A stretch of 64,000 nucleotides of DNA from a virus, in IMG/VR virus record IMGVR_UViG_3300020731_000774, positions 1 to 64,000 of that record; one strand, 5' to 3'. The notes below the pieces were generated by a model. It did no database searches. It had not been told where the DNA came from and saw only the letters and a list, made by a program, of their open reading frames with translations. Within the stretch, counting starts at the first letter, position 1. Each line of letters begins with the position of its first letter. Made by a program: the position numbers and the translations under genes. Shown here one piece after another: positions 1-64,000 of this stretch.

Positions 1-106
1 AGATCGTTGGAAAGTGGGCTAACACAATGTTAAATGGGAGATAACTAAATTAATCCGGTGGGTAAGTAGAATTACCAGTTGTGTTAAAAAAATAAAAAGG
101 TGCTTT
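1..106 (+). other. Left edge, possible 3' end of a cut gene
   Basis: This short edge is richer in G+C than what follows. A frame open from position 3 ends at a TAA at 42-44 (last residues KWANTMLNGR), so it may be the 3' end of a plus-strand gene cut by the window. Nothing else supports this. The remaining bases are A+T-rich spacer before the end of the minus-strand gene at 107. Confidence 0.2.
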
Positions 107-823
107 TTAATTTTTAGCTATCTTTTTTGAATTTTTGAAAGAATAACTTAACCCAAGTGTTAAATTGTGAATCATCGGAACTGCACTTGTACTTGAAAAA
201 TTAACAACATCTTGTATTGTTAAATTCAAATACTTATAAAATTTAAATGTTATTTTAGTTGTACCATTTATTATAATATTTGAATTTAACATACTAGGTT
301 GATAGTAGTATTCAGTGCTAAAGTTAAGTGTATTAAACTCATATAAAATTTTAGCTCTAACTGAATGTCTTAAATTGTATTGTTGTGGAATTTTGAAATA
401 GTGTGTGTTCTGATATATAACACCATATGATAATGAAATTTTAAATTGTTTAACTTCTTTATAAATACCAAGACCAAACCCTATTAAATTATCACTATTT
501 ATTTTACGTAAAAATGAATAATTGTATTGATAACCAATATATGAAAAATATTTAGAACCATTAAATCCAATGTTTGTTTTTTGGGTTAATTCATTTTGAG
601 TAATATATGGATTATGTCCTAATGAGTATGTAGTATTTGATGTTAATCCTATTTTATTAATATTAATAGAATTATTACCAACATATGTCAATGTAGTAGT
701 GGTTGTAGTATTTCTAGCATAAGCTCCTGTTAATGAATTATCATAAGATGATTTATAAGTCAAACTATCTTGTGATTTACATATAAATGGTAATATAAAT
801 GTTAATATTAATAATGCTTTCAT
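107..823 (-). CDS. Secreted outer-membrane beta-barrel-like protein
   Basis: 238 residues starting with a clear signal peptide (MKALLILTFILPFICKSQ, then DS), the SPase I style common in Bacteroidetes where cleavage often leaves Q or D first. The mature part is rich in alternating Tyr/aromatic strands (for example FSYIGYQYNYSF, LNFSTEYYYQPS) and ends in a strand-like LTLGLSYSFKN, which fits a small DUF481-type or porin-like outer-membrane barrel. No catalytic motif is visible. It overlaps the upstream Smr gene by 4 nt (ATGA), so the two are probably co-translated. A phage-encoded outer-membrane barrel could alter the host surface, for example to block superinfection; that role is inference. 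Confidence 0.5.
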   Translation of the reverse strand: MKALLILTFILPFICKSQDSLTYKSSYDNSLTGAYARNTTTTTTLTYVGNNSININKIGLTSNTTYSLGHNPYITQNELTQKTNIGFNGSKYFSYIGYQYNYSFLRKINSDNLIGFGLGIYKEVKQFKISLSYGVIYQNTHYFKIPQQYNLRHSVRAKILYEFNTLNFSTEYYYQPSMLNSNIIINGTTKITFKFYKYLNLTIQDVVNFSSTSAVPMIHNLTLGLSYSFKNSKKIAKN

Positions 824-1029
824 CCTAGTACTATTATTTCACCTAAATTATGCGCCATAATCATCCATTTGAAATTGTGATTATCAAGAATTTTAATGGT
901 CTTTTTCCTCATTGTTTCAGAATTACCGGTTATTATTTGCATAGGTACTTTATTAGTTAAAACAAAATCTTCAACTAATATATCAACATCTGTATGTTTT
1001 ATACCATGTAAATCTAATTTATTATTCAT
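820..1029 (-). CDS. Small Smr-domain protein
   Basis: A 69-residue protein that is essentially a bare Smr (small MutS-related) domain: LDLHG near the N-terminus (residues 5-9) and a TGN element (residues 35-37), in the right order and spacing for the family. Smr domains are nucleases or nucleic-acid-binding modules acting on branched DNA or on mRNA. It is shorter than stand-alone bacterial Smr proteins (about 80-100 residues) and lacks the usual GxG after the TGN-like loop. It lies directly upstream of the outer-membrane protein gene with a 4-nt overlap. The TATATTTG box at 1063-1070 is a likely promoter. Confidence 0.6.
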   Translation of the reverse strand: MNNKLDLHGIKHTDVDILVEDFVLTNKVPMQIITGNSETMRKKTIKILDNHNFKWMIMAHNLGEIIVLG

Positions 1030-1062
1030 ATTATATATATTAAAAAAATAGATAGAGAATTA

Positions 1063-1070
1063 CAAATATA
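1063..1070 (-). promoter_or_regulatory. Bacteroidetes-type -7 box TATATTTG
   Basis: Reads TATATTTG on the minus strand 33 nt before the Smr gene start and matches the TAnnTTTG box of Bacteroidetes housekeeping promoters. No TTTG -33 box was found at the usual distance, so this is only a candidate. Confidence 0.3.
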
Positions 1071-1081
1071 ATATATAATTA

Positions 1082-1432
1082 ATGATTATTTCTATTTTTT
1101 ATGTAGTTTTTTTCCTTTTTATTTGGTTTGATACCAATGCTTTTATTGATTATTCTAGATTATTTAAATTAAATAAGATATTTTTGATTGATATGTGGGA
1201 AGATTATAGGTTGAGGAATCCTAAAATGGATTATTTGAATTATTTATCAATAAAACATAGAAACTTTTTAATTAAATTGATAACTTGTAAACCTTGTTTA
1301 ACTTTTTGGCTTACTATAATTTTTATATTTATATTAAATTTAAAAATTATTTTATTCCCTATTATTTACATGGTATCTTATTTAATATATAATTTATACA
1401 CTTACATATTATGGAAATTACAAAAATATTAA
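1082..1432 (+). CDS. Membrane protein with a Cys-x-x-Cys pair
   Basis: 116 residues, strongly hydrophobic at both ends: a first transmembrane helix at about residues 2-20 and one or two more at about 72-112. Between them lies a soluble basic stretch and the motif CKPCLTFW (about residues 63-70), which resembles the CxxCxxFW helix start in DUF1360-like small membrane proteins. The function is unknown; a holin-like or host-envelope role is possible but not supported by anything specific. The 3' end overlaps the next gene by 22 nt and carries that gene's promoter candidate. Confidence 0.55.
   Translation: MIISIFYVVFFLFIWFDTNAFIDYSRLFKLNKIFLIDMWEDYRLRNPKMDYLNYLSIKHRNFLIKLITCKPCLTFWLTIIFIFILNLKIILFPIIYMVSYLIYNLYTYILWKLQKY
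1382..1392 (+). promoter_or_regulatory. Late-type AT box TTAATATATAA
   Basis: Exact copy of the recurring 11-mer, located inside the 3' end of the preceding gene and ending 18 nt before the ATG at 1411, the same spacing as at the other copies in this window. Confidence 0.5.
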
Positions 1433-1686
1433 AAGTAGAATCTGCTATACATCTACTTAAATTATTAGAGAATAAAAACGAAATACTTGATACTGCTGAT
1501 GAGCAAGTTTACTACATATTGAACTATTACATTGATTGTTCAAATGAATATCTATATGGTTGTAAGTGTGAAGAGGATATTAATTATCAAAAGATGATTA
1601 ATGAATATGAAAATACAATTAGACAAAAAAATGTGTATGATCACTTATTAAAGTCATTTAATTGTGATAGAATTGATTTTAATTGA
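1411..1686 (+). CDS. Hypothetical protein
   Basis: 91 residues, helical, acidic, beginning MEITKILKVESAIHLLKLLE and containing a Cys-x-Cys (YGCKCEED, residues 49-56). I do not recognise a family. It overlaps the 3' end of the membrane protein gene before it and ends by 4-nt-type overlap (TGATG) with the GIY-YIG gene after it, so the three appear to form one small operon ending at the terminator at 1913-1941. Confidence 0.5.
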   Translation: MEITKILKVESAIHLLKLLENKNEILDTADEQVYYILNYYIDCSNEYLYGCKCEEDINYQKMINEYENTIRQKNVYDHLLKSFNCDRIDFN

Positions 1687-1931
1687 TGTGGTTTGTTTAT
1701 TTATTAAGATGTTCTGACAATTCATTGTATTGTGGGATAACTAATGATTTAGAAAAAAGAATAAAAGTCCATAATAGTGGTAAAGGTGCTAAATATACAA
1801 GATGTAGATTACCTGTTGAATTATATTGGTTTGAGGAACAACGTGATAGAAGTTCTGCTAGTAAAAGAGAATATTATATTAAAAAATTATCTAGGATAGA
1901 TAAAGTTAAATTAAAAAACCCACTTGATTAG
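1686..1931 (+). CDS. GIY-YIG endonuclease family protein (UPF0213-like)
   Basis: 81 residues from the ATG at 1686. The GIY-YIG core is complete for the YhbQ/UPF0213 type: VYLLRCSDNSLYCGITND (the GIY-YIG equivalents are VYLL and YCGIT), Arg in KRIKVHNSGKGAKYT, and the Glu in SKREYYIKKLSR. Proteins of this size are found both as bacterial housekeeping nucleases and in phages; it lacks the DNA-binding extension of a typical homing enzyme. The start at ATG 1686 overlaps the stop of the upstream gene. Its last codons form the left arm of the terminator hairpin. Confidence 0.8.
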   Translation: MWFVYLLRCSDNSLYCGITNDLEKRIKVHNSGKGAKYTRCRLPVELYWFEEQRDRSSASKREYYIKKLSRIDKVKLKNPLD

Positions 1932-1941
1932 TGGGTTTTTT
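1913..1941. terminator. Bidirectional terminator hairpin
   Basis: Arms AAAAAACCCAC and GTGGGTTTTTT (11 bp) with a 7-nt loop lie between two converging genes. A tracts on one side and T tracts on the other make it usable in both directions. It overlaps the end of the GIY-YIG coding sequence. Confidence 0.85.
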
Positions 1942-1957
1942 GTATTAAACATTTTAA

Positions 1958-2374
1958 TTATTGAACTTCAAGAACTTCAATATCAAAATTTAATTCCATT
2001 CCAGAAAGTGGGTGGTTTCCGTCAATCACTACGTGATTTTCATAAACTTCTTTAACTCTAACTGAAACTGGTTGTCCGTTTCCAGAATCTGCTTGTAGAA
2101 CTTGTCCAACTTCAACTTCTCCTGGTAAATTTTCTTTAGGAACTTCTACGAATAGATCTTCTCTAATTTGACCATAAGCATCCTCAACAGCGAGTGTTGC
2201 GGTTACTTTATCCCCAACATTTTTACCAATAAGGGCATTTGAGAAACCAGGGATAATATTCTCAGAACCAACTGTAAATGTTAATGGTTCTCTTCCTTCA
2301 GAAGAATCAAAAACTTCACCATCTGTAAGTTTTCCTGTGTAGTGTACCGTTACAGTACTTCCATTTGTAATCAT
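1958..2374 (-). CDS. FKBP-type peptidyl-prolyl isomerase, SlyD-like
   Basis: 138 residues. The N-terminal FKBP half is clear (VTVHYTGKL, GEVFDSSEGREPLTFTVG, IIPGFSNALIGKNVGDK), followed by the inserted-flap region (about residues 70-115) and the SlyD signature HPLSGMELNFDIEV at the end. SlyD proteins combine proline isomerase and chaperone activity; this copy lacks the His/Cys-rich metal-binding tail. A phage copy could help fold virion proteins, but that is inference. It is the last gene of a possible minus-strand operon with the phosphoesterase and glycosyltransferase genes. Family assignment is firm. Confidence 0.9.
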   Translation of the reverse strand: MITNGSTVTVHYTGKLTDGEVFDSSEGREPLTFTVGSENIIPGFSNALIGKNVGDKVTATLAVEDAYGQIREDLFVEVPKENLPGEVEVGQVLQADSGNGQPVSVRVKEVYENHVVIDGNHPLSGMELNFDIEVLEVQ

Positions 2375-2418
2375 ATAAATTTTTATTTTTTATTTATATG
2401 TTTTGATTTAGTTAAAGT

Positions 2419-3153
2419 TTAAATATATCTTAATTCTATATCACCTTTGGTATTTTCAATTAAATATGAGCAAGATTCTACCATATCACCCGTATTATAA
2501 TACATTTTACCATTTAAATCATCAATAGCAGGTGTGTGTATATGTCCAATCATTATCCCATCACAATTATTTTCTTCTATTTTCTTCATACTTAGATATT
2601 TAAAATCATTTATAAAAGATATAGCATCTTTTACTTTACTTTTTAAAAATTTAGATAATGACCAATATTCTAATCCGAATAATTTTCTTATTTTATTATA
2701 AATGGTATTTATTTTAAAACTAAATTCGTATGCCCAATCACCTAACATATACAAAAACGGATGTAATCTAACAAATCCATCAAATTGATCACCATGACAT
2801 ATGTAAATTGTTTTATTTTTAATAGTTGTATAATACATATAATCAGATATTTCAATATCACCAAGTGATATATTTCCCTCTTTTATAAGTTCTCTTAGAT
2901 AAAAATCATGATTTCCTAGTATGTAATTAACTTTTATATTTTTTCTAGATAATCTTAATATTTTTTGAATGACTGTTGAGTGATTTTCATTCCAATAGAA
3001 TTTTCTTTTTAGTGATGTTAGATCTATAAAATCACCTACAATAATAAGTTGTTCGAACTCATATTTTTTAAGTACCTCTAACAATTTATCAGCTTGACAT
3101 TTTTTTGTGCCTAAATGCACATCTGATATAAATAATGTTCTAATTTTCTCCAT
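2419..3153 (-). CDS. LpxH-like metallophosphoesterase
   Basis: 244 residues of the calcineurin-like metallophosphoesterase fold, with metal-binding motifs in order: SDVHLG (residues 10-15), GDFIDL (about 41-46), GNHDFY (about 80-85), CHGDQFD (about 119-125) and GHIHTPA (about 203-209). The arrangement and the YNTGDMVESCSYL ending match the UDP-2,3-diacylglucosamine diphosphatase family and its uncharacterised relatives, which act on lipid A precursors or other UDP-sugars at the inner membrane. It overlaps the glycosyltransferase gene upstream by 14 nt, so the pair probably acts together on a host envelope sugar lipid. The exact substrate cannot be read from the sequence. Confidence 0.8.
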   Translation of the reverse strand: MEKIRTLFISDVHLGTKKCQADKLLEVLKKYEFEQLIIVGDFIDLTSLKRKFYWNENHSTVIQKILRLSRKNIKVNYILGNHDFYLRELIKEGNISLGDIEISDYMYYTTIKNKTIYICHGDQFDGFVRLHPFLYMLGDWAYEFSFKINTIYNKIRKLFGLEYWSLSKFLKSKVKDAISFINDFKYLSMKKIEENNCDGIMIGHIHTPAIDDLNGKMYYNTGDMVESCSYLIENTKGDIELRYI

Positions 3154-4120
3154 TATATTTTATTATTTTATCTATTATATCATCAATTGGATTTACCCAT
3201 TGATAATTAATTTTTTTATAATCACACAACCATTTTGATATAGAATCTGGGTTTAGATCATCTGTCATAATTCCCATTTTTTTAAGTGCTATTGCATTAC
3301 ATAATTGTTCATATTGTTTTTTTATTGGTATTGACCAAAGTTTTTTATTTAATATGAGTGCTTCACTTGTAGTTGAGAAGCCTGATGCTGTTATAACACC
3401 TGTGCAATTAACTAAATCATTGGTAAAACTATCTTTATTTGTTTTTTTGAATATGATATTATCAATAAAATAATCTTTTTCAATATCTGGTGAATATATT
3501 TTCCAAGATTGATTTTTAAATTGTTTTATTTGCTCATATATTAGTTCAACTGATAGTGATGGTAGATATACCAATATAAAATTATCATCTTTTATTTTTT
3601 TATTTAATAATTCATTATTTATAATAGGTTTAACAATAAAATTATCATAATTATCATAACCTAAACCAATGTTTAATTTACAAGGGGCAAAATTTTTAAG
3701 AAAAATTTCAGCCATCTTGCTTTTACTTCTAGGTCGGTGTATTTTATCTGATAAAAAAGAATATTGGTTTCCAATTCCTACCGATTTTACATTTTGTCTT
3801 TTTGCACTCCAAGCTGATATAGGTTCAAAGTCAGATATAACTATATCATATTCACTCACATCATAATATATATCCATTATAAATTTTTTTAAATTTATTT
3901 TTTTAATAGTATTAAACCAATCTATACCACCATTTTTATTATAGAACATGGATATCCCAATGTGATGTGATTTTATATCAAATGGTATATCTAATTGAGA
4001 GTTATTACCGGATGTGATGATATCAACATTAAACCCCCTTTTCTTTAATGATCTTATAATCTCTACGGATCTAGTTATATGACCATTACCAGTTAGCTGT
4101 ATACCATATAGAATATTCAT
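3140..4120 (-). CDS. GT-B-type glycosyltransferase
   Basis: 326 residues with a GT-B layout. The N-terminal GNGHITRSVEIIRSLKKRG (residues 12-30) matches the GxGH loop of MurG-like and MJ1255-like enzymes. The second half has the donor-site region TGVITASGFSTTSEAL and an Pro-x-Lys/Glu-Gln segment (IPIKKQYEQLCNAIAL), the equivalent of the PxxxEQxxNA motif. It therefore probably transfers a sugar from a nucleotide sugar to a lipid or glycan at the inner membrane. It is first in a minus-strand run with the LpxH-like phosphoesterase and FKBP genes. Acceptor and donor are unknown. DNA modification is unlikely given the partner gene, but not excluded. Confidence 0.7.
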   Translation of the reverse strand: MNILYGIQLTGNGHITRSVEIIRSLKKRGFNVDIITSGNNSQLDIPFDIKSHHIGISMFYNKNGGIDWFNTIKKINLKKFIMDIYYDVSEYDIVISDFEPISAWSAKRQNVKSVGIGNQYSFLSDKIHRPRSKSKMAEIFLKNFAPCKLNIGLGYDNYDNFIVKPIINNELLNKKIKDDNFILVYLPSLSVELIYEQIKQFKNQSWKIYSPDIEKDYFIDNIIFKKTNKDSFTNDLVNCTGVITASGFSTTSEALILNKKLWSIPIKKQYEQLCNAIALKKMGIMTDDLNPDSISKWLCDYKKINYQWVNPIDDIIDKIIKYNGEN

Positions 4121-4228
4121 AATGTATATATTCTATTCAAAATTTAATATACTTGTAAAATGTTATTATTATGTTTATTTAATTATTAAATAATTGTTAA
4201 ATATTTATATATATCTTATTAAAACTTT

Positions 4229-4567
4229 ATGCTATTTATATATAATAAGAATATGAAAATGATAGAAAAAATATCTATAATAACTGATCAACTTAATGAT
4301 GATCGTTATAACTATCTTATTATACCTATTGCTGTATTAAATATACTTGAAAATGATAATAGATTTATCTATTCAGAATTTAAAGGTGAAATAGTTGGTA
4401 TAAATAAAATAGGTAGTTTTATGTGGTATGAAGTTTATCTTGATATTTTAATGCCACCTAATGAAATTATAGTTTATTGTGATAAATCTATCACACGTGA
4501 TAATAAGATTGATTTTTTATTAGGGGATGATGAGTTATTAAAAGAAAAAAGGATTAATCTAGATTAA
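4229..4567 (+). CDS. Hypothetical protein
   Basis: 112 residues, mixed alpha/beta, starting MLFIYNKNMKMIEKIS; a second candidate start is the Met at residue 9 or 11. No family recognised. The gene converges on the DHH phosphoesterase gene, the two overlap by 4 nt, and the end of this gene contains a perfect 30-bp palindrome that can act as terminator for both. Confidence 0.45.
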   Translation: MLFIYNKNMKMIEKISIITDQLNDDRYNYLIIPIAVLNILENDNRFIYSEFKGEIVGINKIGSFMWYEVYLDILMPPNEIIVYCDKSITRDNKIDFLLGDDELLKEKRINLD

Positions 4568-4575
4568 TCCTTTTT
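4546..4575. terminator. Perfect palindromic terminator inside overlapping genes
   Basis: Arms AAAAAGGATTAATCT (4546-4560) and AGATTAATCCTTTTT (4561-4575) are perfectly complementary with no spacer. It covers the ends of two converging genes and both stop codons, so the terminator is built into coding sequence. Confidence 0.8.
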
Positions 4576-5985
4576 AGTTATTTCACCCTTTTCATTTAAC
4601 ATAGTAACATATTCTGAAAATATTACTTTATTATCCATTTTTGGCTCAATTTTATCATAAGAAGGTTTTTCAAACCATTTAATATTCATGTTAAATTTTA
4701 TATTTGATAAATCATTGATTATTTTATTTTTTATCATATCAATAAATTTCAAATCTGAATATTTTTCTTTTTTACACACACCATTTATATTTGATATTGA
4801 TCCGATACCACCATGGCCACCTGAAACTGTTATTTCATCTTGACCAATATTAGTTAATGGATCATCATATCCTAAATGTAATTTAAAATTTGCTAATAGG
4901 TTATTCATATATTTACCTAGGTCATTTATTATGCTACCATCTTTATAACTTGGTAGATTATCTATTTCATTTATCTTCTTATAGGAACATACTTGTAATG
5001 TATCACCATATTGTAATAGAATAAAATTAGGTTCTTCATCTAGTTTACCATCTAAGAAATCCTTTTCAATGATAGCTCTTGCTCTTAATGCATTAGCCCA
5101 AGTATCATTTGGTATAAATACCAAATTACCAATTTTAGTATAACCTTTTATATCAATTAAACCATCTTTTATAAATTTTGACAAAAATTCTTCTTGGCTA
5201 TTTAAAGTTATTCGGTGTGCATCACCCTCCCTAACTTTGGTTTTCATGGTATTAATTCTCCATTCCGAATCACTTATAAAATTTTTTTTATGATTATTTC
5301 TTGGATAAAAATTATGTTCGGGATATACCCTCTTCATAGTATTGAATATACTATATATTGAAACATCTTTGCAATTGGCTATAACAGATATTAATGTTTT
5401 GTGATCGCCCCTTTTTAAATATTGATTAAATGAAGCAGTAAATTCCAATCTCTTTTTTTCGGATTTTTTAATATCTGATAAATTGAAATTTAACAATCTT
5501 TGCCAATCTATATTATATTCTTCATATTTAGCACCATCAACCATATCAATTAGTGATAATACAAGTTCATCTTTTGGTATATTTAAAACTATACATAATG
5601 CTTCATATGCAGATGATGTATTTAATTTTTTAACAGGTAAATTTTTATATCTGTTTAGATCTTCATCATTAAATAATCCGTGATGATCTAGATAATAATC
5701 AATATATTGATCTCTATCATCACCAGGCATATTTGCAAAGTCAAGTACTATATTAATTAAGCTTGGATCTAATGTTGTATATTTCCAACCTTCATTATAA
5801 TTAACAATACCATATTTAACTATTTCAAAACCATTATTTAGTAGCCATTTTTTCATTAAAATTGCACAGAATATACCATCCATATCATCATGTGTATATA
5901 AAGCTACCTTTTTCCCGATTTTATTTTTATTTAACCAATATTCTTCATTGGTTGATAGTGTTCTTAGTGAACCTGATCTATTCAT
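4564..5985 (-). CDS. DHH-family phosphoesterase
   Basis: 473 residues. The DHH core is visible: THDDMDG (residues 31-37, metal-binding DxD), LDFANMP (about 81-87), and LDHHG (99-103, the family signature). A C-terminal GGHGGIGSI (about residue 399 onward) matches the GGHxxAxG loop of the DHHA1 domain. Members include RecJ single-strand exonuclease, nanoRNases and cyclic-dinucleotide phosphodiesterases. There is no visible OB-fold RecJ insert and the middle is unusually long and poorly recognisable, so a nucleotide or nanoRNA phosphodiesterase is as likely as RecJ. In a phage, degradation of host signalling nucleotides or of oligonucleotides would be plausible roles. Confidence 0.75.
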   Translation of the reverse strand: MNRSGSLRTLSTNEEYWLNKNKIGKKVALYTHDDMDGIFCAILMKKWLLNNGFEIVKYGIVNYNEGWKYTTLDPSLINIVLDFANMPGDDRDQYIDYYLDHHGLFNDEDLNRYKNLPVKKLNTSSAYEALCIVLNIPKDELVLSLIDMVDGAKYEEYNIDWQRLLNFNLSDIKKSEKKRLEFTASFNQYLKRGDHKTLISVIANCKDVSIYSIFNTMKRVYPEHNFYPRNNHKKNFISDSEWRINTMKTKVREGDAHRITLNSQEEFLSKFIKDGLIDIKGYTKIGNLVFIPNDTWANALRARAIIEKDFLDGKLDEEPNFILLQYGDTLQVCSYKKINEIDNLPSYKDGSIINDLGKYMNNLLANFKLHLGYDDPLTNIGQDEITVSGGHGGIGSISNINGVCKKEKYSDLKFIDMIKNKIINDLSNIKFNMNIKWFEKPSYDKIEPKMDNKVIFSEYVTMLNEKGEITKKD

Positions 5986-6003
5986 ATTTTAAATATTTAG
6001 GTA

Positions 6004-6011
6004 CAAATATA
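6004..6011 (-). promoter_or_regulatory. Bacteroidetes-type -7 box TATATTTG
   Basis: TATATTTG on the minus strand, 18 nt before the start of the DHH phosphoesterase gene. The -33 position holds TTTT rather than TTTG. It suggests recognition by the host RNA polymerase, hence early expression. Confidence 0.4.
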
Positions 6012-6038
6012 CAAATTAAAATTAAAATAAAAAATTAT

Positions 6039-6482
6039 TTAATGATTGGGTAAGATATTTCCTGATTTGTCTAAATCATTCATATGTCTTTTGTATATTA
6101 CTTTTATACCATATTCATCAGATGAAAATTCACATTTTTTAACTTCAACTGGATAGTTTTCTAAGTGAATTTCTAATTTAGCTAAATATTCATCCACTAA
6201 TTTTACATTATTAGTTCTAAATCTAATTTCATATCTCCATATTTTTTCAGGAAAATCATCATATTTTTGTAAATCTTCAATTTCTTCTTGGATATTATTA
6301 GAATCTCCAATTTCATAGAAGTTTATTCTACCATCCATGTCATCATCATATCTTTGTGCTACACAATAATGTAATATAATTCCATGATCCTCTATAACAT
6401 ATGCTATTTCTATTATCTCTGATAATAATTTTTTAGTATCAACATCATTGTTGAAATTTTCGTATAATTTTAAATATTTCAT
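6039..6482 (-). CDS. Small protein with N-terminal tag peptide
   Basis: 147 residues beginning MKYLKLYENFNND, one of the related N-terminal peptides shared by many proteins in this window. The rest has a beta-alpha pattern with no family I can name (IRFRTNNVKLVDEYLAKLEIHLENY near the middle). It overlaps the upstream amidoligase-like gene by 4 nt (ATGA), so it is translated from the same message. If the tag is a capsid-targeting signal as in T4 internal proteins, this protein is packaged in the head; that is inference. Confidence 0.55.
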   Translation of the reverse strand: MKYLKLYENFNNDVDTKKLLSEIIEIAYVIEDHGIILHYCVAQRYDDDMDGRINFYEIGDSNNIQEEIEDLQKYDDFPEKIWRYEIRFRTNNVKLVDEYLAKLEIHLENYPVEVKKCEFSSDEYGIKVIYKRHMNDLDKSGNILPNH

Positions 6483-7867
6483 TTTCCTAATTTTCCGAAA
6501 CCGGTTATTTTTCCTTTTTTATCTCCTTTACCTTCTTCATCTTCATATTTAGTATCAAAGAAGTTTTCATGATCATTTACTATTTTAACATCAGAATCCA
6601 TTGAAGCATATGGTCCTAATTCACCTGATCGAAATACACCACCTATCATATCACTATTTAAGAAACCTTCCATAAAAAAGCAATTTTTTAAAGTTGAACC
6701 ATCTACTCTACAAGCTAATACTTTTGAATTATCAACATCGGTATGTGTAATAGTTGATTTACTTATTTGTGAATTTATAACATCACAACCTAAAAGGCTA
6801 CAACTTTCAAATATTCCCTCTAAATTACAATTTATTAAATCAAATCTTCTTATTGTAGATGTAGCTTTTAAAGTAGCATCTACAATTTCCAATGTTTGTG
6901 TTTCTGATACATAATTAATAATACATTCACTTAAATCAGAGGTAGAATCTATTAATGAATATAATTTTGGGTATATTTTATCATAGTATGCATTTAATAA
7001 ATCATAATCACTACTTTGATCAATCTGTAATTGTATTGTTGGAAACTCTACTATAAAATTATCATATTTAGAGAAATTTTTGAATAATTTAATATTATTC
7101 TCTAAATATTCTTCTAGTTTATTTATATCTTCTGAATCAAAACCGACATCAATAGAATCATGTACATCTACTATGAAACGATCCATAAAATAAGTTAATT
7201 GTCCTAAATTTTTCTCATAATCTTTACCACCAATATATCTTAATTCCAATCGTTGTGTTTCTTTATCATTATTTATATGCATGAAATTGATACCAAAATA
7301 TTTATCATTTGGTACTCTAATGTTATTCTTAACAATATTAATAGGTATATTAAAGAAGTCATATTCTTTATATGGAATTATCTTTTTTATTGATTTAGCA
7401 TAAACATTATCCTTTCTCGATGGATATGCTCTATATATTTCATTTTCATCGGTGTTTAAAATAAGTTTTAATATATTAAGATCGTTAAGATTTTTCTCCT
7501 CTGAATCAAATGATAAATTAAAATGTATAGAACATTTATCATTTGTATATCCATAATTTTGTATAAATTTAATTATTTTTATTAAATAATATTTAGCATT
7601 ATAATATTCTAATGGACCTGTTACTAATTCAATCATTGAACTACCACCACTTAAATCTGGTTCTATCTTAAAATTATTATTATCAGGTGTAAAATCTGAG
7701 TGATATTTTCTAAATCCCCACACTTTAACTGGTGATAAAATATTATTAAGAGTTTCTAATGTTTTATAAAATGACATATCTTTCATATAGAATTCAAATT
7801 CCATACCTACAATAGCATCTTTTAGCTTATCTCGTTGATTATTAAATTTCTCTGAATACTTTTTCAT
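6479..7867 (-). CDS. Amidoligase-like enzyme with C-terminal beta-helix
   Basis: 462 residues. The N-terminal two thirds carry signature elements of the glutamine-synthetase-fold amidoligases (COOH-NH2 ligases): GMEFEFYM (about residues 21-28, metal/ATP-binding ExE), MIELVTGPL (about 78-86), CSIHFNLSFD (about 112-121) and RLELRYIGG (about 207-215). Residues about 335-420 look like a pentapeptide-type or right-handed beta-helix (FDLINCNLEGIFESCSLLGC and similar five-residue turns). Amidoligases join amino groups to carboxylates of peptides or cell-wall stems. The acidic, Lys-rich tail is low complexity. Whether it modifies a virion protein or a host envelope peptide is unknown. Confidence 0.6.
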   Translation of the reverse strand: MKKYSEKFNNQRDKLKDAIVGMEFEFYMKDMSFYKTLETLNNILSPVKVWGFRKYHSDFTPDNNNFKIEPDLSGGSSMIELVTGPLEYYNAKYYLIKIIKFIQNYGYTNDKCSIHFNLSFDSEEKNLNDLNILKLILNTDENEIYRAYPSRKDNVYAKSIKKIIPYKEYDFFNIPINIVKNNIRVPNDKYFGINFMHINNDKETQRLELRYIGGKDYEKNLGQLTYFMDRFIVDVHDSIDVGFDSEDINKLEEYLENNIKLFKNFSKYDNFIVEFPTIQLQIDQSSDYDLLNAYYDKIYPKLYSLIDSTSDLSECIINYVSETQTLEIVDATLKATSTIRRFDLINCNLEGIFESCSLLGCDVINSQISKSTITHTDVDNSKVLACRVDGSTLKNCFFMEGFLNSDMIGGVFRSGELGPYASMDSDVKIVNDHENFFDTKYEDEEGKGDKKGKITGFGKLGK

Positions 7868-7870
7868 ATC

Positions 7871-7881
7871 TTATATATTAT
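7871..7881 (-). promoter_or_regulatory. AT box, near-exact, adjacent to start
   Basis: ATAATATATAA on the minus strand (10 of 11 to TTAATATATAA), ending 3 nt before the ATG at 7867. It shares the downstream GATATG context with the copy at 16033-16043. Confidence 0.35.
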
Positions 7882-7972
7882 TTTTCAAACTCCTAAAAGG
7901 GAAAAAGATTTATATTTATATATACTTTCAAATTATGGGTATTTACCCAATTATAAAAAAAGAAAATTATAA

Positions 7973-8365
7973 ATGAACTTTTTCTGTGTATATGTTAAAA
8001 CTAGGAAAAAAATCGATAAATATATAAAAATTAACAAGGTTAAAAATAAATATATAATTGATATAAAGAAAATCATTGAGGAAGAGGAACTTTCACAAGA
8101 TGAGGATAAAACCTATTTGAAAATTTTAATTTTCAATAAAATACAACAAGCTATTGATAAGAAAAAAGATATATATTACATTCCTGATTTTGATGATAAT
8201 TTTTCAATTGAGAAATTACTAAATTTAAAAAAGATATTAGGTGGTCAAAATAATTTTAATGTTTTGGTATTTTATAATGAGTTTAGAAAAAATCCTGAAA
8301 TAATAGATGATGTTTTTGGTAATTTATCTAAATTTAATAATTCACAAATAGTCCGTGATTATTAA
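7973..8365 (+). CDS. Hypothetical protein
   Basis: 130 residues, Lys/Ile rich, alpha/beta: MNFFCVYVKTRKKIDKY, a helical middle, then DIYYIPDFDDNF and FNVLVFYNEFRKNP. The pattern suggests a small Rossmann-like fold without a P-loop. Phage genomes often have such a gene upstream of the baseplate block; no function can be given. Confidence 0.45.
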   Translation: MNFFCVYVKTRKKIDKYIKINKVKNKYIIDIKKIIEEEELSQDEDKTYLKILIFNKIQQAIDKKKDIYYIPDFDDNFSIEKLLNLKKILGGQNNFNVLVFYNEFRKNPEIIDDVFGNLSKFNNSQIVRDY

Positions 8366-8387
8366 ATAAACAAGGAATATCTATTAT

Positions 8388-8398
8388 TTAATATATAA
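8388..8398 (+). promoter_or_regulatory. Late-type AT box TTAATATATAA
   Basis: Exact 11-mer ending 19 nt before the ATG of the baseplate gene at 8418. Confidence 0.55.
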
Positions 8399-8417
8399 TA
8401 AAAAAATATGTTTAAAT

Positions 8418-10199
8418 ATGGCAATTCTTGGTGGTTCTCCTTTAGGTTTAATTGGTGTTAGTTCAACAACAGCTGGTGGTAGATCAACATTTAATGATGG
8501 TAATACTAGAGGTGTCAGTGTTGCATTATATAATCAAAATAGTGCAAAAACATATAATGATGCTAATAAAGGTAATAGTTTATTTACAGGTGCTAGAATG
8601 CTTAGATCTTGGCCTAATATAAAATCATATTCTAATGGACTTGCTGGATCTAATGATATTGATGATAATGCTATTAGATTAGATAAAAATAAAGCAAATG
8701 GTTCATATAAACAAAGATCTTTACATAATAATAATGTATATGATACAAGTGTTCTTAATATAATAGAAAACTTATCAGGAACAATTAGTGCTCTAAGAAT
8801 GGCTGATTTTGCTTATTTAAAGAATTTAGGAGTATTTCCAAATAATAGATTGATGATTGCTAGAAGATTTGCTTATCCAATTGGTGATAATTTAATATTA
8901 TCCAATAAAAATGGTTCAAGTGGACCATTAGCTACACTTATTACATGGCAACCTGCTGATACTGATTTCTTAAATATATCGTTTGGTGAAAAATGGATTG
9001 ATGCAAAAGCTGATTTCAAAGATTTATTAAATAGCTTGGGTGGTGATATTAGTAAAAGTGGGACTAAGGGGGCTATTGGTTCGTTATTAGGTAGTGGGTT
9101 GAATGCTATACCATTACCTGGTTTTACTGAAATTTTTCAACGTAAATTATTATCTAAAATGGGCATATTCACAGATGATTCATATTTAACTATCCCATCA
9201 GGCAATCCAAATATTATAAAAGAAGCTAAAAGAAGGGCTACAGTTGGTTATGGTGAAGCAGGATCTGGGCTAAATTGTACAGTAAGTATAGATATGACAT
9301 GTGAGTATGAATTAAAGTTTATATCTGGAATAGACCCAACAATAGTTTGGATGGATATATTAGCTATGATTTTATCATTTGGTACATCAAAAAAGGATAC
9401 ATATGGATTAAATCCTGATTTAGGTAAAAAAGTTGAGAGATGGATGAGTAATCCAGATACATTAGTCAAAGATGCTATAAGTGGGTTGACAAATGAGTTA
9501 GTAGCAATAATTACTGAAATATCAAATACAATAGATGGTGCAGTAAACACAATTAATGGTATTTCTAAGGAAGATATTAAAGCTGGTCTAAAAAGTGAAG
9601 CTATAAAAAGTAACTTTAATGATTTAATTTATGATATATCTAAATTAGGTTCTAGTACTATATTTGGATTGGTTAAAAAGTATAGAGTTGAAATAATGGG
9701 TATTATACAAGCATTATCAGGAATGCCATCAACACCATGGCACATAACAATTGGAAATCCAATGAGACCTATGTTTTGCTCAGGTGATATGTTAACACAG
9801 GATGTTAAAATTACATTAGGACCAGTTCTTGCATTTAATGATTTACCATCATCTATTAAAGTAACATTCACACTAACTAATGCTAGATCATGGGGATTAG
9901 ATGAAATAATGGCCAAATTTAACTCAGGATATATTAGATCAGTTGATACCGCAAAAACAATGTTTGATGTTAAAATATCATCATATACAGTTAAAGATGA
10001 AAATGGAAATGAAAAAACTGAAATATCAACTCAGCAAATAGGTACTTTAGGATATGGTTCAGGTAATAGTGGAACTGCATCAACTACATCTAGTTCTTCA
10101 AATACTACAAAACCAACTGATAATAGTTCAAATAATAAAAACACAAATGTTGCAAATAATGCACAAACTAAGGCTGAAGGTGGTCAGAAAAAAACTTAA
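8418..10199 (+). CDS. Baseplate / tail-tube junction protein
   Basis: 593 residues. A Gly/Ser/Asn-rich N-terminus is followed by FPNNRLMIARRFAYP (about residues 140-154) and a C-terminal region with PWHITIGNP, MFCSGDML, LTLG-like KITLGPVLAFNDLPSSI and ITL-type FTLTNARSWGLDEIMAKFN (about residues 440-510). This layout resembles T4 baseplate proteins that cap the hub and start the tail tube (gp48/gp54 type). A Ser/Thr/Asn-rich tail ends the protein. It is the first of three plus-strand genes, with gp53-like and cell-wall-enzyme genes following within a few nt, so they form an operon under the late-type box. Role assignment rests on pattern memory and context, not on a strict motif. Confidence 0.5.
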   Translation: MAILGGSPLGLIGVSSTTAGGRSTFNDGNTRGVSVALYNQNSAKTYNDANKGNSLFTGARMLRSWPNIKSYSNGLAGSNDIDDNAIRLDKNKANGSYKQRSLHNNNVYDTSVLNIIENLSGTISALRMADFAYLKNLGVFPNNRLMIARRFAYPIGDNLILSNKNGSSGPLATLITWQPADTDFLNISFGEKWIDAKADFKDLLNSLGGDISKSGTKGAIGSLLGSGLNAIPLPGFTEIFQRKLLSKMGIFTDDSYLTIPSGNPNIIKEAKRRATVGYGEAGSGLNCTVSIDMTCEYELKFISGIDPTIVWMDILAMILSFGTSKKDTYGLNPDLGKKVERWMSNPDTLVKDAISGLTNELVAIITEISNTIDGAVNTINGISKEDIKAGLKSEAIKSNFNDLIYDISKLGSSTIFGLVKKYRVEIMGIIQALSGMPSTPWHITIGNPMRPMFCSGDMLTQDVKITLGPVLAFNDLPSSIKVTFTLTNARSWGLDEIMAKFNSGYIRSVDTAKTMFDVKISSYTVKDENGNEKTEISTQQIGTLGYGSGNSGTASTTSSSSNTTKPTDNSSNNKNTNVANNAQTKAEGGQKKT

Positions 10200-10205
10200 A
10201 AATAT

Positions 10206-10715
10206 ATGGATTATACAAATTTTGATATACAATCTTTATCTGATACAGTAATAACTATAAATACTGATGGTAGTTTTGATTATAATATAGCAGCACCATC
10301 TTTTATATGGGATACTAGTTATAATTTTGAGTCATATATTGTACCAAAAGAAGAAGAAATGAGAATTGATTTGGTTATTAATTCAATGTATAATGGTGTT
10401 TTTGATTTCAAAGATTTGGATGTTATATTATATTTAAATAATATTGATAATCCTTTAAATATTATTGAGGGAATGGTTTTGATATATCCAATTATAGATG
10501 ATTTTGATCAATTTAGATATACAGAAAATGGTGAACCAGCTTTTAATAAAGATATAACTAAAACATTATCAGTTCCTAATAAAACAACTAGAATTGATCC
10601 TAATAGACAAAACTACATTGATAATGGTTATTCTTTACCACCTGTTGTAAATACTGAAAGTAAATCACCTATTGTTACAGATTCTAGTAATATAATAATT
10701 GGTGGTTTAGGATAA
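10206..10715 (+). CDS. Baseplate wedge protein, gp53/LysM-like
   Basis: 169 residues. The middle part, EEEMRIDLVINSMYNG then FKDLDVILYLNNIDNPLNIIEGMVLIYP (about residues 56-98), matches the LysM-like fold of T4 gp53-type wedge proteins, where a short conserved domain reads RIDLI, YIN/NIDNP and EGxxIxYP. The N-terminus looks like a strand-rich arm and the C-terminus is a flexible linker. It starts 6 nt after the preceding baseplate gene ends. In T4, gp53 joins the six wedges around the hub. Confidence 0.6.
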   Translation: MDYTNFDIQSLSDTVITINTDGSFDYNIAAPSFIWDTSYNFESYIVPKEEEMRIDLVINSMYNGVFDFKDLDVILYLNNIDNPLNIIEGMVLIYPIIDDFDQFRYTENGEPAFNKDITKTLSVPNKTTRIDPNRQNYIDNGYSLPPVVNTESKSPIVTDSSNIIIGGLG

Positions 10716-10731
10716 ATATTATGTTTTAATT

Positions 10732-12141
10732 ATGAAAGTTGTAAATATAGTACCAGATAATCCGTTTTCTACTCCTAGTAATTTTGAGTATCCAAATTCT
10801 ATTAAAGATTATTTAATATCGTCATATACAATAGCTATAAAAAATCCGACTAATGATCATGATAAATCTATTATAGGTAGAGTTTATATATTTAATAAGT
10901 TAAAGTGGCTTAATAATGAATATTTAGATAAAAAGATAACTAAAGATGATTATATATCACAATATAATAAAATATTATCATTACAAAAAACGGATAAATC
11001 ACATAATAACTTTGTTAATATAATGGTTGAGTTTATATCATCTGATAATAAAAAATTATTTACTACAATTGATATAAGTAGTGATATAGGTGATTATTCA
11101 GTGGATTACCCACCAATATTTAATCAAATACCAACTGATGAATTGGTTTTAGCTAATGTTTTTGGATCTCTCCCAAAATATTGGAAAAGTGTATATGGTA
11201 TAGATGGTACTATATGGGATTTAAAGATAAATATTGATAATCCACCTATTACTTCACCAGATGTTAATCCTATAGGTGCTACACCATCAATAAGTAGTGC
11301 CACAAGTTCAACTTCCACTAAAATAAACTTAACAATTGTTGACTTAGGTGATAATCCAACAGTACAAGCAAAGACTGATATAGATGATTTTATAATTTAT
11401 ATAGGTGATGAACCAAAGCCACAGCCTGATGTATTTGAAGACTTGCCTGAATTGGATAGTGAATACATAGAAGTACCATATAATGGTCTACCTGATGATG
11501 AGATAATTGTTAATTTAGATCAAGAGTTTGCAAGCTTCCCTGATACACAAGAAAAGTTTAATAAAAATGATAATTTAACATTACCTTATATAGAAAAAAG
11601 CACAACTACACTATCTGATAGTTCAAAAAAAGAAACAATGTCAAATAAGCAAATAACAGTTATTAGAGAAAAAACATCAAGTAATGGTGTTGCTGGGACT
11701 ATGTATTTTAATGGGGTGGTAATTGCATTAACACTGGAAAGACCATTTAATCCACCACAAAATGAAAATCCAAATTTAAAATGTATAACAGCAGGTAAAT
11801 ATAATTTAGGTTTCATGAAAAGTGACAAAAAATTTTTAATAAAACATTATGTATATTTTACAGATAGTGTTGATGCAAAATTAAGAACAGGTGTTATATC
11901 AGGGTTAGCTGATCCCAATCCACCAAAAGAATATGGAGTACCATATCAAAAAGGTATTAGAATTCATGGTGGAGGACCTATGACAAATTCATTGGGTTGT
12001 ATTTTAGTTTCTAATAAAAGAAAATCAAATGGATATGATTTAGTATATGATATAAATGTTGCAAAATCTATAACGAAATTGATTTATTCCAAAAATATAA
12101 CTAAGATATTAATAATAAATGAATTTGATAAAAATTCTTAA
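10732..12141 (+). CDS. Virion protein with C-terminal DUF5675-like domain
   Basis: 469 residues in three parts. Residues 1-180 are a wedge-like domain with no clear relative. A Thr/Ser/Pro-rich linker follows, containing SEYIEVPYNGLPDDEI at about 242-257, a motif also found in the lysozyme-like protein at 16045-17070. Residues about 305-469 look like a DUF5675 domain: VIREKTSSNGVAGTMYFNG, LERPFNPPQ, TAGKYNLGF, then IHGGGPMTNSLGCILV at about 410-425. The IHGG...SxGC arrangement recalls the active site of L,D-transpeptidase-like cell-wall enzymes. It is probably a baseplate part that acts on peptidoglycan during entry; the activity is inference. Confidence 0.6.
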   Translation: MKVVNIVPDNPFSTPSNFEYPNSIKDYLISSYTIAIKNPTNDHDKSIIGRVYIFNKLKWLNNEYLDKKITKDDYISQYNKILSLQKTDKSHNNFVNIMVEFISSDNKKLFTTIDISSDIGDYSVDYPPIFNQIPTDELVLANVFGSLPKYWKSVYGIDGTIWDLKINIDNPPITSPDVNPIGATPSISSATSSTSTKINLTIVDLGDNPTVQAKTDIDDFIIYIGDEPKPQPDVFEDLPELDSEYIEVPYNGLPDDEIIVNLDQEFASFPDTQEKFNKNDNLTLPYIEKSTTTLSDSSKKETMSNKQITVIREKTSSNGVAGTMYFNGVVIALTLERPFNPPQNENPNLKCITAGKYNLGFMKSDKKFLIKHYVYFTDSVDAKLRTGVISGLADPNPPKEYGVPYQKGIRIHGGGPMTNSLGCILVSNKRKSNGYDLVYDINVAKSITKLIYSKNITKILIINEFDKNS

Positions 12142-13889
12142 TTACTAATAGTTGGTATTATAACTGGTTTATCATTTAATACTATATCTGGTTTATTTTT
12201 TTGAGGATCTATTGAAATTGCATCATTTTTATTAGCTTCGCTAGTAATAGTTGCATTATCCCAATCTGTTTTTGTAACTAATGTATATGTAAATGAATTA
12301 CCATATTTTTGATTATGTATTGAGCACATATTGAAAAAGTCTTCTAACTCATCCTTAGTGGAAAAAACTTGTGAACCATCAACTGACCAATTACCAACTT
12401 TTTTACCACCTGGGTATCCTAAATGAATACCAATTCCGAAATCACTTAAACCATTTTCATCTTGTTTTATAGGGCTTGACATATTACTAGGATAAAATTC
12501 CGGTTTTTTAAACTCTTGATCTACCCATATCATTTGTTTAGCACCTATTCTAGTGCTCATTGATTGAGCACCTTGATAAGAAGATATTTCATACGTATCT
12601 AAATATTGAGATGGTACTAATATCTTAACACCTGATGTTATTTTATTATCATTTATAACTTCTTGATATTCTTTAACTGTTATTTTAAAACCTATTTTAT
12701 TAGTTAAATACTCCAATTGAATACTATTTAGATTTAATGAATTTACCCAATTATCAGTAACTATAAAATCATCCCCTGGTATAGTTGAAAATACATATTG
12801 TTTTAATTGCCATTGATCTGTATCATCTTTATATATTATATATAACTTATCAACAAATTCATTTGTATATTTATCACCTACTTTTAAACATTGATTTCTA
12901 ACGGAGATAATATTCATTTCATATGGTCGTGAAAATAAGGTATAATTTTTATTTTTTATAATTTCTAATATAATTTTAATATCAGGGTTTATATCTTTTA
13001 CAACTGGTGCTAACTGAGCTGGTGTTGAATTTGTAGCACTATTAATAGGCTGTTCAAATGTAGTTGATGATGAACCATCAACTGGGTTGAATGTAACATC
13101 CTCATCCTTTGTTATTTTATTAGTTTCAATAGTTGATTGCCATTTATCACCAATTTGACCTATAGATATTCTATCTAATTTTTCAACATTTTCATTATCC
13201 ACTAAATAAACATTTTTTGATAATATTTTAGGATCTTTTATTGATTGATATAGTTGAATATGTTCTGCTAATTCAGGACTAGGTATAACAGGTGCACTTA
13301 AATTACCTAAAAATGCCCCACTCATAAATATATTTAAAAGTTCATCTAACCAATTTGTGAAATTATCTCCTAGTATAGCTCTTTGTGTTGATTTGGAAGT
13401 TCCTAAATTTATTTTTCCAAAATTATCTTTTAGATTTAGGTTTATACTTTGCTCTTTTATATTAACATTATTAAATTTGTGATCAAGTTTTAACCCTTCT
13501 GAATCATTAACATATATTTGTGTTTTATGATCAAATATTAAAGACTTCATTGAATTATAATCAGAATCACTTAGTTTAGATAATTTATTCTCTAAATTTA
13601 TATTATAATGTTCAGCAGATATATATTCTGGATTATTTTGATTAGCGTTTTCAAATATAACTGTTACAATTTTACCAACTTCTGGTAAATTAAACTCATT
13701 ACCATTTAAATCTTTCCATGGAAACGCCCAAGGCAAATCATTAGTTAATATCTCATATTCATTTGATTTATTTCTACCATCAAATACATCAAATACACGA
13801 ATTTTACATCTACCTAGCTTTTTAGGATCTTTATTATCTTCTACTACACCTATATAGGTTTTACCGGTTTCAATTACTACTCTTGCCAT
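12138..13889 (-). CDS. Baseplate central spike, gp5-like
   Basis: 583 residues. The N-terminal OB-fold of T4 gp5 is clear: YIGVVEDNKDPKKLGRCKIR (residues 12-31), FDVFDG, LPWAFPW and a FNLPEVGKIVTVIFENANQN segment ending in PEYISAEHY (to about residue 112). No T4-type lysozyme domain follows. Instead the C-terminus (about residues 478-550) has GIHLGYPGGKKVGNWSVDGS, which resembles a transpeptidase-like domain where homologues often read NWSxGCQVF; here Ser replaces the Cys. The gene overlaps the converging DUF5675-like gene by 4 nt. It probably forms the membrane-piercing spike under the hub. Confidence 0.75.
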   Translation of the reverse strand: MARVVIETGKTYIGVVEDNKDPKKLGRCKIRVFDVFDGRNKSNEYEILTNDLPWAFPWKDLNGNEFNLPEVGKIVTVIFENANQNNPEYISAEHYNINLENKLSKLSDSDYNSMKSLIFDHKTQIYVNDSEGLKLDHKFNNVNIKEQSINLNLKDNFGKINLGTSKSTQRAILGDNFTNWLDELLNIFMSGAFLGNLSAPVIPSPELAEHIQLYQSIKDPKILSKNVYLVDNENVEKLDRISIGQIGDKWQSTIETNKITKDEDVTFNPVDGSSSTTFEQPINSATNSTPAQLAPVVKDINPDIKIILEIIKNKNYTLFSRPYEMNIISVRNQCLKVGDKYTNEFVDKLYIIYKDDTDQWQLKQYVFSTIPGDDFIVTDNWVNSLNLNSIQLEYLTNKIGFKITVKEYQEVINDNKITSGVKILVPSQYLDTYEISSYQGAQSMSTRIGAKQMIWVDQEFKKPEFYPSNMSSPIKQDENGLSDFGIGIHLGYPGGKKVGNWSVDGSQVFSTKDELEDFFNMCSIHNQKYGNSFTYTLVTKTDWDNATITSEANKNDAISIDPQKNKPDIVLNDKPVIIPTISN

Positions 13890-13929
13890 TTCTCTATATA
13901 TTATATATGGGTTTTCTAGTTAAAGTTTA

Positions 13930-16029
13930 TTAATTTCCTTTACCATATTTTTTAACTATATCATTTAATGTGTTCTTGACATAATTAGCATTGGTATTAG
14001 CAACACCAGGAATTGAACTATATTTTTGAAGTATTGCACTTAATGGATTTGCACTAGGTTTCATTGGATTGTTATATGGATTTATAACATTATTAAACCC
14101 TGCTAAAGCACTTGCAACATCTTCACCAACAAAATTGAATAATTGATTTCTAACATCAAAATATATACCGAAACTAATAGGTGAATATGGCTTTGGGTAT
14201 ACATTTTTATCACCACTTATTCCTGTGCTACCTAATCCAATTGCATTTTTAATTTTAGCAATTGTATTATTTAATAGCTGAACTCTTGTGCTTATTTGTT
14301 GATTTACTTCTCTTATTGCAAAATTGGCTACATTTTTAGCAGCATTTTTAGCAACTTTCTTAGCATTATTTTTCAAATTATCAAGAGCACTTGGTGTACT
14401 TGGAGTGGTTTTTGTTTGAGTTCCGTATAAATTATCATTAACAAGAGGTGTTTGTGTTGCTTGATTATCAACACCTGCTGGATTAATTGGATTATCACTA
14501 GATGTGCTTTGTAATATAACAGGATTTACCTCACCATTTTTATTATACACATCAGTAGTTTGCACAGTATGGAATAATGGATTTGGTGTACTTGTTTTTG
14601 ATGCTCTTGCACCACTATTTCCTATTTTCCAAAGAGAACCATTATTATAACCAACATATTGGCCAAATAATGGGGTTGTATTTTTATCACTACTTACTTC
14701 ATTTTTAGATGGTACCCATTTTTCAAATTTAGTAGTTACATATTTATAATCAAATGTTACTTCATATGCACCTAAACCATCACCATATGCTTTAATATTA
14801 CCCATATCTATTGAATCTTCATGTGGCATTTTATCAAAATAGAACTGACATTCTTTTAAAGAATAAATGTATCTAGATACATTATCTTTTATAATTTCCA
14901 ATGAGCTATCTGTATTATTGAAACTAACACTTTTTCTAACTCTGTTAAAATTTCTACATTCTGATACAATAATATCACAATTAAATCTAAGTAAATTTTC
15001 AGGGATCATACCTTTACCCAAAGGTTTTGACCAGTAAAGCAATTTATATAGATGTGCTAATGTTCCCATAGTTGATGATACATCCTCTGCAAATGATATT
15101 TTAATAACATCTTTACCATAATCAACTAAATATTTATTACTATCTGGTTTATTAGATTCTGATAAATTATGCAATCCTTCTATTTTTTGTAAGTAATGTG
15201 ATAAATATGCCTTTTTACCAAAATATTTTATAAGTGAGTTATTTGGGCTATTTGCTGAATCGTATAAAGGGTTACTATCTATGAATGGTACACTCATAAA
15301 TTTACCATTGTTTTTATTAACAACACTATCTAATAAAGTTGGTTCGGTATTTGTTGAAACAGTTCCCTTTGTTTTGAATAATTTAATAAATTGATTTTTG
15401 AAATCATAGTAAATAGTATTTCTTACTTGTAATTCTGATACATCTGGATATAGTTTTAAAAAATCGTCTATAGATCCATTTAATAATGGTGAGGATACAG
15501 CATCTATTATTATTTCAAACCCATATACTATTGGATCTTGATTTTCATAATCAGAACCTTTAAAACTAGATAACCTAGCATTATTTAATCCAGCACCACC
15601 ATCTGTAACATCACCAAATGGTGTTTTACCTGCTATATGTTGATCATGTAAAAAATAATCGGTGCTTGTATCATTAAATCTTAATAATGTATCTCTTTTG
15701 CTTAATATAGCACCACTATATGTACCAGAAGCTAATCCTTTACCATCAGTTCCTGTTTTTATATTGAAGTCGAACCTATCACTAGTACTTAAACTAATTA
15801 AGTTATTTTTTATTAAATTACCTATCCATCCATTTGGTGCTATACTACTAGCAGTTGTTGATAAATATAGATAGTTTGGTGTAAAACCTGGTGTAAAATC
15901 AGGCAATGGTGGATTGGGTCTTAAATTATTCCCATTACTTTTTTGATAACCAGAAGTATTATTTAGTAGTTGACTACCACCATCTTTACCATTTGGGTCT
16001 TTAAACCATTTAAATTCATCATTTGCCAT
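13930..16029 (-). CDS. Baseplate / tail-tube-like structural protein
   Basis: 699 residues. Features include HYLQKIEGLHNLSES, ISFAEDVSSTMGTLAHLYKL, MIPENLLRFNCDIIVSE and a LKECQFYFDKMPHEDSIDMG region followed by YEVTFDYKYVTTKFEKW (about residues 310-460). This order resembles the tail-tube-like fold used in T4-type baseplate-tube proteins (gp48, gp54, gp19 relatives). The last third has Thr/Asn/Pro-rich linkers and an Ala/Lys helix (ALDNLKNNAKKVAKNAAKN). It is cotranscribed on the minus strand with the spike gene. The assignment as hub-proximal tube component is an inference from pattern and context. Confidence 0.5.
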   Translation of the reverse strand: MANDEFKWFKDPNGKDGGSQLLNNTSGYQKSNGNNLRPNPPLPDFTPGFTPNYLYLSTTASSIAPNGWIGNLIKNNLISLSTSDRFDFNIKTGTDGKGLASGTYSGAILSKRDTLLRFNDTSTDYFLHDQHIAGKTPFGDVTDGGAGLNNARLSSFKGSDYENQDPIVYGFEIIIDAVSSPLLNGSIDDFLKLYPDVSELQVRNTIYYDFKNQFIKLFKTKGTVSTNTEPTLLDSVVNKNNGKFMSVPFIDSNPLYDSANSPNNSLIKYFGKKAYLSHYLQKIEGLHNLSESNKPDSNKYLVDYGKDVIKISFAEDVSSTMGTLAHLYKLLYWSKPLGKGMIPENLLRFNCDIIVSECRNFNRVRKSVSFNNTDSSLEIIKDNVSRYIYSLKECQFYFDKMPHEDSIDMGNIKAYGDGLGAYEVTFDYKYVTTKFEKWVPSKNEVSSDKNTTPLFGQYVGYNNGSLWKIGNSGARASKTSTPNPLFHTVQTTDVYNKNGEVNPVILQSTSSDNPINPAGVDNQATQTPLVNDNLYGTQTKTTPSTPSALDNLKNNAKKVAKNAAKNVANFAIREVNQQISTRVQLLNNTIAKIKNAIGLGSTGISGDKNVYPKPYSPISFGIYFDVRNQLFNFVGEDVASALAGFNNVINPYNNPMKPSANPLSAILQKYSSIPGVANTNANYVKNTLNDIVKKYGKGN

Positions 16030-16032
16030 ATC

Positions 16033-16043
16033 TTATATATTAA
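16033..16043 (-). promoter_or_regulatory. Late-type AT box adjacent to start
   Basis: Exact TTAATATATAA on the minus strand, ending 3 nt before the ATG at 16029. If it is a -10-like element, the transcript would begin at or next to the start codon, that is, be nearly leaderless. Confidence 0.45.
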
Positions 16044-16044
16044 T

Positions 16045-17070
16045 TTATACTATCGTTGTATTATAATAATCAGGTATAAAGATTGGTTTTTTACCAGAAT
16101 AACCAATCCTAGCATTTATTAAACTAATACACATCATTTTAACGGTTGTTTTAACATTTGATGGGTTTGGTCCAACACCACCAAAATAACCAGTATTACC
16201 AGAACCAGTATTCACGTTACCAACAATTTTGTTATTCTTTAATAATATTGTTGGTAGTGATGCATAAAATTGGGATAGAGCTTGTACAGTATTAGTTAAA
16301 TCATTACTACTACCACTATTTAATCCTTTTATATAATTTTTAATTGAATTACTAGCTTTAAATAGTAAAAATTCAATGAATTGTTCTTGTGTTTTTTGAT
16401 CAAATAATACATTATCACTTAATCCTAACTTACCTTGAACACTAGCTAATGTTTTGGGTATGAATTGATACTTACCAACAGCAAACATTTCTCGTGTAGC
16501 TTGTTTACTTTTAATAAATCCGATTGATTGTGTTGATGGTTTTAAAGTATATGACACACCTTTTAAACCACTTACCCCTATATTATAGATGTCATAATTA
16601 CCACGACTTTCATATTTTGCAATCAATTCCTTAAGATCATATAGACCTCTTGAACCACTATAAGTTCCTTGTATAAGTTGTGTATTTTCTAAATAGATAG
16701 AATTCTCTACTAGTGGTGTTGTGTCCATATCTATTTGAATATCATCATTTGGTAATCCGGAATATGGTGTTTCTATGTATTCACTTGATAAATCATTTGA
16801 ACCATCATCTAAATATGGGTTTAATATTTTCAAAATTTCTGGATCATATGGGTCTTCTTGCTTAACTATTGTTAATTCACCTAAATCTATTTTAGTTCCA
16901 TCAGGTAGAGTTACAAACTTATCATTATTTGAACCCATTCCTATAATTGAAAGTGTATTATCTTTTGTTACATCAAATTTAAAATCATCTTGTAATCGAA
17001 TTGGTTGATATTTACTTGGTAAAGTACTAGTATCAACTATAATTGGGTTATTATTTATATTATCAGACAT
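16045..17070 (-). CDS. Virion-associated lysozyme-like protein
   Basis: 341 residues. Residues about 140-250 show a transglycosylase/lysozyme pattern: LIAKYESRGNYDIYNIG (catalytic-type Glu at about 150), GKYQFIPKTLASVQ and LFDQKTQEQFIEFLL, as in phage muramidases of the RrrD/COG4678 type. The N-terminal part is a virion-anchoring region containing SEYIETPYSGLPNDDI at about residues 92-107, nearly the same segment as in the DUF5675-like protein at 10732-12141. It lies between hub and tube genes, which fits a baseplate enzyme that opens the cell wall during infection. Substrate bond specificity cannot be read. Confidence 0.7.
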   Translation of the reverse strand: MSDNINNNPIIVDTSTLPSKYQPIRLQDDFKFDVTKDNTLSIIGMGSNNDKFVTLPDGTKIDLGELTIVKQEDPYDPEILKILNPYLDDGSNDLSSEYIETPYSGLPNDDIQIDMDTTPLVENSIYLENTQLIQGTYSGSRGLYDLKELIAKYESRGNYDIYNIGVSGLKGVSYTLKPSTQSIGFIKSKQATREMFAVGKYQFIPKTLASVQGKLGLSDNVLFDQKTQEQFIEFLLFKASNSIKNYIKGLNSGSSNDLTNTVQALSQFYASLPTILLKNNKIVGNVNTGSGNTGYFGGVGPNPSNVKTTVKMMCISLINARIGYSGKKPIFIPDYYNTTIV

Positions 17071-17079
17071 ATTTTATAT

Positions 17080-18942
17080 TTAATTTTTAAGTATTACTGG
17101 TGTTGCTGATGGTTCTTGGCTCAATGTTGGTGCAAATGTACCAACTGATGTTAATTGTGCCACAATTGATTTACCATCATCACTTAAATTTTTAACATAT
17201 ATTAAAAATTCATTGTTATCCTTATCCTTAACTCTATAAATATCACTAATAGTGTAAATGCTATTTGGTAGTACTGGTGTTGGTGCTGGATTTTCATTTA
17301 CTTTTGCATTTTTATCAGGATCTTTAGTTTCTAATTTTTCATTTGCATTTATTTCAGCTGGTGTTTTACCTAATTCTTTTCTAACTAAGCGAACTTCTTG
17401 ATAAAAATGTGTACCATCAAATATAAAAGATATATCTGCTATTATCCAATCTCCACTATTTCGCCATTCAATACGTTCACGATTTGTTATTGAATTCTCA
17501 GCATTTATTACCTTTACGTTTACCTTTTGGAATTTATATAAATTAAAGTTTGTATTTGGTAATATTATTTTTAGTTCTAATTTTTGTAAATCTATTAAAT
17601 TGCGTCTATTTTGTGTATAAGCATATGTGTAATTACTATGTGTATTATCAGTATCTATTTTACCATTATTTTGTGTTGTGTAGCTATTTTCAAAATCTTC
17701 CTTATCCATCTTACTACCTTTTAATATGATGGTTTTATTATCATCAGATGTTTGAGAATCTACATCAAATACCTCAAAAGTTTTATTTAATCTATTATAT
17801 GATTTTGTTATTGTCCTATTACCAACAGCTTTAGTGACAGCAGTTGCATTATTTTTTAATTTTTTATCACTTTCAAAATAGAATGCACTTTTATTCATTG
17901 ATTCTTCATTTATTAATTGTAGTTTAACAATCTTTGATATATCATCTTTTTGATCTACACCAGTTTCTATACCAACATCAGATGTATTATCTCTTTTACT
18001 TTCTTTCTCAACATCAACATAATTAAAACAATAATAGAAATCAATATATCCAACCATAAATGATTTATCAGATATATATGAGTAATTTATAATCTCTGTT
18101 ATAGTCTCAAATGTTTTACTACCATTGAAACGCCAAACCATAGTATCATTTGTGGAAGTTATATTTGAATTAAAACCAAGACCCATATCTTTACTGATTT
18201 GTCTCAAAACTTCAAATGACGATCCTTTCATACTACCATTATATAAACGATATAAATTAGATACATCCAATGTACCAATCACATTATACAATCCACCATT
18301 TACTTCTTTGAAGTTTTCTACTTTGAATTTTAAGTGTATAGATTTTAAACTATTTGATCTTGCATTAATAAATAAATCAAATTTAGTATCTGCTTGTGGA
18401 GCACCTATTGTTTTAATAAAATTTTGGGAATCAACAAAACTAAATCTAACCTTAGGGACTATTCCCTCATGGTATAATTTTAAATTTAAAATATCTCTAT
18501 CCTGTATAGGATTTCCAGACCAACTAATGAAAGGCAACATACCAACACTTGATGTAACCAATGTATTTGTTTGATCATTATCATCCTTTTGTATTTGTAT
18601 TGGTGGTATCTTAATAGTTGGTATGTCAATTTGTGCTATTATTGGCCTTGTCCCACTTATATTGGTATTATCATCCTTGCCTCTTGATTCATCCTGACCT
18701 ATTATTGTAGGTGCTGGTGTAACAGTTATTTTAAATTGTGTTGGTTCAACATCAGGTGAAGTACTTGTAACTGATACTACATAATCACCTGGTTGGTCAA
18801 ATTGAATACCAGATACTACTACAGCATTAGGTATTTTATCACCTATAACTATTTCGGTTTCACCTATTAATTCACCAGGTCCACTTACTTTTTTGAGTAT
18901 TAGTTTACCGGATATTGTTGATGGATCTATTGTTGTTGCCAT
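17080..18942 (-). CDS. Baseplate hub protein, gp27-like
   Basis: 620 residues. After an N-terminal beta-domain (about 1-80, Ig-like) and linker, residues about 145-330 read like the gp27/late-control-D hub fold: ISWSGNPIQDRDILNLKLYH, PKVRFSFVDSQNFI, FDLFINARSNSLKSIHLKFK, then the NVIGTLDVSNLYRLYNGSMK and FEVLRQISKDMGLGFNSN segments. The C-terminal RRNLIDLQKLELKIILPNTN region resembles the second hub beta-domain. Hub trimers connect the tube to the spike. It heads a minus-strand baseplate operon (hub, lysozyme-like, tube-like, spike) with small gaps, led by a late-type box. Confidence 0.65.
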   Translation of the reverse strand: MATTIDPSTISGKLILKKVSGPGELIGETEIVIGDKIPNAVVVSGIQFDQPGDYVVSVTSTSPDVEPTQFKITVTPAPTIIGQDESRGKDDNTNISGTRPIIAQIDIPTIKIPPIQIQKDDNDQTNTLVTSSVGMLPFISWSGNPIQDRDILNLKLYHEGIVPKVRFSFVDSQNFIKTIGAPQADTKFDLFINARSNSLKSIHLKFKVENFKEVNGGLYNVIGTLDVSNLYRLYNGSMKGSSFEVLRQISKDMGLGFNSNITSTNDTMVWRFNGSKTFETITEIINYSYISDKSFMVGYIDFYYCFNYVDVEKESKRDNTSDVGIETGVDQKDDISKIVKLQLINEESMNKSAFYFESDKKLKNNATAVTKAVGNRTITKSYNRLNKTFEVFDVDSQTSDDNKTIILKGSKMDKEDFENSYTTQNNGKIDTDNTHSNYTYAYTQNRRNLIDLQKLELKIILPNTNFNLYKFQKVNVKVINAENSITNRERIEWRNSGDWIIADISFIFDGTHFYQEVRLVRKELGKTPAEINANEKLETKDPDKNAKVNENPAPTPVLPNSIYTISDIYRVKDKDNNEFLIYVKNLSDDGKSIVAQLTSVGTFAPTLSQEPSATPVILKN

Positions 18943-18962
18943 AGTATTTTAATTTTAATAAT

Positions 18963-18973
18963 TTATATATTAA
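18963..18973 (-). promoter_or_regulatory. Late-type AT box TTAATATATAA
   Basis: Exact 11-mer on the minus strand, ending 20 nt before the ATG of the hub gene at 18942. Confidence 0.55.
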
Positions 18974-18977
18974 AACC

Positions 18978-19166
18978 TTAATTTTCCGATAAGATATTGT
19001 TTATTTTTTTATCCCTGAAATCAATAATTATTTCTTTATTTAAAATATCAACCAAACTAACATCATCATTATTTGATAAAATATTAAAAATGTTTTCACA
19101 AGTATAATCAGTTACAATATTTTTATATACTATAAAACCATTTTCATTTATAATTAAATCACTCAT
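18978..19166 (-). CDS. Small hypothetical protein
   Basis: 62 residues, acidic, starting MSDLIINENGFIVYKN. It overlaps the end of the helicase C-terminal part by 4 nt (ATGA), so it is probably translated from the same message. No family recognised. Confidence 0.4.
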   Translation of the reverse strand: MSDLIINENGFIVYKNIVTDYTCENIFNILSNNDDVSLVDILNKEIIIDFRDKKINNILSEN

Positions 19167-19502
19167 AAATTTAATTTCAATATTTTAAATGGATATTTTC
19201 GTTTCACATAAAATCCCTCCCTCTCTTTATAATGTCTAAATAGTGCATTGGTCATATCATTCGGATCAAATATATCTACTAAGTCAAAAATAGTTGCTTT
19301 ATCCTTTAAAAAATGGAGCCTTAAGGACCTCCCCACACTTTGGATAATTATCTGCTCACTCTTAAATGAATCTGCGAATATTACGTTAAATATTGCATTT
19401 ATTGACACACCTGTTGATAATGTACCGTCAATATGAGGCAACTAAAACTTTAGTTGCCCCTTCTTCTCTAATTTCTTCTCTTTTGTCTATTATTCTAGCC
19501 AT
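19163..19502 (-). pseudogene. uvsW: UvsW-like helicase, C-terminal part with frame break
   Basis: This encodes helicase motifs V and VI of a T4 UvsW-type SF2 helicase: LVASY in one frame, then GTLSTGVSINAIFNVIFA and QSVGRSLRLH in another. An ATG at 19502-19500 opens MARIIDKREEIREEGATKVL then VASY and hits TGA at 19430-19428; the conserved continuation GTLSTG lies one frame over. Relative to the expected joint TAT-GGT there are four extra bases, TGAC. Either the gene is broken, or the ribosome shifts +1 at TAT-TGA-C, a context like that of the RF2 frameshift site. The ATG overlaps the stop of the HNH gene (TAATG). An alternative is a TTG start at 19441. Confidence 0.65.
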
Positions 19503-20461
19503 TAGTATTTTATTGTTTTTATTATAGAATCTAATAAAATATAATTATTTTCATTTAAATGATTTATTGAAACTTTATTATCAGTGTCTCTATATTTTCT
19601 TATTAGATGAGTGCTGAATTTATATTTTTTAACTATATCCTCCATATTTTCAAAAACTTCAACATCTCCGTTATTTTTTATTATTTCTATTTTTAATCCA
19701 TTTCGCTTTTTGCGATTTTTCATTTTTTCTAAATAATCAGGATCTTCCCATTTCTTCTTTATCTTAATACCGGCATCAATTCTTTTAGTTTCATCTTTGT
19801 TTATTTTATCCATTTTTTCTTTAAAGTTTAGTCGGTATTCTTCATTCATACTATCCCATCTATCTTGTGTTTCTTTTCTTTTCTTTTCAACATTTTCAAA
19901 ATTAGAATAATATTCGCTCATTTGTTTAGATTTCTCTATTCGTTTATCTTCGGTCCAATAACTTTTCATTTTATTACAAAAATCTATATACTCATCATCT
20001 GATATATTATCCCAAAAAATATTAGCTCTCCTTGTTTGTTCTTCTTTAGATATATTTTTCATAAACTCAGATCTACTTTTTCTCCAATTATTATATTTCT
20101 CTGTATCATTTTTTAAGTTGATCCATCCTTTTTTAGCAGCATTTGATGTTTCATAACTATTTTTATAATAATTCATCATCCAGTTTAATGGTCTTTGATA
20201 AGTTCTTATATTTATCGCTTTAAATAACCAAAGATGTACTAAACGATGACTATCATAGTCTAGTTCAATAATATTCCAATATTCGTTTTCAAACTCAGGA
20301 AAAGTAGATCTTGGTAATATGTGGTGTTTTTCAGAATATTCTACACTTTCTGATATTTTATAATTGATTAAAAAGTTAATATATTTATCTAAGTATTCTG
20401 AATTATCAACACTTTCATGTCTTTTTATTAAAGCATCTTTTAAAAAATTATAATCTCTCAT
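19502..20461 (-). CDS. HNH homing endonuclease inserted in helicase gene
   Basis: 319 residues. The HNH core is KHHILPRSTFPEF (about residues 44-56) with LDYDSHRLVHLWLFKAI following, the arrangement seen in phage free-standing HNH homing enzymes. The middle is a long charged helical region with a repeated WxxxxxE pattern, and the C-terminus (about 255-319: EVFENMEDIVKKYKFSTHLI) looks like a NUMOD-type helix-turn-helix DNA-binding domain. It sits exactly between the N- and C-terminal parts of the UvsW-like helicase on the same strand, 44 nt after one and overlapping the other. It presumably cuts helicase genes that lack the insertion. Confidence 0.85.
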   Translation of the reverse strand: MRDYNFLKDALIKRHESVDNSEYLDKYINFLINYKISESVEYSEKHHILPRSTFPEFENEYWNIIELDYDSHRLVHLWLFKAINIRTYQRPLNWMMNYYKNSYETSNAAKKGWINLKNDTEKYNNWRKSRSEFMKNISKEEQTRRANIFWDNISDDEYIDFCNKMKSYWTEDKRIEKSKQMSEYYSNFENVEKKRKETQDRWDSMNEEYRLNFKEKMDKINKDETKRIDAGIKIKKKWEDPDYLEKMKNRKKRNGLKIEIIKNNGDVEVFENMEDIVKKYKFSTHLIRKYRDTDNKVSINHLNENNYILLDSIIKTIKY

Positions 20462-20505
20462 AATGTATATATTATATTAATACTTACTCCTGTTGAAAAA
20501 GTATA

Positions 20506-21948
20506 TTATTTTTTTAGTTTTTCTAAAAAATCATCATCAATATCATCATCTTTATTAATATCCTTTGCTAATTTATATTTACCATTAGATAATAATATTT
20601 GGGTATCTGATTTAACATCTATTTGGAAATTACCAAAATTTAGAATTGTATATTCAACACTTTCTTTGGTTATTTCCATTAGTTTTTTAATTTCTTCTCT
20701 TTTTTTACCACTTACTTCACCATCTATATAATAGAACTCTTTATCTGTTATTTCACTTTTCAATTTATTGAATATTTTTTGACCATTTTCAATAGTATGA
20801 AAAAGTAGTAGAGTATTATTATTACATTTATTAACTAAATTTTTGATAAATTCTAATCTTTTATCAGATTGGTGAATGTATGCTTTTTCAAAATCAAATG
20901 CTGCTTTACCATCTCCGCTTTTCCTGACCAATTTTAATCTTTCATGGAACTCTTTATCATTATGGTTAAGTAATAAAACTTTTATATCCATTGGTGTTAT
21001 AATTCCTTTCTTTTTTAATTCATCTGCACTAACTTCGGTTATTTTCGGACCAAGTACTGATTGTATTGTTAGTATTTCGCAACTATCATCAAGTGGGAAT
21101 GTTCCAGATACACCAAATCTAGAATAGGCATGTCCAAATGTATTTTCCAATATTGTTGTTATGGTCTTTGCTTTAGCACCATGTGATTCGTCAACTGCTA
21201 TTGTATGGAATTGTTGAAAGAATTTTTTAGGCCATTTTTCAAGTGATTGATAAGTACCTATATAAATATTTGGGTTATCAGCACCTGAAAACTTTCTTGG
21301 TTTATCAGACATAACTTCTTCTATTCGTATAGTATTATCTATATTTGATTTATCTTGTAAGTTATTTTCACCATAATAATATTCTAAAAAATTATCATAA
21401 AATTGTGTCACTAAGGTAATTGAGGGAACGATTACGAGAAATTTAGCATCTTTTTTAATGTTTTTTAGAGTATAAAAAGCAACTATTGATATGATCAATG
21501 ATTTACCACCAGAAGTAGCAACCTCTGCCATACAAAAGCGATTTTTTAATATTTTATATGCTGCTTCAATTTGATGATCATAAGGCATGAATGAATTCCA
21601 ACCACCTTCTTTATTTTTAACTTTATGATTTTTAAAAAAATCTTTACAGAAGTCTTGAACTTTTTCAAGTGTTACATCACGATTAATTGGAAAGTCTTCT
21701 TTATTTTCTAGAAGAAAAGGCATTTCAATTTCTTTACATCCTCTCATAGCTTCTTTCCATAGACCTAGATTTATTCTACCATTTTTGAAATGTGGAATAT
21801 TCCCATCCCATATACCAGCTTTAACTAAAGGATGATATTTCCAACCCTTTGGTTTTCTAGTAAGCCAAAGTTCCATTTGGAAATATTCAGTCCTAGTTGC
21901 CTCTGATACAACTAGTTCCTCTTTCTCTTTATCATATCTAAATTTCAT
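20506..21948 (-). CDS. uvsW: UvsW-like DNA helicase, N-terminal part
   Basis: 480 residues with SF2 helicase motifs in order: Walker A TSGGKSL (about residue 143), motif II DESHG (about 250), motif III SGTFP (about 280), and motif IV LLLFHTIENG (about 377). In T4, UvsW unwinds branched recombination and R-loop intermediates and switches replication from origin to recombination mode. The helicase reading ends around EYTIL, where VASYG should follow; instead there is a 44-residue tail with SDTQILLSNGKYKLAKDI, which looks like the first block of an intein/Hint domain but has Asp where the splicing Cys or Ser should be. Motifs V and VI are in the piece at 19163-19502. Confidence 0.8.
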   Translation of the reverse strand: MKFRYDKEKEELVVSEATRTEYFQMELWLTRKPKGWKYHPLVKAGIWDGNIPHFKNGRINLGLWKEAMRGCKEIEMPFLLENKEDFPINRDVTLEKVQDFCKDFFKNHKVKNKEGGWNSFMPYDHQIEAAYKILKNRFCMAEVATSGGKSLIISIVAFYTLKNIKKDAKFLVIVPSITLVTQFYDNFLEYYYGENNLQDKSNIDNTIRIEEVMSDKPRKFSGADNPNIYIGTYQSLEKWPKKFFQQFHTIAVDESHGAKAKTITTILENTFGHAYSRFGVSGTFPLDDSCEILTIQSVLGPKITEVSADELKKKGIITPMDIKVLLLNHNDKEFHERLKLVRKSGDGKAAFDFEKAYIHQSDKRLEFIKNLVNKCNNNTLLLFHTIENGQKIFNKLKSEITDKEFYYIDGEVSGKKREEIKKLMEITKESVEYTILNFGNFQIDVKSDTQILLSNGKYKLAKDINKDDDIDDDFLEKLKK

Positions 21949-22069
21949 TTCATGTTATATATAAAAAATAAATAAATGTTTATTTAAATAAAAAAATATT
22001 ATTTTTTGCTGGTTTTTTATAGAGGGAAGAAGAAAAAAGATATATATACATAAAAAATATTTAAAAATT

Positions 22070-22432
22070 ATGGGATTTATATCATGGCTTAAAGATCTTT
22101 TCAAAAGAGAGCATGAAGTACAAGCAGAAGTTAAAACTATTGCTGAGGAAGTTAAAACGGTTACAGATGAAGCTAAACCAGTTGTTGAAGATGTAAAAGT
22201 AGTTATTGACAAAGTTGAAAAAACTATCAATGAAGAACCAACTGAAAAAATTGTTGAAAGATTAGTTGAGGTTGCTAAGGATGAAAAAGTTACAGCTAAA
22301 GAAATTAAGGCTAAGGCTAAAAGAACTCCTAAACCAAAAACTGAAACACCTACTGAGGTTGCACCTGAGGCTAAAACAGCTCCAAAAAAACCACGTAGAA
22401 AACCATCACCAAAAAAACCAAAAGGTGAATAA
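22070..22432 (+). CDS. Lys/Glu/Pro-rich small protein
   Basis: 120 residues. An N-terminal amphipathic segment (MGFISWLKDLFKRE) is followed by a Glu/Val-rich helix (about residues 15-75, probable coiled coil) and a very basic Lys/Pro-rich tail (PKKPRRKPSPKKPKGE). The basic tail could bind nucleic acid and the N-terminus could touch a membrane. Histone-like tails of this kind occur in packaged phage internal proteins, but it lacks the tag peptide found in other candidates. A terminator follows at once. A long opposite-strand frame here is a shadow of this repetitive sequence. Confidence 0.55.
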   Translation: MGFISWLKDLFKREHEVQAEVKTIAEEVKTVTDEAKPVVEDVKVVIDKVEKTINEEPTEKIVERLVEVAKDEKVTAKEIKAKAKRTPKPKTETPTEVAPEAKTAPKKPRRKPSPKKPKGE

Positions 22433-22451
22433 TGTTTGCCAAAACATAAAT

Positions 22452-22481
22452 AAAAAACCACTCAATTTTGAGTGGTTTTTT
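22452..22481. terminator. Bidirectional terminator hairpin
   Basis: Arms AAAAAACCACTCA and TGAGTGGTTTTTT (13 bp) with a 4-nt loop lie between converging genes. Confidence 0.85.
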
Positions 22482-22489
22482 TTATTCTT

Positions 22490-23155
22490 TTATTTTAATC
22501 TATAAGATGGATTGAATATGTATATCTCTACTACTAAGTTTTCTAATTGAGATAATTCCTCTAAACCATTTAAATTCAACCACTCATCTATATTTGCTTT
22601 TTTTGGTGGTTGTCCTAGCAATGATACATTACTAGGAATATTACGAGTTACGTTATTAACATTTTTATTTTTATATTTATACGTTAATTGTATTTCAAAA
22701 CCAACATCAATTATCATGAATAATTTACTATAAACCCCTTTGAGATCCATTACAAAATCTTTAAAATCCTTGTAATTAAAATCGGTTAATCCAATTTTAT
22801 ATTCACCTGATGTCAATAGAAATTTTTCATATAAATCATAACTATTATCTATAAATTCCTGAATATAATCTATTACTTCATCTTTAGTTGCATCAATATC
22901 AAATGCTTTAAAAAAAGAATTTGCATCTTGTATAGTGCTACTTGCTTTTTTGATATAATCTTTGTTTACATTTCTAATAAAATCCACTAAATATTGAATA
23001 GTATCTTTAGTAAATAAACTAGGATGTGCTGCTAAAACACTATCTATTAGTGGTTGTATTCTAATATCCCAAAATTCTTTATTAACTAATGGGCTTCTTT
23101 TAAAAGAAGTTTGGTCATACTCATTTGACTCTACTATTTTTGAAAATTTTCTCAT
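22490..23155 (-). CDS. Tagged protein (MRKFSKIVES)
   Basis: 221 residues beginning MRKFSKIVESNEYD, nearly the same ten residues that start the proteins at 34581 and 35327. The rest is helical (PLIDSVLAAHPSLFTKDTIQ, YLVDFIRNVNKDYIKKASST) with no known family; its C-terminal third is more strand-like. An exact late-type box ends 3 nt before the ATG. Tag plus late box suggest a virion or capsid-internal protein; this is inference. Confidence 0.55.
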   Translation of the reverse strand: MRKFSKIVESNEYDQTSFKRSPLVNKEFWDIRIQPLIDSVLAAHPSLFTKDTIQYLVDFIRNVNKDYIKKASSTIQDANSFFKAFDIDATKDEVIDYIQEFIDNSYDLYEKFLLTSGEYKIGLTDFNYKDFKDFVMDLKGVYSKLFMIIDVGFEIQLTYKYKNKNVNNVTRNIPSNVSLLGQPPKKANIDEWLNLNGLEELSQLENLVVEIYIFNPSYRLK

Positions 23156-23158
23156 AAT

Positions 23159-23169
23159 TTATATATTAA
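23159..23169 (-). promoter_or_regulatory. Late-type AT box adjacent to start
   Basis: Exact TTAATATATAA on the minus strand, ending 3 nt before the ATG at 23155. Confidence 0.45.
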
Positions 23170-23170
23170 A

Positions 23171-23205
23171 AAATAAAACCACATTTTTTAAATGTGGTTT
23201 TATTT
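23171..23205 (-). terminator. Terminator after serA-like gene
   Basis: Arms AAATAAAACCACATTT and AAATGTGGTTTTATTT (16 bp) flank a 3-nt loop, immediately after the stop of the dehydrogenase gene on the minus strand, isolating it from the next gene. Confidence 0.85.
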
Positions 23206-24186
23206 TTAGAATGTTCCGAATTCGGCTTTTATTAATTCTGCTAATTCAAGTCCTATACGATCTTGTGCTTCTAATGTAGCAGCACCAATATGTGGTGTTA
23301 CAGCTATTTTAGGATGATATAAAAGATCATTATTTGGATTTGGCTCATCTTCAAATACATCTAATGCAGCTGCTGCTACCTGTCCATTTTCTAATGCTAC
23401 CAATAAATCATCTTCATTTACTACACCACCTCTAGAGGCATTTACAATTCTAACACCTTTTTTCATTAGATTGAATTCTCGTTCATTAATAACAGAATCA
23501 CCATTTTCTTGTTTTGGTATATGAACTGAAATATAATCACATTTAGGTAGTAATTCATCAATACTAGTAGTTGTTTTAATATTTATACCTACTTGATTAG
23601 ATACATCCTGTCCTTCAGATGTTGTCCAAGGTAAGTTTAAATAAACTGTTTCTGTTTTTTCTTCAATATCAACTGCTAATACTCTCATACCCATACCAAT
23701 AGCATAACTTGCTAACGATTGACCAATTCTACCAAATCCAATTATACCTAATGTTTTGCCTCTTAATTCTATTCCACTTGCATAATATTTCTTCAAATAG
23801 TCAAAATCTTTTTTATTCATCTGTCTAGATGAATCATATAATGATCTAGATATGGAAAACATTTGACCAATTACCAATTCCGCTACGGATTGTGAACTAG
23901 ATGCGGGTGTATTAATTACTTTAATTCCTCTTTCTCTTGCATATGATACTGATATATTATCCATACCAACACCACCTCTACCGATTAATTTTAGATTAGG
24001 ACAACCATCAATAATATCTTCTCTTATTTTTGTTGCACTTCTAACAAGAACTATTTCATAGTTTTCTTCATTAATTTTATTAATAAGATCTTTTTGATCT
24101 ACTTTTTCAGTTACTACAGTGTAACCAGCATTTTCTAATGCTAATTTACCTTCATCTGAAATACCATCGTTTGCTAATATTTTCAT
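23206..24186 (-). CDS. serA: D-3-phosphoglycerate dehydrogenase, short form
   Basis: 326 residues of a complete D-2-hydroxyacid dehydrogenase: substrate-loop RSATKIR (49-55) and GRGGVGMDNI (69-78), NAD-binding GIIGFGRIG (147-155), catalytic Arg252 in ASRGGVVNE, Glu281 in EDEPNP and His299 in TPHIGAAT. It ends after the nucleotide-binding and catalytic domains, with no ACT regulatory domain, as in the serine-insensitive SerA of flavobacteria. The reaction is oxidation of 3-phosphoglycerate to 3-phosphohydroxypyruvate, the first step of serine synthesis. It has its own terminator. It looks like a recent acquisition from a Bacteroidetes host; related hydroxyacid dehydrogenases with other substrates cannot be excluded. 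Confidence 0.85.
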   Translation of the reverse strand: MKILANDGISDEGKLALENAGYTVVTEKVDQKDLINKINEENYEIVLVRSATKIREDIIDGCPNLKLIGRGGVGMDNISVSYARERGIKVINTPASSSQSVAELVIGQMFSISRSLYDSSRQMNKKDFDYLKKYYASGIELRGKTLGIIGFGRIGQSLASYAIGMGMRVLAVDIEEKTETVYLNLPWTTSEGQDVSNQVGINIKTTTSIDELLPKCDYISVHIPKQENGDSVINEREFNLMKKGVRIVNASRGGVVNEDDLLVALENGQVAAAALDVFEDEPNPNNDLLYHPKIAVTPHIGAATLEAQDRIGLELAELIKAEFGTF

Positions 24187-24211
24187 ATATTTTTTATTTT
24201 TTTATTTTAAA

Positions 24212-24862
24212 TTATTCATTATATCTTATTTCATTTTCATCAAATATAGATCTCAATTTAAAGTCTCTAATAAATGATTTGAACTTTTCACAAAATGCTT
24301 CAATATTTTTATCATTTTCTTTCTCCATTCTAACTAACATCTTATTTAAAAAAGTTTCAATTGAATCATTGGTTGTTAAATTGTTTAAATTTTTACCTGG
24401 TCCTAAATATGAATTAAATAACTTTAATAGATTTGTTGAATTTCTAAAAGGTGAATTTTTATCTAGATTGCATTCATTTTCTATTTCAGAATATAATTCT
24501 CTAACTGCATTTACTGTTTCTTTATTACCCTCTAATGAGGAAAATTCTAAACCATTACATTCATGTAATTTGACCCAAAATTTAGCACCCCCTAATTCAA
24601 CATTATTAGGATAATTTAATTTATCTGCTTTTGATTTAACATTTGGTATAGAAAAAGTAATTGAACTAAACTGAGAACTTCCCTTTCTAATATAAATTCT
24701 TTCTACTTTAATTAGAGTTCCCTTTGGAATTTCAACAACTTGTGTGTGTTTTGATATATTTAATTTCTCATGTAGAGTATTTCTATATTCATTATATAAA
24801 GTAAATTGCCAATCTTGTTCTAGTTTTAGAATTGTTCCAATATCTGGTATAAATAGTTCCAT
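24212..24862 (-). CDS. Hypothetical protein next to clpP
   Basis: 216 residues. The N-terminal half is strand-rich (PDIGTILKLEQDWQFTLYNE, EIPKGTLIKVERIYI, FSIPNVKSK, GGAKFWVKLHE) and the C-terminal half helical. No family recognised. It starts 4 nt after the ClpP gene ends, so the two are cotranscribed and it may be a partner or an adaptor, which is conjecture. Confidence 0.5.
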   Translation of the reverse strand: MELFIPDIGTILKLEQDWQFTLYNEYRNTLHEKLNISKHTQVVEIPKGTLIKVERIYIRKGSSQFSSITFSIPNVKSKADKLNYPNNVELGGAKFWVKLHECNGLEFSSLEGNKETVNAVRELYSEIENECNLDKNSPFRNSTNLLKLFNSYLGPGKNLNNLTTNDSIETFLNKMLVRMEKENDKNIEAFCEKFKSFIRDFKLRSIFDENEIRYNE

Positions 24863-24866
24863 ATAA

Positions 24867-25517
24867 TTATTTTCTTTTTTGTATTATTTCATCAATCATT
24901 CCATATTTCTTAGCTTCAGTAGCACTCATCCAGTAATCACGATCACTATCTTTATATACTTTATCATATGTTTGACCAGTATTTTCAGAAATTATATCAT
25001 ATAATTCTTTTTTAAGAGAGTTTATTTCTTTTGCATCAATTTCTATATCAGATGCTTGTGCATAACTAGCACCAAAACCAAGTGGCTGATGAATCATAGT
25101 GCGACTTCTTTTAAGTGCTTTTCTCTTTCCCTTTGTGCCACCACATAAAAGAACTGCTGCCATAGATGCAGCAAGACCAGTATTAACTGTTATGATATCA
25201 GGTTTAACAAATTCCATAACATCAAGTAGTCCCAAACCGGAATAGACATCACCTCCACCAGAACAAATATAGAGTGTTATATCATTATCATTAAGACTTT
25301 CCATATATAATAATTGAGCTTTTATAAGATCACATATATAATCATCAACTTCTCCGGTTAACATAATTATTCTATCGTCTAATAATTTACTAAAAACATC
25401 TGTTGGGTGTAAAGTTGGTTCAAAAATACCACTTGTATTTTTTTTATAATAATTTATATAACTGCTGTTTATTTTTTTACTTTTTGCAAATTTTTCAAAA
25501 TCAGTTGAATTATCCAT
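24867..25517 (-). CDS. clpP: ClpP-like serine protease
   Basis: 216 residues with the full ClpP catalytic triad: Ser118 in TGLAASMAAVLL, His143 in MIHQPLG, Asp194 in DRDYWMSATEAKKYGMID. The oxyanion Gly stretch CSGGGDVYSGL (85-95) is also present. The first 30 residues are an extension unlike the bacterial propeptide. ClpP forms a tetradecameric degradation chamber fed by Clp ATPases; phages use ClpP-like proteins either as head-maturation proteases or to redirect host proteolysis. A T4-type phage normally uses a gp21-type prohead protease, so both roles are open. Confidence 0.85.
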   Translation of the reverse strand: MDNSTDFEKFAKSKKINSSYINYYKKNTSGIFEPTLHPTDVFSKLLDDRIIMLTGEVDDYICDLIKAQLLYMESLNDNDITLYICSGGGDVYSGLGLLDVMEFVKPDIITVNTGLAASMAAVLLCGGTKGKRKALKRSRTMIHQPLGFGASYAQASDIEIDAKEINSLKKELYDIISENTGQTYDKVYKDSDRDYWMSATEAKKYGMIDEIIQKRK

Positions 25518-25582
25518 TAATTTATTTTTTTCTTTTTTATCTATAAATAATATAAAAGTTTAATTAAATATAGTTTTGAAAA

Positions 25583-25593
25583 TTAATATATAC
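25583..25593 (+). promoter_or_regulatory. Late-type AT box, near-exact
   Basis: TTAATATATAC (10 of 11), ending 19 nt before the ATG at 25613, the usual spacing. Confidence 0.4.
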
Positions 25594-25612
25594 TAAAAAA
25601 TAAAATAATAAT

Positions 25613-25888
25613 ATGAAAACAACTGTAGAAATTAATGGATACTTTATTGATATTGAAGAAAAGGATGGAGTTATCTCTGTAACTGCAACTAAAGATGAAG
25701 AAGTTGTAGAAGAATTCTCAATTGATACTGAAGAAGGTCAAGAAGATGAAGAAGGTCAAGACGAAGATGCTCAATCATTTGATAAATTTGATAAAGAGGA
25801 AGAGGAAGAGGATTTTGAAGATGAAGATGAAGAAGATGAAGAAGGTAAATTAGAATCTTTTCAATCTTTTATCAATAAAAAGAAATAA
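25613..25888 (+). CDS. Hyperacidic small protein
   Basis: 91 residues. A 40-residue beta-rich start (MKTTVEINGYFIDIEEKDGV) leads into a run that is nearly all Glu and Asp (residues about 42-83), ending KLESFQSFINKKK. The shape, a small protein with an extreme acidic second half, resembles the T4 prohead core protein gp67, and the late-type box fits a virion assembly role. DNA-mimic inhibitors are an alternative. No enzymatic motif. Confidence 0.5.
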   Translation: MKTTVEINGYFIDIEEKDGVISVTATKDEEVVEEFSIDTEEGQEDEEGQDEDAQSFDKFDKEEEEEDFEDEDEEDEEGKLESFQSFINKKK

Positions 25889-25902
25889 TTAATTATTTTT
25901 TG

Positions 25903-25910
25903 TATATTTG
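25903..25910 (+). promoter_or_regulatory. Bacteroidetes-type -7 box TATATTTG
   Basis: TATATTTG ends 25 nt before the ATG of the HAD-like gene at 25936. No clear -33 TTTG. Confidence 0.35.
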
Positions 25911-25935
25911 CAAATAAATATAAATAAATTGGTTT

Positions 25936-27051
25936 ATGAGTGATAAAAATGGATTAACTAAATCCAATGATAGTTTAAATAATAAGGATGTAATGTTTTA
26001 TTATTCATTTGATTGGGATAATAATATTCTTGATATGCCTACTAAAATCCATATGGAACACCTAATTGATGGTGATTGGATGCCTGAGGATGTGTCTACA
26101 TCAGATTTTGCTATTGTTAGGTCAGATAATGAGAATTGGAGATTATTAAATAATGATCCAGCATCAGCTTTTTCAGAATTTAGAGATAATGGACCAAGGG
26201 GTGAAGATGCTTTTTTAGATGATGTTAAGATTGCTATATCTGAAAAAAAATTCGCACCATCTTGGGATGATTTTATAGAGTGTATTATAAATGGATCTGT
26301 ATTTTCTATAATAACTGCACGTGGTCATGAACCTAGACCAATGAGAAAAGGAGTTGAATATATTATTGATAATATCTTAACTAATGATCAAAAAGATGAG
26401 ATGTATAATCATCTATTAAAATTTGTATACCTTTTTAATGGGGATGGTATAGATACGATACCAAGATTTCTTGATACAAATACACCATCTAAGAATAAAT
26501 TAGTAATTAACTATTTAGATAATTGTGATTTTATTGGGGTTTCTGCTCCATCAAGAGGTGGTAATGCGAGTAATCCAGAAGAGGCTAAGGAGATGGCTCT
26601 TTTAGATTTCAAATCTAAAATTGATAAGTTTGCTAAAAATATTGGATTAAAAGCCAGAATTGGTTTTTCGGATGATGATTTAAAAAATGTTAAACACATT
26701 GAGTATTTAATGAATAATATAAATCATGAACGTTTTCCTAATATAGTAGAATTTGTAGTTAAAAATACAAATAATCCAAAAAATGTAACTAAATCTTCTA
26801 GAAAATTTGAAGGTATTAAAAAATATAAAGAATTTAGAGAAAGTCAAGATCCTATGCAAACATCTACTATGTCTATGCAAACACCAAATGCTGCAATGTC
26901 TGGTGATATGAATAGTCAAGAGCCATTCATAGCAAGGATGATTGGGCAAACAAAACTTTTAACAAAATTATCAAATAATGCTGTTAAAAAAAAGAAAAAA
27001 ATTAAAAAAATAATAACTAAAGATGATATTACAAATCCACCTAAAATATAG
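25936..27051 (+). CDS. HAD-superfamily phosphatase-like protein
   Basis: 371 residues. HAD motif I is FDWDNNILDM (Asp26 and Asp28), motif II is IITARGHEP (about residue 125) and the acidic motif IV is GFSDDDLKN (about 243). This is a soluble phosphohydrolase or a kinase-associated 3'-phosphatase-like domain with a large cap. The C-terminal 80 residues are different: KKYKEFRESQDPMQ (about 295), a Met/Gln/Thr-rich linker, and a Lys-rich tail. The KKYKEFRES segment resembles the N-terminal tag peptides found elsewhere in this window. A terminator follows. Confidence 0.65.
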   Translation: MSDKNGLTKSNDSLNNKDVMFYYSFDWDNNILDMPTKIHMEHLIDGDWMPEDVSTSDFAIVRSDNENWRLLNNDPASAFSEFRDNGPRGEDAFLDDVKIAISEKKFAPSWDDFIECIINGSVFSIITARGHEPRPMRKGVEYIIDNILTNDQKDEMYNHLLKFVYLFNGDGIDTIPRFLDTNTPSKNKLVINYLDNCDFIGVSAPSRGGNASNPEEAKEMALLDFKSKIDKFAKNIGLKARIGFSDDDLKNVKHIEYLMNNINHERFPNIVEFVVKNTNNPKNVTKSSRKFEGIKKYKEFRESQDPMQTSTMSMQTPNAAMSGDMNSQEPFIARMIGQTKLLTKLSNNAVKKKKKIKKIITKDDITNPPKI

Positions 27052-27064
27052 GTGGATTTTTTTT
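27033..27064 (+). terminator. Terminator after HAD-like gene
   Basis: Arms AAATCCACC and GGTGGATTT with a 9-nt loop and a T8-type tail; the stem overlaps the last codons of the gene. Confidence 0.8.
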
Positions 27065-27105
27065 GAATATCAAAACTTATATAAAAATAAACATATATTA
27101 TATAT

Positions 27106-28296
27106 ATGGATAAGGAATATATAAAAGGTTTAATACAAAAAATACTAAATAAAGAATTTTCATCTTCTACTAGAAGACGTATTAATGATTTTAATGATAG
27201 ATTTAATTTTTGTGCACCTTGTTGTGGTGATTCTCACAAAAATGAACATAAAAAAAGGGGTAATCTATATCTTAATAAATTGAGATACATTTGTTTCAAT
27301 TGTGGTGCATCTATGACACTTGATAAACTATGTAAAAAATTTAATGAACAAGTAGATCCTGATAAAAAATTAGAAATGATAGAACACTTAAATAGTGTTG
27401 TCACTTATTCAGATTATGAAAATGATATGTCCGATGCTAAATTAGAAAATCTAATTGATTTATCAGAACTTGAAAGAGTTTTCTCTAATAATTTAACACC
27501 CATATCAGATTTTAAACCAATACAATTAAATGGTGGTGTATATAAATACTTATTAAATAGAGGTATTGGTCCAGAATTACATGAAAATATTTATCAAGGT
27601 AAATATTGGAAAAATGAAGATGAATCAGAATGGATAATAATAATGTTAAATAGGAGAGATGATAAAGTATTAGGTATGCAAATTCGTAATCTTAAAGAAG
27701 GTAAACGAAGAATGTTCAAAATATATAATTATGAAAATTTACATGAATGGGTCAGTATTGGAAAAGATGAACCTGATATTGATATAAATGAATTAGTTCT
27801 TTATAATAAATTGTCATATTATTTTAACATACTTAATGTTAACTTAGGTGATGTTATTACAGTTTTTGAAGGATATATAGATTCTATGTTTTATCCCAAT
27901 TCGATTGGTTTAGTTGGAGTTAATACTGATAATACATTACTTGAGAATAATGGTCTAGATATAAGATATTTTTATGATAATGATGATGCAGGTTTTAAAA
28001 AATCCGAGCAAAAAATAAAAGCTGGTTATCCTGTTTTTCTATGGAAAAAATTATTCCAAGATATAGTGGATAAAAAGAAAACAGATGATCCTGATCGTTT
28101 ATTACATAGGATAAGTAAAGTCAAGGATATGAACAAATTAGCACAACTAGTAGAAGATCCATATAATAAATTAGGACTAGATGATTTTTTCAGTAAAGAT
28201 GAATATGATTTGAAATGGATACCAAAAGTTGTAAGAGTTAATAAAATACAAGAAGTTGACTATAATAAAAAATTTAAATTTTTTGATTCTTTCTAA
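27106..28296 (+). CDS. DNA primase, T4 gp61-like
   Basis: 396 residues. An N-terminal zinc site is formed by Cys36/Cys39 (or Cys40) and Cys63/Cys66 (CAPCCGDSHK and CFNCGASM). The TOPRIM domain has FEGYIDSMFYPN (about residue 253, catalytic Glu) and YFYDNDDAGFKKS (about 288, the DxD). This is the domain order of DnaG/gp61-type primases, which lay RNA primers for lagging-strand synthesis with a replicative helicase. Residue 1 is preceded by a short A+T-rich leader. Its helicase partner is not in this window. Confidence 0.8.
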   Translation: MDKEYIKGLIQKILNKEFSSSTRRRINDFNDRFNFCAPCCGDSHKNEHKKRGNLYLNKLRYICFNCGASMTLDKLCKKFNEQVDPDKKLEMIEHLNSVVTYSDYENDMSDAKLENLIDLSELERVFSNNLTPISDFKPIQLNGGVYKYLLNRGIGPELHENIYQGKYWKNEDESEWIIIMLNRRDDKVLGMQIRNLKEGKRRMFKIYNYENLHEWVSIGKDEPDIDINELVLYNKLSYYFNILNVNLGDVITVFEGYIDSMFYPNSIGLVGVNTDNTLLENNGLDIRYFYDNDDAGFKKSEQKIKAGYPVFLWKKLFQDIVDKKKTDDPDRLLHRISKVKDMNKLAQLVEDPYNKLGLDDFFSKDEYDLKWIPKVVRVNKIQEVDYNKKFKFFDSF

Positions 28297-28339
28297 AATA
28301 GAATGTCATTTTATTTATATATAAAAATAAAATGAAATT

Positions 28340-28696
28340 ATGAAAAATAAATTAATTGATAATATCAAGTGGTTTTTCACTGAGATAATGAATATTTACT
28401 CTAATAAAGAATCTTTTTTCTCTAAAAAAAGAATTGAATCTGGAATTGGATTTATAATTGCTGAATGGGGTATGATATTCTTTTTGGTTAAAAAAATAGA
28501 TGTTTTAGATGCTTATGGATTTGGTTTATGGGCATCTATACAATTTTTTATAGCTGGTTATATTATTAAACAAATCCAAAAGGAGAAAAGTGATAATCAA
28601 AATATATCTGATATATCTACTTCTGATTCTTCAAATGAAACAACTAATCCCGAAACAACTAATACTGATGGAACATCAACAGATGTACAAAAATAA
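28340..28696 (+). CDS. Two-TM membrane protein, holin candidate
   Basis: 118 residues. After a basic N-terminal helix (IKWFFTEIMNIYSNKESFFS) there are two hydrophobic helices at about residues 36-53 and 62-82, then a hydrophilic Ser/Thr/Asn-rich tail. Size and topology fit a class II-type holin or a small inner-membrane protein. The GH19 endolysin gene is 14 kb away, so there is no cassette evidence. Confidence 0.5.
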   Translation: MKNKLIDNIKWFFTEIMNIYSNKESFFSKKRIESGIGFIIAEWGMIFFLVKKIDVLDAYGFGLWASIQFFIAGYIIKQIQKEKSDNQNISDISTSDSSNETTNPETTNTDGTSTDVQK

Positions 28697-28728
28697 AAAA
28701 AATCCACTCAAATGAGTGGATTTTTTTT
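28695..28728. terminator. Bidirectional terminator hairpin
   Basis: Arms of 16 bp (AAAAAAAATCCACTCA and its complement) with a 2-nt centre between converging genes. Confidence 0.85.
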
Positions 28729-29128
28729 ATTTACCAAATTTTCTTGTAGTTTTATAAGATTTACTCTCATTATACTTTTTTTCAATATTTACATACTTAA
28801 TAACAGCATAAACATCATTAGTTTTTAGGTCAACACCATCTACAACATAATTACCAGTCTCTGATGGTTGTTCTATTTCATAACCTTTATATGTAAGAAT
28901 ATTATTATGTAATTCAGAACCCTCTAATTTATCATGTAAATATGATAAACCATCTTTATATCCAGCTAATGGATCATCTTGCACTGAAGGTCTCTCAGTT
29001 GGTATAACTGATGGTCTCATCGGTCTAGCTGGTTTAGGTGTAATTGTTGGTGCAGGTGTTGTTGTTGGTGCAGGTTTAGATTCAGAACCATATACAAACT
29101 CTTCATATTTTTTAACTATTTTTCCCAT
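28727..29128 (-). CDS. Tagged protein with Pro/Thr linker
   Basis: 133 residues: an N-terminal tag-like peptide MGKIVKKYEEFVYGSE, a Pro/Thr/Arg linker (residues about 18-50, with repeated TPAPT and RPSV), and a C-terminal alpha/beta domain (GLSYLHDKLEGSELHNNILT, YKGYEIEQPSETGNYVVDG). No known family. An exact late-type box lies 19 nt upstream, supporting a virion role. Confidence 0.5.
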   Translation of the reverse strand: MGKIVKKYEEFVYGSESKPAPTTTPAPTITPKPARPMRPSVIPTERPSVQDDPLAGYKDGLSYLHDKLEGSELHNNILTYKGYEIEQPSETGNYVVDGVDLKTNDVYAVIKYVNIEKKYNESKSYKTTRKFGK

Positions 29129-29147
29129 TGTTTTAGTTTATTTTTAC

Positions 29148-29158
29148 TTATATATTAA
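29148..29158 (-). promoter_or_regulatory. Late-type AT box TTAATATATAA
   Basis: Exact 11-mer on the minus strand, ending 19 nt before the ATG at 29128. Confidence 0.55.
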
Positions 29159-29161
29159 TAT

Positions 29162-29647
29162 CTATTTTTGTCTTTCTTGTATTTCATTAACAACAAAATC
29201 AAAAAATATATCTAACTCATACTCCAATCCCTCACAAAAATCATATAAATCATATTTTTCATTCTTTATGAAAAATTCAGGTATTATAAATCCATCATTT
29301 AATAACACAATCTTACCCACCATTCTACCTGGTATTCTTCTACCACTTGATAATTTTAAATCAGGGCAATATATAATACCAATATAGTGTGTTTCAATTT
29401 CAGATGTCTTTTTATTCCTTTTAACTTCCTTATTTATGTATTCAAATTTAAATATCCCAAGATCATCTATAAAAGTCCTATCCGCCTCATCTTTTAATAA
29501 AATTTTAAGATACTCTAATTCTTCACCATTCTTAAAAGAATCTAAAAAATCAATTTCTAATTTACTTAGTGCTGAAATACCATGTTTAGATATCTTATCT
29601 AATAAACCATCCACCCTTTTCTGAATACCATAATCATTATCTTCCAT
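29162..29647 (-). CDS. Hypothetical with LDKIxxxG module
   Basis: 161 residues. Near the N-terminus is LLDKISKHGISALSKLEIDF, a module repeated in four other small proteins of this window and known from the C-termini of Bacteroidetes rhomboid-type proteins. The rest is beta-rich (TFIDDLGIFKFEYINKEV, YIGIIYCPDLKLSSGRRIPG) and ends in an acidic helix. Function unknown. Confidence 0.5.
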   Translation of the reverse strand: MEDNDYGIQKRVDGLLDKISKHGISALSKLEIDFLDSFKNGEELEYLKILLKDEADRTFIDDLGIFKFEYINKEVKRNKKTSEIETHYIGIIYCPDLKLSSGRRIPGRMVGKIVLLNDGFIIPEFFIKNEKYDLYDFCEGLEYELDIFFDFVVNEIQERQK

Positions 29648-29694
29648 AAGATATTTAATACTTTATAGTATATATTAATATTAGAATTAATATT

Positions 29695-30024
29695 TTATAC
29701 AATTACTTTCCAGTTATTGAAATATGGTTCTTTATCTAATAACCTATCTCTTACTGTTTTATAGACTAAGTCCAAATCACCAGAAGTTTGATAAATTGAT
29801 ATAAAATTATTGTTTATTTCACTAGGATTGAAATCATTATATATATTGTTTAATATATTGTTTATTTTATTATCCCTTTCCCACTTCTTAACTTCAGTTG
29901 ACCAACTATCAATAAAGAATATAAGAAAATCCTCAGTAGTATGATCTCTAATCATGTCAAAGTCTATCCCATCATAGAACCGAATAATAGATGTTGTAAT
30001 ATTTATCTCCTCAATTAATCTCAT
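29695..30024 (-). CDS. Hypothetical protein
   Basis: 109 residues, acidic, alpha/beta (MRLIEEINITTSIIRFYDGI, NDFNPSEINNNFISIYQTSG). No family recognised. It lies downstream of the polymerase gene but after its terminator. Confidence 0.45.
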   Translation of the reverse strand: MRLIEEINITTSIIRFYDGIDFDMIRDHTTEDFLIFFIDSWSTEVKKWERDNKINNILNNIYNDFNPSEINNNFISIYQTSGDLDLVYKTVRDRLLDKEPYFNNWKVIV

Positions 30025-30039
30025 AAAATAAAATAAAAT

Positions 30040-30070
30040 AAAAATGATGTAGATTTTCTACATCATTTTT
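30040..30070 (-). terminator. Terminator after DNA polymerase gene
   Basis: Arms AAAAATGATGTAGA and TCTACATCATTTTT (14 bp) with a 3-nt loop; overlaps the last codons of the polymerase on the minus strand. Confidence 0.8.
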
Positions 30071-31538
30071 TAGAAACCTTTCCAAATCCACCAAATATAT
30101 CCTGTATAACTGATAATCTTTCTGTAATTTCTGGCATACCCAATGGTTCAATAATTGTATTGATTGGTGATAAAATAGATTTAGCAAATTGTATATCATA
30201 ATCTATTTCAGGTGCTACCTCAATAGGTAATGATCCCCTAATATAGGCAAATATATCACCATTTTTCTTATTCTTACAATAATAATACTTAATCTTTGTC
30301 CCAGACTTAATAAATTCATATCGTGTTTGTAACTCCTTATTCTGTTTCAATAAATAATTATGATATGCACTTGCTTTAACTGCAAAGTGAGCACCATTAA
30401 CAAACTTTAATGGCAATGAATTATCATCAATTACCTTAGTATCATAATTAGAACAAGATGATTGCATTGAAATATCATCAATATCAGCTAACTCAAATTC
30501 CTTTCTAAGATTCTTAACCAATTTTAATAAGTCCTTTATGTTAAAGGTATCAGAATTCTCAAATAAATATTTAACAATTGTGATAATCTTTTCCCTTGCA
30601 AATAAAGGTGTGGAAGATCTTACCAATTCAACTCCCTTTGGAAATAAATATGTTAACCTATCGTAATTTATACCATCCTCAAATGAAACATGTTGAATAT
30701 ATTTCTTTTTTGCCAAACTGATAACCGATTCTGATATACGTTCTAACTCAAAATCTTGTCTGTTCTCAACACCATATAAATCACCATAATCTACTAAACA
30801 CTTTTTAAAATATCCACCATATCTGAAATGGTCTATACCTTGGATATAATCCAATTCTTTACACCAATTCCATTTAGGTTTAACCGTTAATGCACCATTA
30901 TTTATTAAATCATTTAAACCATAATCCTTAACAAATACACCATCAATTAAAACCAAATCATATTCTAATGTTAATAACTTCTCAAATTCATCAACAGTTT
31001 TAGAAATACCTAAACAATTTGGATTATTAAAACTTGGAAGTTCATTTGATAAAATGATAAATTTCTTACCAATGGAATTTAACATATTCGTGTTGAATAT
31101 TAAATTCTTCCATTCTGAATGTCGAATTGCTGGTTCAAATGACACAAAAAGAGAATCTGTGTCCGCGTAAATACTTACATTTTCATCCTCATTAATTTTA
31201 CTAACATTTTTTATACATAAATTCTTATGTAATTCAACATCTAGATGCCATTGATTGTGCCAATAATCTTTATTAACCTTATCCATTGTTTGTGTAAGCT
31301 GCCTACCTTGTGCAGTTATACTTCCAGCAACCGCATTATTATATAATACGAAGTAGGAAGCTGCCATCGCTCCGTAAGAACCGTTCAATACTAATTTTAG
31401 TCTTTTACCCCCAATACATTGTATTGGGGGCTACAAAAGAGCGAGCTGAAGGGCATTGTAATAGTCTGCCTCCTTCTTTAGCTCGCTCGCTTGTTTTTTT
31501 AAAGACTCGATCTTTAATTTTTTTTCTTCTCTAGTCAT
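30063..31538 (-). CDS. DNA polymerase B, C-terminal half, with bypass-like gap
   Basis: This is the motif B to C-terminus part of a T4 gp43-type family B polymerase. Motif B reads KLVLNGSYGAMA (Kx3NSxYG) and motif C IYADTDSLFVSF. Upstream in the same frame an ATG at 31538 opens 35 codons (MTREEKKLKIESLKKQASEL ... NALQLALL) that look like the finger helices, then TAG. Leaving out 39 nt joins NALQLAL to KLVLNGSYG with the spacing of T4/RB69 polymerase (478 residues in total). The exonuclease domain and motif A are absent from this window, so the gene is split between motifs A and B, a known insertion hotspot in T4-like phages. Expression needs bypass, or restart after the gap. The pol identity is firm. 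Confidence 0.8.
31398..31439 (-). other. Candidate translational bypass element in pol gene
   Basis: On the minus strand, CTT (31439-31437) is followed by TTG, the stop TAG (31433-31431), and an 11-bp-arm hairpin CCCCCAATACA / TGTATTGGGGG around one base (31430-31408); CTA (31400-31398) is the matched Leu landing codon. Outer bases CTTTT and AAAAG can also pair. A second stem of 14 bp with a 3-nt bulge (31488-31472 with 31452-31439) ends at the first base of CTT. The hop is 39 nt and in frame. Stop right after take-off, like codons, one hairpin in the gap and one 5' of it are all features of T4 gene 60 bypassing. Confidence 0.55.
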
Positions 31539-31619
31539 ATATATTATATCAGAAATAATCAAATTAGTTTTAAAGGGGGAGTATATTATTTTATATATAA
31601 TTAAAATAGTATAAACGAT

Positions 31620-32738
31620 ATGATTAAAGAATATAAGATTTTAATGAAGATAAATTATAGAAATGTATCACATTTTAGAAATTTAGGATATGAAATAGAA
31701 AATGGTGTTAAGGAAATGTATATTTCAGTTTGTGATTTGTTCCAGGGCTCAAATGTTAAGGTAACTGCGGTATGTGAAATATGTAGTTCTGAAAATATAA
31801 TAAATTATAGTAAGTATTTAGTTAATTTTAATAGGAATGGTAAAAACTATTATTCTTGTTTTAAATGTAAAAATATTGAGAAAGAGAAAACATGTATGGA
31901 AAAATATGGTGTTAAATCATATTCAATGACAGATGAATTTAGAGAAACAGAAAGTTTAAAATGGAAAGGCATTAAGAAAGGTGGTGATAAGGGTGAGAAA
32001 ACTATGTTAGAGAGATATGGTGTAAGATCTTATTTTGAAACGCAGGAAAGTAAGGACTATAATAGAAAGTGGATGTCATCTGATGAGTTTAGAAATAAAA
32101 GTAAGGATACATTGATAGAGAAATATGGAGTAGATTCATATTCAAAAACTGATGAATTTAAAAATAGAATGGCCGAACAAAATGAAGTTTCAAAGGAAAA
32201 GTCAAAATCTACATTTTTGGAGAGATATGGTGTTGAGTGGTATACTCAATGTGAGGAATATAGGAATACTTGTATTGAAAAGAAAGATGAGACTATCTTA
32301 AAAAATAAGGAAACATGTATGGAAAGATATGGAGTTGATAATGTTAGTAAAGTTCCTGAAGTACAACAATCTATGAAAAATACTAAAATAGAAAGAGGAT
32401 CTATACTACCTGATCATTTATTAAGTGAGTGGGAAATATATAAAAAGAATGTTAGACGAATAACTAATAAATTTGAAAAAGAATTATATGAAAACTGGGA
32501 TGGAATTGATCATTATGATGGTGAGAATATAAAGGGATATTTTTCACATACTCATACACATCGTTTCTATCCGACAATAGATCATAAAAATTCAGTTTAT
32601 TATGGATTTTTAAATAACATTGATCCAAGTGAAATTGGTTCTATTGAAAATTTATGTATAACTAAAAGATATATAAATTCTACCAAATCCAGGATGATAG
32701 AGAAAGAATTCTTAGAAAAGTTAAAAAACCAATCCTAA
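31620..32738 (+). CDS. Homing-endonuclease-like protein with YGV repeats
   Basis: 372 residues. N-terminal zinc-ribbon-like pairs (CEICSS, then CFKCKN, about residues 57-84) are followed by five repeats of the form TxxExYGVxSYSxTDEFR at about 35-50 residue spacing (for example EKYGVKSYSMTDEFRE, EKYGVDSYSKTDEFKN, ERYGVDNVSKVPE). The C-terminus has an HNH-like TIDHKNSVYYGFLNN and SIENLCITKRYINSTKS. This architecture occurs in phage proteins regarded as free-standing homing enzymes. It lies on the opposite strand, 82 nt from the start of the split polymerase half, as expected of the invading element. Confidence 0.65.
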   Translation: MIKEYKILMKINYRNVSHFRNLGYEIENGVKEMYISVCDLFQGSNVKVTAVCEICSSENIINYSKYLVNFNRNGKNYYSCFKCKNIEKEKTCMEKYGVKSYSMTDEFRETESLKWKGIKKGGDKGEKTMLERYGVRSYFETQESKDYNRKWMSSDEFRNKSKDTLIEKYGVDSYSKTDEFKNRMAEQNEVSKEKSKSTFLERYGVEWYTQCEEYRNTCIEKKDETILKNKETCMERYGVDNVSKVPEVQQSMKNTKIERGSILPDHLLSEWEIYKKNVRRITNKFEKELYENWDGIDHYDGENIKGYFSHTHTHRFYPTIDHKNSVYYGFLNNIDPSEIGSIENLCITKRYINSTKSRMIEKEFLEKLKNQS

Positions 32739-32744
32739 TTCTGA

Positions 32745-33113
32745 TCATAAAACCACATTAGTATCACTATCCAACCCATTTTCATTGGTAAATTGGTTTT
32801 CATCCACATTTTCATTTATAATTAGTTTATCGTCTTTTATAATTTTACTAGGTCTTTTATAGTCTTTCATAACCTTAACTGGTTTTTCAATTATTATAAT
32901 TTTTCTTCTATTTAATGAATTTATTATGGAATCTTTTTCTAGTATTTCGTATTGTAGTATTTCGTTATCTGTGATTAGTTCGTTATTGTCTTTATTCATA
33001 TTATTCATAACATATAATAGTGATATTATCACTAGAATAAGCACATATGGAAATCTTGAATTTCTCACATTATTTCTATAATATGTTCGTCTATTATTCA
33101 TATTCACTTTCAT
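32745..33113 (-). CDS. Small single-TM protein
   Basis: About 122 residues from the ATG at 33113 (a Met at 33101 is a second option). A basic N-terminus rich in Arg/Asn is followed by one transmembrane helix (PYVLILVIISLLYVM, about residues 24-40) and a hydrophilic, partly coiled tail (ILQYEILEKDSIINSLNRRK). A membrane-anchored, type II orientation is likely. It overlaps the end of the clamp gene by 20 nt. No family recognised. Confidence 0.5.
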   Translation of the reverse strand: MKVNMNNRRTYYRNNVRNSRFPYVLILVIISLLYVMNNMNKDNNELITDNEILQYEILEKDSIINSLNRRKIIIIEKPVKVMKDYKRPSKIIKDDKLIINENVDENQFTNENGLDSDTNVVL

Positions 33114-33876
33114 CAAAGCTTTGTTCGTAGGATAGCATTAGATTTGTGGTATTATCTTTAATTAGCATAAAATTTTCAAATATACTAAAATCTATATCTT
33201 TGCTATCATCTATACATTTTAGGAATCTTTTATTTAATATCATTGTTGAATTTCGGTCATCCATTGTATCAAATATATCTAATTCCCAAGCACCAGTTTC
33301 TGATATAACTACTTTTCCGTTATTTACATTTATATTGAGTAATTTATCACCATTTATAGATGATAATTTTTTAATATCATTAAAATCTTGTTTATATATG
33401 GTAAAATTCCATTTACGATGTCTTAGGTTAAGTCTATCATTTAATATATCTTTTGTGATATCTCTAATTTCATAGTGTTCACCGGCAACCCAATTAATTT
33501 TAAGTTTACCACCTGTTATTTGTATTGTTCTAGCAACCATTACATTATCATCATCTTGGGATGATTTATGTGTTAAGTTTATAACTACATTATCTGATTC
33601 TTTTAAGAAGTTTAAGTTTTTAACAAATTTTTTAGCATTTAATATAACTACATCGATTGAGTATTCAAGTTCATCAATAATGAAATAGTCATTTGTATCA
33701 ATTAGATAATTTTTAAATGCTAAAAGCACTGCCCCACCCAATGTTGAGTACATCATAACATTATCGTTATCAATTTTGAGTTTAATAGTATCTGATATAT
33801 CAGTTAGGTCTGCTAACTTTGATATAAAATCAGGGAACATATCAGATTTTACTTTTATTTTTGTTTTATTGCTCAT
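33094..33876 (-). CDS. Sliding clamp, gp45-like
   Basis: 260 residues counted from the ATG at 33876 (MSNKTKIKVKSDMF), preferred over an in-frame ATG 39 nt upstream because the extra 13 residues are hydrophobic and unlike the family. The strand pattern with DTIKLKIDNDNVMMYSTLGG, FIIDELEYSIDVVILNAKKF, WNFTIYKQDFNDIKKLSSIN and FDTMDDRNSTMILNKRFLKC fits two clamp domains of the T4 gp45 type, and the gene is next to the polymerase and homing-type gene. In T4 the clamp also activates late promoters. Clamps are poorly conserved, so the call is moderate. Confidence 0.55.
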   Translation of the reverse strand: MSNKTKIKVKSDMFPDFISKLADLTDISDTIKLKIDNDNVMMYSTLGGAVLLAFKNYLIDTNDYFIIDELEYSIDVVILNAKKFVKNLNFLKESDNVVINLTHKSSQDDDNVMVARTIQITGGKLKINWVAGEHYEIRDITKDILNDRLNLRHRKWNFTIYKQDFNDIKKLSSINGDKLLNINVNNGKVVISETGAWELDIFDTMDDRNSTMILNKRFLKCIDDSKDIDFSIFENFMLIKDNTTNLMLSYEQSFDESEYE

Positions 33877-33931
33877 ATAATTTAATCTTATAAATAATAT
33901 ATTCAAAAAAGACATTTTTGTTTATTTTATT

Positions 33932-33942
33932 TTAATATATAA
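33932..33942 (+). promoter_or_regulatory. Late-type AT box adjacent to start
   Basis: Exact TTAATATATAA, ending 3 nt before the ATG at 33946. Confidence 0.45.
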
Positions 33943-33945
33943 TCT

Positions 33946-34581
33946 ATGATAAAAAAATGGAATAGATATATTTTAGAATTTGTTGATAATTCAAATAGTA
34001 TGATAGATGCAAAAATGCAGGAAATTAGTGATTTGGTTAATAGTATTTCACAAAGTCAGGCACAAGCACAGGATCAATCAATATCATCAAATTTGATTTA
34101 TGAGTGGGAGAATAAAAATGATCATGATTTGATTGTTAATTTCACAAAAGATGATTTAGCTATTAAATATGAGTTTAGTATTGATGATCTTTATATAACA
34201 AAATATGCGGGTGATAGTATAGATTTTGAAAAATCTGTTAAATCGGTTGATGAGGGCTTGGATATTATTGAAAAGGATATTCAATTTATTTTGGGTATAT
34301 CAGAAAAAAAAATAAATAATGTTATGAAATTTAAATATTTAAAAGAGTATAAGAACTTTAACAGACATCCTGAGAATAGTTATGATTTGGATCCTAATGA
34401 TAAGGAGAGAATAAGTCGTAAAGAGATGGAAAAGAGGTTAATTGATGTTTCATCATTTGATGAGAGCGATTTAAAAGCAATGAGTGATAGTGAGGTTAAA
34501 AAACTATATCATGCTATGGAAGTTGATGCAACAGCTGACAAAGAGGAGGATAAAGAGATAGATAAAGATATTAGAGATTAA
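33946..34581 (+). CDS. Possible tagged protein with internal second tag
   Basis: 211 residues beginning MIKKWNRYILEFVDNSNS. Gln/Ser-rich and acidic in the first third. At residue 127 the sequence reads MKFKYLKEYKNFNRHPENS, which looks like the N-terminal tag of other proteins here; the ATG at 34324 could start an 85-residue second product, or mark an old fusion. The end is acidic and helical (MSDSEVKKLYHAMEV). It is the first of three adjacent genes, the next starting at the last base of its stop. Confidence 0.5.
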   Translation: MIKKWNRYILEFVDNSNSMIDAKMQEISDLVNSISQSQAQAQDQSISSNLIYEWENKNDHDLIVNFTKDDLAIKYEFSIDDLYITKYAGDSIDFEKSVKSVDEGLDIIEKDIQFILGISEKKINNVMKFKYLKEYKNFNRHPENSYDLDPNDKERISRKEMEKRLIDVSSFDESDLKAMSDSEVKKLYHAMEVDATADKEEDKEIDKDIRD

Positions 34582-35327
34582 TGAGAAAATTTACTAAAAT
34601 AATAGAATCACTAGAAAGTGAGATTTATACTGATATTAAAAATATATTTATTAATTTGATTGATAATGGATTTGAATTAAAAATTGATCATGCAAAACCT
34701 TTCTATTCTATACATCTTACTCGTTATGGTTCTAAAGATGATAATATGGATTATATGGAATGTATTAATGATATTTACATTGCTAATAAAAGATTATTTG
34801 ATCTTGGTTTAGATTATTTTAAAGCTGATGAAATGATAATAGGTAAGAAAACTAATGATGGAACATATTCTGATATTTTTTTGAGATATAATGATAGTAC
34901 TTCTGTACCATCAAAGGATGTTCATGGTTGGAAAGAATTTAAATCATATGTTGAGAATGTTCTAGGTGTTAGTGGAATTGAAGGTAAGTTAAATGATGCA
35001 AGTTATTTTAGAATAGATGTTGCTAATGAAAATGGTTGGAAAACACCAGAATATTTTGGTTGGCAAATAGATATAGATCGTTCTGTTGATAATGCTGTGG
35101 ATGTGTTTGTTGCTGAATATCCAGGTTATGAAGATTTTCTTAGAGGTATTCTTAAAAGAAGACTTGATTATGATGCTCTTTGGTCTAAACCAAGAAGAAA
35201 AGAGTATATAGGCAATGATGAAATAGGTAATCCACTTAAATTTGATAAGGAAGGTATTGAAGTAGTTGAGAAGCTTTTGGAAATGGCTAAAAAGTTTCCA
35301 AATAAGATTAAAGTTAACAAATTATAA
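34581..35327 (+). CDS. Tagged protein (MRKFTKIIES), paralogue A
   Basis: 248 residues starting MRKFTKIIESLESE. After the tag comes YTDIKNIFINLIDNGFELKI, which is closely similar to EEIKWIFIDLIDNGFKIEI in the next gene, so the two are paralogues. The middle has YGSKDDNMDYMECIND and the C-terminal half is helical with Arg/Lys clusters. Start and stop are joined to the neighbours by one-base overlap (TAATG), so expression is coupled. Function unknown; tag suggests virion protein. Confidence 0.55.
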   Translation: MRKFTKIIESLESEIYTDIKNIFINLIDNGFELKIDHAKPFYSIHLTRYGSKDDNMDYMECINDIYIANKRLFDLGLDYFKADEMIIGKKTNDGTYSDIFLRYNDSTSVPSKDVHGWKEFKSYVENVLGVSGIEGKLNDASYFRIDVANENGWKTPEYFGWQIDIDRSVDNAVDVFVAEYPGYEDFLRGILKRRLDYDALWSKPRRKEYIGNDEIGNPLKFDKEGIEVVEKLLEMAKKFPNKIKVNKL

Positions 35328-35725
35328 TGAGAAAATTTAGTAGAATAGTAGAATCAAATGATCCAAATATAGAAGAGATAAAATGGATTTTTATTGATTT
35401 AATTGATAATGGATTTAAGATTGAGATTAAACCATATTGGGAAGACGGTATGTTTTATTTATATAATAAAGAAAATCAACATTATGCTGATAAAAATAAA
35501 AATGGTTATTTAATAGTAGGTCACGCTGAGAAATTGACAGAAGCCAATCCATTTAAAGCTCTTAGAGATTTTCTAAGCATAGAAAAGAGAATGTTAGATT
35601 TAGGTTATGAATTAGATGATGATGGTAAAAGTGCTGATAATTCTCTAATAGAAATTGGTGGTAGATGGGTTAATAACTATCAATTTCGTTTCCCATTTAA
35701 AGAAATAAAAAACGACACCAAATAG
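35327..35725 (+). CDS. Tagged protein (MRKFSRIVES), paralogue B
   Basis: 132 residues starting MRKFSRIVESNDPN, a shorter paralogue of the preceding protein with the same tag and the same IDLIDNGFKIEI domain start. The 3' end is covered by a terminator. Probably arose by tandem duplication. Confidence 0.55.
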   Translation: MRKFSRIVESNDPNIEEIKWIFIDLIDNGFKIEIKPYWEDGMFYLYNKENQHYADKNKNGYLIVGHAEKLTEANPFKALRDFLSIEKRMLDLGYELDDDGKSADNSLIEIGGRWVNNYQFRFPFKEIKNDTK

Positions 35726-35738
35726 TGTCGTTTTTTTT
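35707..35738. terminator. Bidirectional terminator hairpin
   Basis: Arms AAAAAACGACAC and GTGTCGTTTTTT (12 bp) with a 6-nt loop between converging genes. Confidence 0.85.
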
Positions 35739-36798
35739 ATTTTAATAATCTATCAAAGTATTCTTTAAATAGATCATGATTTACTGCAACTGATATTCTA
35801 CTACAATTATCATGTATTCTCATTTTTAATAATGAGAAATTATTAATTGGTACACTTGAAATTTTATACTCTAATAATTTCTCATAACCAATACTAATTA
35901 CTGCAAATGGTCCAATTGGTATGCTTGTATATTCATTGAACAATAGCCCATTATCAGTTAGATATTTAATATTTTTAGTTATGTGTTCTACTGTTATATT
36001 TCTATAATTTGATATTACTTTTTTTTCTTTTAACAATTCAGATATTATTATTTGGGGTAAAGTTGATATTGAATTATATTTATAAAGAGATCTTATTTTT
36101 AAAGTTTGATATAATCCGTTATTTTTAGTTGAAATAAATCCGATTCTATATCCTGATAAACCTATTGATTTTGAAAAAGATGATACTAGAATTACATTAT
36201 CATATAGAAGTTCAGATATTTCATTACTATTAAATAAATGATAGTATGGTAAGTCTAATATAACAGTAATATTATTATCCTTTGTATAATCTATAAAAGT
36301 TTTTAATGTTTTAAAATCAGGACAATATCCGGTTGGATTAGATGGGTAGCACAACATAACAACACCACTTCTAGGTCTGAAATTATCTAGTGAGAAGTCA
36401 TCAAATGTTTTTATATCCTTATCATGAGTTTTTAATATTTTATTCCAAGAGCCCCAGTGGAAATTTGGAATCCAAAATATATTATTATCAAGTGAGTTTA
36501 TAATTAGATCTAATGCAGCCATTCCACCAGGTGTTATAATTATATTATCTTTTATATCAAAGTCCTCTCTAATGGCTTCTATTAGTTTGGGATGACCATC
36601 ATTCCCACTATATTGTTGAGTAGTCAAGCTATTGAGGTCTAAATTAATATTAACTGAATTAATATCAATATTTGTAACATCCATAATACCTCTATGTAAT
36701 TTAAGATATTTTAGACCTGTTTCATTTTCTAATTTTTGTATTTCTTCACCTATTTTAACGATAGATGAATAGGTTACTGTTGCTTTATTTATTCTCAT
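35737..36798 (-). CDS. PLP-dependent aminotransferase, class I/II
   Basis: 353 residues of fold type I with the hallmark residues: cofactor-site TPGGMAALD (about 89-97), YPSNPTGYC with Asn154, ILDLPYYHL with Asp182 and Tyr185, and the PLP-binding Lys210 in SSFSKSIGLSGYRIGF with Arg218. The gene is complete and uninterrupted. The closest general match is the AspAT/HisC-like group; substrate is unknown. Amino-acid aminotransferases are unusual in phages. Together with SerA this could serve amino-acid supply or sugar/nucleobase modification. The 123-residue gene upstream overlaps it by 4 nt. Confidence 0.8.
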   Translation of the reverse strand: MRINKATVTYSSIVKIGEEIQKLENETGLKYLKLHRGIMDVTNIDINSVNINLDLNSLTTQQYSGNDGHPKLIEAIREDFDIKDNIIITPGGMAALDLIINSLDNNIFWIPNFHWGSWNKILKTHDKDIKTFDDFSLDNFRPRSGVVMLCYPSNPTGYCPDFKTLKTFIDYTKDNNITVILDLPYYHLFNSNEISELLYDNVILVSSFSKSIGLSGYRIGFISTKNNGLYQTLKIRSLYKYNSISTLPQIIISELLKEKKVISNYRNITVEHITKNIKYLTDNGLLFNEYTSIPIGPFAVISIGYEKLLEYKISSVPINNFSLLKMRIHDNCSRISVAVNHDLFKEYFDRLLK

Positions 36799-37166
36799 AA
36801 CATATTAGGTATATTTTCATGTATAAATTTTTGTATTTCTTTTAATTTGGATTGTGTTGTGTTTACATCCAATTGTATTCTCCACTTTTTAGTATCTTCA
36901 ATAATTTCATCATTTATTTCTTCAACAATTAATTCAATTTCTTGCTCATTTATAGGTTCAAATAATGGTTCACCTGGTAAACCATCTTTTCCTATACCTT
37001 TTGCTGTAAGCATGTTATCATAACGAAGATACATTTCCGAGCCATTAAGTCCTTTCATTAAATATCTACCATCCTCTGTTGGTGTGAATACTTGACCAGC
37101 ATCATATATTTTAACTTTATCAAAAAAGTCTTCAACATACCAATCTTCTTTTAATCTAAATTTCAT
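36795..37166 (-). CDS. Hypothetical protein
   Basis: 123 residues: a beta-rich N-terminal half (MKFRLKEDWYVEDFFDKVKI, DAGQVFTPTEDGRYLMKGLN) and an acidic helical C-terminal half. It might be a small SH3-like domain plus helix. It is coupled by ATGA overlap to the aminotransferase gene. Confidence 0.45.
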   Translation of the reverse strand: MKFRLKEDWYVEDFFDKVKIYDAGQVFTPTEDGRYLMKGLNGSEMYLRYDNMLTAKGIGKDGLPGEPLFEPINEQEIELIVEEINDEIIEDTKKWRIQLDVNTTQSKLKEIQKFIHENIPNML

Positions 37167-37168
37167 AT

Positions 37169-37663
37169 TTATCTTCCTAAATAATTTAATAATTCTATCA
37201 TATTTTTAATAGTAAACCCAAATGCTTCTAGATTTTTAACAGTATCTCTTAAAAAGGTTATGTAGCTTTCTATTAGTTCAATACAACGATCGTTCTCAGC
37301 TAAATGTGCATCTATTAGTATAGCTTTTTCGCCTGTATTTGTTTTAACTTGAAACCCGATTGCATAAAAAACAAATTTATCTTGTCTTATTTTTTTAATC
37401 TTGGTGGATTCTTTACTTCTTTTATTTAAAAAGAAATTTATATTTTCATTTATCATTTGTCTGTATGATAGTGCTAATGATTGTGCTTCTAATATTTTTT
37501 TCCCGTTAGAAGGATTAGAAAGATCCACTGTTAATACTTTGAACAAAGGTTCAACATTATTATTCCATTCGGTTCTTTTATCATTAAAAAATTCTTCTAA
37601 TTTATCATTAGTTTCTTTTATTTTACTAATTCTATCCAGTTCTTCTTGATTATAAAGGTTCAT
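37169..37663 (-). CDS. Possible recombination mediator, UvsY-like
   Basis: 164 residues, helical and charged. The middle has LALSYRQMINENINFFLNKR followed by a Lys-rich stretch, and the end has ELIESYITFLRDTVKNLEAF then GFTIKNMIELLNYLG. This ending resembles the C-terminus of T4 UvsY (hydrophobic helix, GFAIKHIQDM), as does the overall length. UvsY loads UvsX recombinase on gp32-covered DNA. Neighbours are small proteins of unknown role; no UvsX or gp32 lies in this window, so the call is tentative. Confidence 0.4.
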   Translation of the reverse strand: MNLYNQEELDRISKIKETNDKLEEFFNDKRTEWNNNVEPLFKVLTVDLSNPSNGKKILEAQSLALSYRQMINENINFFLNKRSKESTKIKKIRQDKFVFYAIGFQVKTNTGEKAILIDAHLAENDRCIELIESYITFLRDTVKNLEAFGFTIKNMIELLNYLGR

Positions 37664-38060
37664 TTTTATCTAATATTTTTATCATTTTCCAATCTCTGAT
37701 GAAATCTTTTTTATATGCATCTGAAAAAGCAGTATTGATTAAGTTGTCAAATATTTCACTTTTTTTTGTTTCCAAATAATTTTCTATTTTTTCTGACCAA
37801 GTATCAATTAATGTATCATCTTTAAATGTCACTTCATCATCTTTACTATTACCATAACTTATTTCAATGAATTTAAATTCGCTACTAATGTAGATACTTA
37901 ATCTATGGAAGTATTTATTTAACCCTTTATCATCTTTTTGATCAGGAGTAAAGTATATATAGTAATTTGTATAATTACCACTTACTTCTGCTTTAAGTTC
38001 AACTCTATCATCTTCCCTACGTTCAAAGAGAAATTCTAATAGTTCTTCAAGTTTTTCCAT
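37650..38060 (-). CDS. Hypothetical protein
   Basis: 136 residues, acidic, alpha-beta-alpha: helical start (MEKLEELLEFLFERREDDRV), central strands (NYTNYYIYFTPDQKDDKGLN) and helical end. It overlaps the UvsY-like gene by 14 nt. No family recognised. Confidence 0.45.
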   Translation of the reverse strand: MEKLEELLEFLFERREDDRVELKAEVSGNYTNYYIYFTPDQKDDKGLNKYFHRLSIYISSEFKFIEISYGNSKDDEVTFKDDTLIDTWSEKIENYLETKKSEIFDNLINTAFSDAYKKDFIRDWKMIKILDKNEPL

Positions 38061-38132
38061 ATTAATTTTATATATAGTTATATTGAAAGTTTATTTTTTA
38101 TAAATTAATTAGGATATTTCAAATTAATATTA

Positions 38133-38140
38133 TATATTTG
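38133..38140 (+). promoter_or_regulatory. Bacteroidetes-type -7 box TATATTTG
   Basis: TATATTTG ends 26 nt before the ATG at 38167. No -33 TTTG at 19-21 nt upstream. Confidence 0.35.
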
Positions 38141-38166
38141 TTAAACAATCATTAAATATTTACACC

Positions 38167-38568
38167 ATGAAGATCTTCAAAATTAAAACTGATTTAACTA
38201 AAGAAAGAGATGAGATATTAACATCAAATTTCACTAAAGATGAGGAAGATAGAATATTTAACTTTTTTGAAAATGGTAATAGATCGTATGATATGTTTGA
38301 TGAAAATGGTCATATGTTTGTTTATTATTTATGTAATCAAGAAGCTTTAGAATATATAAAATATTTATTTTATAAATATGAAGTTAAATTTGATATAGAT
38401 GATATAACTAATGATTTCTTAATTGGTAAAATTGATATTAGTGATAGCCATTTTCAAAATTATTTAATAGAAAATTTAAATGTTGATACAATCCTAGATA
38501 AGATTAATGAATTTGGATTTGAATCATTAACAAATGTTGATAAAAAAATATTAAGTATTAATAAATGA
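38167..38568 (+). CDS. Hypothetical with C-terminal LDKIxxxG module
   Basis: 133 residues. The first 105 are alpha/beta with no family; the end, DTILDKINEFGFESLTNVDK, is the shared LDKI module also seen at 29162, 40115, 43423 and 47900. The gene is preceded by a host-type -7 box and ends in a terminator shared with the converging gene. Confidence 0.5.
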   Translation: MKIFKIKTDLTKERDEILTSNFTKDEEDRIFNFFENGNRSYDMFDENGHMFVYYLCNQEALEYIKYLFYKYEVKFDIDDITNDFLIGKIDISDSHFQNYLIENLNVDTILDKINEFGFESLTNVDKKILSINK

Positions 38569-38602
38569 AAAAAAGAGATAAAAATTATCTATTTTTTTCA
38601 TT
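38562..38602. terminator. Bidirectional terminator hairpin
   Basis: AAATGAAAAAAA-GAGATA pairs with TATCT-ATTTTTTTCATTT with one internal mismatch; lies between converging genes. Almost free of G+C, so weaker than the others. Confidence 0.55.
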
Positions 38603-38617
38603 TAAATGTTATTTGTT

Positions 38618-39022
38618 TTAATTTGAATCATTGACACCACTCTTTCCTTTAACCAAAGTATTATCAATCCATTTTTCACCTTCTTTTACAACTGATTTAC
38701 ATCTATCAAAGTGCACTTTAGCGAATTCATCTTCTTTAACTGTTTTGTAATCAGCATTTTTATATAAATAAGCATAAACAGTTGGTGCTTGTTTACCTGC
38801 ATAGTTTATTGCATTTTGTCCATCAAATCCAAAGCTTGAACCATATTGTTCAAATCGTTTCTTTAAAGATTCTTTAGAAAGTTTACCATCTTGTAATGAT
38901 TTCCAATTCGTATTGATATCCTTAGACCACTCACCATCTTTAGGACCAAACCAACCTTCTTCTATTATTTCATCTTTATAATTAAATGCATCAAAGGTTT
39001 TTAAGTATTTAAAATTTTGCAT
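38618..39022 (-). CDS. Tagged small protein
   Basis: 134 residues starting MQNFKYLKTFDAFNYKDE, a tag-type N-terminus. The middle, LKKRFEQYGSSFGFDGQNAI and APTVYAYLYKN with AKV further on, resembles the protein at 39709 (KKKYNDYAASFGDRF, APSVDAFLGGK, AKV), so the two are likely paralogues. A late-type box lies 21 nt upstream. Probably a virion or prohead-associated protein, by inference. Confidence 0.5.
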   Translation of the reverse strand: MQNFKYLKTFDAFNYKDEIIEEGWFGPKDGEWSKDINTNWKSLQDGKLSKESLKKRFEQYGSSFGFDGQNAINYAGKQAPTVYAYLYKNADYKTVKEDEFAKVHFDRCKSVVKEGEKWIDNTLVKGKSGVNDSN

Positions 39023-39043
39023 AATTTTTTTTATTTTTATTAT

Positions 39044-39054
39044 TTATATATTAA
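39044..39054 (-). promoter_or_regulatory. Late-type AT box TTAATATATAA
   Basis: Exact 11-mer on the minus strand ending 21 nt before the ATG at 39022. Confidence 0.55.
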
Positions 39055-39070
39055 CTTATAAATATCATTT

Positions 39071-39598
39071 TTATATGTTTTCTTGTGGATTATCACCTTT
39101 AAAGTCTTTAAAAGATTTTACTTCTGGTTCTTCTGAATTAGTAAAATCATCACTTTGTGTACCTGCTAAAAAATCGAAAACTTGTTCTAAGTTCTCACTT
39201 GCTACTGATATATGATTAGAAGCCCAATCATGATCTTTAAGTAAATCATCTACATTATTTTCATCCATTTCCAACATTTCATCAACTAATCTTTTAATTG
39301 TTTTTAAATTACTAAAAAACATATAATTTTCAGTTTCCATACCTTCATTAGTAGCACCTTCACCTTTTTTCCAACCACCTTTTGCTCTTATAGCAAATAT
39401 GATTTCACTCATTTTTTCTTTATTCTTTTTAGGAACATCTTTACCATCTTCTTGGTATTTATCATTTTCTTTTTTAAGATCTGATTTCATTTTTTTAAGT
39501 TCTGCTATAGTTTTATCAGCATATTCTCCTGTTTTTTGAACCTCAACTTCTTTACCTTTCCATTTCTCGTTAAGGGTATTGAATTTTTTTATTATCAT
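39071..39598 (-). CDS. Tagged protein with Lys-rich helix
   Basis: 175 residues beginning MIIKKFNTLNEKWKGKE (tag-like). A helical Lys/Glu-rich segment (TIAELKKMKSDLKKENDKYQ, residues about 29-48) is followed by a second helical domain (NYMFFSNLKTIKRLVDEMLE ... HDWASNHISVASENLEQVFD). The late-type box is 20 nt upstream. No enzymatic motif. Confidence 0.5.
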   Translation of the reverse strand: MIIKKFNTLNEKWKGKEVEVQKTGEYADKTIAELKKMKSDLKKENDKYQEDGKDVPKKNKEKMSEIIFAIRAKGGWKKGEGATNEGMETENYMFFSNLKTIKRLVDEMLEMDENNVDDLLKDHDWASNHISVASENLEQVFDFLAGTQSDDFTNSEEPEVKSFKDFKGDNPQENI

Positions 39599-39618
39599 AG
39601 TAATTTATTTTATTTTTA

Positions 39619-39629
39619 TTATATATTAA
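39619..39629 (-). promoter_or_regulatory. Late-type AT box TTAATATATAA
   Basis: Exact 11-mer on the minus strand ending 20 nt before the ATG at 39598. Confidence 0.55.
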
Positions 39630-39708
39630 TTTTTATTTTGAAGAAAAAGTTGAAAAAAGTAAGATTTTTAATTAAATATATAGATTATAAAAAAATATTA
39701 AAATTAAT

Positions 39709-40080
39709 ATGAAATATTTAAAAAATTTTGAAAGTTATTCAATAGATACAACTAATGAGGCTTTTTTAGGTGGTTTGAGACCACAAGCTGTTATAAAAGA
39801 AATTCTTGCAAATCTTGAAAAAGAAAAAGAAACACTTAAAAAAAAATATAATGATTATGCTGCTAGTTTTGGTGATAGATTTGATGTTGCTAAAAAAAAT
39901 GCACCAAGTGTAGATGCTTTCTTGGGTGGAAAAATAGGAGCAGATGCTGTTAATCCTTCAGATGTTGCAAAGGTAGTTATGAAGGCAAAAATAGTTAAAC
40001 AAAAAGAGAATGGTGAATGGGAAGATGCTGGTAAATACGGTGGTCCAGAATCGGGAACTGGTGCTGAAGGAGCTTTTTAA
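39709..40080 (+). CDS. Tagged small protein
   Basis: 123 residues starting MKYLKNFESYSIDTTNEA. Helical Lys-rich stretch (NLEKEKETLKKKYNDYAASF) then AKKNAPSVDAFLGGK, similar to the protein at 38618-39022. The Gly-rich C-terminus ends GAEGAF. Likely a virion component by tag; function unknown. Confidence 0.5.
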   Translation: MKYLKNFESYSIDTTNEAFLGGLRPQAVIKEILANLEKEKETLKKKYNDYAASFGDRFDVAKKNAPSVDAFLGGKIGADAVNPSDVAKVVMKAKIVKQKENGEWEDAGKYGGPESGTGAEGAF

Positions 40081-40081
40081 A

Positions 40082-40115
40082 AATAAAAAACCATCTTTAA
40101 GATGGTTTTTTATTT
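40082..40115. terminator. Bidirectional terminator hairpin
   Basis: CCATCTT-T-AAGATGG with flanking A6 and T6 tracts, between converging genes. Confidence 0.8.
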
Positions 40116-40597
40116 TATATATCCATTGGATGTTTTATTTTTTTATCTTGTAAAAATAATTTATCATTTTCACTCAAGCTATCTATTCCATATTTAGATA
40201 TTTTGTCTAAGATATCATCTTTATCAAGAAAATTTTCTCTATATTTATGAAAATCATGTTTCATATTATCCTCTGCAAAGCCATATATAGATGTATCGTG
40301 CATTGTATAAAGAATTTCATCAGTTATATCTTGAATTATTGTATATCCATCACAACCTTCGTGTATTTTGCTATCTAAATACTTAAAAAGTTCTAACCTA
40401 TCTTCACCGAAGATGATGCCTAGCATCAAATGTCCATTTTCCCAATGACACACTTTACCATCAAACATATAAAAATTTGAATAAGGATCATTTTCAAATG
40501 AATCATATTGTTCAATTTCCGAATTACTTAATCTTATTAATCCATCAAAGGTATCTTCGTTGGAGAAACTAGATAATATTTTATAAACCCTTTTCAT
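40115..40597 (-). CDS. Hypothetical with C-terminal LDKIxxxG module
   Basis: 160 residues. The N-terminus MKRVYKILSSFSNEDTF is vaguely tag-like. The body reads as an alpha/beta domain (GKVCHWENGHLMLGIIFGED); the end carries DDILDKISKYGIDSLSENDK, the shared module. No function known. Confidence 0.5.
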   Translation of the reverse strand: MKRVYKILSSFSNEDTFDGLIRLSNSEIEQYDSFENDPYSNFYMFDGKVCHWENGHLMLGIIFGEDRLELFKYLDSKIHEGCDGYTIIQDITDEILYTMHDTSIYGFAEDNMKHDFHKYRENFLDKDDILDKISKYGIDSLSENDKLFLQDKKIKHPMDI

Positions 40598-40662
40598 ATC
40601 TTATTTGTTTGTTTTATAAATATACAAATATTTTTTAAATAAACAAACATTTTTGATATTTA

Positions 40663-41565
40663 TTAAATCTTTTTATCAAAAATATAGAGATCATATATAG
40701 TATTTCCTTTTACATTCTTTATACTTTTAAGAACTTGACCAGTTATTGAATCTAATACTTTATATACACCTAATTGATTATTTTTATCAGTATTTACTTT
40801 AACTGTATTTCCTGGTTGACCTAATGCACCTAAAACTGCTAGATATTTGTTACCATATACACTTTTAAGAAATGTAATTTTAAGACCAGCAACATCTTTT
40901 ATATCGTTTATATATGCATTTTCAGCCACTTTGGTTAAGTCTAATTGACTTTCGGTATCTTTTACTATGATAGATGAAAATTTCTTCTCTGGTGTCCCTA
41001 ATTCAACTTCTTCTCTAGGTTGTATTTTATTTTGATTAACAAGTGCTTGTTGATTTCTTCTAATTGCTGCAAAATCAGCTTTAGCTATAATACCACCTCT
41101 CATTCCTTTATCATTCATATTATAACCAGCTGGTGCTAATCTATAAAAAGACCCAGTAAATGTCATTGATAATATTCTATCTGTTCTGAACATTCTCCAT
41201 ATTTTATTAATATGTCTTCTATTAGAAATTGACCATCCATTTAGATGCCACCCTCTAAGTAATGTTTTACCCTTAGCTGATCTACCTAAAACCATTGGGT
41301 AGATCACTCTCTCATGCCCAGCAAAGTGATCATCTTCTGCGCCTTTATAATTTATAAGCATTACCATACCATATTTAATAGCTTTTATCATAACCTCATC
41401 AGAATATTTAATAGGTTCATTAATGGGAATATTTGCAATATCAGTTACATTTTTCAAGGAAAAACGAGGTATAAATTCATTATCTTCCTTAATAGGATAG
41501 TACTGTTTTACAACATATTCAACAGGTTTAAGATTATAGTATGTTCTTGAATGTGATAAACTCAT
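40663..41565 (-). CDS. WYL-like domain protein
   Basis: 300 residues. Residues about 58-160 resemble a WYL-type ligand-binding domain: IKYGMVMLINYKG, then RVIYPMVLGRSAKGKTLLRG (the YP...LG...G..LLRxWH pattern), WRMFRTDRILSMTFTG and a YRLAPAGYNM segment. No helix-turn-helix DNA-binding domain precedes it. The C-terminal third is strand-rich. WYL domains in phages and defence systems sense nucleotides or nucleic acids; here the role is unknown. The box TTAATATATAG ends 3 nt before the ATG. Confidence 0.5.
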   Translation of the reverse strand: MSLSHSRTYYNLKPVEYVVKQYYPIKEDNEFIPRFSLKNVTDIANIPINEPIKYSDEVMIKAIKYGMVMLINYKGAEDDHFAGHERVIYPMVLGRSAKGKTLLRGWHLNGWSISNRRHINKIWRMFRTDRILSMTFTGSFYRLAPAGYNMNDKGMRGGIIAKADFAAIRRNQQALVNQNKIQPREEVELGTPEKKFSSIIVKDTESQLDLTKVAENAYINDIKDVAGLKITFLKSVYGNKYLAVLGALGQPGNTVKVNTDKNNQLGVYKVLDSITGQVLKSIKNVKGNTIYDLYIFDKKI

Positions 41566-41568
41566 ATT

Positions 41569-41579
41569 CTATATATTAA
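41569..41579 (-). promoter_or_regulatory. Late-type AT box, near-exact, adjacent to start
   Basis: TTAATATATAG on the minus strand (10 of 11), ending 3 nt before the ATG at 41565. Confidence 0.35.
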
Positions 41580-41602
41580 TTATATATTTTGTATTTTGTA
41601 AT

Positions 41603-41613
41603 TTAATATATAA
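41603..41613 (+). promoter_or_regulatory. Late-type AT box TTAATATATAA
   Basis: Exact 11-mer ending 23 nt before the ATG at 41637. Confidence 0.5.
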
Positions 41614-41636
41614 TGAAATAAAAATAATTTTAAATT

Positions 41637-42389
41637 ATGTCAATTAATAATAGAGAAGATGCTAATAGATATTATCAATTAGTAAATGAATTAGTGGATG
41701 ATTACATGAACAAGAGTAAAATAAGACCATCTAATTTGAAAAGATATTTACAACCAGGATCTGAAAGATTTAATAAATTTATATCAAGAAACAACTTAAA
41801 GGATGTAAGTGGTATTGAAAGAGTATTAGAAGATGTAATAGATGATAGGGTTAATATGGAGGTTGATGGTGTATTAACTTTTGAGAATTTTAAATATTTC
41901 GAATCTGATGAATTTAAAGTAAGTTCACTTAAACAATGTTTATATAAAGGTATTGAAAAATCAGATATAAATATGGAAAAAATATTAGCGGATGTATTTG
42001 ATACTAATATAGGTTCTATTGATATTATTGATACCGAAAGACATTTATTTGATATAAATGATTGGAATGGTAAAAATATAGAAGTTCTTATTTATTCTTT
42101 AGAAGAATTAAAAGTTATAGAGGGAAATATATTTGATTATTTATATAATGAACTTTGTAAAAAAGATATTGAATTAACTAGTAATATACGTGTTAAATTA
42201 TCTGATTTAGTTAAAAGAGATATATTTGAAGATAAAATGTATGGTATATTTAAAATAAATGAAGATGGAAATACACCTGATTTTTTGATAAAATTAATAT
42301 CAGATCTGACTAATATGTCTTATCACAAATCATTCAATAATTACTTCATTTGGGTTGAAAACATGCAACATCATGATATATATAAATAA
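41637..42389 (+). CDS. Hypothetical protein
   Basis: 250 residues, acidic and helical at the start (SINNREDANRYYQLVNELVD) with RPSNLKRYLQPGSERFNKFI then ENFKYFESDEF in the middle. No domain recognised. The late-type promoter and position before the endolysin suggest a late function such as virion assembly. Confidence 0.45.
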   Translation: MSINNREDANRYYQLVNELVDDYMNKSKIRPSNLKRYLQPGSERFNKFISRNNLKDVSGIERVLEDVIDDRVNMEVDGVLTFENFKYFESDEFKVSSLKQCLYKGIEKSDINMEKILADVFDTNIGSIDIIDTERHLFDINDWNGKNIEVLIYSLEELKVIEGNIFDYLYNELCKKDIELTSNIRVKLSDLVKRDIFEDKMYGIFKINEDGNTPDFLIKLISDLTNMSYHKSFNNYFIWVENMQHHDIYK

Positions 42390-42449
42390 TAATTTAGTTT
42401 TTCTTAATTTTTCTTAAATAATATATAAAGAAAAAATTAAGAAAAAATT

Positions 42450-43175
42450 ATGTTATTGAAAAATGGTTCAACAGGAGAAGATGTTAAGAAGCTTCAAGAA
42501 AAATTAGGTTTAAACCCAGATGGTTCCTATGGTTCTGGTACTGAAGGTGCAGTTAAGGAATGGCAATCAAAAAATGGATTAACTCCGGATGGTGTTGTAG
42601 GTGATAATACTTGGTCTAAGTTATTTGGTAATGATACTGTAAAAAATCCAACGCCTATTAGTAGTGAGTTTAAATTAGAAAATTTAAAAACACATATTCC
42701 AGATTCTGTTATAGCACAGATACCTGATACAGCATCTAAATTTAATATTACAAATAACTTAAGGTTAGCACATTTCTTAGCACAATGTGCTCATGAGAGT
42801 GGTGATTTTAAGTGGGTTGTGGAATTTGCATCAGGTAAAGCATATGAGGGTCGTAAGGATTTGGGTAATACTGAACCTGGTGATGGTGTTCGTTTTAAAG
42901 GACGTGGTTTTATACAATGTACAGGTAGAGTTAATTATACGGCATTTTCTAAGTTTATTGGTGAAGATTGTGTAGCTAATCCTGATTTAGTTTCAACAAA
43001 ATATCCTATGGCATCTGCTGCTTGGTTCTTTGATAAGAATAAATTATGGTCAATATGTGATTTGGGATCAAGTGATGATGTTGTAACTAAGGTTACAAGA
43101 CGTGTAAATGGTGGAACAAATGGTCTTGATTCTAGATTAGAAAGATTTCATAAATTTTGGGCTTTATTAAAATAG
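42450..43175 (+). CDS. GH19-like endolysin with peptidoglycan-binding domain
   Basis: 241 residues. Residues 1-60 form a peptidoglycan-binding domain (GSTGEDVKKLQEKLGLNPDG ... GVVGDNTWSKLFG). Residues about 75-241 are a GH19-type catalytic domain: AHFLAQCAHESGDFKWVVEF with catalytic Glu116, then RFKGRGFIQCTGRVNYTAF, and AAWFFDKNKLW. Such enzymes hydrolyse peptidoglycan at lysis. No signal peptide or TM is present, so a holin is needed; a candidate is at 28340. A strong terminator follows. Confidence 0.85.
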   Translation: MLLKNGSTGEDVKKLQEKLGLNPDGSYGSGTEGAVKEWQSKNGLTPDGVVGDNTWSKLFGNDTVKNPTPISSEFKLENLKTHIPDSVIAQIPDTASKFNITNNLRLAHFLAQCAHESGDFKWVVEFASGKAYEGRKDLGNTEPGDGVRFKGRGFIQCTGRVNYTAFSKFIGEDCVANPDLVSTKYPMASAAWFFDKNKLWSICDLGSSDDVVTKVTRRVNGGTNGLDSRLERFHKFWALLK

Positions 43176-43185
43176 TCTAAGACGT

Positions 43186-43216
43186 AAAAAGGGTGCAATC
43201 AAGCACCCTTTTTTTT
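43186..43216. terminator. Strong terminator hairpin
   Basis: Arms AAAAAGGGTGC and GCACCCTTTTT with a 6-nt loop between converging genes. Confidence 0.9.
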
Positions 43217-43423
43217 GAAACCATTTTCATGGTTTAATTTTTCTTTAAAATCTAAAAGAAATTGACATTTTTCATATTCTTCTTTTGTTTTAAAATATAA
43301 TAACATTTCATCAATAAAATCAATTGTATATGGTTTTAGTTTTTCATCAAAAGGTTTATTATTTTTAATTCTACTGAAGCTATTATTGATTAAATAATCG
43401 TAACTATGTATTTTAATATCCAT
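43199..43423 (-). CDS. Small hypothetical protein
   Basis: 74 residues, helical, MDIKIHSYDYLINNSFSRIK at the start. Its stop-proximal end is within the terminator. It starts at the last base of the stop of the gene before it. No family recognised. Confidence 0.4.
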   Translation of the reverse strand: MDIKIHSYDYLINNSFSRIKNNKPFDEKLKPYTIDFIDEMLLYFKTKEEYEKCQFLLDFKEKLNHENGFKKKGA

Positions 43424-44046
43424 TATTTGTCTTCTTTACTTAAGTGGTCTAGGAACTTTTTTTCATGATCTGAAAGGGTTTCATAACCCATTTCATTTAT
43501 TTTATCTAATATTTCATTTAGATCTAATTTTCTTTCATTTTCAATAATTATTTTATCAACATCTGAATTAATATCATCTTGTTCTAATATATCATTGAAA
43601 TTGAATTTTTCTTGTATTTCTGATAATTTATTTTGAAAATCAGTTTTGGAAATTGTATAACCCATTACTTCTATAGTATCATCTATGTCATTTGAATATA
43701 TATTATATACCTCTTGTATAATTTCAGTTTTTAAGTCTATATCTATTAAGTCGGATGTATATAGGCATTTATCATCTTTAAATATGCAAAGCATTTGTTT
43801 ATCTAGCATAAGAATAATTTTAACTTCTTTCCAGTCCTTTAATCTAGTGTCAATATATATTATATCATTAACTCTATTAATAAATTTTGTTTTACCAACT
43901 CTTAAATTATTTAAAATTTCGTTAAATTGATCAGAAACATCTTTAATTATTTTTTTATTTTGGAAATATTTTACACTTTTATTGAAAAAAGATGTAAATA
44001 AAATACCAAAAATAAATCCAAATCCTAATAAATTAATTGTAGTCAT
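43423..44046 (-). CDS. Membrane-anchored protein with LDKIxxxG module
   Basis: 207 residues. An N-terminal transmembrane helix (INLLGFGFIFGILFTSFF, about 4-21) anchors a cytoplasmic body with acidic helices; the C-terminus has NEILDKINEMGYETLSDHEK, the shared module. Probably type I-like membrane protein of the cell, not virion. Function unknown. Confidence 0.5.
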   Translation of the reverse strand: MTTINLLGFGFIFGILFTSFFNKSVKYFQNKKIIKDVSDQFNEILNNLRVGKTKFINRVNDIIYIDTRLKDWKEVKIILMLDKQMLCIFKDDKCLYTSDLIDIDLKTEIIQEVYNIYSNDIDDTIEVMGYTISKTDFQNKLSEIQEKFNFNDILEQDDINSDVDKIIIENERKLDLNEILDKINEMGYETLSDHEKKFLDHLSKEDK

Positions 44047-44058
44047 ATTTTCCTATTT

Positions 44059-45243
44059 TTATATATTATATATATTTTTTCTTATTTTGATTAGTAAATC
44101 GTTAATAAAATCCATCTCAACTTTATCAGGTAGATTAGAATTAGCGAATAATTCATCAATCTCTACCATTTCTTTCTCAACCTCATCAATTAAAGTTTGA
44201 AGATCTATTTCACCTCTTCTAATTGAGATTAAATATTTAGCATCATCGCGTCTAACATTGATACCTTTACCTTCTGCGATCTCTCTTGCCATAGACATAA
44301 GGCGTTTGGAGTGCATCATATTCTTACCATCAATTTTTTGACCGTGAGATTTAACATCGACCCATCTTGCTTCATTTTTATTTGCTAACCAATCTTCGTA
44401 AGATTTATAATCTTTACAATGTTCTGAATAACCATCTTTATTATAAATAATGTTACAGATAGGTGTTTCGCCTTTTGGTATACTAGAAAGTCTTAATTGG
44501 TTTGATTCAGCAACATTTGAACCTTCACCGACTTTAATAATGCCCTTATATCCAAGACCAACAGCATCACCTTTTTCCTTGTAAATTTTCTTATTGTGTT
44601 CTCTATCTTCTACTGACTCAGATTCTGAAAAACACATGTGAGCCTTCAAATCATAATATACCGCATAAACATCTCTAGCGTTCGGTACATTTACAACGCC
44701 ACAAAACTTTTCATCATATCTACCGTTGCTCCATTTTTTCCAAGGAATAGATTTTGGTCCTTCAATAACATAAACAAAGTCAAGTACATCTTTACGAGTT
44801 ACTTTATCTTTTTCCCAGTTTTGTTTTTTATTTTGACCTTTGGCTTTTTTAATTTGTTCGATTCCATAACCACCAAAAGATTTAGCACAAATTTTAGTGA
44901 TAAATTTATCTCTATTATTTAGTACCTCATCAAAGATAGGATCTTTATAGATAATACAATCATCTGGTGTATTAAGTAATTCTAAAATATTTGGATTATT
45001 TGATGCTAATAGATCTAGAAATCTTCTTATCTCATAGATAACTGTATCATTTTTTTCATCATTGATTTGTTCGGTGTAATTAAACCCAAGTATATCATCA
45101 ATCTTTTGAATAAATACACCTGCGTAGTCAGTATCTGAATTTTCAACATTAGTACCATATGCTTGTGATCCTCTAATAACTAGCAACAGGGGTTTGGCAC
45201 CAGGTGATTTTTCTTGTATGAGTTTAAATAGTTGTTGTAGCAT
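44059..45243 (-). CDS. RlaP/COG3541-like nucleotidyltransferase
   Basis: 394 residues. The nucleotidyltransferase core is RGSQAYGTNVENSDTDYAGV (residues 24-43; GS at 25-26 and metal-binding Asp37 and Asp39). The C-terminal region, KNMMHSKRLMSMAREIAEGK and DAKYLISIRRGE, matches the RlaP family (RNA-repair-associated, DNA-polymerase-beta-like), often found in phages and next to RNA ligases. A role in repairing RNAs cut by host defence would fit; substrate unproven. It has the most complete host-type promoter in the window, so it is likely early. Confidence 0.75.
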   Translation of the reverse strand: MLQQLFKLIQEKSPGAKPLLLVIRGSQAYGTNVENSDTDYAGVFIQKIDDILGFNYTEQINDEKNDTVIYEIRRFLDLLASNNPNILELLNTPDDCIIYKDPIFDEVLNNRDKFITKICAKSFGGYGIEQIKKAKGQNKKQNWEKDKVTRKDVLDFVYVIEGPKSIPWKKWSNGRYDEKFCGVVNVPNARDVYAVYYDLKAHMCFSESESVEDREHNKKIYKEKGDAVGLGYKGIIKVGEGSNVAESNQLRLSSIPKGETPICNIIYNKDGYSEHCKDYKSYEDWLANKNEARWVDVKSHGQKIDGKNMMHSKRLMSMAREIAEGKGINVRRDDAKYLISIRRGEIDLQTLIDEVEKEMVEIDELFANSNLPDKVEMDFINDLLIKIRKNIYNI

Positions 45244-45264
45244 AGTTTAATAATTAATTATTTA

Positions 45265-45295
45265 CAAATATAGTAATTATTTACAAAAGACCAAA
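45265..45295 (-). promoter_or_regulatory. Full Bacteroidetes-type promoter TTTG-N19-TATATTTG
   Basis: On the minus strand, TTTG at 45295-45292, then 19 nt, then TATATTTG at 45272-45265, 21 nt before the ATG at 45243. This matches the -33/-7 consensus of Bacteroidetes. Confidence 0.55.
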
Positions 45296-45302
45296 GTAAA
45301 AT

Positions 45303-45313
45303 TTAATATATAA
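45303..45313 (+). promoter_or_regulatory. Late-type AT box TTAATATATAA
   Basis: Exact 11-mer ending 19 nt before the ATG of the fibre-like gene at 45333. It lies back to back with the host-type promoter for the opposite gene. Confidence 0.55.
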
Positions 45314-45332
45314 TAAAAAATAATAAAATTTT

Positions 45333-46334
45333 ATGCCAGGAACAGGTAGTTATATTGGTCCAAATGTTAATTCTGATTATATAGGTGATATTGGTACTTT
45401 ACTTTCAGAGATAAAGGATAATTCTTCACAATTGATTAAACCTAAAGATGTTAGAGATTCTGTTTGGACGTTATGGAATAGAATTGATGATATTCAGATA
45501 ATTGCTAGTCAATCAGCAACCTCATCAAATGCAGTTTACTATAGTAATAGTAATCCAACAACACAAACTGTTGGAGGTATTTCATTAGGTACATCATTTA
45601 GTGGTACATATTCTATTCAACAAATGTTTGATATGTTATTATATCCATATGTTGCACCAATATCAAGTATATCAATTCCTATTAACAACCCTAGACAATT
45701 TGGTGGATCAACTTCTGTTAGTATTAACTGGGTTGCAACTAAAACTAAAAATAATATAACGAGTATTAAAGTTGATGGTTTGACTGTAGCACCAACTGGT
45801 AATACTCAAACTGGTGTTAAAACATCTGTTGGTACTTATAGTCTTAATCCAGGTGTCCAAGAAGTTCAATCATTTACAATGTCAGTTGGTGATGGTACTT
45901 CAACTGTTACATCAACAACTACATTAGTTTGGCAAAATAAAATTTATTGGGGTAAAGTTGATTTAAGTACTTTATCTAATCCAAATCTAACAACTGATCC
46001 ATCATATTCTAATTCTGTTGGTTCTTTTATAAGTGATAGTGTTATAAAATCATTAAATGGTGCAGGTGTATCACCTGGTTATGTGTTAACAAATACGTTT
46101 TCAAAAACATATGTGAATATAAATGGTGGGGGTATGTATTTGGTATTTGCTTGGCCTAGTGTATTTGGAACTCCTAGTTTTGTTGTTAATGGGTTATTAA
46201 GTACAGCCTTTACAAAGGTTAGGGGTGTATCTAATTTAAATTCATTTACAAATGAACTTGGTTTTACATCTAATTATGATGTGTGGGTTAGTAACACTGC
46301 TCAAAACTCACCACTTACAATAATAATAAGTTAA
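45333..46334 (+). CDS. Tail-fibre-like structural protein
   Basis: 333 residues, Ser/Thr/Asn-rich. The N-terminal PKDVRDSVWTLWNRIDDIQI (about residues 37-56) is a stretch typical of Bacteroidetes phage fibre or collar proteins, followed by an Ig-like beta region and a C-terminal beta-sandwich. Two genes in tandem with similar composition and a late-type box support a fibre or decoration role. Confidence 0.5.
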   Translation: MPGTGSYIGPNVNSDYIGDIGTLLSEIKDNSSQLIKPKDVRDSVWTLWNRIDDIQIIASQSATSSNAVYYSNSNPTTQTVGGISLGTSFSGTYSIQQMFDMLLYPYVAPISSISIPINNPRQFGGSTSVSINWVATKTKNNITSIKVDGLTVAPTGNTQTGVKTSVGTYSLNPGVQEVQSFTMSVGDGTSTVTSTTTLVWQNKIYWGKVDLSTLSNPNLTTDPSYSNSVGSFISDSVIKSLNGAGVSPGYVLTNTFSKTYVNINGGGMYLVFAWPSVFGTPSFVVNGLLSTAFTKVRGVSNLNSFTNELGFTSNYDVWVSNTAQNSPLTIIIS

Positions 46335-46348
46335 AATAAATATAAGAT

Positions 46349-47638
46349 ATGCAAAATACAGGAACTTTAATATCATCATCAATAAGACCAAATAATCCAA
46401 GTGATGCTATAGCAACCGTTTATGCTGTTGAAGCTAAAGGTGGTCATCATTCATATGCTTTATTAACTGATAGAGATTCAATTATTAAAGAAAGAAGAGA
46501 ATGGGGTATGATTTGTAGTGTATACAATGATGTTAACCCATTGAATAATGGTACATATCAATTGAAATATGGTTATGTTGATTCTAATATAAATAATAAT
46601 TTAAATTGGGTTAAATTCGTAACAGGTGGTTCATCTACTAGTGGTGATACTTATTGGTTAGATCCAATTATATCAGTAGCTAGTGTTGAATATATCTCTC
46701 CTAGTGATGGAGATCGTTATTTATTGGGTGATTCTCCAAGTGGAGTTAATTGGGGAGTTTTAGTTAAAGGTGATATAGTTCAGTGGAATGCAACTAAGGG
46801 TATTTGGGTAGTAACTACACCAAAGGATGGTATGTCAGTTAGAGTTAATAACCAAGATAATATAATATTTCGTTATGACTTAGGTAAGGGTTTTTGGGTA
46901 AAGGAGAAAGAGAATCAAATATTACCAATAAGTGCTGTTACTAGTGATGGTATTGTTTTCACATCTACTTGTGATAATTTATTTACATATCAACTTGATA
47001 CGATATATATTGTTCAATTTTCTACTACTAATAATAGTACTACATTAACATTGAATATAAATGGATTAGGTGCTAAAACTTTGAAAAATCAGAGTAGTGC
47101 AGGTTTGGGTGATTTTGTAAAAGGTGAGATTAATCCTAATGTTTTGTATAATATTCAATATGATGGTACTTATTTTAGATTAACTAAACCTAGTAGTGAT
47201 CCGACATTAGTTCGTTATAATATAAGATCAAATGAAACCGTTATAGTTCCAGCATATCAGGAGTATTTAGTTTATGGTGACATGGTAGTTAATGGTAATT
47301 TGAATATAGATAATAATGGTAAAGTTGTTGTTATTAATGGTTCGTTTAATGTTGGTGTTGGTGGGACTGTATCAAATTATGGTAATGTTCAATTATTGAA
47401 TATTCCATTGGGGACAGGTAGTGGTCTAGTTAGTAAATATTCTGTTAGTATTTCATTGGTTTCTAATACTCCATATACACTTACACATAATCTTAATTCA
47501 TTAAGTGTTGGTGTTACATGTTGGAATGATAGTACACAAAATATGTTTTATCCATCTATAAGTAGAAATGGTTCTAATAGTGTTGTGATTACTTCTACTA
47601 GTTCAGTATCAAGTGCTACTATAGTTGTTATGGGTTAG
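46349..47638 (+). CDS. Tail-fibre-like structural protein
   Basis: 429 residues. N-terminal region with ATVYAVEAKGGHHSYALLTD and a DRYLLG segment (DGDRYLLGDSPSGVNWG, a repeat-like motif of tail fibres), then beta-solenoid-like DMVVNGNLNIDNNGKVVVIN (about residues 310-330) and a knob-like end with SISLVSNTPYTLTHNLNS. It starts 14 nt after the previous fibre gene ends. Receptor-binding role is inferred. Confidence 0.55.
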   Translation: MQNTGTLISSSIRPNNPSDAIATVYAVEAKGGHHSYALLTDRDSIIKERREWGMICSVYNDVNPLNNGTYQLKYGYVDSNINNNLNWVKFVTGGSSTSGDTYWLDPIISVASVEYISPSDGDRYLLGDSPSGVNWGVLVKGDIVQWNATKGIWVVTTPKDGMSVRVNNQDNIIFRYDLGKGFWVKEKENQILPISAVTSDGIVFTSTCDNLFTYQLDTIYIVQFSTTNNSTTLTLNINGLGAKTLKNQSSAGLGDFVKGEINPNVLYNIQYDGTYFRLTKPSSDPTLVRYNIRSNETVIVPAYQEYLVYGDMVVNGNLNIDNNGKVVVINGSFNVGVGGTVSNYGNVQLLNIPLGTGSGLVSKYSVSISLVSNTPYTLTHNLNSLSVGVTCWNDSTQNMFYPSISRNGSNSVVITSTSSVSSATIVVMG

Positions 47639-47910
47639 AAATTTAAAATTGTTTCTATATTTTCTAAATTAAAACCATCTAGTGGTTTACCACCATTTTT
47701 AAGATAGTTTTGATACATATCATTATAATCATCTTCTGAATAAAATTTATTATCAGATGCTAGTATAACATCAGTATCATGATAATTTATTGTATTTGGG
47801 CTTTTCTGTGTACCATATGATGGTCCAAAATAACTGAAGTTTGGATTTGTGGGTATTTCAGTACCTGATATGGATTCTTTTACAAATTTATTAAATCTTT
47901 TAATCTTCAT
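47635..47910 (-). CDS. Tagged small protein
   Basis: 91 residues starting MKIKRFNKFVKESISGTE. The rest is Asn/Tyr/Ser-rich (SYFGPSYGTQKSPNTINYHD) with an acidic end; no family. The gene converges on the fibre gene and overlaps it by 4 nt. It also overlaps the gene upstream by 11 nt. Confidence 0.45.
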   Translation of the reverse strand: MKIKRFNKFVKESISGTEIPTNPNFSYFGPSYGTQKSPNTINYHDTDVILASDNKFYSEDDYNDMYQNYLKNGGKPLDGFNLENIETILNF

Positions 47911-48361
47911 TATTATTGGCTTCTATTTTTTCGAAATATTCATCTTGTATTTCAAGTGAATAACTTTTTTTCCCTATATTATAAATTAAATTGTATAAAT
48001 ATTTATCTTCTAGATAATGTTTTTCATTTCCCCTCATGTATATTATAGCTTTATCATCTTCAAAATCATTTTCAATATTTAGTATTTCTAATCTAAATGC
48101 ACCATCTTGATCTTCCAGATTGCATATTATTTTTATGTTTGATTTTAATAATTCTTTAATTTTAGATGATGTTGTATTTTTTGATAATAGCATATAATCA
48201 TTTAAAATATCATTTTTAGTTGCTTCGTATAGGTCAATAAAATTCTTTTCCCTTTCAGAGAGTTTCTTCTTTTTATTAATCTTTGTAAGAATTCTATCTA
48301 ATTCTATATCCTTTAAAGACTCACCTAGAAGATAATATTTAATTATTTTTTTAATTTTCAT
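47900..48361 (-). CDS. Tagged hypothetical with LDKI-like module
   Basis: 153 residues counted from the Met at 48361 (MKIKKIIKYYLLGESLKD), which gives a tag-type start; an ATG at 48376 would add five residues. Residues about 15-40 hold a divergent version of the shared module (ELDRILTKINKKKKLSEREK). The rest is alpha/beta and acidic. An AT box (TTAATATATAT, 48374-48384) lies 12 nt before the preferred start. Confidence 0.45.
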   Translation of the reverse strand: MKIKKIIKYYLLGESLKDIELDRILTKINKKKKLSEREKNFIDLYEATKNDILNDYMLLSKNTTSSKIKELLKSNIKIICNLEDQDGAFRLEILNIENDFEDDKAIIYMRGNEKHYLEDKYLYNLIYNIGKKSYSLEIQDEYFEKIEANNNED

Positions 48362-48430
48362 ATTTTCTGTTAACATATATATTAAGAAGTATAATCGTTT
48401 TTTATATATACTATGTAAAAATTATATTAA

Positions 48431-51400
48431 ATGATGGATAAGAAGTTACTAGATGCTCTCAATAATTTATCACTTGCACTGAGTGAGATATCAGATGCAT
48501 TGAAAAAAGATGATAAGGCGAAGAAATCAGCAACTACACAGGCACTTCAGGGTGGTAATTTTATTAAAGAAATTAAAGAAATTAATATTGGTGTAAAAGC
48601 TCTGCAGAGAGATACTAAGGCAATATTAAAAAATCAACAAACTATAATAGAACTTTCTAAAAGTAGAGGTGATAATAAATCAACATTTGAAAAAGTTGGT
48701 GGTAGTAAAAAGCAAGAAAATGATATCAAAAAAGGTGTTGGTACAATACTTCTAATAGCTGTTGCTGTTCTTGCAATTGGAATGGCTTTTAAATTGGTTG
48801 GTGGTATTAATTTTTTATCTGTTATAGGCTTGTCAATTGCTATGTTTATACTTGCACAGACATTTGAAAAGATTGGAGCATTAAAGTTAACTATGAAACA
48901 AGCATTGGTTGCATCAGCAACTATGGTTTTAATATCAATTGCTGTTACTTTATCATCTTGGGTATTACAAGCAATTCAACCTATTACATTTCCACAAGCA
49001 GTGACAGGTATATTAATAGCTGGTATGTTTTTGGTTATATCGTATAATTTAGATAAAATTGCAAAGGGTGTAGCAGCTTTTGATAAAGCAAATGTTAAGC
49101 CTAGTGATTTATTAATGTGTTTGGTTGGAGTAGCTGTTGCAATTACTTTATCATCTTGGGCATTGGCATTTATAGTACCGATGACATTGGGTCAGGCTAT
49201 AACTGGTATTTTGATAAGTGCTATGTTTATGATTATATCATATAATTTAGATAAAATTGCAATGGGTGTTGTTGCATTTGATAAAGCTAATGTTAAACCA
49301 AAAGATCTATTGATGTGTTTAGTTGGTATAGCAGTTGCAATTACTGCTTCATCTTGGGTATTATCATTAATCAAACCACTAGACTTACCTACATTTATTA
49401 CAGCTTTGGGTATAGCTCTTTTATTTGGATTAATGTCATATGTTATGCCTGAGATGGCAATTGGTATAGTGATAATGGATAAAACTATTGGTTCTAAAAA
49501 AATGTTAGCTGTTGTTCCATTAGTATTCGTTGCTATTTCATTGGCTATAATGTTATCATCACACATATTAGCAATGAGTAAACCGATAGAGTTTGGTTTA
49601 TTACTAAAGATAGCTGTTTTTGGTGTTGTTTTAGGTCTTTGTTTATTGGCTGTTTTGCCAGCTGTTTTGGGTGTTGGTATAGTTGCTGCTAGTGGTGTTG
49701 GTATGGCTGCTATTGGTTTGGGTGTTATTGCTATACCTCTTATTGCTGGTGCAATTGCAATATCATCTAATATTTTAGCAATGGGAACATATAAAAAATA
49801 TCCTGGTTTAGGTTGGGCAGTTTCAGTAGGATTGACTATGATTGGTTTTGGTGCTGCTGTTCTTGCATTGGGTACTATAGCTGTTACTGGTATTGGTGCA
49901 GTTGCAATAGTAGCTGGTGCATTATTAGTTCCATTAATTGCAAAATCAATTGTTGATAGTGATGATATAATATCCAAAGGTAAATATGATAAATATCCTG
50001 GTTTAGGTTGGGTTTTGAGTGTTGGTTCTACTATGTTGGGATTTGGATTGGCTGTTGTTGCTTTGGGTGCATTAGCAGTTACTGGTATCGGAGCAGTTGC
50101 AATTTTTGTTGGTACTAAAATGATACCAATGGTTGCACAATCAATTGTTGATGTTGATAGAATAATATCCAAGGGTAAATATGATAAATATCCTGGTTGG
50201 GAATGGGCATTGAGTGTTGGTGGGTTGATGACAGGTTTTGGATTAGCTGTTATTACATTAGGAACATATGTTGTTGGTACTTTGGGTTTAGGTGGTCTAG
50301 CCATCAAAGCAGGTGCTAATGCTGTTAGAACTATTGCACATTCAATTGTTGATGTTGCATGGATATTTAAAGCTTCATCGAATGCCTTTACAGGTGGTCC
50401 GAAAAAAGAATGGGCTGAGGGTGTTTCATTGGCAATAGGTGCTTTTGCACCTATTTATAAGATGATGATGAGAGGTGGTATAGTTAGTTTATTTATGGGT
50501 AGTGGTCCGAGTGTTGGTGCATTTACTGATGCTATACGTACTATATCACAAGGAATAGTTGATGCTGCATTATTTTTCCAAGCTGGTAAAGTTGCTTTTA
50601 CTGGTGGTCCTAGTAAAGAATGGGCTGAGGGTGTTGGTAATGCAATTGGTGCTTTTGCACCAGTTTATAAAATATTATCTGATGAGAGTGGTATTTTCGG
50701 TACAGGTGTTGGTATTGAAGAATTTAAAAATGCTATAATGACTATATCACATGGTATAGTTGCATCTGCTGGTATTTTTGCGATGAGTAAGGTTGGGTTT
50801 AATGAAGGAACTTATCCAACTAAAGAGTGGAGTGTTGGTGTTGGTAATGCTCTTTCTGCATTCTCACCTGTTTTCAAGGCACTTAGTGGTAAAGGTTGGT
50901 TTGAGAGTGGTAAGGAAGCTATTGGTGATATGGTTTATGGTGTTAAACAAATGGCATATGCTATTGTTAAAGTTGGTCGTATATTCTCATTATCAAAAGT
51001 AAATTGGGATCCTAAAAATATGCCTGATAAAAATTGGGGAGTTAGTGTATTAAATTCATTTAAATATTTTAGTAGATTACAGAATATGGTTGCTGATTCT
51101 GATGTTGGTTTCTTGAATAGGGATCTTATTATTAAAAGTGCTAAAGGTATGGTTAATTTTGCAAAAGAATTGCAAAAGGGAGTGGATGCTTTTCAAATAA
51201 AAATTGATCCAAATTTCATGAAAAATATGTCATCTAATATTTATTATTATATGACACTTGCTAATAAATTAAATAGTGGTAATGGTTTGAAAAGTTTGGT
51301 TAAGGGTGCTGTTTTTGGTGATCCAATGACAAATATAGCTAGTAGTATGACTAAGTTAGCAATAGCTTATGATAAAATGGGTAATTCATTAATGAAGTTT

Positions 51401-51754
51401 AATAAAGCTGTTAATTCGTTGGATGAGAAGAAAATAAGTGCTTTTAAAGGTCTTAATAGTAATATGATTAATAGAGTTATTAAGAATTCGGATAGTAATG
51501 TTAATAACACAAATCCCAATGCTTCTAATATCGGATTAGTTGGTGGTGCTATTGGAAATTTGACATCTATTGCAGTGCCTGGTGATAAGAGAAAAGATGG
51601 TGGTAAAAAGGAATCTAGGGGTAAGCATGGTACAACTAATGAACAAAATGATAAAATGATAGATTTGTTATATAAACTTATTCATAATACAGGTTATCTT
51701 GATAAATATTTGAAAGAGAAATTGAATGGTGATGATGGAAATAATACTTATTAA
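48431..51754 (+). CDS. Tail tape measure protein
   Basis: 1107 residues. An N-terminal charged helical part (1-100) is followed by a long series of hydrophobic, Gly/Ala/Val-rich helices (about 105-640) and a Ser/Gly/Asn-rich end. Internal repeats of about 65-70 residues are visible: AFDKANVKPSDLLMCLVGVA twice 198 nt apart, YDKYPGLGWxLSVG three times 195 nt apart, then GGPxKEWAEGV units. Tape measure proteins set tail length and often contain repeats and membrane-active segments, which fits. The start is the second of two ATG codons or the first; no difference for function. Confidence 0.75.
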   Translation: MMDKKLLDALNNLSLALSEISDALKKDDKAKKSATTQALQGGNFIKEIKEINIGVKALQRDTKAILKNQQTIIELSKSRGDNKSTFEKVGGSKKQENDIKKGVGTILLIAVAVLAIGMAFKLVGGINFLSVIGLSIAMFILAQTFEKIGALKLTMKQALVASATMVLISIAVTLSSWVLQAIQPITFPQAVTGILIAGMFLVISYNLDKIAKGVAAFDKANVKPSDLLMCLVGVAVAITLSSWALAFIVPMTLGQAITGILISAMFMIISYNLDKIAMGVVAFDKANVKPKDLLMCLVGIAVAITASSWVLSLIKPLDLPTFITALGIALLFGLMSYVMPEMAIGIVIMDKTIGSKKMLAVVPLVFVAISLAIMLSSHILAMSKPIEFGLLLKIAVFGVVLGLCLLAVLPAVLGVGIVAASGVGMAAIGLGVIAIPLIAGAIAISSNILAMGTYKKYPGLGWAVSVGLTMIGFGAAVLALGTIAVTGIGAVAIVAGALLVPLIAKSIVDSDDIISKGKYDKYPGLGWVLSVGSTMLGFGLAVVALGALAVTGIGAVAIFVGTKMIPMVAQSIVDVDRIISKGKYDKYPGWEWALSVGGLMTGFGLAVITLGTYVVGTLGLGGLAIKAGANAVRTIAHSIVDVAWIFKASSNAFTGGPKKEWAEGVSLAIGAFAPIYKMMMRGGIVSLFMGSGPSVGAFTDAIRTISQGIVDAALFFQAGKVAFTGGPSKEWAEGVGNAIGAFAPVYKILSDESGIFGTGVGIEEFKNAIMTISHGIVASAGIFAMSKVGFNEGTYPTKEWSVGVGNALSAFSPVFKALSGKGWFESGKEAIGDMVYGVKQMAYAIVKVGRIFSLSKVNWDPKNMPDKNWGVSVLNSFKYFSRLQNMVADSDVGFLNRDLIIKSAKGMVNFAKELQKGVDAFQIKIDPNFMKNMSSNIYYYMTLANKLNSGNGLKSLVKGAVFGDPMTNIASSMTKLAIAYDKMGNSLMKFNKAVNSLDEKKISAFKGLNSNMINRVIKNSDSNVNNTNPNASNIGLVGGAIGNLTSIAVPGDKRKDGGKKESRGKHGTTNEQNDKMIDLLYKLIHNTGYLDKYLKEKLNGDDGNNTY

Positions 51755-51790
51755 GTATAAACTTTAACTATTATATGTCATATAACTTTT

Positions 51791-52228
51791 ATGAATAAAA
51801 ATATATCTTTCCTTAAAAAACTTAAAATGTATTCTCAGTTCAAAAAAATGATAAAGGAGAATAGATTAGAATTAGAAAATAGATTCAATTTGAGAATTGA
51901 TGAAGCTAATCGTTTATATACTGTTATAAATGTGCCACCTGATGTAGTTGGTGAGGCATACTCTTTGAAAAAATCAGATATTGATAGAATTGCTGAGAAT
52001 TTCATAAAGGAATATTCTAGTGAATTGGGTATCTTTTTGAATTCAAAGGGTCTTAATGAATTGTATGATTTTTATGATTTAAAAAAGGTTGATAAATATT
52101 CATATTTAGTAGTGGTTGGATTTTCAATGTTTAGATCTGATGAACGTAGAGCACGTATATTTAAAATATGGATACCTATTATTTCAGCATTAGTTATTCT
52201 AGGAACTTTATTTTTCACTTTAAGATAA
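51791..52228 (+). CDS. Tail-anchored small protein
   Basis: 145 residues with a hydrophilic helical body and one C-terminal transmembrane helix (IPIISALVILGTLFFTL, about 127-144). No family recognised. It follows the tape measure gene by 37 nt. Confidence 0.5.
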   Translation: MNKNISFLKKLKMYSQFKKMIKENRLELENRFNLRIDEANRLYTVINVPPDVVGEAYSLKKSDIDRIAENFIKEYSSELGIFLNSKGLNELYDFYDLKKVDKYSYLVVVGFSMFRSDERRARIFKIWIPIISALVILGTLFFTLR

Positions 52229-52276
52229 ACTTTTTAAACAATATACATTATAAATTAAAACTAATATTTAAAAATT

Positions 52277-52723
52277 ATGGCAAAAGAAACAAAAGAAACG
52301 TTTTATGAGTTAGATGAAACAACAGAGGAATTATTTATGGAAGTTTTTAATAAAAAAACTATTCCAGTTAACCTTAAATTCCTTTTTATTGGTAATTCTA
52401 AACAAAAACAATTGGTTAAAGTTAAAAAAATTGCAGATGATTATGCATTCGCACTTGGTAAAGAGTTAATGATCTCAATAAATGAAGATTTATTGAATGT
52501 TTTTGATGATGAATCTGTTACAATTCTAATTGAACAAGAAATTGATAAGATCACCGTTAATATGGAAAGTGGTAAAATTAAATTAGTAGGAACTGATTTG
52601 AATACATTCTCTTCTATTGTAAATAAATATGGTGTGGATAAGGTTAGTCGTGCAAATGCTGTTGAAATCTTATATGTAGAGCAACAACAAGATGCAAAAA
52701 CTGATGAGGAATTTATTATTTAA
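52277..52723 (+). CDS. Conserved-looking phage protein, metallopeptidase-like
   Basis: 148 residues. The middle, LKFLFIGNSKQKQLVKVKKI, ELMISINEDLLNVFDDESVT, and ILIEQEIDKITVNMESGKIK then FSSIVNKYGVDKVSRAN, resembles phage proteins annotated as putative metallopeptidases, but the HExxH zinc motif is missing (EQEIDKI instead). It is thus either an inactive relative or an unrelated small tail-assembly protein. Position after the tape measure gene suggests a morphogenetic role. Confidence 0.4.
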   Translation: MAKETKETFYELDETTEELFMEVFNKKTIPVNLKFLFIGNSKQKQLVKVKKIADDYAFALGKELMISINEDLLNVFDDESVTILIEQEIDKITVNMESGKIKLVGTDLNTFSSIVNKYGVDKVSRANAVEILYVEQQQDAKTDEEFII

Positions 52724-52728
52724 TTATT

Positions 52729-52968
52729 ATGATAAGAAATAGATATATAAATGCTTTACGAAAAAAGTATGAAGCAGAAATGGCAGAAGCTGAGGCTAAT
52801 TTAGGATTATATTTATCTAGTAGTAACTTAGCTGCAATTGGTGAACATTCTGATTTAATGGAGGAGCAAGATAAGTGGATTGAAAAATACACAAATGCAA
52901 AAGATAAATTAGAAACATTGAATTCTCTAAATTTCAGAGATGATTCAAATGAAAAAATAAACAGCTAG
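52729..52968 (+). CDS. Coiled-coil small protein
   Basis: 79 residues, almost entirely helical and charged (YINALRKKYEAEMAEAEANL), with a heptad-like pattern. Starts 6 nt after the previous gene and is probably cotranslated with it. Function unknown. Confidence 0.45.
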   Translation: MIRNRYINALRKKYEAEMAEAEANLGLYLSSSNLAAIGEHSDLMEEQDKWIEKYTNAKDKLETLNSLNFRDDSNEKINS

Positions 52969-52994
52969 TCTGTATAAAAATAAAATAAAAATAT

Positions 52995-53675
52995 ATGTCA
53001 AATATACAAACAAATGTAGTAAAACCAGAAGTTAAGATTACTCTTAACGATAAAGATTATTTCTTATTTGCTGAAGGTGATGAGAATATCTTAGAAAATA
53101 ATGTATCTAACATTGAAAATTTCATCAAACAAGATGGTAAAGGTAAATCTGAGGATGTTAAAAATCAACTTTATGCTGATGCTCAAAATTTATGGAGAGA
53201 ATATGCTGATTCAATGAAAACTGTTAAATATAATTTTCATTTGAATAGACCACAATGGAAATTCTTAACTGATCTTTTATTATCTAAATTAGAATATGAT
53301 GTTAATACTGTTTTCTTTGCTATTGAATTAACTCATTTATTGGGATCAATGAGAGAAACTAGTAAATATACAAATGATACTGATTTGCAAGCATTTCCAG
53401 TGACTGCAACTGAAATCACTTATATTTACCATTTGATTTCTAATCATAAAATTAAAGGATTGACAAAAGATGCTTTCTTATTTAGTGAAGTATTAGTTAG
53501 AATTGGTAATATTAGTAAAGTTCTTAACTATTATGATGCTCTTGGGAAAAGTTTATCAAGTGATATCCAAGATTGGGTTGCAGCTTTTGAAGATGGTGTA
53601 ACAATTGAAGGTAGAGAGACTGAAACTGTTAATGGTGAGGTTTTAGAACCAGAAAATACAGAAAGTGCTAATTAA
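52995..53675 (+). CDS. Hypothetical protein
   Basis: 226 residues. N-terminal strand region (PEVKITLNDKDYFLFAEGDE), then helices including YNFHLNRPQWKFLTDLLLSK and AITYIYHLISNHKI-like stretches, and an acidic Gly/Glu-rich tail. No family recognised. Last gene of the plus-strand run from the tape measure, with terminator. Confidence 0.45.
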   Translation: MSNIQTNVVKPEVKITLNDKDYFLFAEGDENILENNVSNIENFIKQDGKGKSEDVKNQLYADAQNLWREYADSMKTVKYNFHLNRPQWKFLTDLLLSKLEYDVNTVFFAIELTHLLGSMRETSKYTNDTDLQAFPVTATEITYIYHLISNHKIKGLTKDAFLFSEVLVRIGNISKVLNYYDALGKSLSSDIQDWVAAFEDGVTIEGRETETVNGEVLEPENTESAN

Positions 53676-53688
53676 TTAGCACTTTTTT
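53662..53688 (+). terminator. Palindromic terminator
   Basis: AAAGTGCTAATT and AATTAGCACTTT form a perfect 24-nt palindrome followed by more T, overlapping the last codons. Confidence 0.75.
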
Positions 53689-53706
53689 AAATTATATAGT
53701 AGTTAG

Positions 53707-54619
53707 ATGAATGTGTTAAGTCTTTTTTGATGGTATGTCTTGTGGGCAAATTGCTCTAAATAGAGCTGGTATAGAGTATAATAACTATTATGCTAGTGAG
53801 ATTGATAAACATGCTATCAAAGTGGCTAATCACAATTATCCAAATACTATCCAAATAGGTAGTGTTTTGGATGTTGTAGGATCTAATTTACCTAAAATAG
53901 ATTTATTGATTGGTGGTAGTCCATGTCAGGGTTTCAGCTTTTCGGGGAAACAATTAAATTTTGAAGATCCTAGGAGTAAATTATTCTTTGAGTATGTTAG
54001 ATTGTTAAAAGAGTGTGAACCTAAGTATTTTTTATTAGAAAATGTTGTAATGAAAAAGGAGTATCAAGATGTTATTAGTGAGCATCTAGGTGTAGAACCT
54101 ATTTTGATTAATAGTAGTCTTGTTTCTGCACAAAATCGCCAACGATTATATTGGACTAATATACCTAATATTCAACAGCCTGATGATAAGAATATTAATT
54201 TGGTTGATATTTTAGAAGATGATGTTATGATAGGACCTAGTGCAATAAGGGGTAGAAGATTGAATAAGGCAACTATACTAGGTAGAAGATTAGATGATAA
54301 TGGTATTAGAAAGGATTATGATAAAGATGTACCCATTACACAATGTCTTGAAGTTAGAGCTACTAACAGAAATAAAAGTAATTGTCTAACTACGGTTGCT
54401 AAGGATAATGTTTTAACTACAATGCCAGTGGGTCGTCATCCTGATGCTTTTAAATTACAATTACCATTTAGATATTATACTATTAAGGAATATTGTAGAT
54501 TACAAACCGTTCCTGATAATTATTTTGATGGTGTTGCTAGTGATAATCAAATTAGAAAAATGATTGGTAATGGTTGGACTGTTGATGTAATTGCTCATAT
54601 ATTTAAAAATATAAAATAA
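53707..54619 (+). pseudogene. Cytosine-5 DNA methyltransferase 1, frameshifted
   Basis: A full-length C5-methyltransferase with motif I broken. The ATG at 53707 reads MNVLSLF then hits TGA because of six T after AGTC; the two neighbouring paralogues have five T and read LFDGMSCG. From 53735 the frame is open for 294 residues: MSCGQIALNRAGI, GGSPCQGFSFSGK (motif IV, catalytic Cys), LLENV, NRQRLYW (motif VIII) and GNGWTVDVIAHIF (motif X). Starting at the internal ATG would leave out the cofactor-binding FDG motif. This is either a real 1-nt frameshift, a switch by a homopolymer tract, or a sequencing error. Confidence 0.75.
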
Positions 54620-54623
54620 TTAT

Positions 54624-55478
54624 ATGAATGTTTTAAGTCTTTTTGATGGTATGTCTTGTGGGCAAATAGCTTTAAATAGAGCAGGTATTAAATATGATAA
54701 ATATTTTGCCTCTGAAATTGATACTCATGCTATGAAAGTAACTTTAGATAACTATCCAGATACAATTCAATTGGGGAGTGTTTTGGATTTAAATGGATCT
54801 GAATTACCGAAAATTGATTTACTTATAGGTGGTAGTCCATGTCAATCGTTTTCAAGAGCTGGTAATGGTACTGGTTTTGATGGTAAATCAGGTTTATTTT
54901 GGGAATATGTTAGGATTAAAAATGAAATTAATCCTAAATATTTTCTATTAGAAAATGTTAAGATGAAAAAGGAATGGGAGGATATAATCACTAAAGAACT
55001 TGGTGTTGAACCTATAATGATTAATAGTAATCTTGTTTCTGCTCAGAATAGAGAAAGATTATATTGGACTAATATACCTATTATTAACTTACCAGAAGAT
55101 AGAGGAATTTTAATTAAAGATATAGTAGATCTAAATAGTAATGATTTTGAATATATAGATGATTATAAAACAAAAATCCGTGTGTTTAAAAAGAATTATT
55201 TACAATATGATATAAATGGTACAGGTCATGGTAGTCAAGATCAGAGAGCTTATTATTTAAGTGGTAAACATGGTTGTTTAGATACTGGTGCTAGTGGTAA
55301 GGCTAAGATTTTAGAAAATGATGGTAGGGTTAGAAAAATAACAAGAAATGAGGGAGAGAGATTACAATGTGTTCCTATTGATTATACTATTTCAGTAAGT
55401 AGATCACAGGCATTGAAAATGCTTGGTAATGGTTGGACTGTTGATGTAATTGCTCATATATTTAAAAATATAAAATAA
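54624..55478 (+). CDS. Cytosine-5 DNA methyltransferase 2, intact
   Basis: 284 residues, complete. Motif I LSLFDGMSCG (4-13), motif IV GGSPCQSFSRAG with the catalytic Cys in PCQ, motif VI LLENV, motif VIII QNRERLYW, and motif X GNGWTVDVIAHIFKN at the end. The target-recognition part (about 150-230) differs from the neighbours. The enzyme methylates cytosine C5 in a specific DNA sequence. A phage copy would protect DNA from host restriction. It starts 4 nt after copy 1 ends. Confidence 0.9.
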   Translation: MNVLSLFDGMSCGQIALNRAGIKYDKYFASEIDTHAMKVTLDNYPDTIQLGSVLDLNGSELPKIDLLIGGSPCQSFSRAGNGTGFDGKSGLFWEYVRIKNEINPKYFLLENVKMKKEWEDIITKELGVEPIMINSNLVSAQNRERLYWTNIPIINLPEDRGILIKDIVDLNSNDFEYIDDYKTKIRVFKKNYLQYDINGTGHGSQDQRAYYLSGKHGCLDTGASGKAKILENDGRVRKITRNEGERLQCVPIDYTISVSRSQALKMLGNGWTVDVIAHIFKNIK

Positions 55479-55483
55479 AAATT

Positions 55484-56389
55484 ATGAATGTATTAAGTCT
55501 TTTTGATGGAATGAGTTGTGGTAGAATAGCTCTTGAGAAAGCGGGTGTTGATGTTACTAATTATTTCAGTAGTGAAATTAAAGATTATGCTATAAAGGTA
55601 GCTGATATTAATTATCCACAAGATACTCCTAATAGATTAGGAGATATTACTAAGATAAATGGTAAAGATTTGCCTAAAATAGACCTATTGATAGGTGGAT
55701 CACCATGTCAAGATTTTTCTGGTGCTAATAAAGAGAGACTTGGTGTTGATGGTACTAAGAGTGGTTTATTCTTTGAATATGTTAGATTATTAGAGGAGAC
55801 AAATCCAAAATATTTCTTATTGGAGAATGTTAGGATGAAAAAAGAGCATCAGGATTTTATTAGTTAAATGATGGGGTGTGAGCCAGTTGTTATAAATTCT
55901 GAATTAGTTGCACCACATTTAAGACATCGTTTATATTGGACTAATATACCAGGTATTACACTTCCTGAAAATAAAAAAATGAAATTGAATGATTTTTTGA
56001 TTAATGGTTATTCTGATAGAGATAAGGCTAGAACTTTACTTGAATCGGATTCTAGACCATTATCAACTCCCATTAAAATGTGTCATAGATATTTCAATAC
56101 CGGTTTCACTACTCTTATATTTAAATCAAAGGAACATTATGAAGAATTAAAGAAACATTTTGATGTAAATTTTAAAGGTAAAAGTGCTGCTGAAATTGAT
56201 GAGTTATCAAAGGGTATGGATTTGAGTGTGTATAGTGGTGTTAGATATATGAATAATAGGGAACGTGAGTTTTGCCAAACTGTTCCGAGTGGATATACTG
56301 ATAACTTAACCCAAAACGAGGCAGCTTGTATATTGGGTGATGGTTGGACTGTTGATGTAATTGCTCATATATTTAAAGGTTTAAAATAA
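55484..56389 (+). pseudogene. Cytosine-5 DNA methyltransferase 3, nonsense codon
   Basis: Third tandem copy: LFDGMSCGRIALEKAG, GGSPCQDFSGANKER, LLENVRMKKEHQDFIS, then an in-frame TAA at 55865-55867, then MMGCEPVVINSELVAP, HLRHRLYW (motif VIII) and GDGWTVDVIAHIF. Where the other copies have Glu or Lys (ISEHLGVEP, ITKELGVEP) this one has the stop, so a single GAA to TAA change explains it. The downstream ATG (55868) could give a 173-residue C-terminal part, separated from the catalytic half. Likely a decayed gene, unless read through or complemented. Confidence 0.75.
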
Positions 56390-56390
56390 T

Positions 56391-56422
56391 AAAAACCCCT
56401 TAGAAAATTCTAAGGGGTTTTT
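56391..56422. terminator. Bidirectional terminator hairpin
   Basis: Arms AAAAACCCCTTAGAA and TTCTAAGGGGTTTTT (15 bp) with a 2-nt loop, between converging methyltransferase 3 and the large tail gene. Confidence 0.9.
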
Positions 56423-56424
56423 GT

Positions 56425-59400
56425 TTATATTATTGTTATTGGAACAAATGGTCCAATTTGTTCTATAGGTATGACCTTATCTGTTAAATCTTTTATACCT
56501 CTAATCTCATAGTTTTTCTTATCATTGTAAATAGAACCATAGCCATTATCACTTGTGATTTCAATTGTTATAAATGGGTCTAAATTTGAATCTATTGTGA
56601 AATTGTATGGTGGTATTTGGTTCAATAATGTAGTTGATTGTGTCACACCAATACTATATGTTGTTGTTATTCTTCTATATTCATCTATTGTTTGTACTGG
56701 TTCATAATTAATTTTAGACCACTCTGTTATATCTAACCAATTTGCATTATCACCTTGATCTAATACTGGTGGGTTTATTGAAGCAGTTGATCCTAAACCA
56801 CTATATACATAAATTCTATTAGAATATTCAGCTAAACTAGTAGGTGTATATGTTATATTAGAAGACCAAGGTGATACACTATCATATTTTTGTGGATTAT
56901 TTGTCCTGTTATTATTGATAGTGGATTCGTATAAGTAACCATAATATATAATTTTATCACCTTTTTGGTAACTAGTGAATGGTGTCCATTCTTTATATGT
57001 TTTATAAGTTCTTATTTTAATATTAAAATAATCTGGTAATTTAAGTTCTACACCATTTAATGGTTTGGGTGGTGTGGTAAGACCTGTTGGGTTCTTATCT
57101 GCTCCTACACCATCTATAATTGAATAAAAATCAATGACACAATTATATACAGTTGATCCTGTGTTTACCGGCATTAGATATGCTTCATTTAGTTTACCTG
57201 TTATTGGTGTCATATTTTCATTAATGTTAAATATTCTAACGTCATGCATTTTATGTGTTATTTGATTACCACCTTTGAAATATGTTTTACCTGTTATATC
57301 TAATATCTTATGTGTTAAAGGTATTATATTTTTTGATAGCCAATATTTTAGACCTTGTAGTTTTATAGTAACATCATCAATACTGTATAATAGTATATTA
57401 TTTCCACTTTTATCAGTTATATCATATGTTAGATTAAGAAGATTTGTTTCTTCAAAATTTGCATTAGGATATGTGTGTTTTAGGAAATCACCATCGGTTG
57501 ACCATCCTTGTACTGTGTTATCAAATATGTCTGGTATTTCTACTTTAAATAACTTGGAAAAATCTTTTGATTGTGGGTTGATGTTTCTATAATATTCATT
57601 TAATTCTAAATCATTATATCCAAAGAAATTAATTGCATTTATTATTGATTTATATGCACCTATATATGGGTATATAAGATTTTTATTCATCAACATTTCT
57701 TTTCTTTTTATGTTTAAGAAATTCCAATCAATACCACCCTCTAATATATCATAATCCTTGAATATGAATACCTCACTTGGTCCAATATTCTTTCCTATAT
57801 TATTAAGTTGGATTTTGTATCTAAAATCTTCAATTTCAGTTTGTGCGTATGTGTTAAATCTACCAATTTCTCTATCTATTATTTGGAATGTTGTTTTTAG
57901 ATAAGTGGTTTTACCAACTGTTGGGTAATCTTGTATAATACTAGTTTCGGGATATATGTAATCAGTTGATATATTGAAAAAATCTAATACTAATGTATTT
58001 GTGTATATGTCTCTTATTTTAAATAATGATCCATTATTATGTGATGTGTACTGGTTATTTATATTGGAAACATCTTTTATATACAAAACAATGGTTTGCT
58101 CTTGTTTTAATCCTTTGTTTGTAAACATTTCATCCGACATATTATTTATTTTTATTTGACCGTATGTTAATCCGGTTGAATCAACCTCGGTTGAAAATGT
58201 TAATATAGTGTTATTCGTTGATGTACTTGTTATATCAAATTCAATAGTTTCTTTTTTATAAAGTTGTAAAATAGATTGTTTTGGTCCTTCATCCTCTGAT
58301 CTAAATCCTATAAATAATTGCATAGCCTCTGGCTCATTGTATATATTTTCACTATCATTTATATAATCTAAATTTTGTGTTATAGTGTTAAAAATAGTTT
58401 GTTGATATTGTGGTATTGAAACTTTTGTTATATCACTATTTGGATATTTATTTAATCCAACATCTAATAAAGGTTTTGGTCCTGTGTATGAATAACTACC
58501 TATTGTTTGTAATTGATCACCAGACATATCATATAAGAAGAAATCAGGTGTTTGATCATCAATCCATTTCCAATAGAATTGGACTTGTGTATCATTGATA
58601 TAATTCTCTCTAGGTCTTCTAAGATATTCTCTTGATTTTAGCCATATATCCTCATGTGGTGTATATTCACTATGTAGTGTTCCATAATTCTGATCTTCTA
58701 TTGATATAGAATTAGTAGTTGTGGTTGTAATGTTTGTTTCTATTGTAGTTGTAATTTCAACAACATTATTTATACTTGGTTGTATAGCACATACCGAGTT
58801 TCTAGCTGGGTTATATATTATTTTAGTGGATATTGCACTAAAATGTGTGGTTTCTATATTCCAACCATTTGATGGGTTTATTGTTAGTATTGAATTGGTT
58901 GTTTGTGATGTTAGGTATACCATTCCATCATATTGGTTTAGTGTTATATAACCATATGCATCAATATTTTCACTTAGATTTAAATTATTATTTAAATCAA
59001 AAGATTTAAATGAATTTTCATCAGATATATTTACTTCACCTGTTAAATTGTTATATAGCATATCAGTGAATGGTGTTGGTGAAATATTATCAATTTGTGA
59101 TATAGTATTATCATTTATTTTATATAGATATGAATTATCATAGATATATATTGTATCATTGATGGGTTCGTAGAATATAAAATCTATTTTTAAATTAGGT
59201 ATGTTGTATGTTTGATGTATAGTCCTATTTAAATTTATAACTAATATATCACCACTATCAGTGGTTATGAAAGTTGTCTCACTTTTTGTATTATATGTTA
59301 ATTTACCAGTTTTTGTATCTGTTGATGATGGTGTTGTTATTGTTACAACTAATGTATTGGTGTGATCATATATTGATATAGTTGGGCTATTTTCGTATGT

Positions 59401-62214
59401 TATGTAAATATCACCATTTGTTGATATTGACATATCATATGCTATATTTGTAAGTGATATATTATCAATTATAACATTTATTAATGGATCTATTACCCAA
59501 ATATTTGTTTTTGATAAACAGTATAGATAATTATTATAATTATTGAACTGTATTTTCAAACTATCTATATTATTTGGTAAATCAATATAAGATTTATATG
59601 TAAAATTAATTGCATCTAATATTACTAAATTTTCACCAAGTATGTATATTGAATCTGATAGTTGGATATATACTAAATCAACCATATTTATTGATCCTTG
59701 TATATTATTTAAGTCTATATTAGTATTTTGATAAGTTGATGAATTTAAAAACATTGAGAAAGCAGTGTTATCAAATTGATTTAGATCAAATGGGCTTGAA
59801 CCACTTCCTGATACTATAGGTGCACAGGCGGTTTGACCAAATCCAGTATTGAAGGCTAGTGTTACATATGGTGATGTGTTACAAAGTGAACTTGTTGAGC
59901 CCCAAAATGGTCCTTGATAGCTTAAGTTAAGGGTATTTTGATCTAAATATTGTATTGTGTATTCTTGATTATCATATGGGTATAATGTGTTATTCAATGA
60001 GAAAACCATACCTGTTGCAAAACCAGCATCTTCAAATGATGCTGTTGCTGTGCTCGGTAATACAACTTCATTTGATGATATTAAAGTACCAATTGATCCC
60101 GGTAGTTTATTTGTGATTATATAATCATCTAAACCAGGTATATTTAATTTTCCATTTTGTATTGTGTATTCAAATATTATATCGGTTCTAGTTATATCAA
60201 ACTTTAAAAGATTGTTTATACTAGTAGGTATAAGTCCAAATGTTGTTAAGTATTCACCATAAGTATTTACCCAAGCTTCTAATGTAGCTGGTATATCAGC
60301 CATTTTATATGATGCAGTTCCTGATTGTGTTGCAAATATAGTTGATTGTTGATAATCTTTATTATTTATTATTATATTTATATAACTACCTATAGAATTG
60401 GGGTTAGTAAATAATATTCTAGAATGTTCAATGTGGAAACTCGCAACAGATCCAACTTCAACACTATTTAATAACATTGGTACATTTGGGTATTGTGATT
60501 TAATAATAATAGAATTGAAATATAATGATGATGAGTTTCCAATATAGTCAAGTTCAGCATTTATACCTAATAAATTTAATTGTATATAATATCTATCCAA
60601 CCAATTTCTGATGGTTCTATCAATGGTTCTTTCCATATCAATAAACTCCCCACTAAATATGAAATCAACCTCTTCTTGATATACTTCTTTGTTTAATGTT
60701 ATTTTTATACCAAAATCATCTAATTCATCAAATACAATATTGTATTTAAAATTTTCACTTAAGTTATAATTTAATTCAGAAGTTAATTCTTCTGATACTT
60801 CAATTAATCGCTCATTTGTTTTATATATTTGTCCAATTGATTGTGTTAAACTATTTGCGTAAAAATTAACCTCAGCATAATTACTTGGATATATTAAATC
60901 AGCTTTTAGTGCACCATCTTTATAATATAAATCTATATTAAATGAACTAAAATCCGAACTAAATAATTCTGCTGCTGATGCTAATGTTATTACTGAGCTT
61001 TGTGTATATCCATAATTGAAATATAGTATATTTGATGTTAAATATGCTTGTGAGTTTAATAGTGTCTCATTATATGTAATTTGATCCACTATTACATAAT
61101 TTGAAGGTTTCCAATAGTATGTATTATATGGATTAACATTCAGTGTATTAATATCTGCATAGCTTTGTGTATAAGCTAATACACATTCAAATATTTTATT
61201 ATCATATAATACTTGTGATTGTGTTGCGTAAAAAGTTTTTTGTGTGTTTGATATAAATGATTGAATATCAGATACCATTAGGAAATTAGTATTTAAAGTA
61301 GATCCAACAATTTTAAATTCAGTGCCTGGTTTTATTATATCAGGTAATCCTTTTTGGAATATTATTCTATTATCATCGGTTATTGTGATTGCTCCATTAT
61401 ATATGTTTGGTAGATCTGTTTTACTTTTATACTCTATTATTAAATCTTGATTATCAGGTAGATTATTTACATAGTATTCATAATTAACACTATCTGTTAA
61501 TTCGAAGTCAGTAACAGTTACAACACTGTCATTACTTTTACTATTTACTATATTCAATTTTTTACCATTGTAAAATTTATCATAGAAATTTGGCTCAGAC
61601 CAATAAGATAAATTGTTATTATAATTAGAATCTATATAATCATAAACACCGATTGCATTTATTCCTGTTAAATATAACAATGGGGTATTGTTGTTTATAT
61701 AATTTGATTTATTTGTATAATCTGTATAATAATTTGTTTCAAATGATGCATTGTCAATATCACTAATGATCATTATTGCTCCTTTTTTATTAGCAACAAC
61801 CGTATATGCTTTGTTACTATTGGTAAATTCCAAAAATGAATTATTGAATTTAACAACTGAACCAATTGGAAATAGTGTATCAAAATTATCCCCATATATC
61901 CATTTTGAGTGGAAGTCTGGATCATTATTAACTGGCTCAATCATTGTGATTGGGTATGGATTCTGTGTCCCACTATAGAAATGGAAACCATACTCATTGA
62001 ATAGTTGGAATTTATTTAAAGATAATACACCCGGATCTTCAAATTCAAATGAAGGAATTCTTTCCATTGTGTATATTCCATATGTTTTATATGTATCTGA
62101 TGAATTTTCATCAAAAAGGATATCTCCTTCAAATCTATCAGTTGTATCATTATAGTTGAAGTTTAGTGAATCTCCTTGGCTATTGAAGAAAATTAGATTT
62201 TTATGATTAGACAT
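56425..62214 (-). CDS. Giant baseplate / tail protein
   Basis: 1929 residues, strand-rich and Asn/Tyr/Ser-rich. The middle (about residues 810-1160) reads as a beta-propeller of short blades (SDSIYILGENLVILD, NNYLYCLSKTNIWVIDP, NGDIYITYENSPTISIYD, NQYDGMVYLTSQTTNSILTI). Near residue 1500-1550 a segment LIYPYIGAYKSIINAINFFG and YNDLELNEYYRNIN resembles P2 gpI-type wedge proteins, and further on there are WTPFTSYQKGDKIIYYGYLY (carbohydrate-binding-module-like) and ITEWSKINYEP. It therefore looks like a large wedge or arm component that may touch host sugars. A late-type box lies 19 nt upstream. T4 gp7 or gp10-type role is a guess. Confidence 0.55.
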   Translation of the reverse strand: MSNHKNLIFFNSQGDSLNFNYNDTTDRFEGDILFDENSSDTYKTYGIYTMERIPSFEFEDPGVLSLNKFQLFNEYGFHFYSGTQNPYPITMIEPVNNDPDFHSKWIYGDNFDTLFPIGSVVKFNNSFLEFTNSNKAYTVVANKKGAIMIISDIDNASFETNYYTDYTNKSNYINNNTPLLYLTGINAIGVYDYIDSNYNNNLSYWSEPNFYDKFYNGKKLNIVNSKSNDSVVTVTDFELTDSVNYEYYVNNLPDNQDLIIEYKSKTDLPNIYNGAITITDDNRIIFQKGLPDIIKPGTEFKIVGSTLNTNFLMVSDIQSFISNTQKTFYATQSQVLYDNKIFECVLAYTQSYADINTLNVNPYNTYYWKPSNYVIVDQITYNETLLNSQAYLTSNILYFNYGYTQSSVITLASAAELFSSDFSSFNIDLYYKDGALKADLIYPSNYAEVNFYANSLTQSIGQIYKTNERLIEVSEELTSELNYNLSENFKYNIVFDELDDFGIKITLNKEVYQEEVDFIFSGEFIDMERTIDRTIRNWLDRYYIQLNLLGINAELDYIGNSSSLYFNSIIIKSQYPNVPMLLNSVEVGSVASFHIEHSRILFTNPNSIGSYINIIINNKDYQQSTIFATQSGTASYKMADIPATLEAWVNTYGEYLTTFGLIPTSINNLLKFDITRTDIIFEYTIQNGKLNIPGLDDYIITNKLPGSIGTLISSNEVVLPSTATASFEDAGFATGMVFSLNNTLYPYDNQEYTIQYLDQNTLNLSYQGPFWGSTSSLCNTSPYVTLAFNTGFGQTACAPIVSGSGSSPFDLNQFDNTAFSMFLNSSTYQNTNIDLNNIQGSINMVDLVYIQLSDSIYILGENLVILDAINFTYKSYIDLPNNIDSLKIQFNNYNNYLYCLSKTNIWVIDPLINVIIDNISLTNIAYDMSISTNGDIYITYENSPTISIYDHTNTLVVTITTPSSTDTKTGKLTYNTKSETTFITTDSGDILVINLNRTIHQTYNIPNLKIDFIFYEPINDTIYIYDNSYLYKINDNTISQIDNISPTPFTDMLYNNLTGEVNISDENSFKSFDLNNNLNLSENIDAYGYITLNQYDGMVYLTSQTTNSILTINPSNGWNIETTHFSAISTKIIYNPARNSVCAIQPSINNVVEITTTIETNITTTTTNSISIEDQNYGTLHSEYTPHEDIWLKSREYLRRPRENYINDTQVQFYWKWIDDQTPDFFLYDMSGDQLQTIGSYSYTGPKPLLDVGLNKYPNSDITKVSIPQYQQTIFNTITQNLDYINDSENIYNEPEAMQLFIGFRSEDEGPKQSILQLYKKETIEFDITSTSTNNTILTFSTEVDSTGLTYGQIKINNMSDEMFTNKGLKQEQTIVLYIKDVSNINNQYTSHNNGSLFKIRDIYTNTLVLDFFNISTDYIYPETSIIQDYPTVGKTTYLKTTFQIIDREIGRFNTYAQTEIEDFRYKIQLNNIGKNIGPSEVFIFKDYDILEGGIDWNFLNIKRKEMLMNKNLIYPYIGAYKSIINAINFFGYNDLELNEYYRNINPQSKDFSKLFKVEIPDIFDNTVQGWSTDGDFLKHTYPNANFEETNLLNLTYDITDKSGNNILLYSIDDVTIKLQGLKYWLSKNIIPLTHKILDITGKTYFKGGNQITHKMHDVRIFNINENMTPITGKLNEAYLMPVNTGSTVYNCVIDFYSIIDGVGADKNPTGLTTPPKPLNGVELKLPDYFNIKIRTYKTYKEWTPFTSYQKGDKIIYYGYLYESTINNNRTNNPQKYDSVSPWSSNITYTPTSLAEYSNRIYVYSGLGSTASINPPVLDQGDNANWLDITEWSKINYEPVQTIDEYRRITTTYSIGVTQSTTLLNQIPPYNFTIDSNLDPFITIEITSDNGYGSIYNDKKNYEIRGIKDLTDKVIPIEQIGPFVPITII

Positions 62215-62233
62215 TTAATATAAATACTTTTTG

Positions 62234-62244
62234 TTATATATTAA
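62234..62244 (-). promoter_or_regulatory. Late-type AT box TTAATATATAA
   Basis: Exact 11-mer on the minus strand ending 19 nt before the ATG at 62214. Confidence 0.55.
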
Positions 62245-62301
62245 AAAACCATTTCTTGGTATTTAAAAATAATATATAGTATATAAAAAAAGAATTATTA
62301 T

Positions 62302-62751
62302 ATGTATATTAAAAGATTTAATGAAACTAAATCTAAAGAAGATGAGGTTACAAGTGTTGATATTAAATCATTTGAGGATGATAAAGATGTTATTGGTTTT
62401 GTAAGAAATAATGATGAATTAACAGATGCTGCCGAGAAAAAACTTAAAAAGGAAATTCAAAATGATGGTGGTACACCTGGTTTGAAAACTGCTATTAAAA
62501 AATTTGAAGATTTTTCAGTTAAGATAACAATTGATGAAGATGGTGAAGCTTCAGTTGAAACAGGAGAAGGTGATAATTGTGCTGAAGAATGTTGTCAAGA
62601 GTGTGGTTGTGAACCTTGTGAATGTCAAGGTGATTTAGAGCCTAGTGTTGTTTGTGATGCTTGTAATTGTGAACCATGTGAATGTGAACAAGAAGTAGTT
62701 CCTAATAATAATGTTGTTCCATTTGCTGATTTTTTAAAAGGGATTTTATAA
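62302..62751 (+). CDS. Tagged protein with Cys-rich region
   Basis: 149 residues starting MYIKRFNETKSKED (tag-like). The body is acidic and helical; residues about 92-132 have 12 Cys in two clusters, CAEECCQECGCEPCECQG and CDACNCEPCECEQE, sharing the unit CxCEPCEC. This could bind zinc or another metal. The end VPFADFLKGIL is hydrophobic. Followed by another tagged protein 1 nt downstream. Confidence 0.5.
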   Translation: MYIKRFNETKSKEDEVTSVDIKSFEDDKDVIGFVRNNDELTDAAEKKLKKEIQNDGGTPGLKTAIKKFEDFSVKITIDEDGEASVETGEGDNCAEECCQECGCEPCECQGDLEPSVVCDACNCEPCECEQEVVPNNNVVPFADFLKGIL

Positions 62752-62752
62752 T

Positions 62753-63325
62753 ATGAAACATTTGGTAAATTTTGATAATTTTTCAGAAAGTTTGAAATAT
62801 CATTTGGTTAATGCTATGCCAATAACTGAAAATGTATTTAGACCAGGTTCTGATGAGTTCTTTGCTATCTTAGAAGAAGCTAGGAATTTATATGATGGTG
62901 GTTTATTAGAACTTAAAGGTATTGATAAAGAACTTTATGATACAACTGATATTGGTAAGTTTGGTATCTTTGAGGGTGCTAGAGTTGCTTTAGATATTCC
63001 AATGGAGGTTATTGAGGAATTAAATGAAGCTGAATACCATGGTAAAGAAGTTAAATTAAACCACCCAATGAGAAATAATGGTTCTGGTAAAAAGTACTAT
63101 GTGTATGTTAATGATCCAAAAACTGGTAAAGTAAAAAAGATTACATTTGGTGATGTTCATGGTGGATTAAGTGCTAAAATATCAGACCCTAAGGCTAGAA
63201 AAAGTTTTGCAGCACGACATAAATGTGATACAAAGAAAGATAAGACTACGCCAGGGTATTTTGCTTGTCGTTTAACAAAATATGGTCACTTATTTGGTGG
63301 TAAAACGTATCCTGGGTACTGGTAA
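62753..63325 (+). CDS. Tagged protein with DUF5872-like domain
   Basis: 190 residues. Starts MKHLVNFDNFSESLKYHLVN (tag-like). The C-terminal part from about residue 100 reads KLNHPMRNNGSGKKYYVYVN, DPKTGKVKKITFGD, then SAKISDPKARKSFAARHKCD and GYFACRLTKYG, which is the DUF5872-type domain found in phage head-associated proteins. The tag plus this domain suggests a prohead or capsid component. Coupled with the genes before and after by short gaps. Confidence 0.6.
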   Translation: MKHLVNFDNFSESLKYHLVNAMPITENVFRPGSDEFFAILEEARNLYDGGLLELKGIDKELYDTTDIGKFGIFEGARVALDIPMEVIEELNEAEYHGKEVKLNHPMRNNGSGKKYYVYVNDPKTGKVKKITFGDVHGGLSAKISDPKARKSFAARHKCDTKKDKTTPGYFACRLTKYGHLFGGKTYPGYW

Positions 63326-63339
63326 AAAAAATAAGATTT

Positions 63340-63732
63340 ATGAAATATTTAAAACCATATAAGATATTTGAATCAGTTAATAGAAAGTTTATTAGTGATT
63401 TTCTACTTGACTTTGGTTTTATGATTACTATGAAGTTTTCTCAAATTACTAAGATGGGTATTGATGAAGCTGCAACCAAAGAATTGACTTCTATGATGAA
63501 GAGATTGAGAGAACCTCTTATAAATGGTAAAAAATATACTGATTTGATAGATAATGTAAATGATCTTTATAAAAGTCCTAAAATGTTATCAGCTTTGTTT
63601 GGTCAAATAAGAGAGCTATTGATTTATATTGAGCCTAGAATTAAAAAGTTTGTAGTTGAAGGTGATGGTAAGGATAATTGGTTAGAAAAAATTAAAGAAC
63701 TAAAAGAAAATTATAAAAAAATTGTATCATAA
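63340..63732 (+). CDS. Tagged small protein
   Basis: 130 residues starting MKYLKPYKIFESVNRKF. Helical, charged body with no recognised family (TSMMKRLREPLINGKKYTDL). Ends with one-base overlap (TAATG) on the next reading frame. Likely virion protein by tag, unconfirmed. Confidence 0.45.
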   Translation: MKYLKPYKIFESVNRKFISDFLLDFGFMITMKFSQITKMGIDEAATKELTSMMKRLREPLINGKKYTDLIDNVNDLYKSPKMLSALFGQIRELLIYIEPRIKKFVVEGDGKDNWLEKIKELKENYKKIVS

Positions 63733-63852
63733 TGTTACCATTTAAAGAAATTAAAATAAGTGATAATACATTTATCAGAGAGTTTGGTCAAGATACCGAC
63801 TCTGGTGAAAATTATTTCAACAAAACACCGAGATAGAGAAGACACCTTTTAA
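63732..63852 (+). pseudogene. Interrupted cupin-like gene, 5' fragment
   Basis: The frame starting at 63732 (MLPFKEIKISDNTFIREF) stops after 34 codons at 63834-63836. One base over, from the same point, the frame reads NKHRDREDTF, which matches the WHRDREDR motif of small phage cupin-type proteins; removal of one A in the AAAA at 63822-63825 joins them. The gene then ends at TAA (63850-63852) just before an HNH gene, so the conserved HRDRED site appears to be the insertion point of a mobile element, with the remainder downstream of the window. Confidence 0.4.
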
Positions 63853-63862
63853 TATATACTTT

Positions 63863-64000
63863 ATGAATTTAGAAATAATATACAAAAGTATATGTGATCG
63901 TGGTCAAATTAGAGTATTGGATAAATCAGTATATACTGAGAAGCATCATATAATACCGGTTTGTATGGGTGGTGATAATAAAAAAAACAACCTAACAAAA
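63863..64000 (+). CDS. HNH homing endonuclease, 5' part
   Basis: 46 codons run off the window. MNLEIIYKSICDRGQI is followed by EKHHIIPVCMGGDNKKNNL, the first half of an HNH core (HHIIPxxxGG...NL) as in phage homing endonucleases. It lies 10 nt after the cupin-like fragment. Cut by the window edge. Confidence 0.7.
   Translation, partial: MNLEIIYKSICDRGQIRVLDKSVYTEKHHIIPVCMGGDNKKNNLTK

Follow-up and report, generated by a model that had tools for sequence, protein, structure and literature searches.

A probable mobile translational bypass element beside a putative homing endonuclease gene in a split phage DNA polymerase

Translational bypassing is established for gene 60 of phage T4 and for yeast mitochondria, with few further suspected cases, and gene 60 is the sole phage gene in which it was shown until now. 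The gene 60 element comprises a 5′ stem-loop, which forms behind the ribosome, a takeoff stem-loop, which prevents use of the A site, a stop codon, and matched takeoff and landing codons (PMC11194080, PMC5009743). Minimal pairing at the landing site can suffice in T4, as far as Herr et al. 2004 is cited in PMC3014915. The T4 insert may have protected against the nuclease (PMC5009743, PMC3014915, PMC11194080). According to a review of 2016, counterparts of this bypass have long been presumed to exist (PMC5009743). Our literature search, which covered few subscription papers and preprints, revealed no description of the elements reported below.

The window analysed here, a 64,000-nt stretch of a 77.7-kb viral record, harbours a 39-nt insert in a DNA polymerase gene. 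Judged from sequence comparison, the insert is probably a programmed translational bypass element that is mobile and coupled to a neighbouring putative homing endonuclease. The first-pass annotation of the window had recognised the layout of T4 mobA and gene 60 in a different gene and with a different nuclease family. The present analysis agrees, as a homing-type gene is followed by a gene half in which a bypass-like gap lies close to the 5′ end.

The polymerase half and its interrupted reading frame

The minus-strand ORF 30063-31388 matches Pfam DNA_pol_B (5e-15, from profile position 162) and PHROG 262 (6e-45) and encodes a family-B DNA polymerase of which the C-terminal half is present. Homology with 19 uninterrupted relatives places the start of the gene, polC, at ATG 31538, and polC, broken by the 39-nt gap, extends over 30063-31538 on the minus strand. 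TTG 31388 was rejected as the start, being merely the first start codon past an in-frame TAG. The product covers the fingers from just before motif B, motif C and the thumb, and the exonuclease, palm and motif A are missing. The Pfam and PHROG matches thus bear out the earlier description of a polymerase half that starts in the fingers and lacks the exonuclease and motif A.

No second polymerase or further polymerase piece was found in the window's own 77.7-kb record. The N-terminal half, which the first-pass annotation had proposed to look for, is absent from this record and was found in seven larger relatives, as a separate ORF of about 500 aa located 43-172 kb from polC. Some of these seven genomes holding both halves possess the insert, and some do not. 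A full-length polymerase had been named as the finding that would speak against the proposed cassette, and none is present in the 77.7-kb record or in the seven relatives. Among described phages, LR745206 and LR756502, huge phages of 634 and 642 kb, come closest, with 69% identity over polC. Their genome sizes place both in the Mahaphage clade, with Bacteroidota as predicted hosts (PMC7162821).

All 19 insert-free relatives share the split, their polC begins with MTKEEK- at the same place, and none (0/19) has a DUF7487 gene, the type found beside polC in the window, at that position. Because of this, the polymerase split is best read as ancestral and not as the work of this nuclease, which is ruled out as its cause; the mobile part would be the gap together with the nuclease gene.

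At the region where uninterrupted relatives read MTKEEKIKKIELLKKKASDLKKEVDYYNALQLALKLVLNGSYG, the window carries exactly 39 extra nt between CTT (codon 34) and AAA, the Lys of motif B. The insert parts ...YYNALQLAL from KLVLNGSYG. All parts of the element lie on the minus strand. The 5′ reading frame from ATG 31538 has 34 codons (31437-31538; MTREEKKLKIESLKKQASELKKEADYYNALQLAL), the last of which is the takeoff codon CTT (31439-31437). The coding gap, delimited by homology with insert-free relatives and including the landing codon (31398-31436), reads TTG TAG CCCCCAATACAATGTATTGGGGG TAAAAGA CTA. The in-frame stop TAG (31431-31433) is the second codon past takeoff. Folding predicts a gap hairpin, H2 (31408-31430), with 10 bp and a 3-nt loop, which begins 6 nt past the takeoff codon and leaves this codon outside its stem. 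A spacer of 7 nt separates H2 from the landing codon CTA (31398-31400; Leu), likewise placed by homology, and reading would resume at AAA 31397-31395. The takeoff and landing codons, CTT and CTA, encode the same amino acid and are not identical.

Two further features were observed outside the element. A symmetric hairpin between converging genes, CCCCTTAGAATTTTCTAAGGGG (window 56396-56417), has A and T runs at its sides and is probably a two-way terminator. Intein-like inserts are present at motif C (YGDTDS) of polC in L045, L046, L054, L055 and L061, with ends such as ..HTFIANDILVHN. Several of these loci possess the motif C insert and the motif B gap together, and polC therewith gathers several kinds of mobile insert.

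Distribution of the inserts and of the nuclease gene

Searches of viral contigs and annotated phages gave 51 distinct polC loci, including the window. The search for the element in relatives, suggested by the first-pass annotation, was productive: 32 of the 51 loci are interrupted by an insert of 36-48 nt within motif B or close to it, and in the other 19 the insert length is exactly 0 nt. All insert-bearing phages are metagenomic. Eighteen of 42 phage records searched contain the hairpin pattern, each at polC, and it occurs in none of the insert-free phages; one more record matched the pattern, but elsewhere only or on the hairpin's opposite strand. The occurrence of the pattern at polC is far beyond chance. 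Inserts are located after the Leu or Ala of LAL, after the Val of KLV, or after the Gly, Ser or Tyr of NGSY. Two further inserts were reached via the nuclease, in L179 (Leu) and L182 (Val, GTT -> GTA).

The 28 deduplicated elements have a constant order, consisting of a takeoff codon, 6 nt, a hairpin of 9-11 bp, a spacer of 5-14 nt, and a landing codon. An in-frame stop is found within two codons past takeoff in 25/28 and immediately next to it in 3/28; TAA, TAG and TGA all occur. All three frames are represented among the gap lengths (12/8/8 of 28), and a stop inside the gap shuts the downstream frame in 19/28 and the zero frame in 27/28. The median dN/dS of polC beyond the gap is 0.14 with the insert and 0.12 without it, and the polymerase downstream of the gap evolves under purifying selection. 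Since the frames are closed by stops, the lengths fall in all frames and the polymerase beyond is under selection, the gap must be skipped or removed.

This bears on two other explanations. A stop codon beside a conserved motif might suggest a degenerate remnant in a polC pseudogene, a reading to which we give almost no credence, as the selection on the downstream part is alike in carriers and non-carriers, the records searched hold no second polymerase, and compensatory structure and synonymous codon choice are maintained. Stop readthrough or programmed frameshifting through the gap, adding 12-16 polymerase residues, is hardly more credible. It would suit the window taken alone, with its 39-nt gap, halves in frame and a single TAG between them, and many Leu-type gaps open with a run of T, which is compatible with frameshifting. 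Nevertheless, the gaps of most relatives are in other frames, and those of the 19 elements mentioned hold downstream-frame stops; to accept readthrough just for the window would disregard that the rest of the family has an identical architecture. With these frames shut, readthrough, or one frameshift followed by reading through the gap, was rejected for the family. No tRNA gene, as a possible suppressor, was found in the window.

In each of the 20 elements outside the Tyr type (Leu, Ala, Val, Ser, Gly), which is 20/28 overall, the landing codon encodes the amino acid of the takeoff codon. The eight Tyr-type elements (L017, L018, L021, L024, L025, L030, L040 and L060) have AAC, GAC, AGC, TAA or CAA as landing triplet, and a Tyr codon in 0/8. 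Several of these triplets look like relics of TAC, and re-pairing at landing would be possible only in part.

The gene beside polC (31620-32738, plus strand) is divergent, starts 82 nt from the polC start, and is predicted by profiles, motif and structure matches to encode a DUF7487/HNH-type homing endonuclease, in line with the zinc-ribbon/HNH-like gene described earlier on the opposite strand. Its product possesses three DUF7487 stretches (2.5e-22), a zinc-ribbon-like N-terminus, and an HNH-like C-terminus, YPTIDHK...NLCITKRxINSxK, the main residues of which are invariant among relatives. It also matches a PHROG homing endonuclease (2e-11), and the first five PDB matches of the predicted structure are HNH nuclease domains, all weak (E 0.2-1.2). 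By its motif and the weak structural matches the nuclease domain appears HNH-like, and the enzyme is a putative one.

A gene of the DUF7487 cluster lies directly upstream of polC, divergent, in 18/32 carriers and 0/19 non-carriers (Fisher 3e-5), or 16/28 against 0/19 after deduplication (P = 2e-5); the remaining 14/32 carriers are without a DUF7487 gene directly beside polC. The proposal of a cassette made of split polymerase and nuclease therefore stands as regards the linkage of the nuclease to the gap, but not as regards the nuclease as splitter, given the split in 19/19 insert-free relatives. The nuclease sequences form two groups, one near Leu/Ala/Val inserts and one near NGSYG inserts, with L024 and L064 as exceptions. 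Single-sequence searches with the nuclease gave almost no matches. The alignment-based search revealed 80 loci, and such a hairpin was absent at those of them that lie away from polC. GIY-YIG/NUMOD3 genes on the minus strand replace the DUF7487 gene upstream of polC in one carrier (L050:5032-5796) and in one insert-free locus (L035:5061-5822).

The presence of the insert required 13 changes on a tree of 38 polymerases, the mean with shuffled labels being 13.0, and no phylogenetic signal in element presence was detected on this tree. Beyond the gap, the polymerases of L014 and L018 are identical, yet the elements of the two genes differ, as do their insertion sites. L015, which aligns with L017 at 91.6%, has neither the gap nor the nuclease gene of L017 and represents the empty site for both. 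L021 possesses the gap and no nuclease gene. Inserts thus come and go, differing in presence and position between near-identical polymerases.

The nuclease would presumably cut the motif B DNA of insert-free phages, and the insert would disrupt this DNA. Because the presumed cut site is disrupted, the nuclease gene, the flank coding for the stem-loop and the gap may spread jointly by homing, and the gap could persist once the nuclease gene is lost.

The same layout is present in a second gene. On an unrelated 36.9-kb contig, an element at L285:4601-4735 interrupts the Walker A motif in the gene for a large terminase subunit, which matches Terminase_3C. The 39-nt element consists of GGT, TTT TAA, CCCCCTTTGTTAATTCAGAGGGGG, TGACTT and GGA, followed by the AAA of Walker A. 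Its 5′ stem-loop has z = -5.1, and 0/1000 recodings were as stable. The terminase site is uninterrupted in cultured relatives, namely Elizabethkingia and Flavobacterium phages, and no DUF7487 gene was found on the L285 contig, nor does any nuclease gene lie near the element. L285 offers a check of the layout on a gene other than polC, from whose family the layout was derived, although the pattern used in the scan included the stop and the hairpin ends; the matched codons and the 5′ stem-loop were outside the pattern. The scan of viral contigs gave 72 strong hairpins among the 119 matches listed, and besides the polC loci only L285 had convincing coding on both sides among the matches listed. 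None of the 85 stretches retrieved by a pattern scan of bacterial and archaeal genomes was a convincing element.

RNA structure and the proposed hop

In carriers, a long stem-loop is formed by the coding sequence before takeoff and extends to the takeoff codon or its vicinity. In the window this 5′ stem-loop (31434-31494, minus strand), in which GCGAGCGAGCT.. is paired with ..AGCTCGCTC, ends at or over the takeoff codon and has a synonymous-codon z of -5.7. Against random synonymous recodings, the mean z of its energy is -4.5 in carriers (28 elements; the region was one codon short in ten Tyr/Ser/Gly-type elements) and about -0.1 to -0.2 in insert-free genes. L021 is the exception among the 28 elements. 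At L021:5902-6090 the 5′ stem-loop is absent, and the hairpin stem is extended, with TATGTCTAA paired with TTAGACATA, and encloses the takeoff codon as in T4.

In both the 5′ stem-loop and H2, arms taken from one element pair better than arms exchanged between elements (P = 2e-4 each), and H2 is more stable in sense than in antisense RNA in 22 elements and the reverse in 2 (sign test P = 4e-5); as the compared elements are akin to one another, these structure P values are guides. The sense-strand bias of H2 points to a role at the RNA level. Leu-type elements may in addition form a short long-range helix, P1, in which codons 10-13 pair with the spacer that precedes the landing codon (permutation P = 0.007, likewise a guide). 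In the window, its 3′ strand would be AAAGACT (31399-31405, minus strand) and its partner AGTCTTT at 31507-31501. A paired change, GTCTTT:AAAGAC in the window and L005 versus GTCATT:AATGAC in L019, is consistent with this helix, the reality of which is tentative. The peptides before the gap are alike in carriers and non-carriers, save for the Ser in 'ESL' (polC codons 9-15, 5′ strand), which is present in 23/28 carriers and 0/19 insert-free relatives. This Ser is apparently set by the RNA structure or by co-conversion with a travelling flank.

The main rival of bypass is excision, in which the gap, a tiny structured RNA, would be cut out of the mRNA and the flanks rejoined, either by the RNA itself or with the help of phage or host enzymes, leaving the ribosome a continuous message. 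To our knowledge, 36-48 nt is far below the size of known self-splicing introns. The junctions possess no common consensus, yet match each other as codons and change together at other sites, splicing would leave no role for the three kinds of stop, which keep to a fixed codon position, and no Rfam match above threshold was obtained in 30000-33000. We therefore consider excision unlikely, even if it would account for gaps in all three frames, for the conserved structures, and for the possible P1 helix as joining both junctions.

Re-initiation would involve no joining at all, the short 5′ peptide and the rest of polC being made separately, as a third piece of a polymerase that is already split once, with the hairpin helping. 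GTG or TTG occurs in the downstream frame within the gap at some loci, and TTG 31388 is available in the window, whereas an ATG in that frame is found within the gap in only 1/28 elements. Moreover, Tyr/Ser/Gly-type gaps cut motif B itself (NGSY/GAF), so that the conserved Lys, Asn and Tyr would end up apart from the rest, in a peptide of some 40 residues, and the 5′ stem-loop and the matched landing codons would be left unexplained. Re-initiation is accordingly a very improbable reading, though less so than the readthrough discussed above.

Most likely, ribosomes jump over the stop-containing insert. Stem-loops can block the A site, and hairpins 11-12 nt from the P-site codon hinder tRNA binding (PMC7282821). 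Because A-site hairpins have this effect and the parts of the element correspond to those of T4 gene 60, we infer a bypass from CTT to CTA. The ribosome would translate polC as far as codon 34 (CTT), where the hairpin 6 nt downstream would hinder both A-site filling and termination. The peptidyl-tRNA-Leu would then detach from CTT, and the upstream stem-loop, re-forming behind the ribosome, may favour forward movement. The tRNA would re-pair at CTA beyond the hairpin and reading would resume at AAA, giving an uninterrupted polymerase half, ...NALQLAL-KLVLNGSYG..., with the junction ...NALQLALKLVLNG.... Takeoff codon and stop are usually separated by a sense codon, and the hairpin would have to account for this codon being skipped.

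We lean slightly towards the view that these elements represent a general class of short mobile 'translational introns' in phages of Bacteroidota. Such elements would be self-contained modules (5′ stem-loop, takeoff codon, 6 nt with stop, hairpin, landing codon), carried by homing endonucleases into catalytic motifs of different essential genes, such as polymerase motif B and terminase Walker A. They would work with many tRNAs, and in some cases the landing site would be positioned by a long-range helix in the mRNA.

Comparison with known systems

For decades, close study of phage bypassing was confined to gene 60 of T4. The family described here comprises over 30 natural elements, uses six takeoff amino acids and, besides empty sites, includes a second gene. 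Its members can be compared as to the essential parts, the tRNAs able to hop, and the choice of the landing site. The idea that bypass arises as self-protection in a homing cassette can be put directly to the test, as there are natural pairs distinguished chiefly by the cassette. In practice, essential genes of this kind will be annotated as broken by gene callers.

Split gp43-type DNA polymerases, for example those of Aeromonas T4-like phages, are polymerases made as two chains. Unlike these, the split described here, before motif B, is common to a whole group of huge phages and is untied to the nuclease. Inteins in DNA polymerases are likewise mobile, occupy catalytic motifs and vanish without trace from the mature protein; the insert reported here differs from them in being a non-coding gap of 36-48 nt and not a protein-coding sequence.

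Similar to the elements at polC, the byp elements in the mitochondria of Magnusiomyces capitatus are many short non-coding inserts in conserved genes that are skipped in translation, with codons that are sometimes partly matched (PMC5009743). The elements described here, in contrast, are located in phage genes and possess strong conserved stem-loops and a link to a nuclease, whereas mitochondrial bypassing seems independent of mRNA context (PMC5009743). The suspected bypass of Streptomyces phage Hau3 affects a terminase gene, like L285, but involves a UUA codon and a much shorter gap (PMC5009743). A 29-nt hop was reported, without follow-up, in Prevotella loescheii, a member of the Bacteroidota (PMC5009743). 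Unlike the present elements, neither the Hau3 nor the Prevotella case has a family or a nuclease.

T4 gene 60 and mobA share with this locus a split essential replication gene and, beside the downstream cistron, a homing endonuclease gene, HNH-type in T4 and putatively so here (PMC5009743, PMC3014915, PMC11194080). In both, the early part of that cistron is interrupted by a gap of tens of nt, following codon 46 in T4 and codon 34 here, and a stop soon after takeoff is accompanied by a 5′ stem-loop, a gap hairpin, and matched takeoff and landing codons. They differ in that the present elements affect a DNA polymerase, and also a terminase, with a DUF7487-containing nuclease and gaps of 36-48 nt. 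The hairpin starts 6 nt past the takeoff codon here, whereas that of T4 encloses it, and the stop is usually one codon further, the TAG of the window being the second codon and not directly after takeoff. Codons for Leu, Ala, Val, Ser, Gly and Tyr are used, in contrast to GGA only in T4. The gene halves are far apart here and the nuclease gene is divergent. Finally, many copies and empty sites are available for the present family, whereas T4 gene 60 is one known case.
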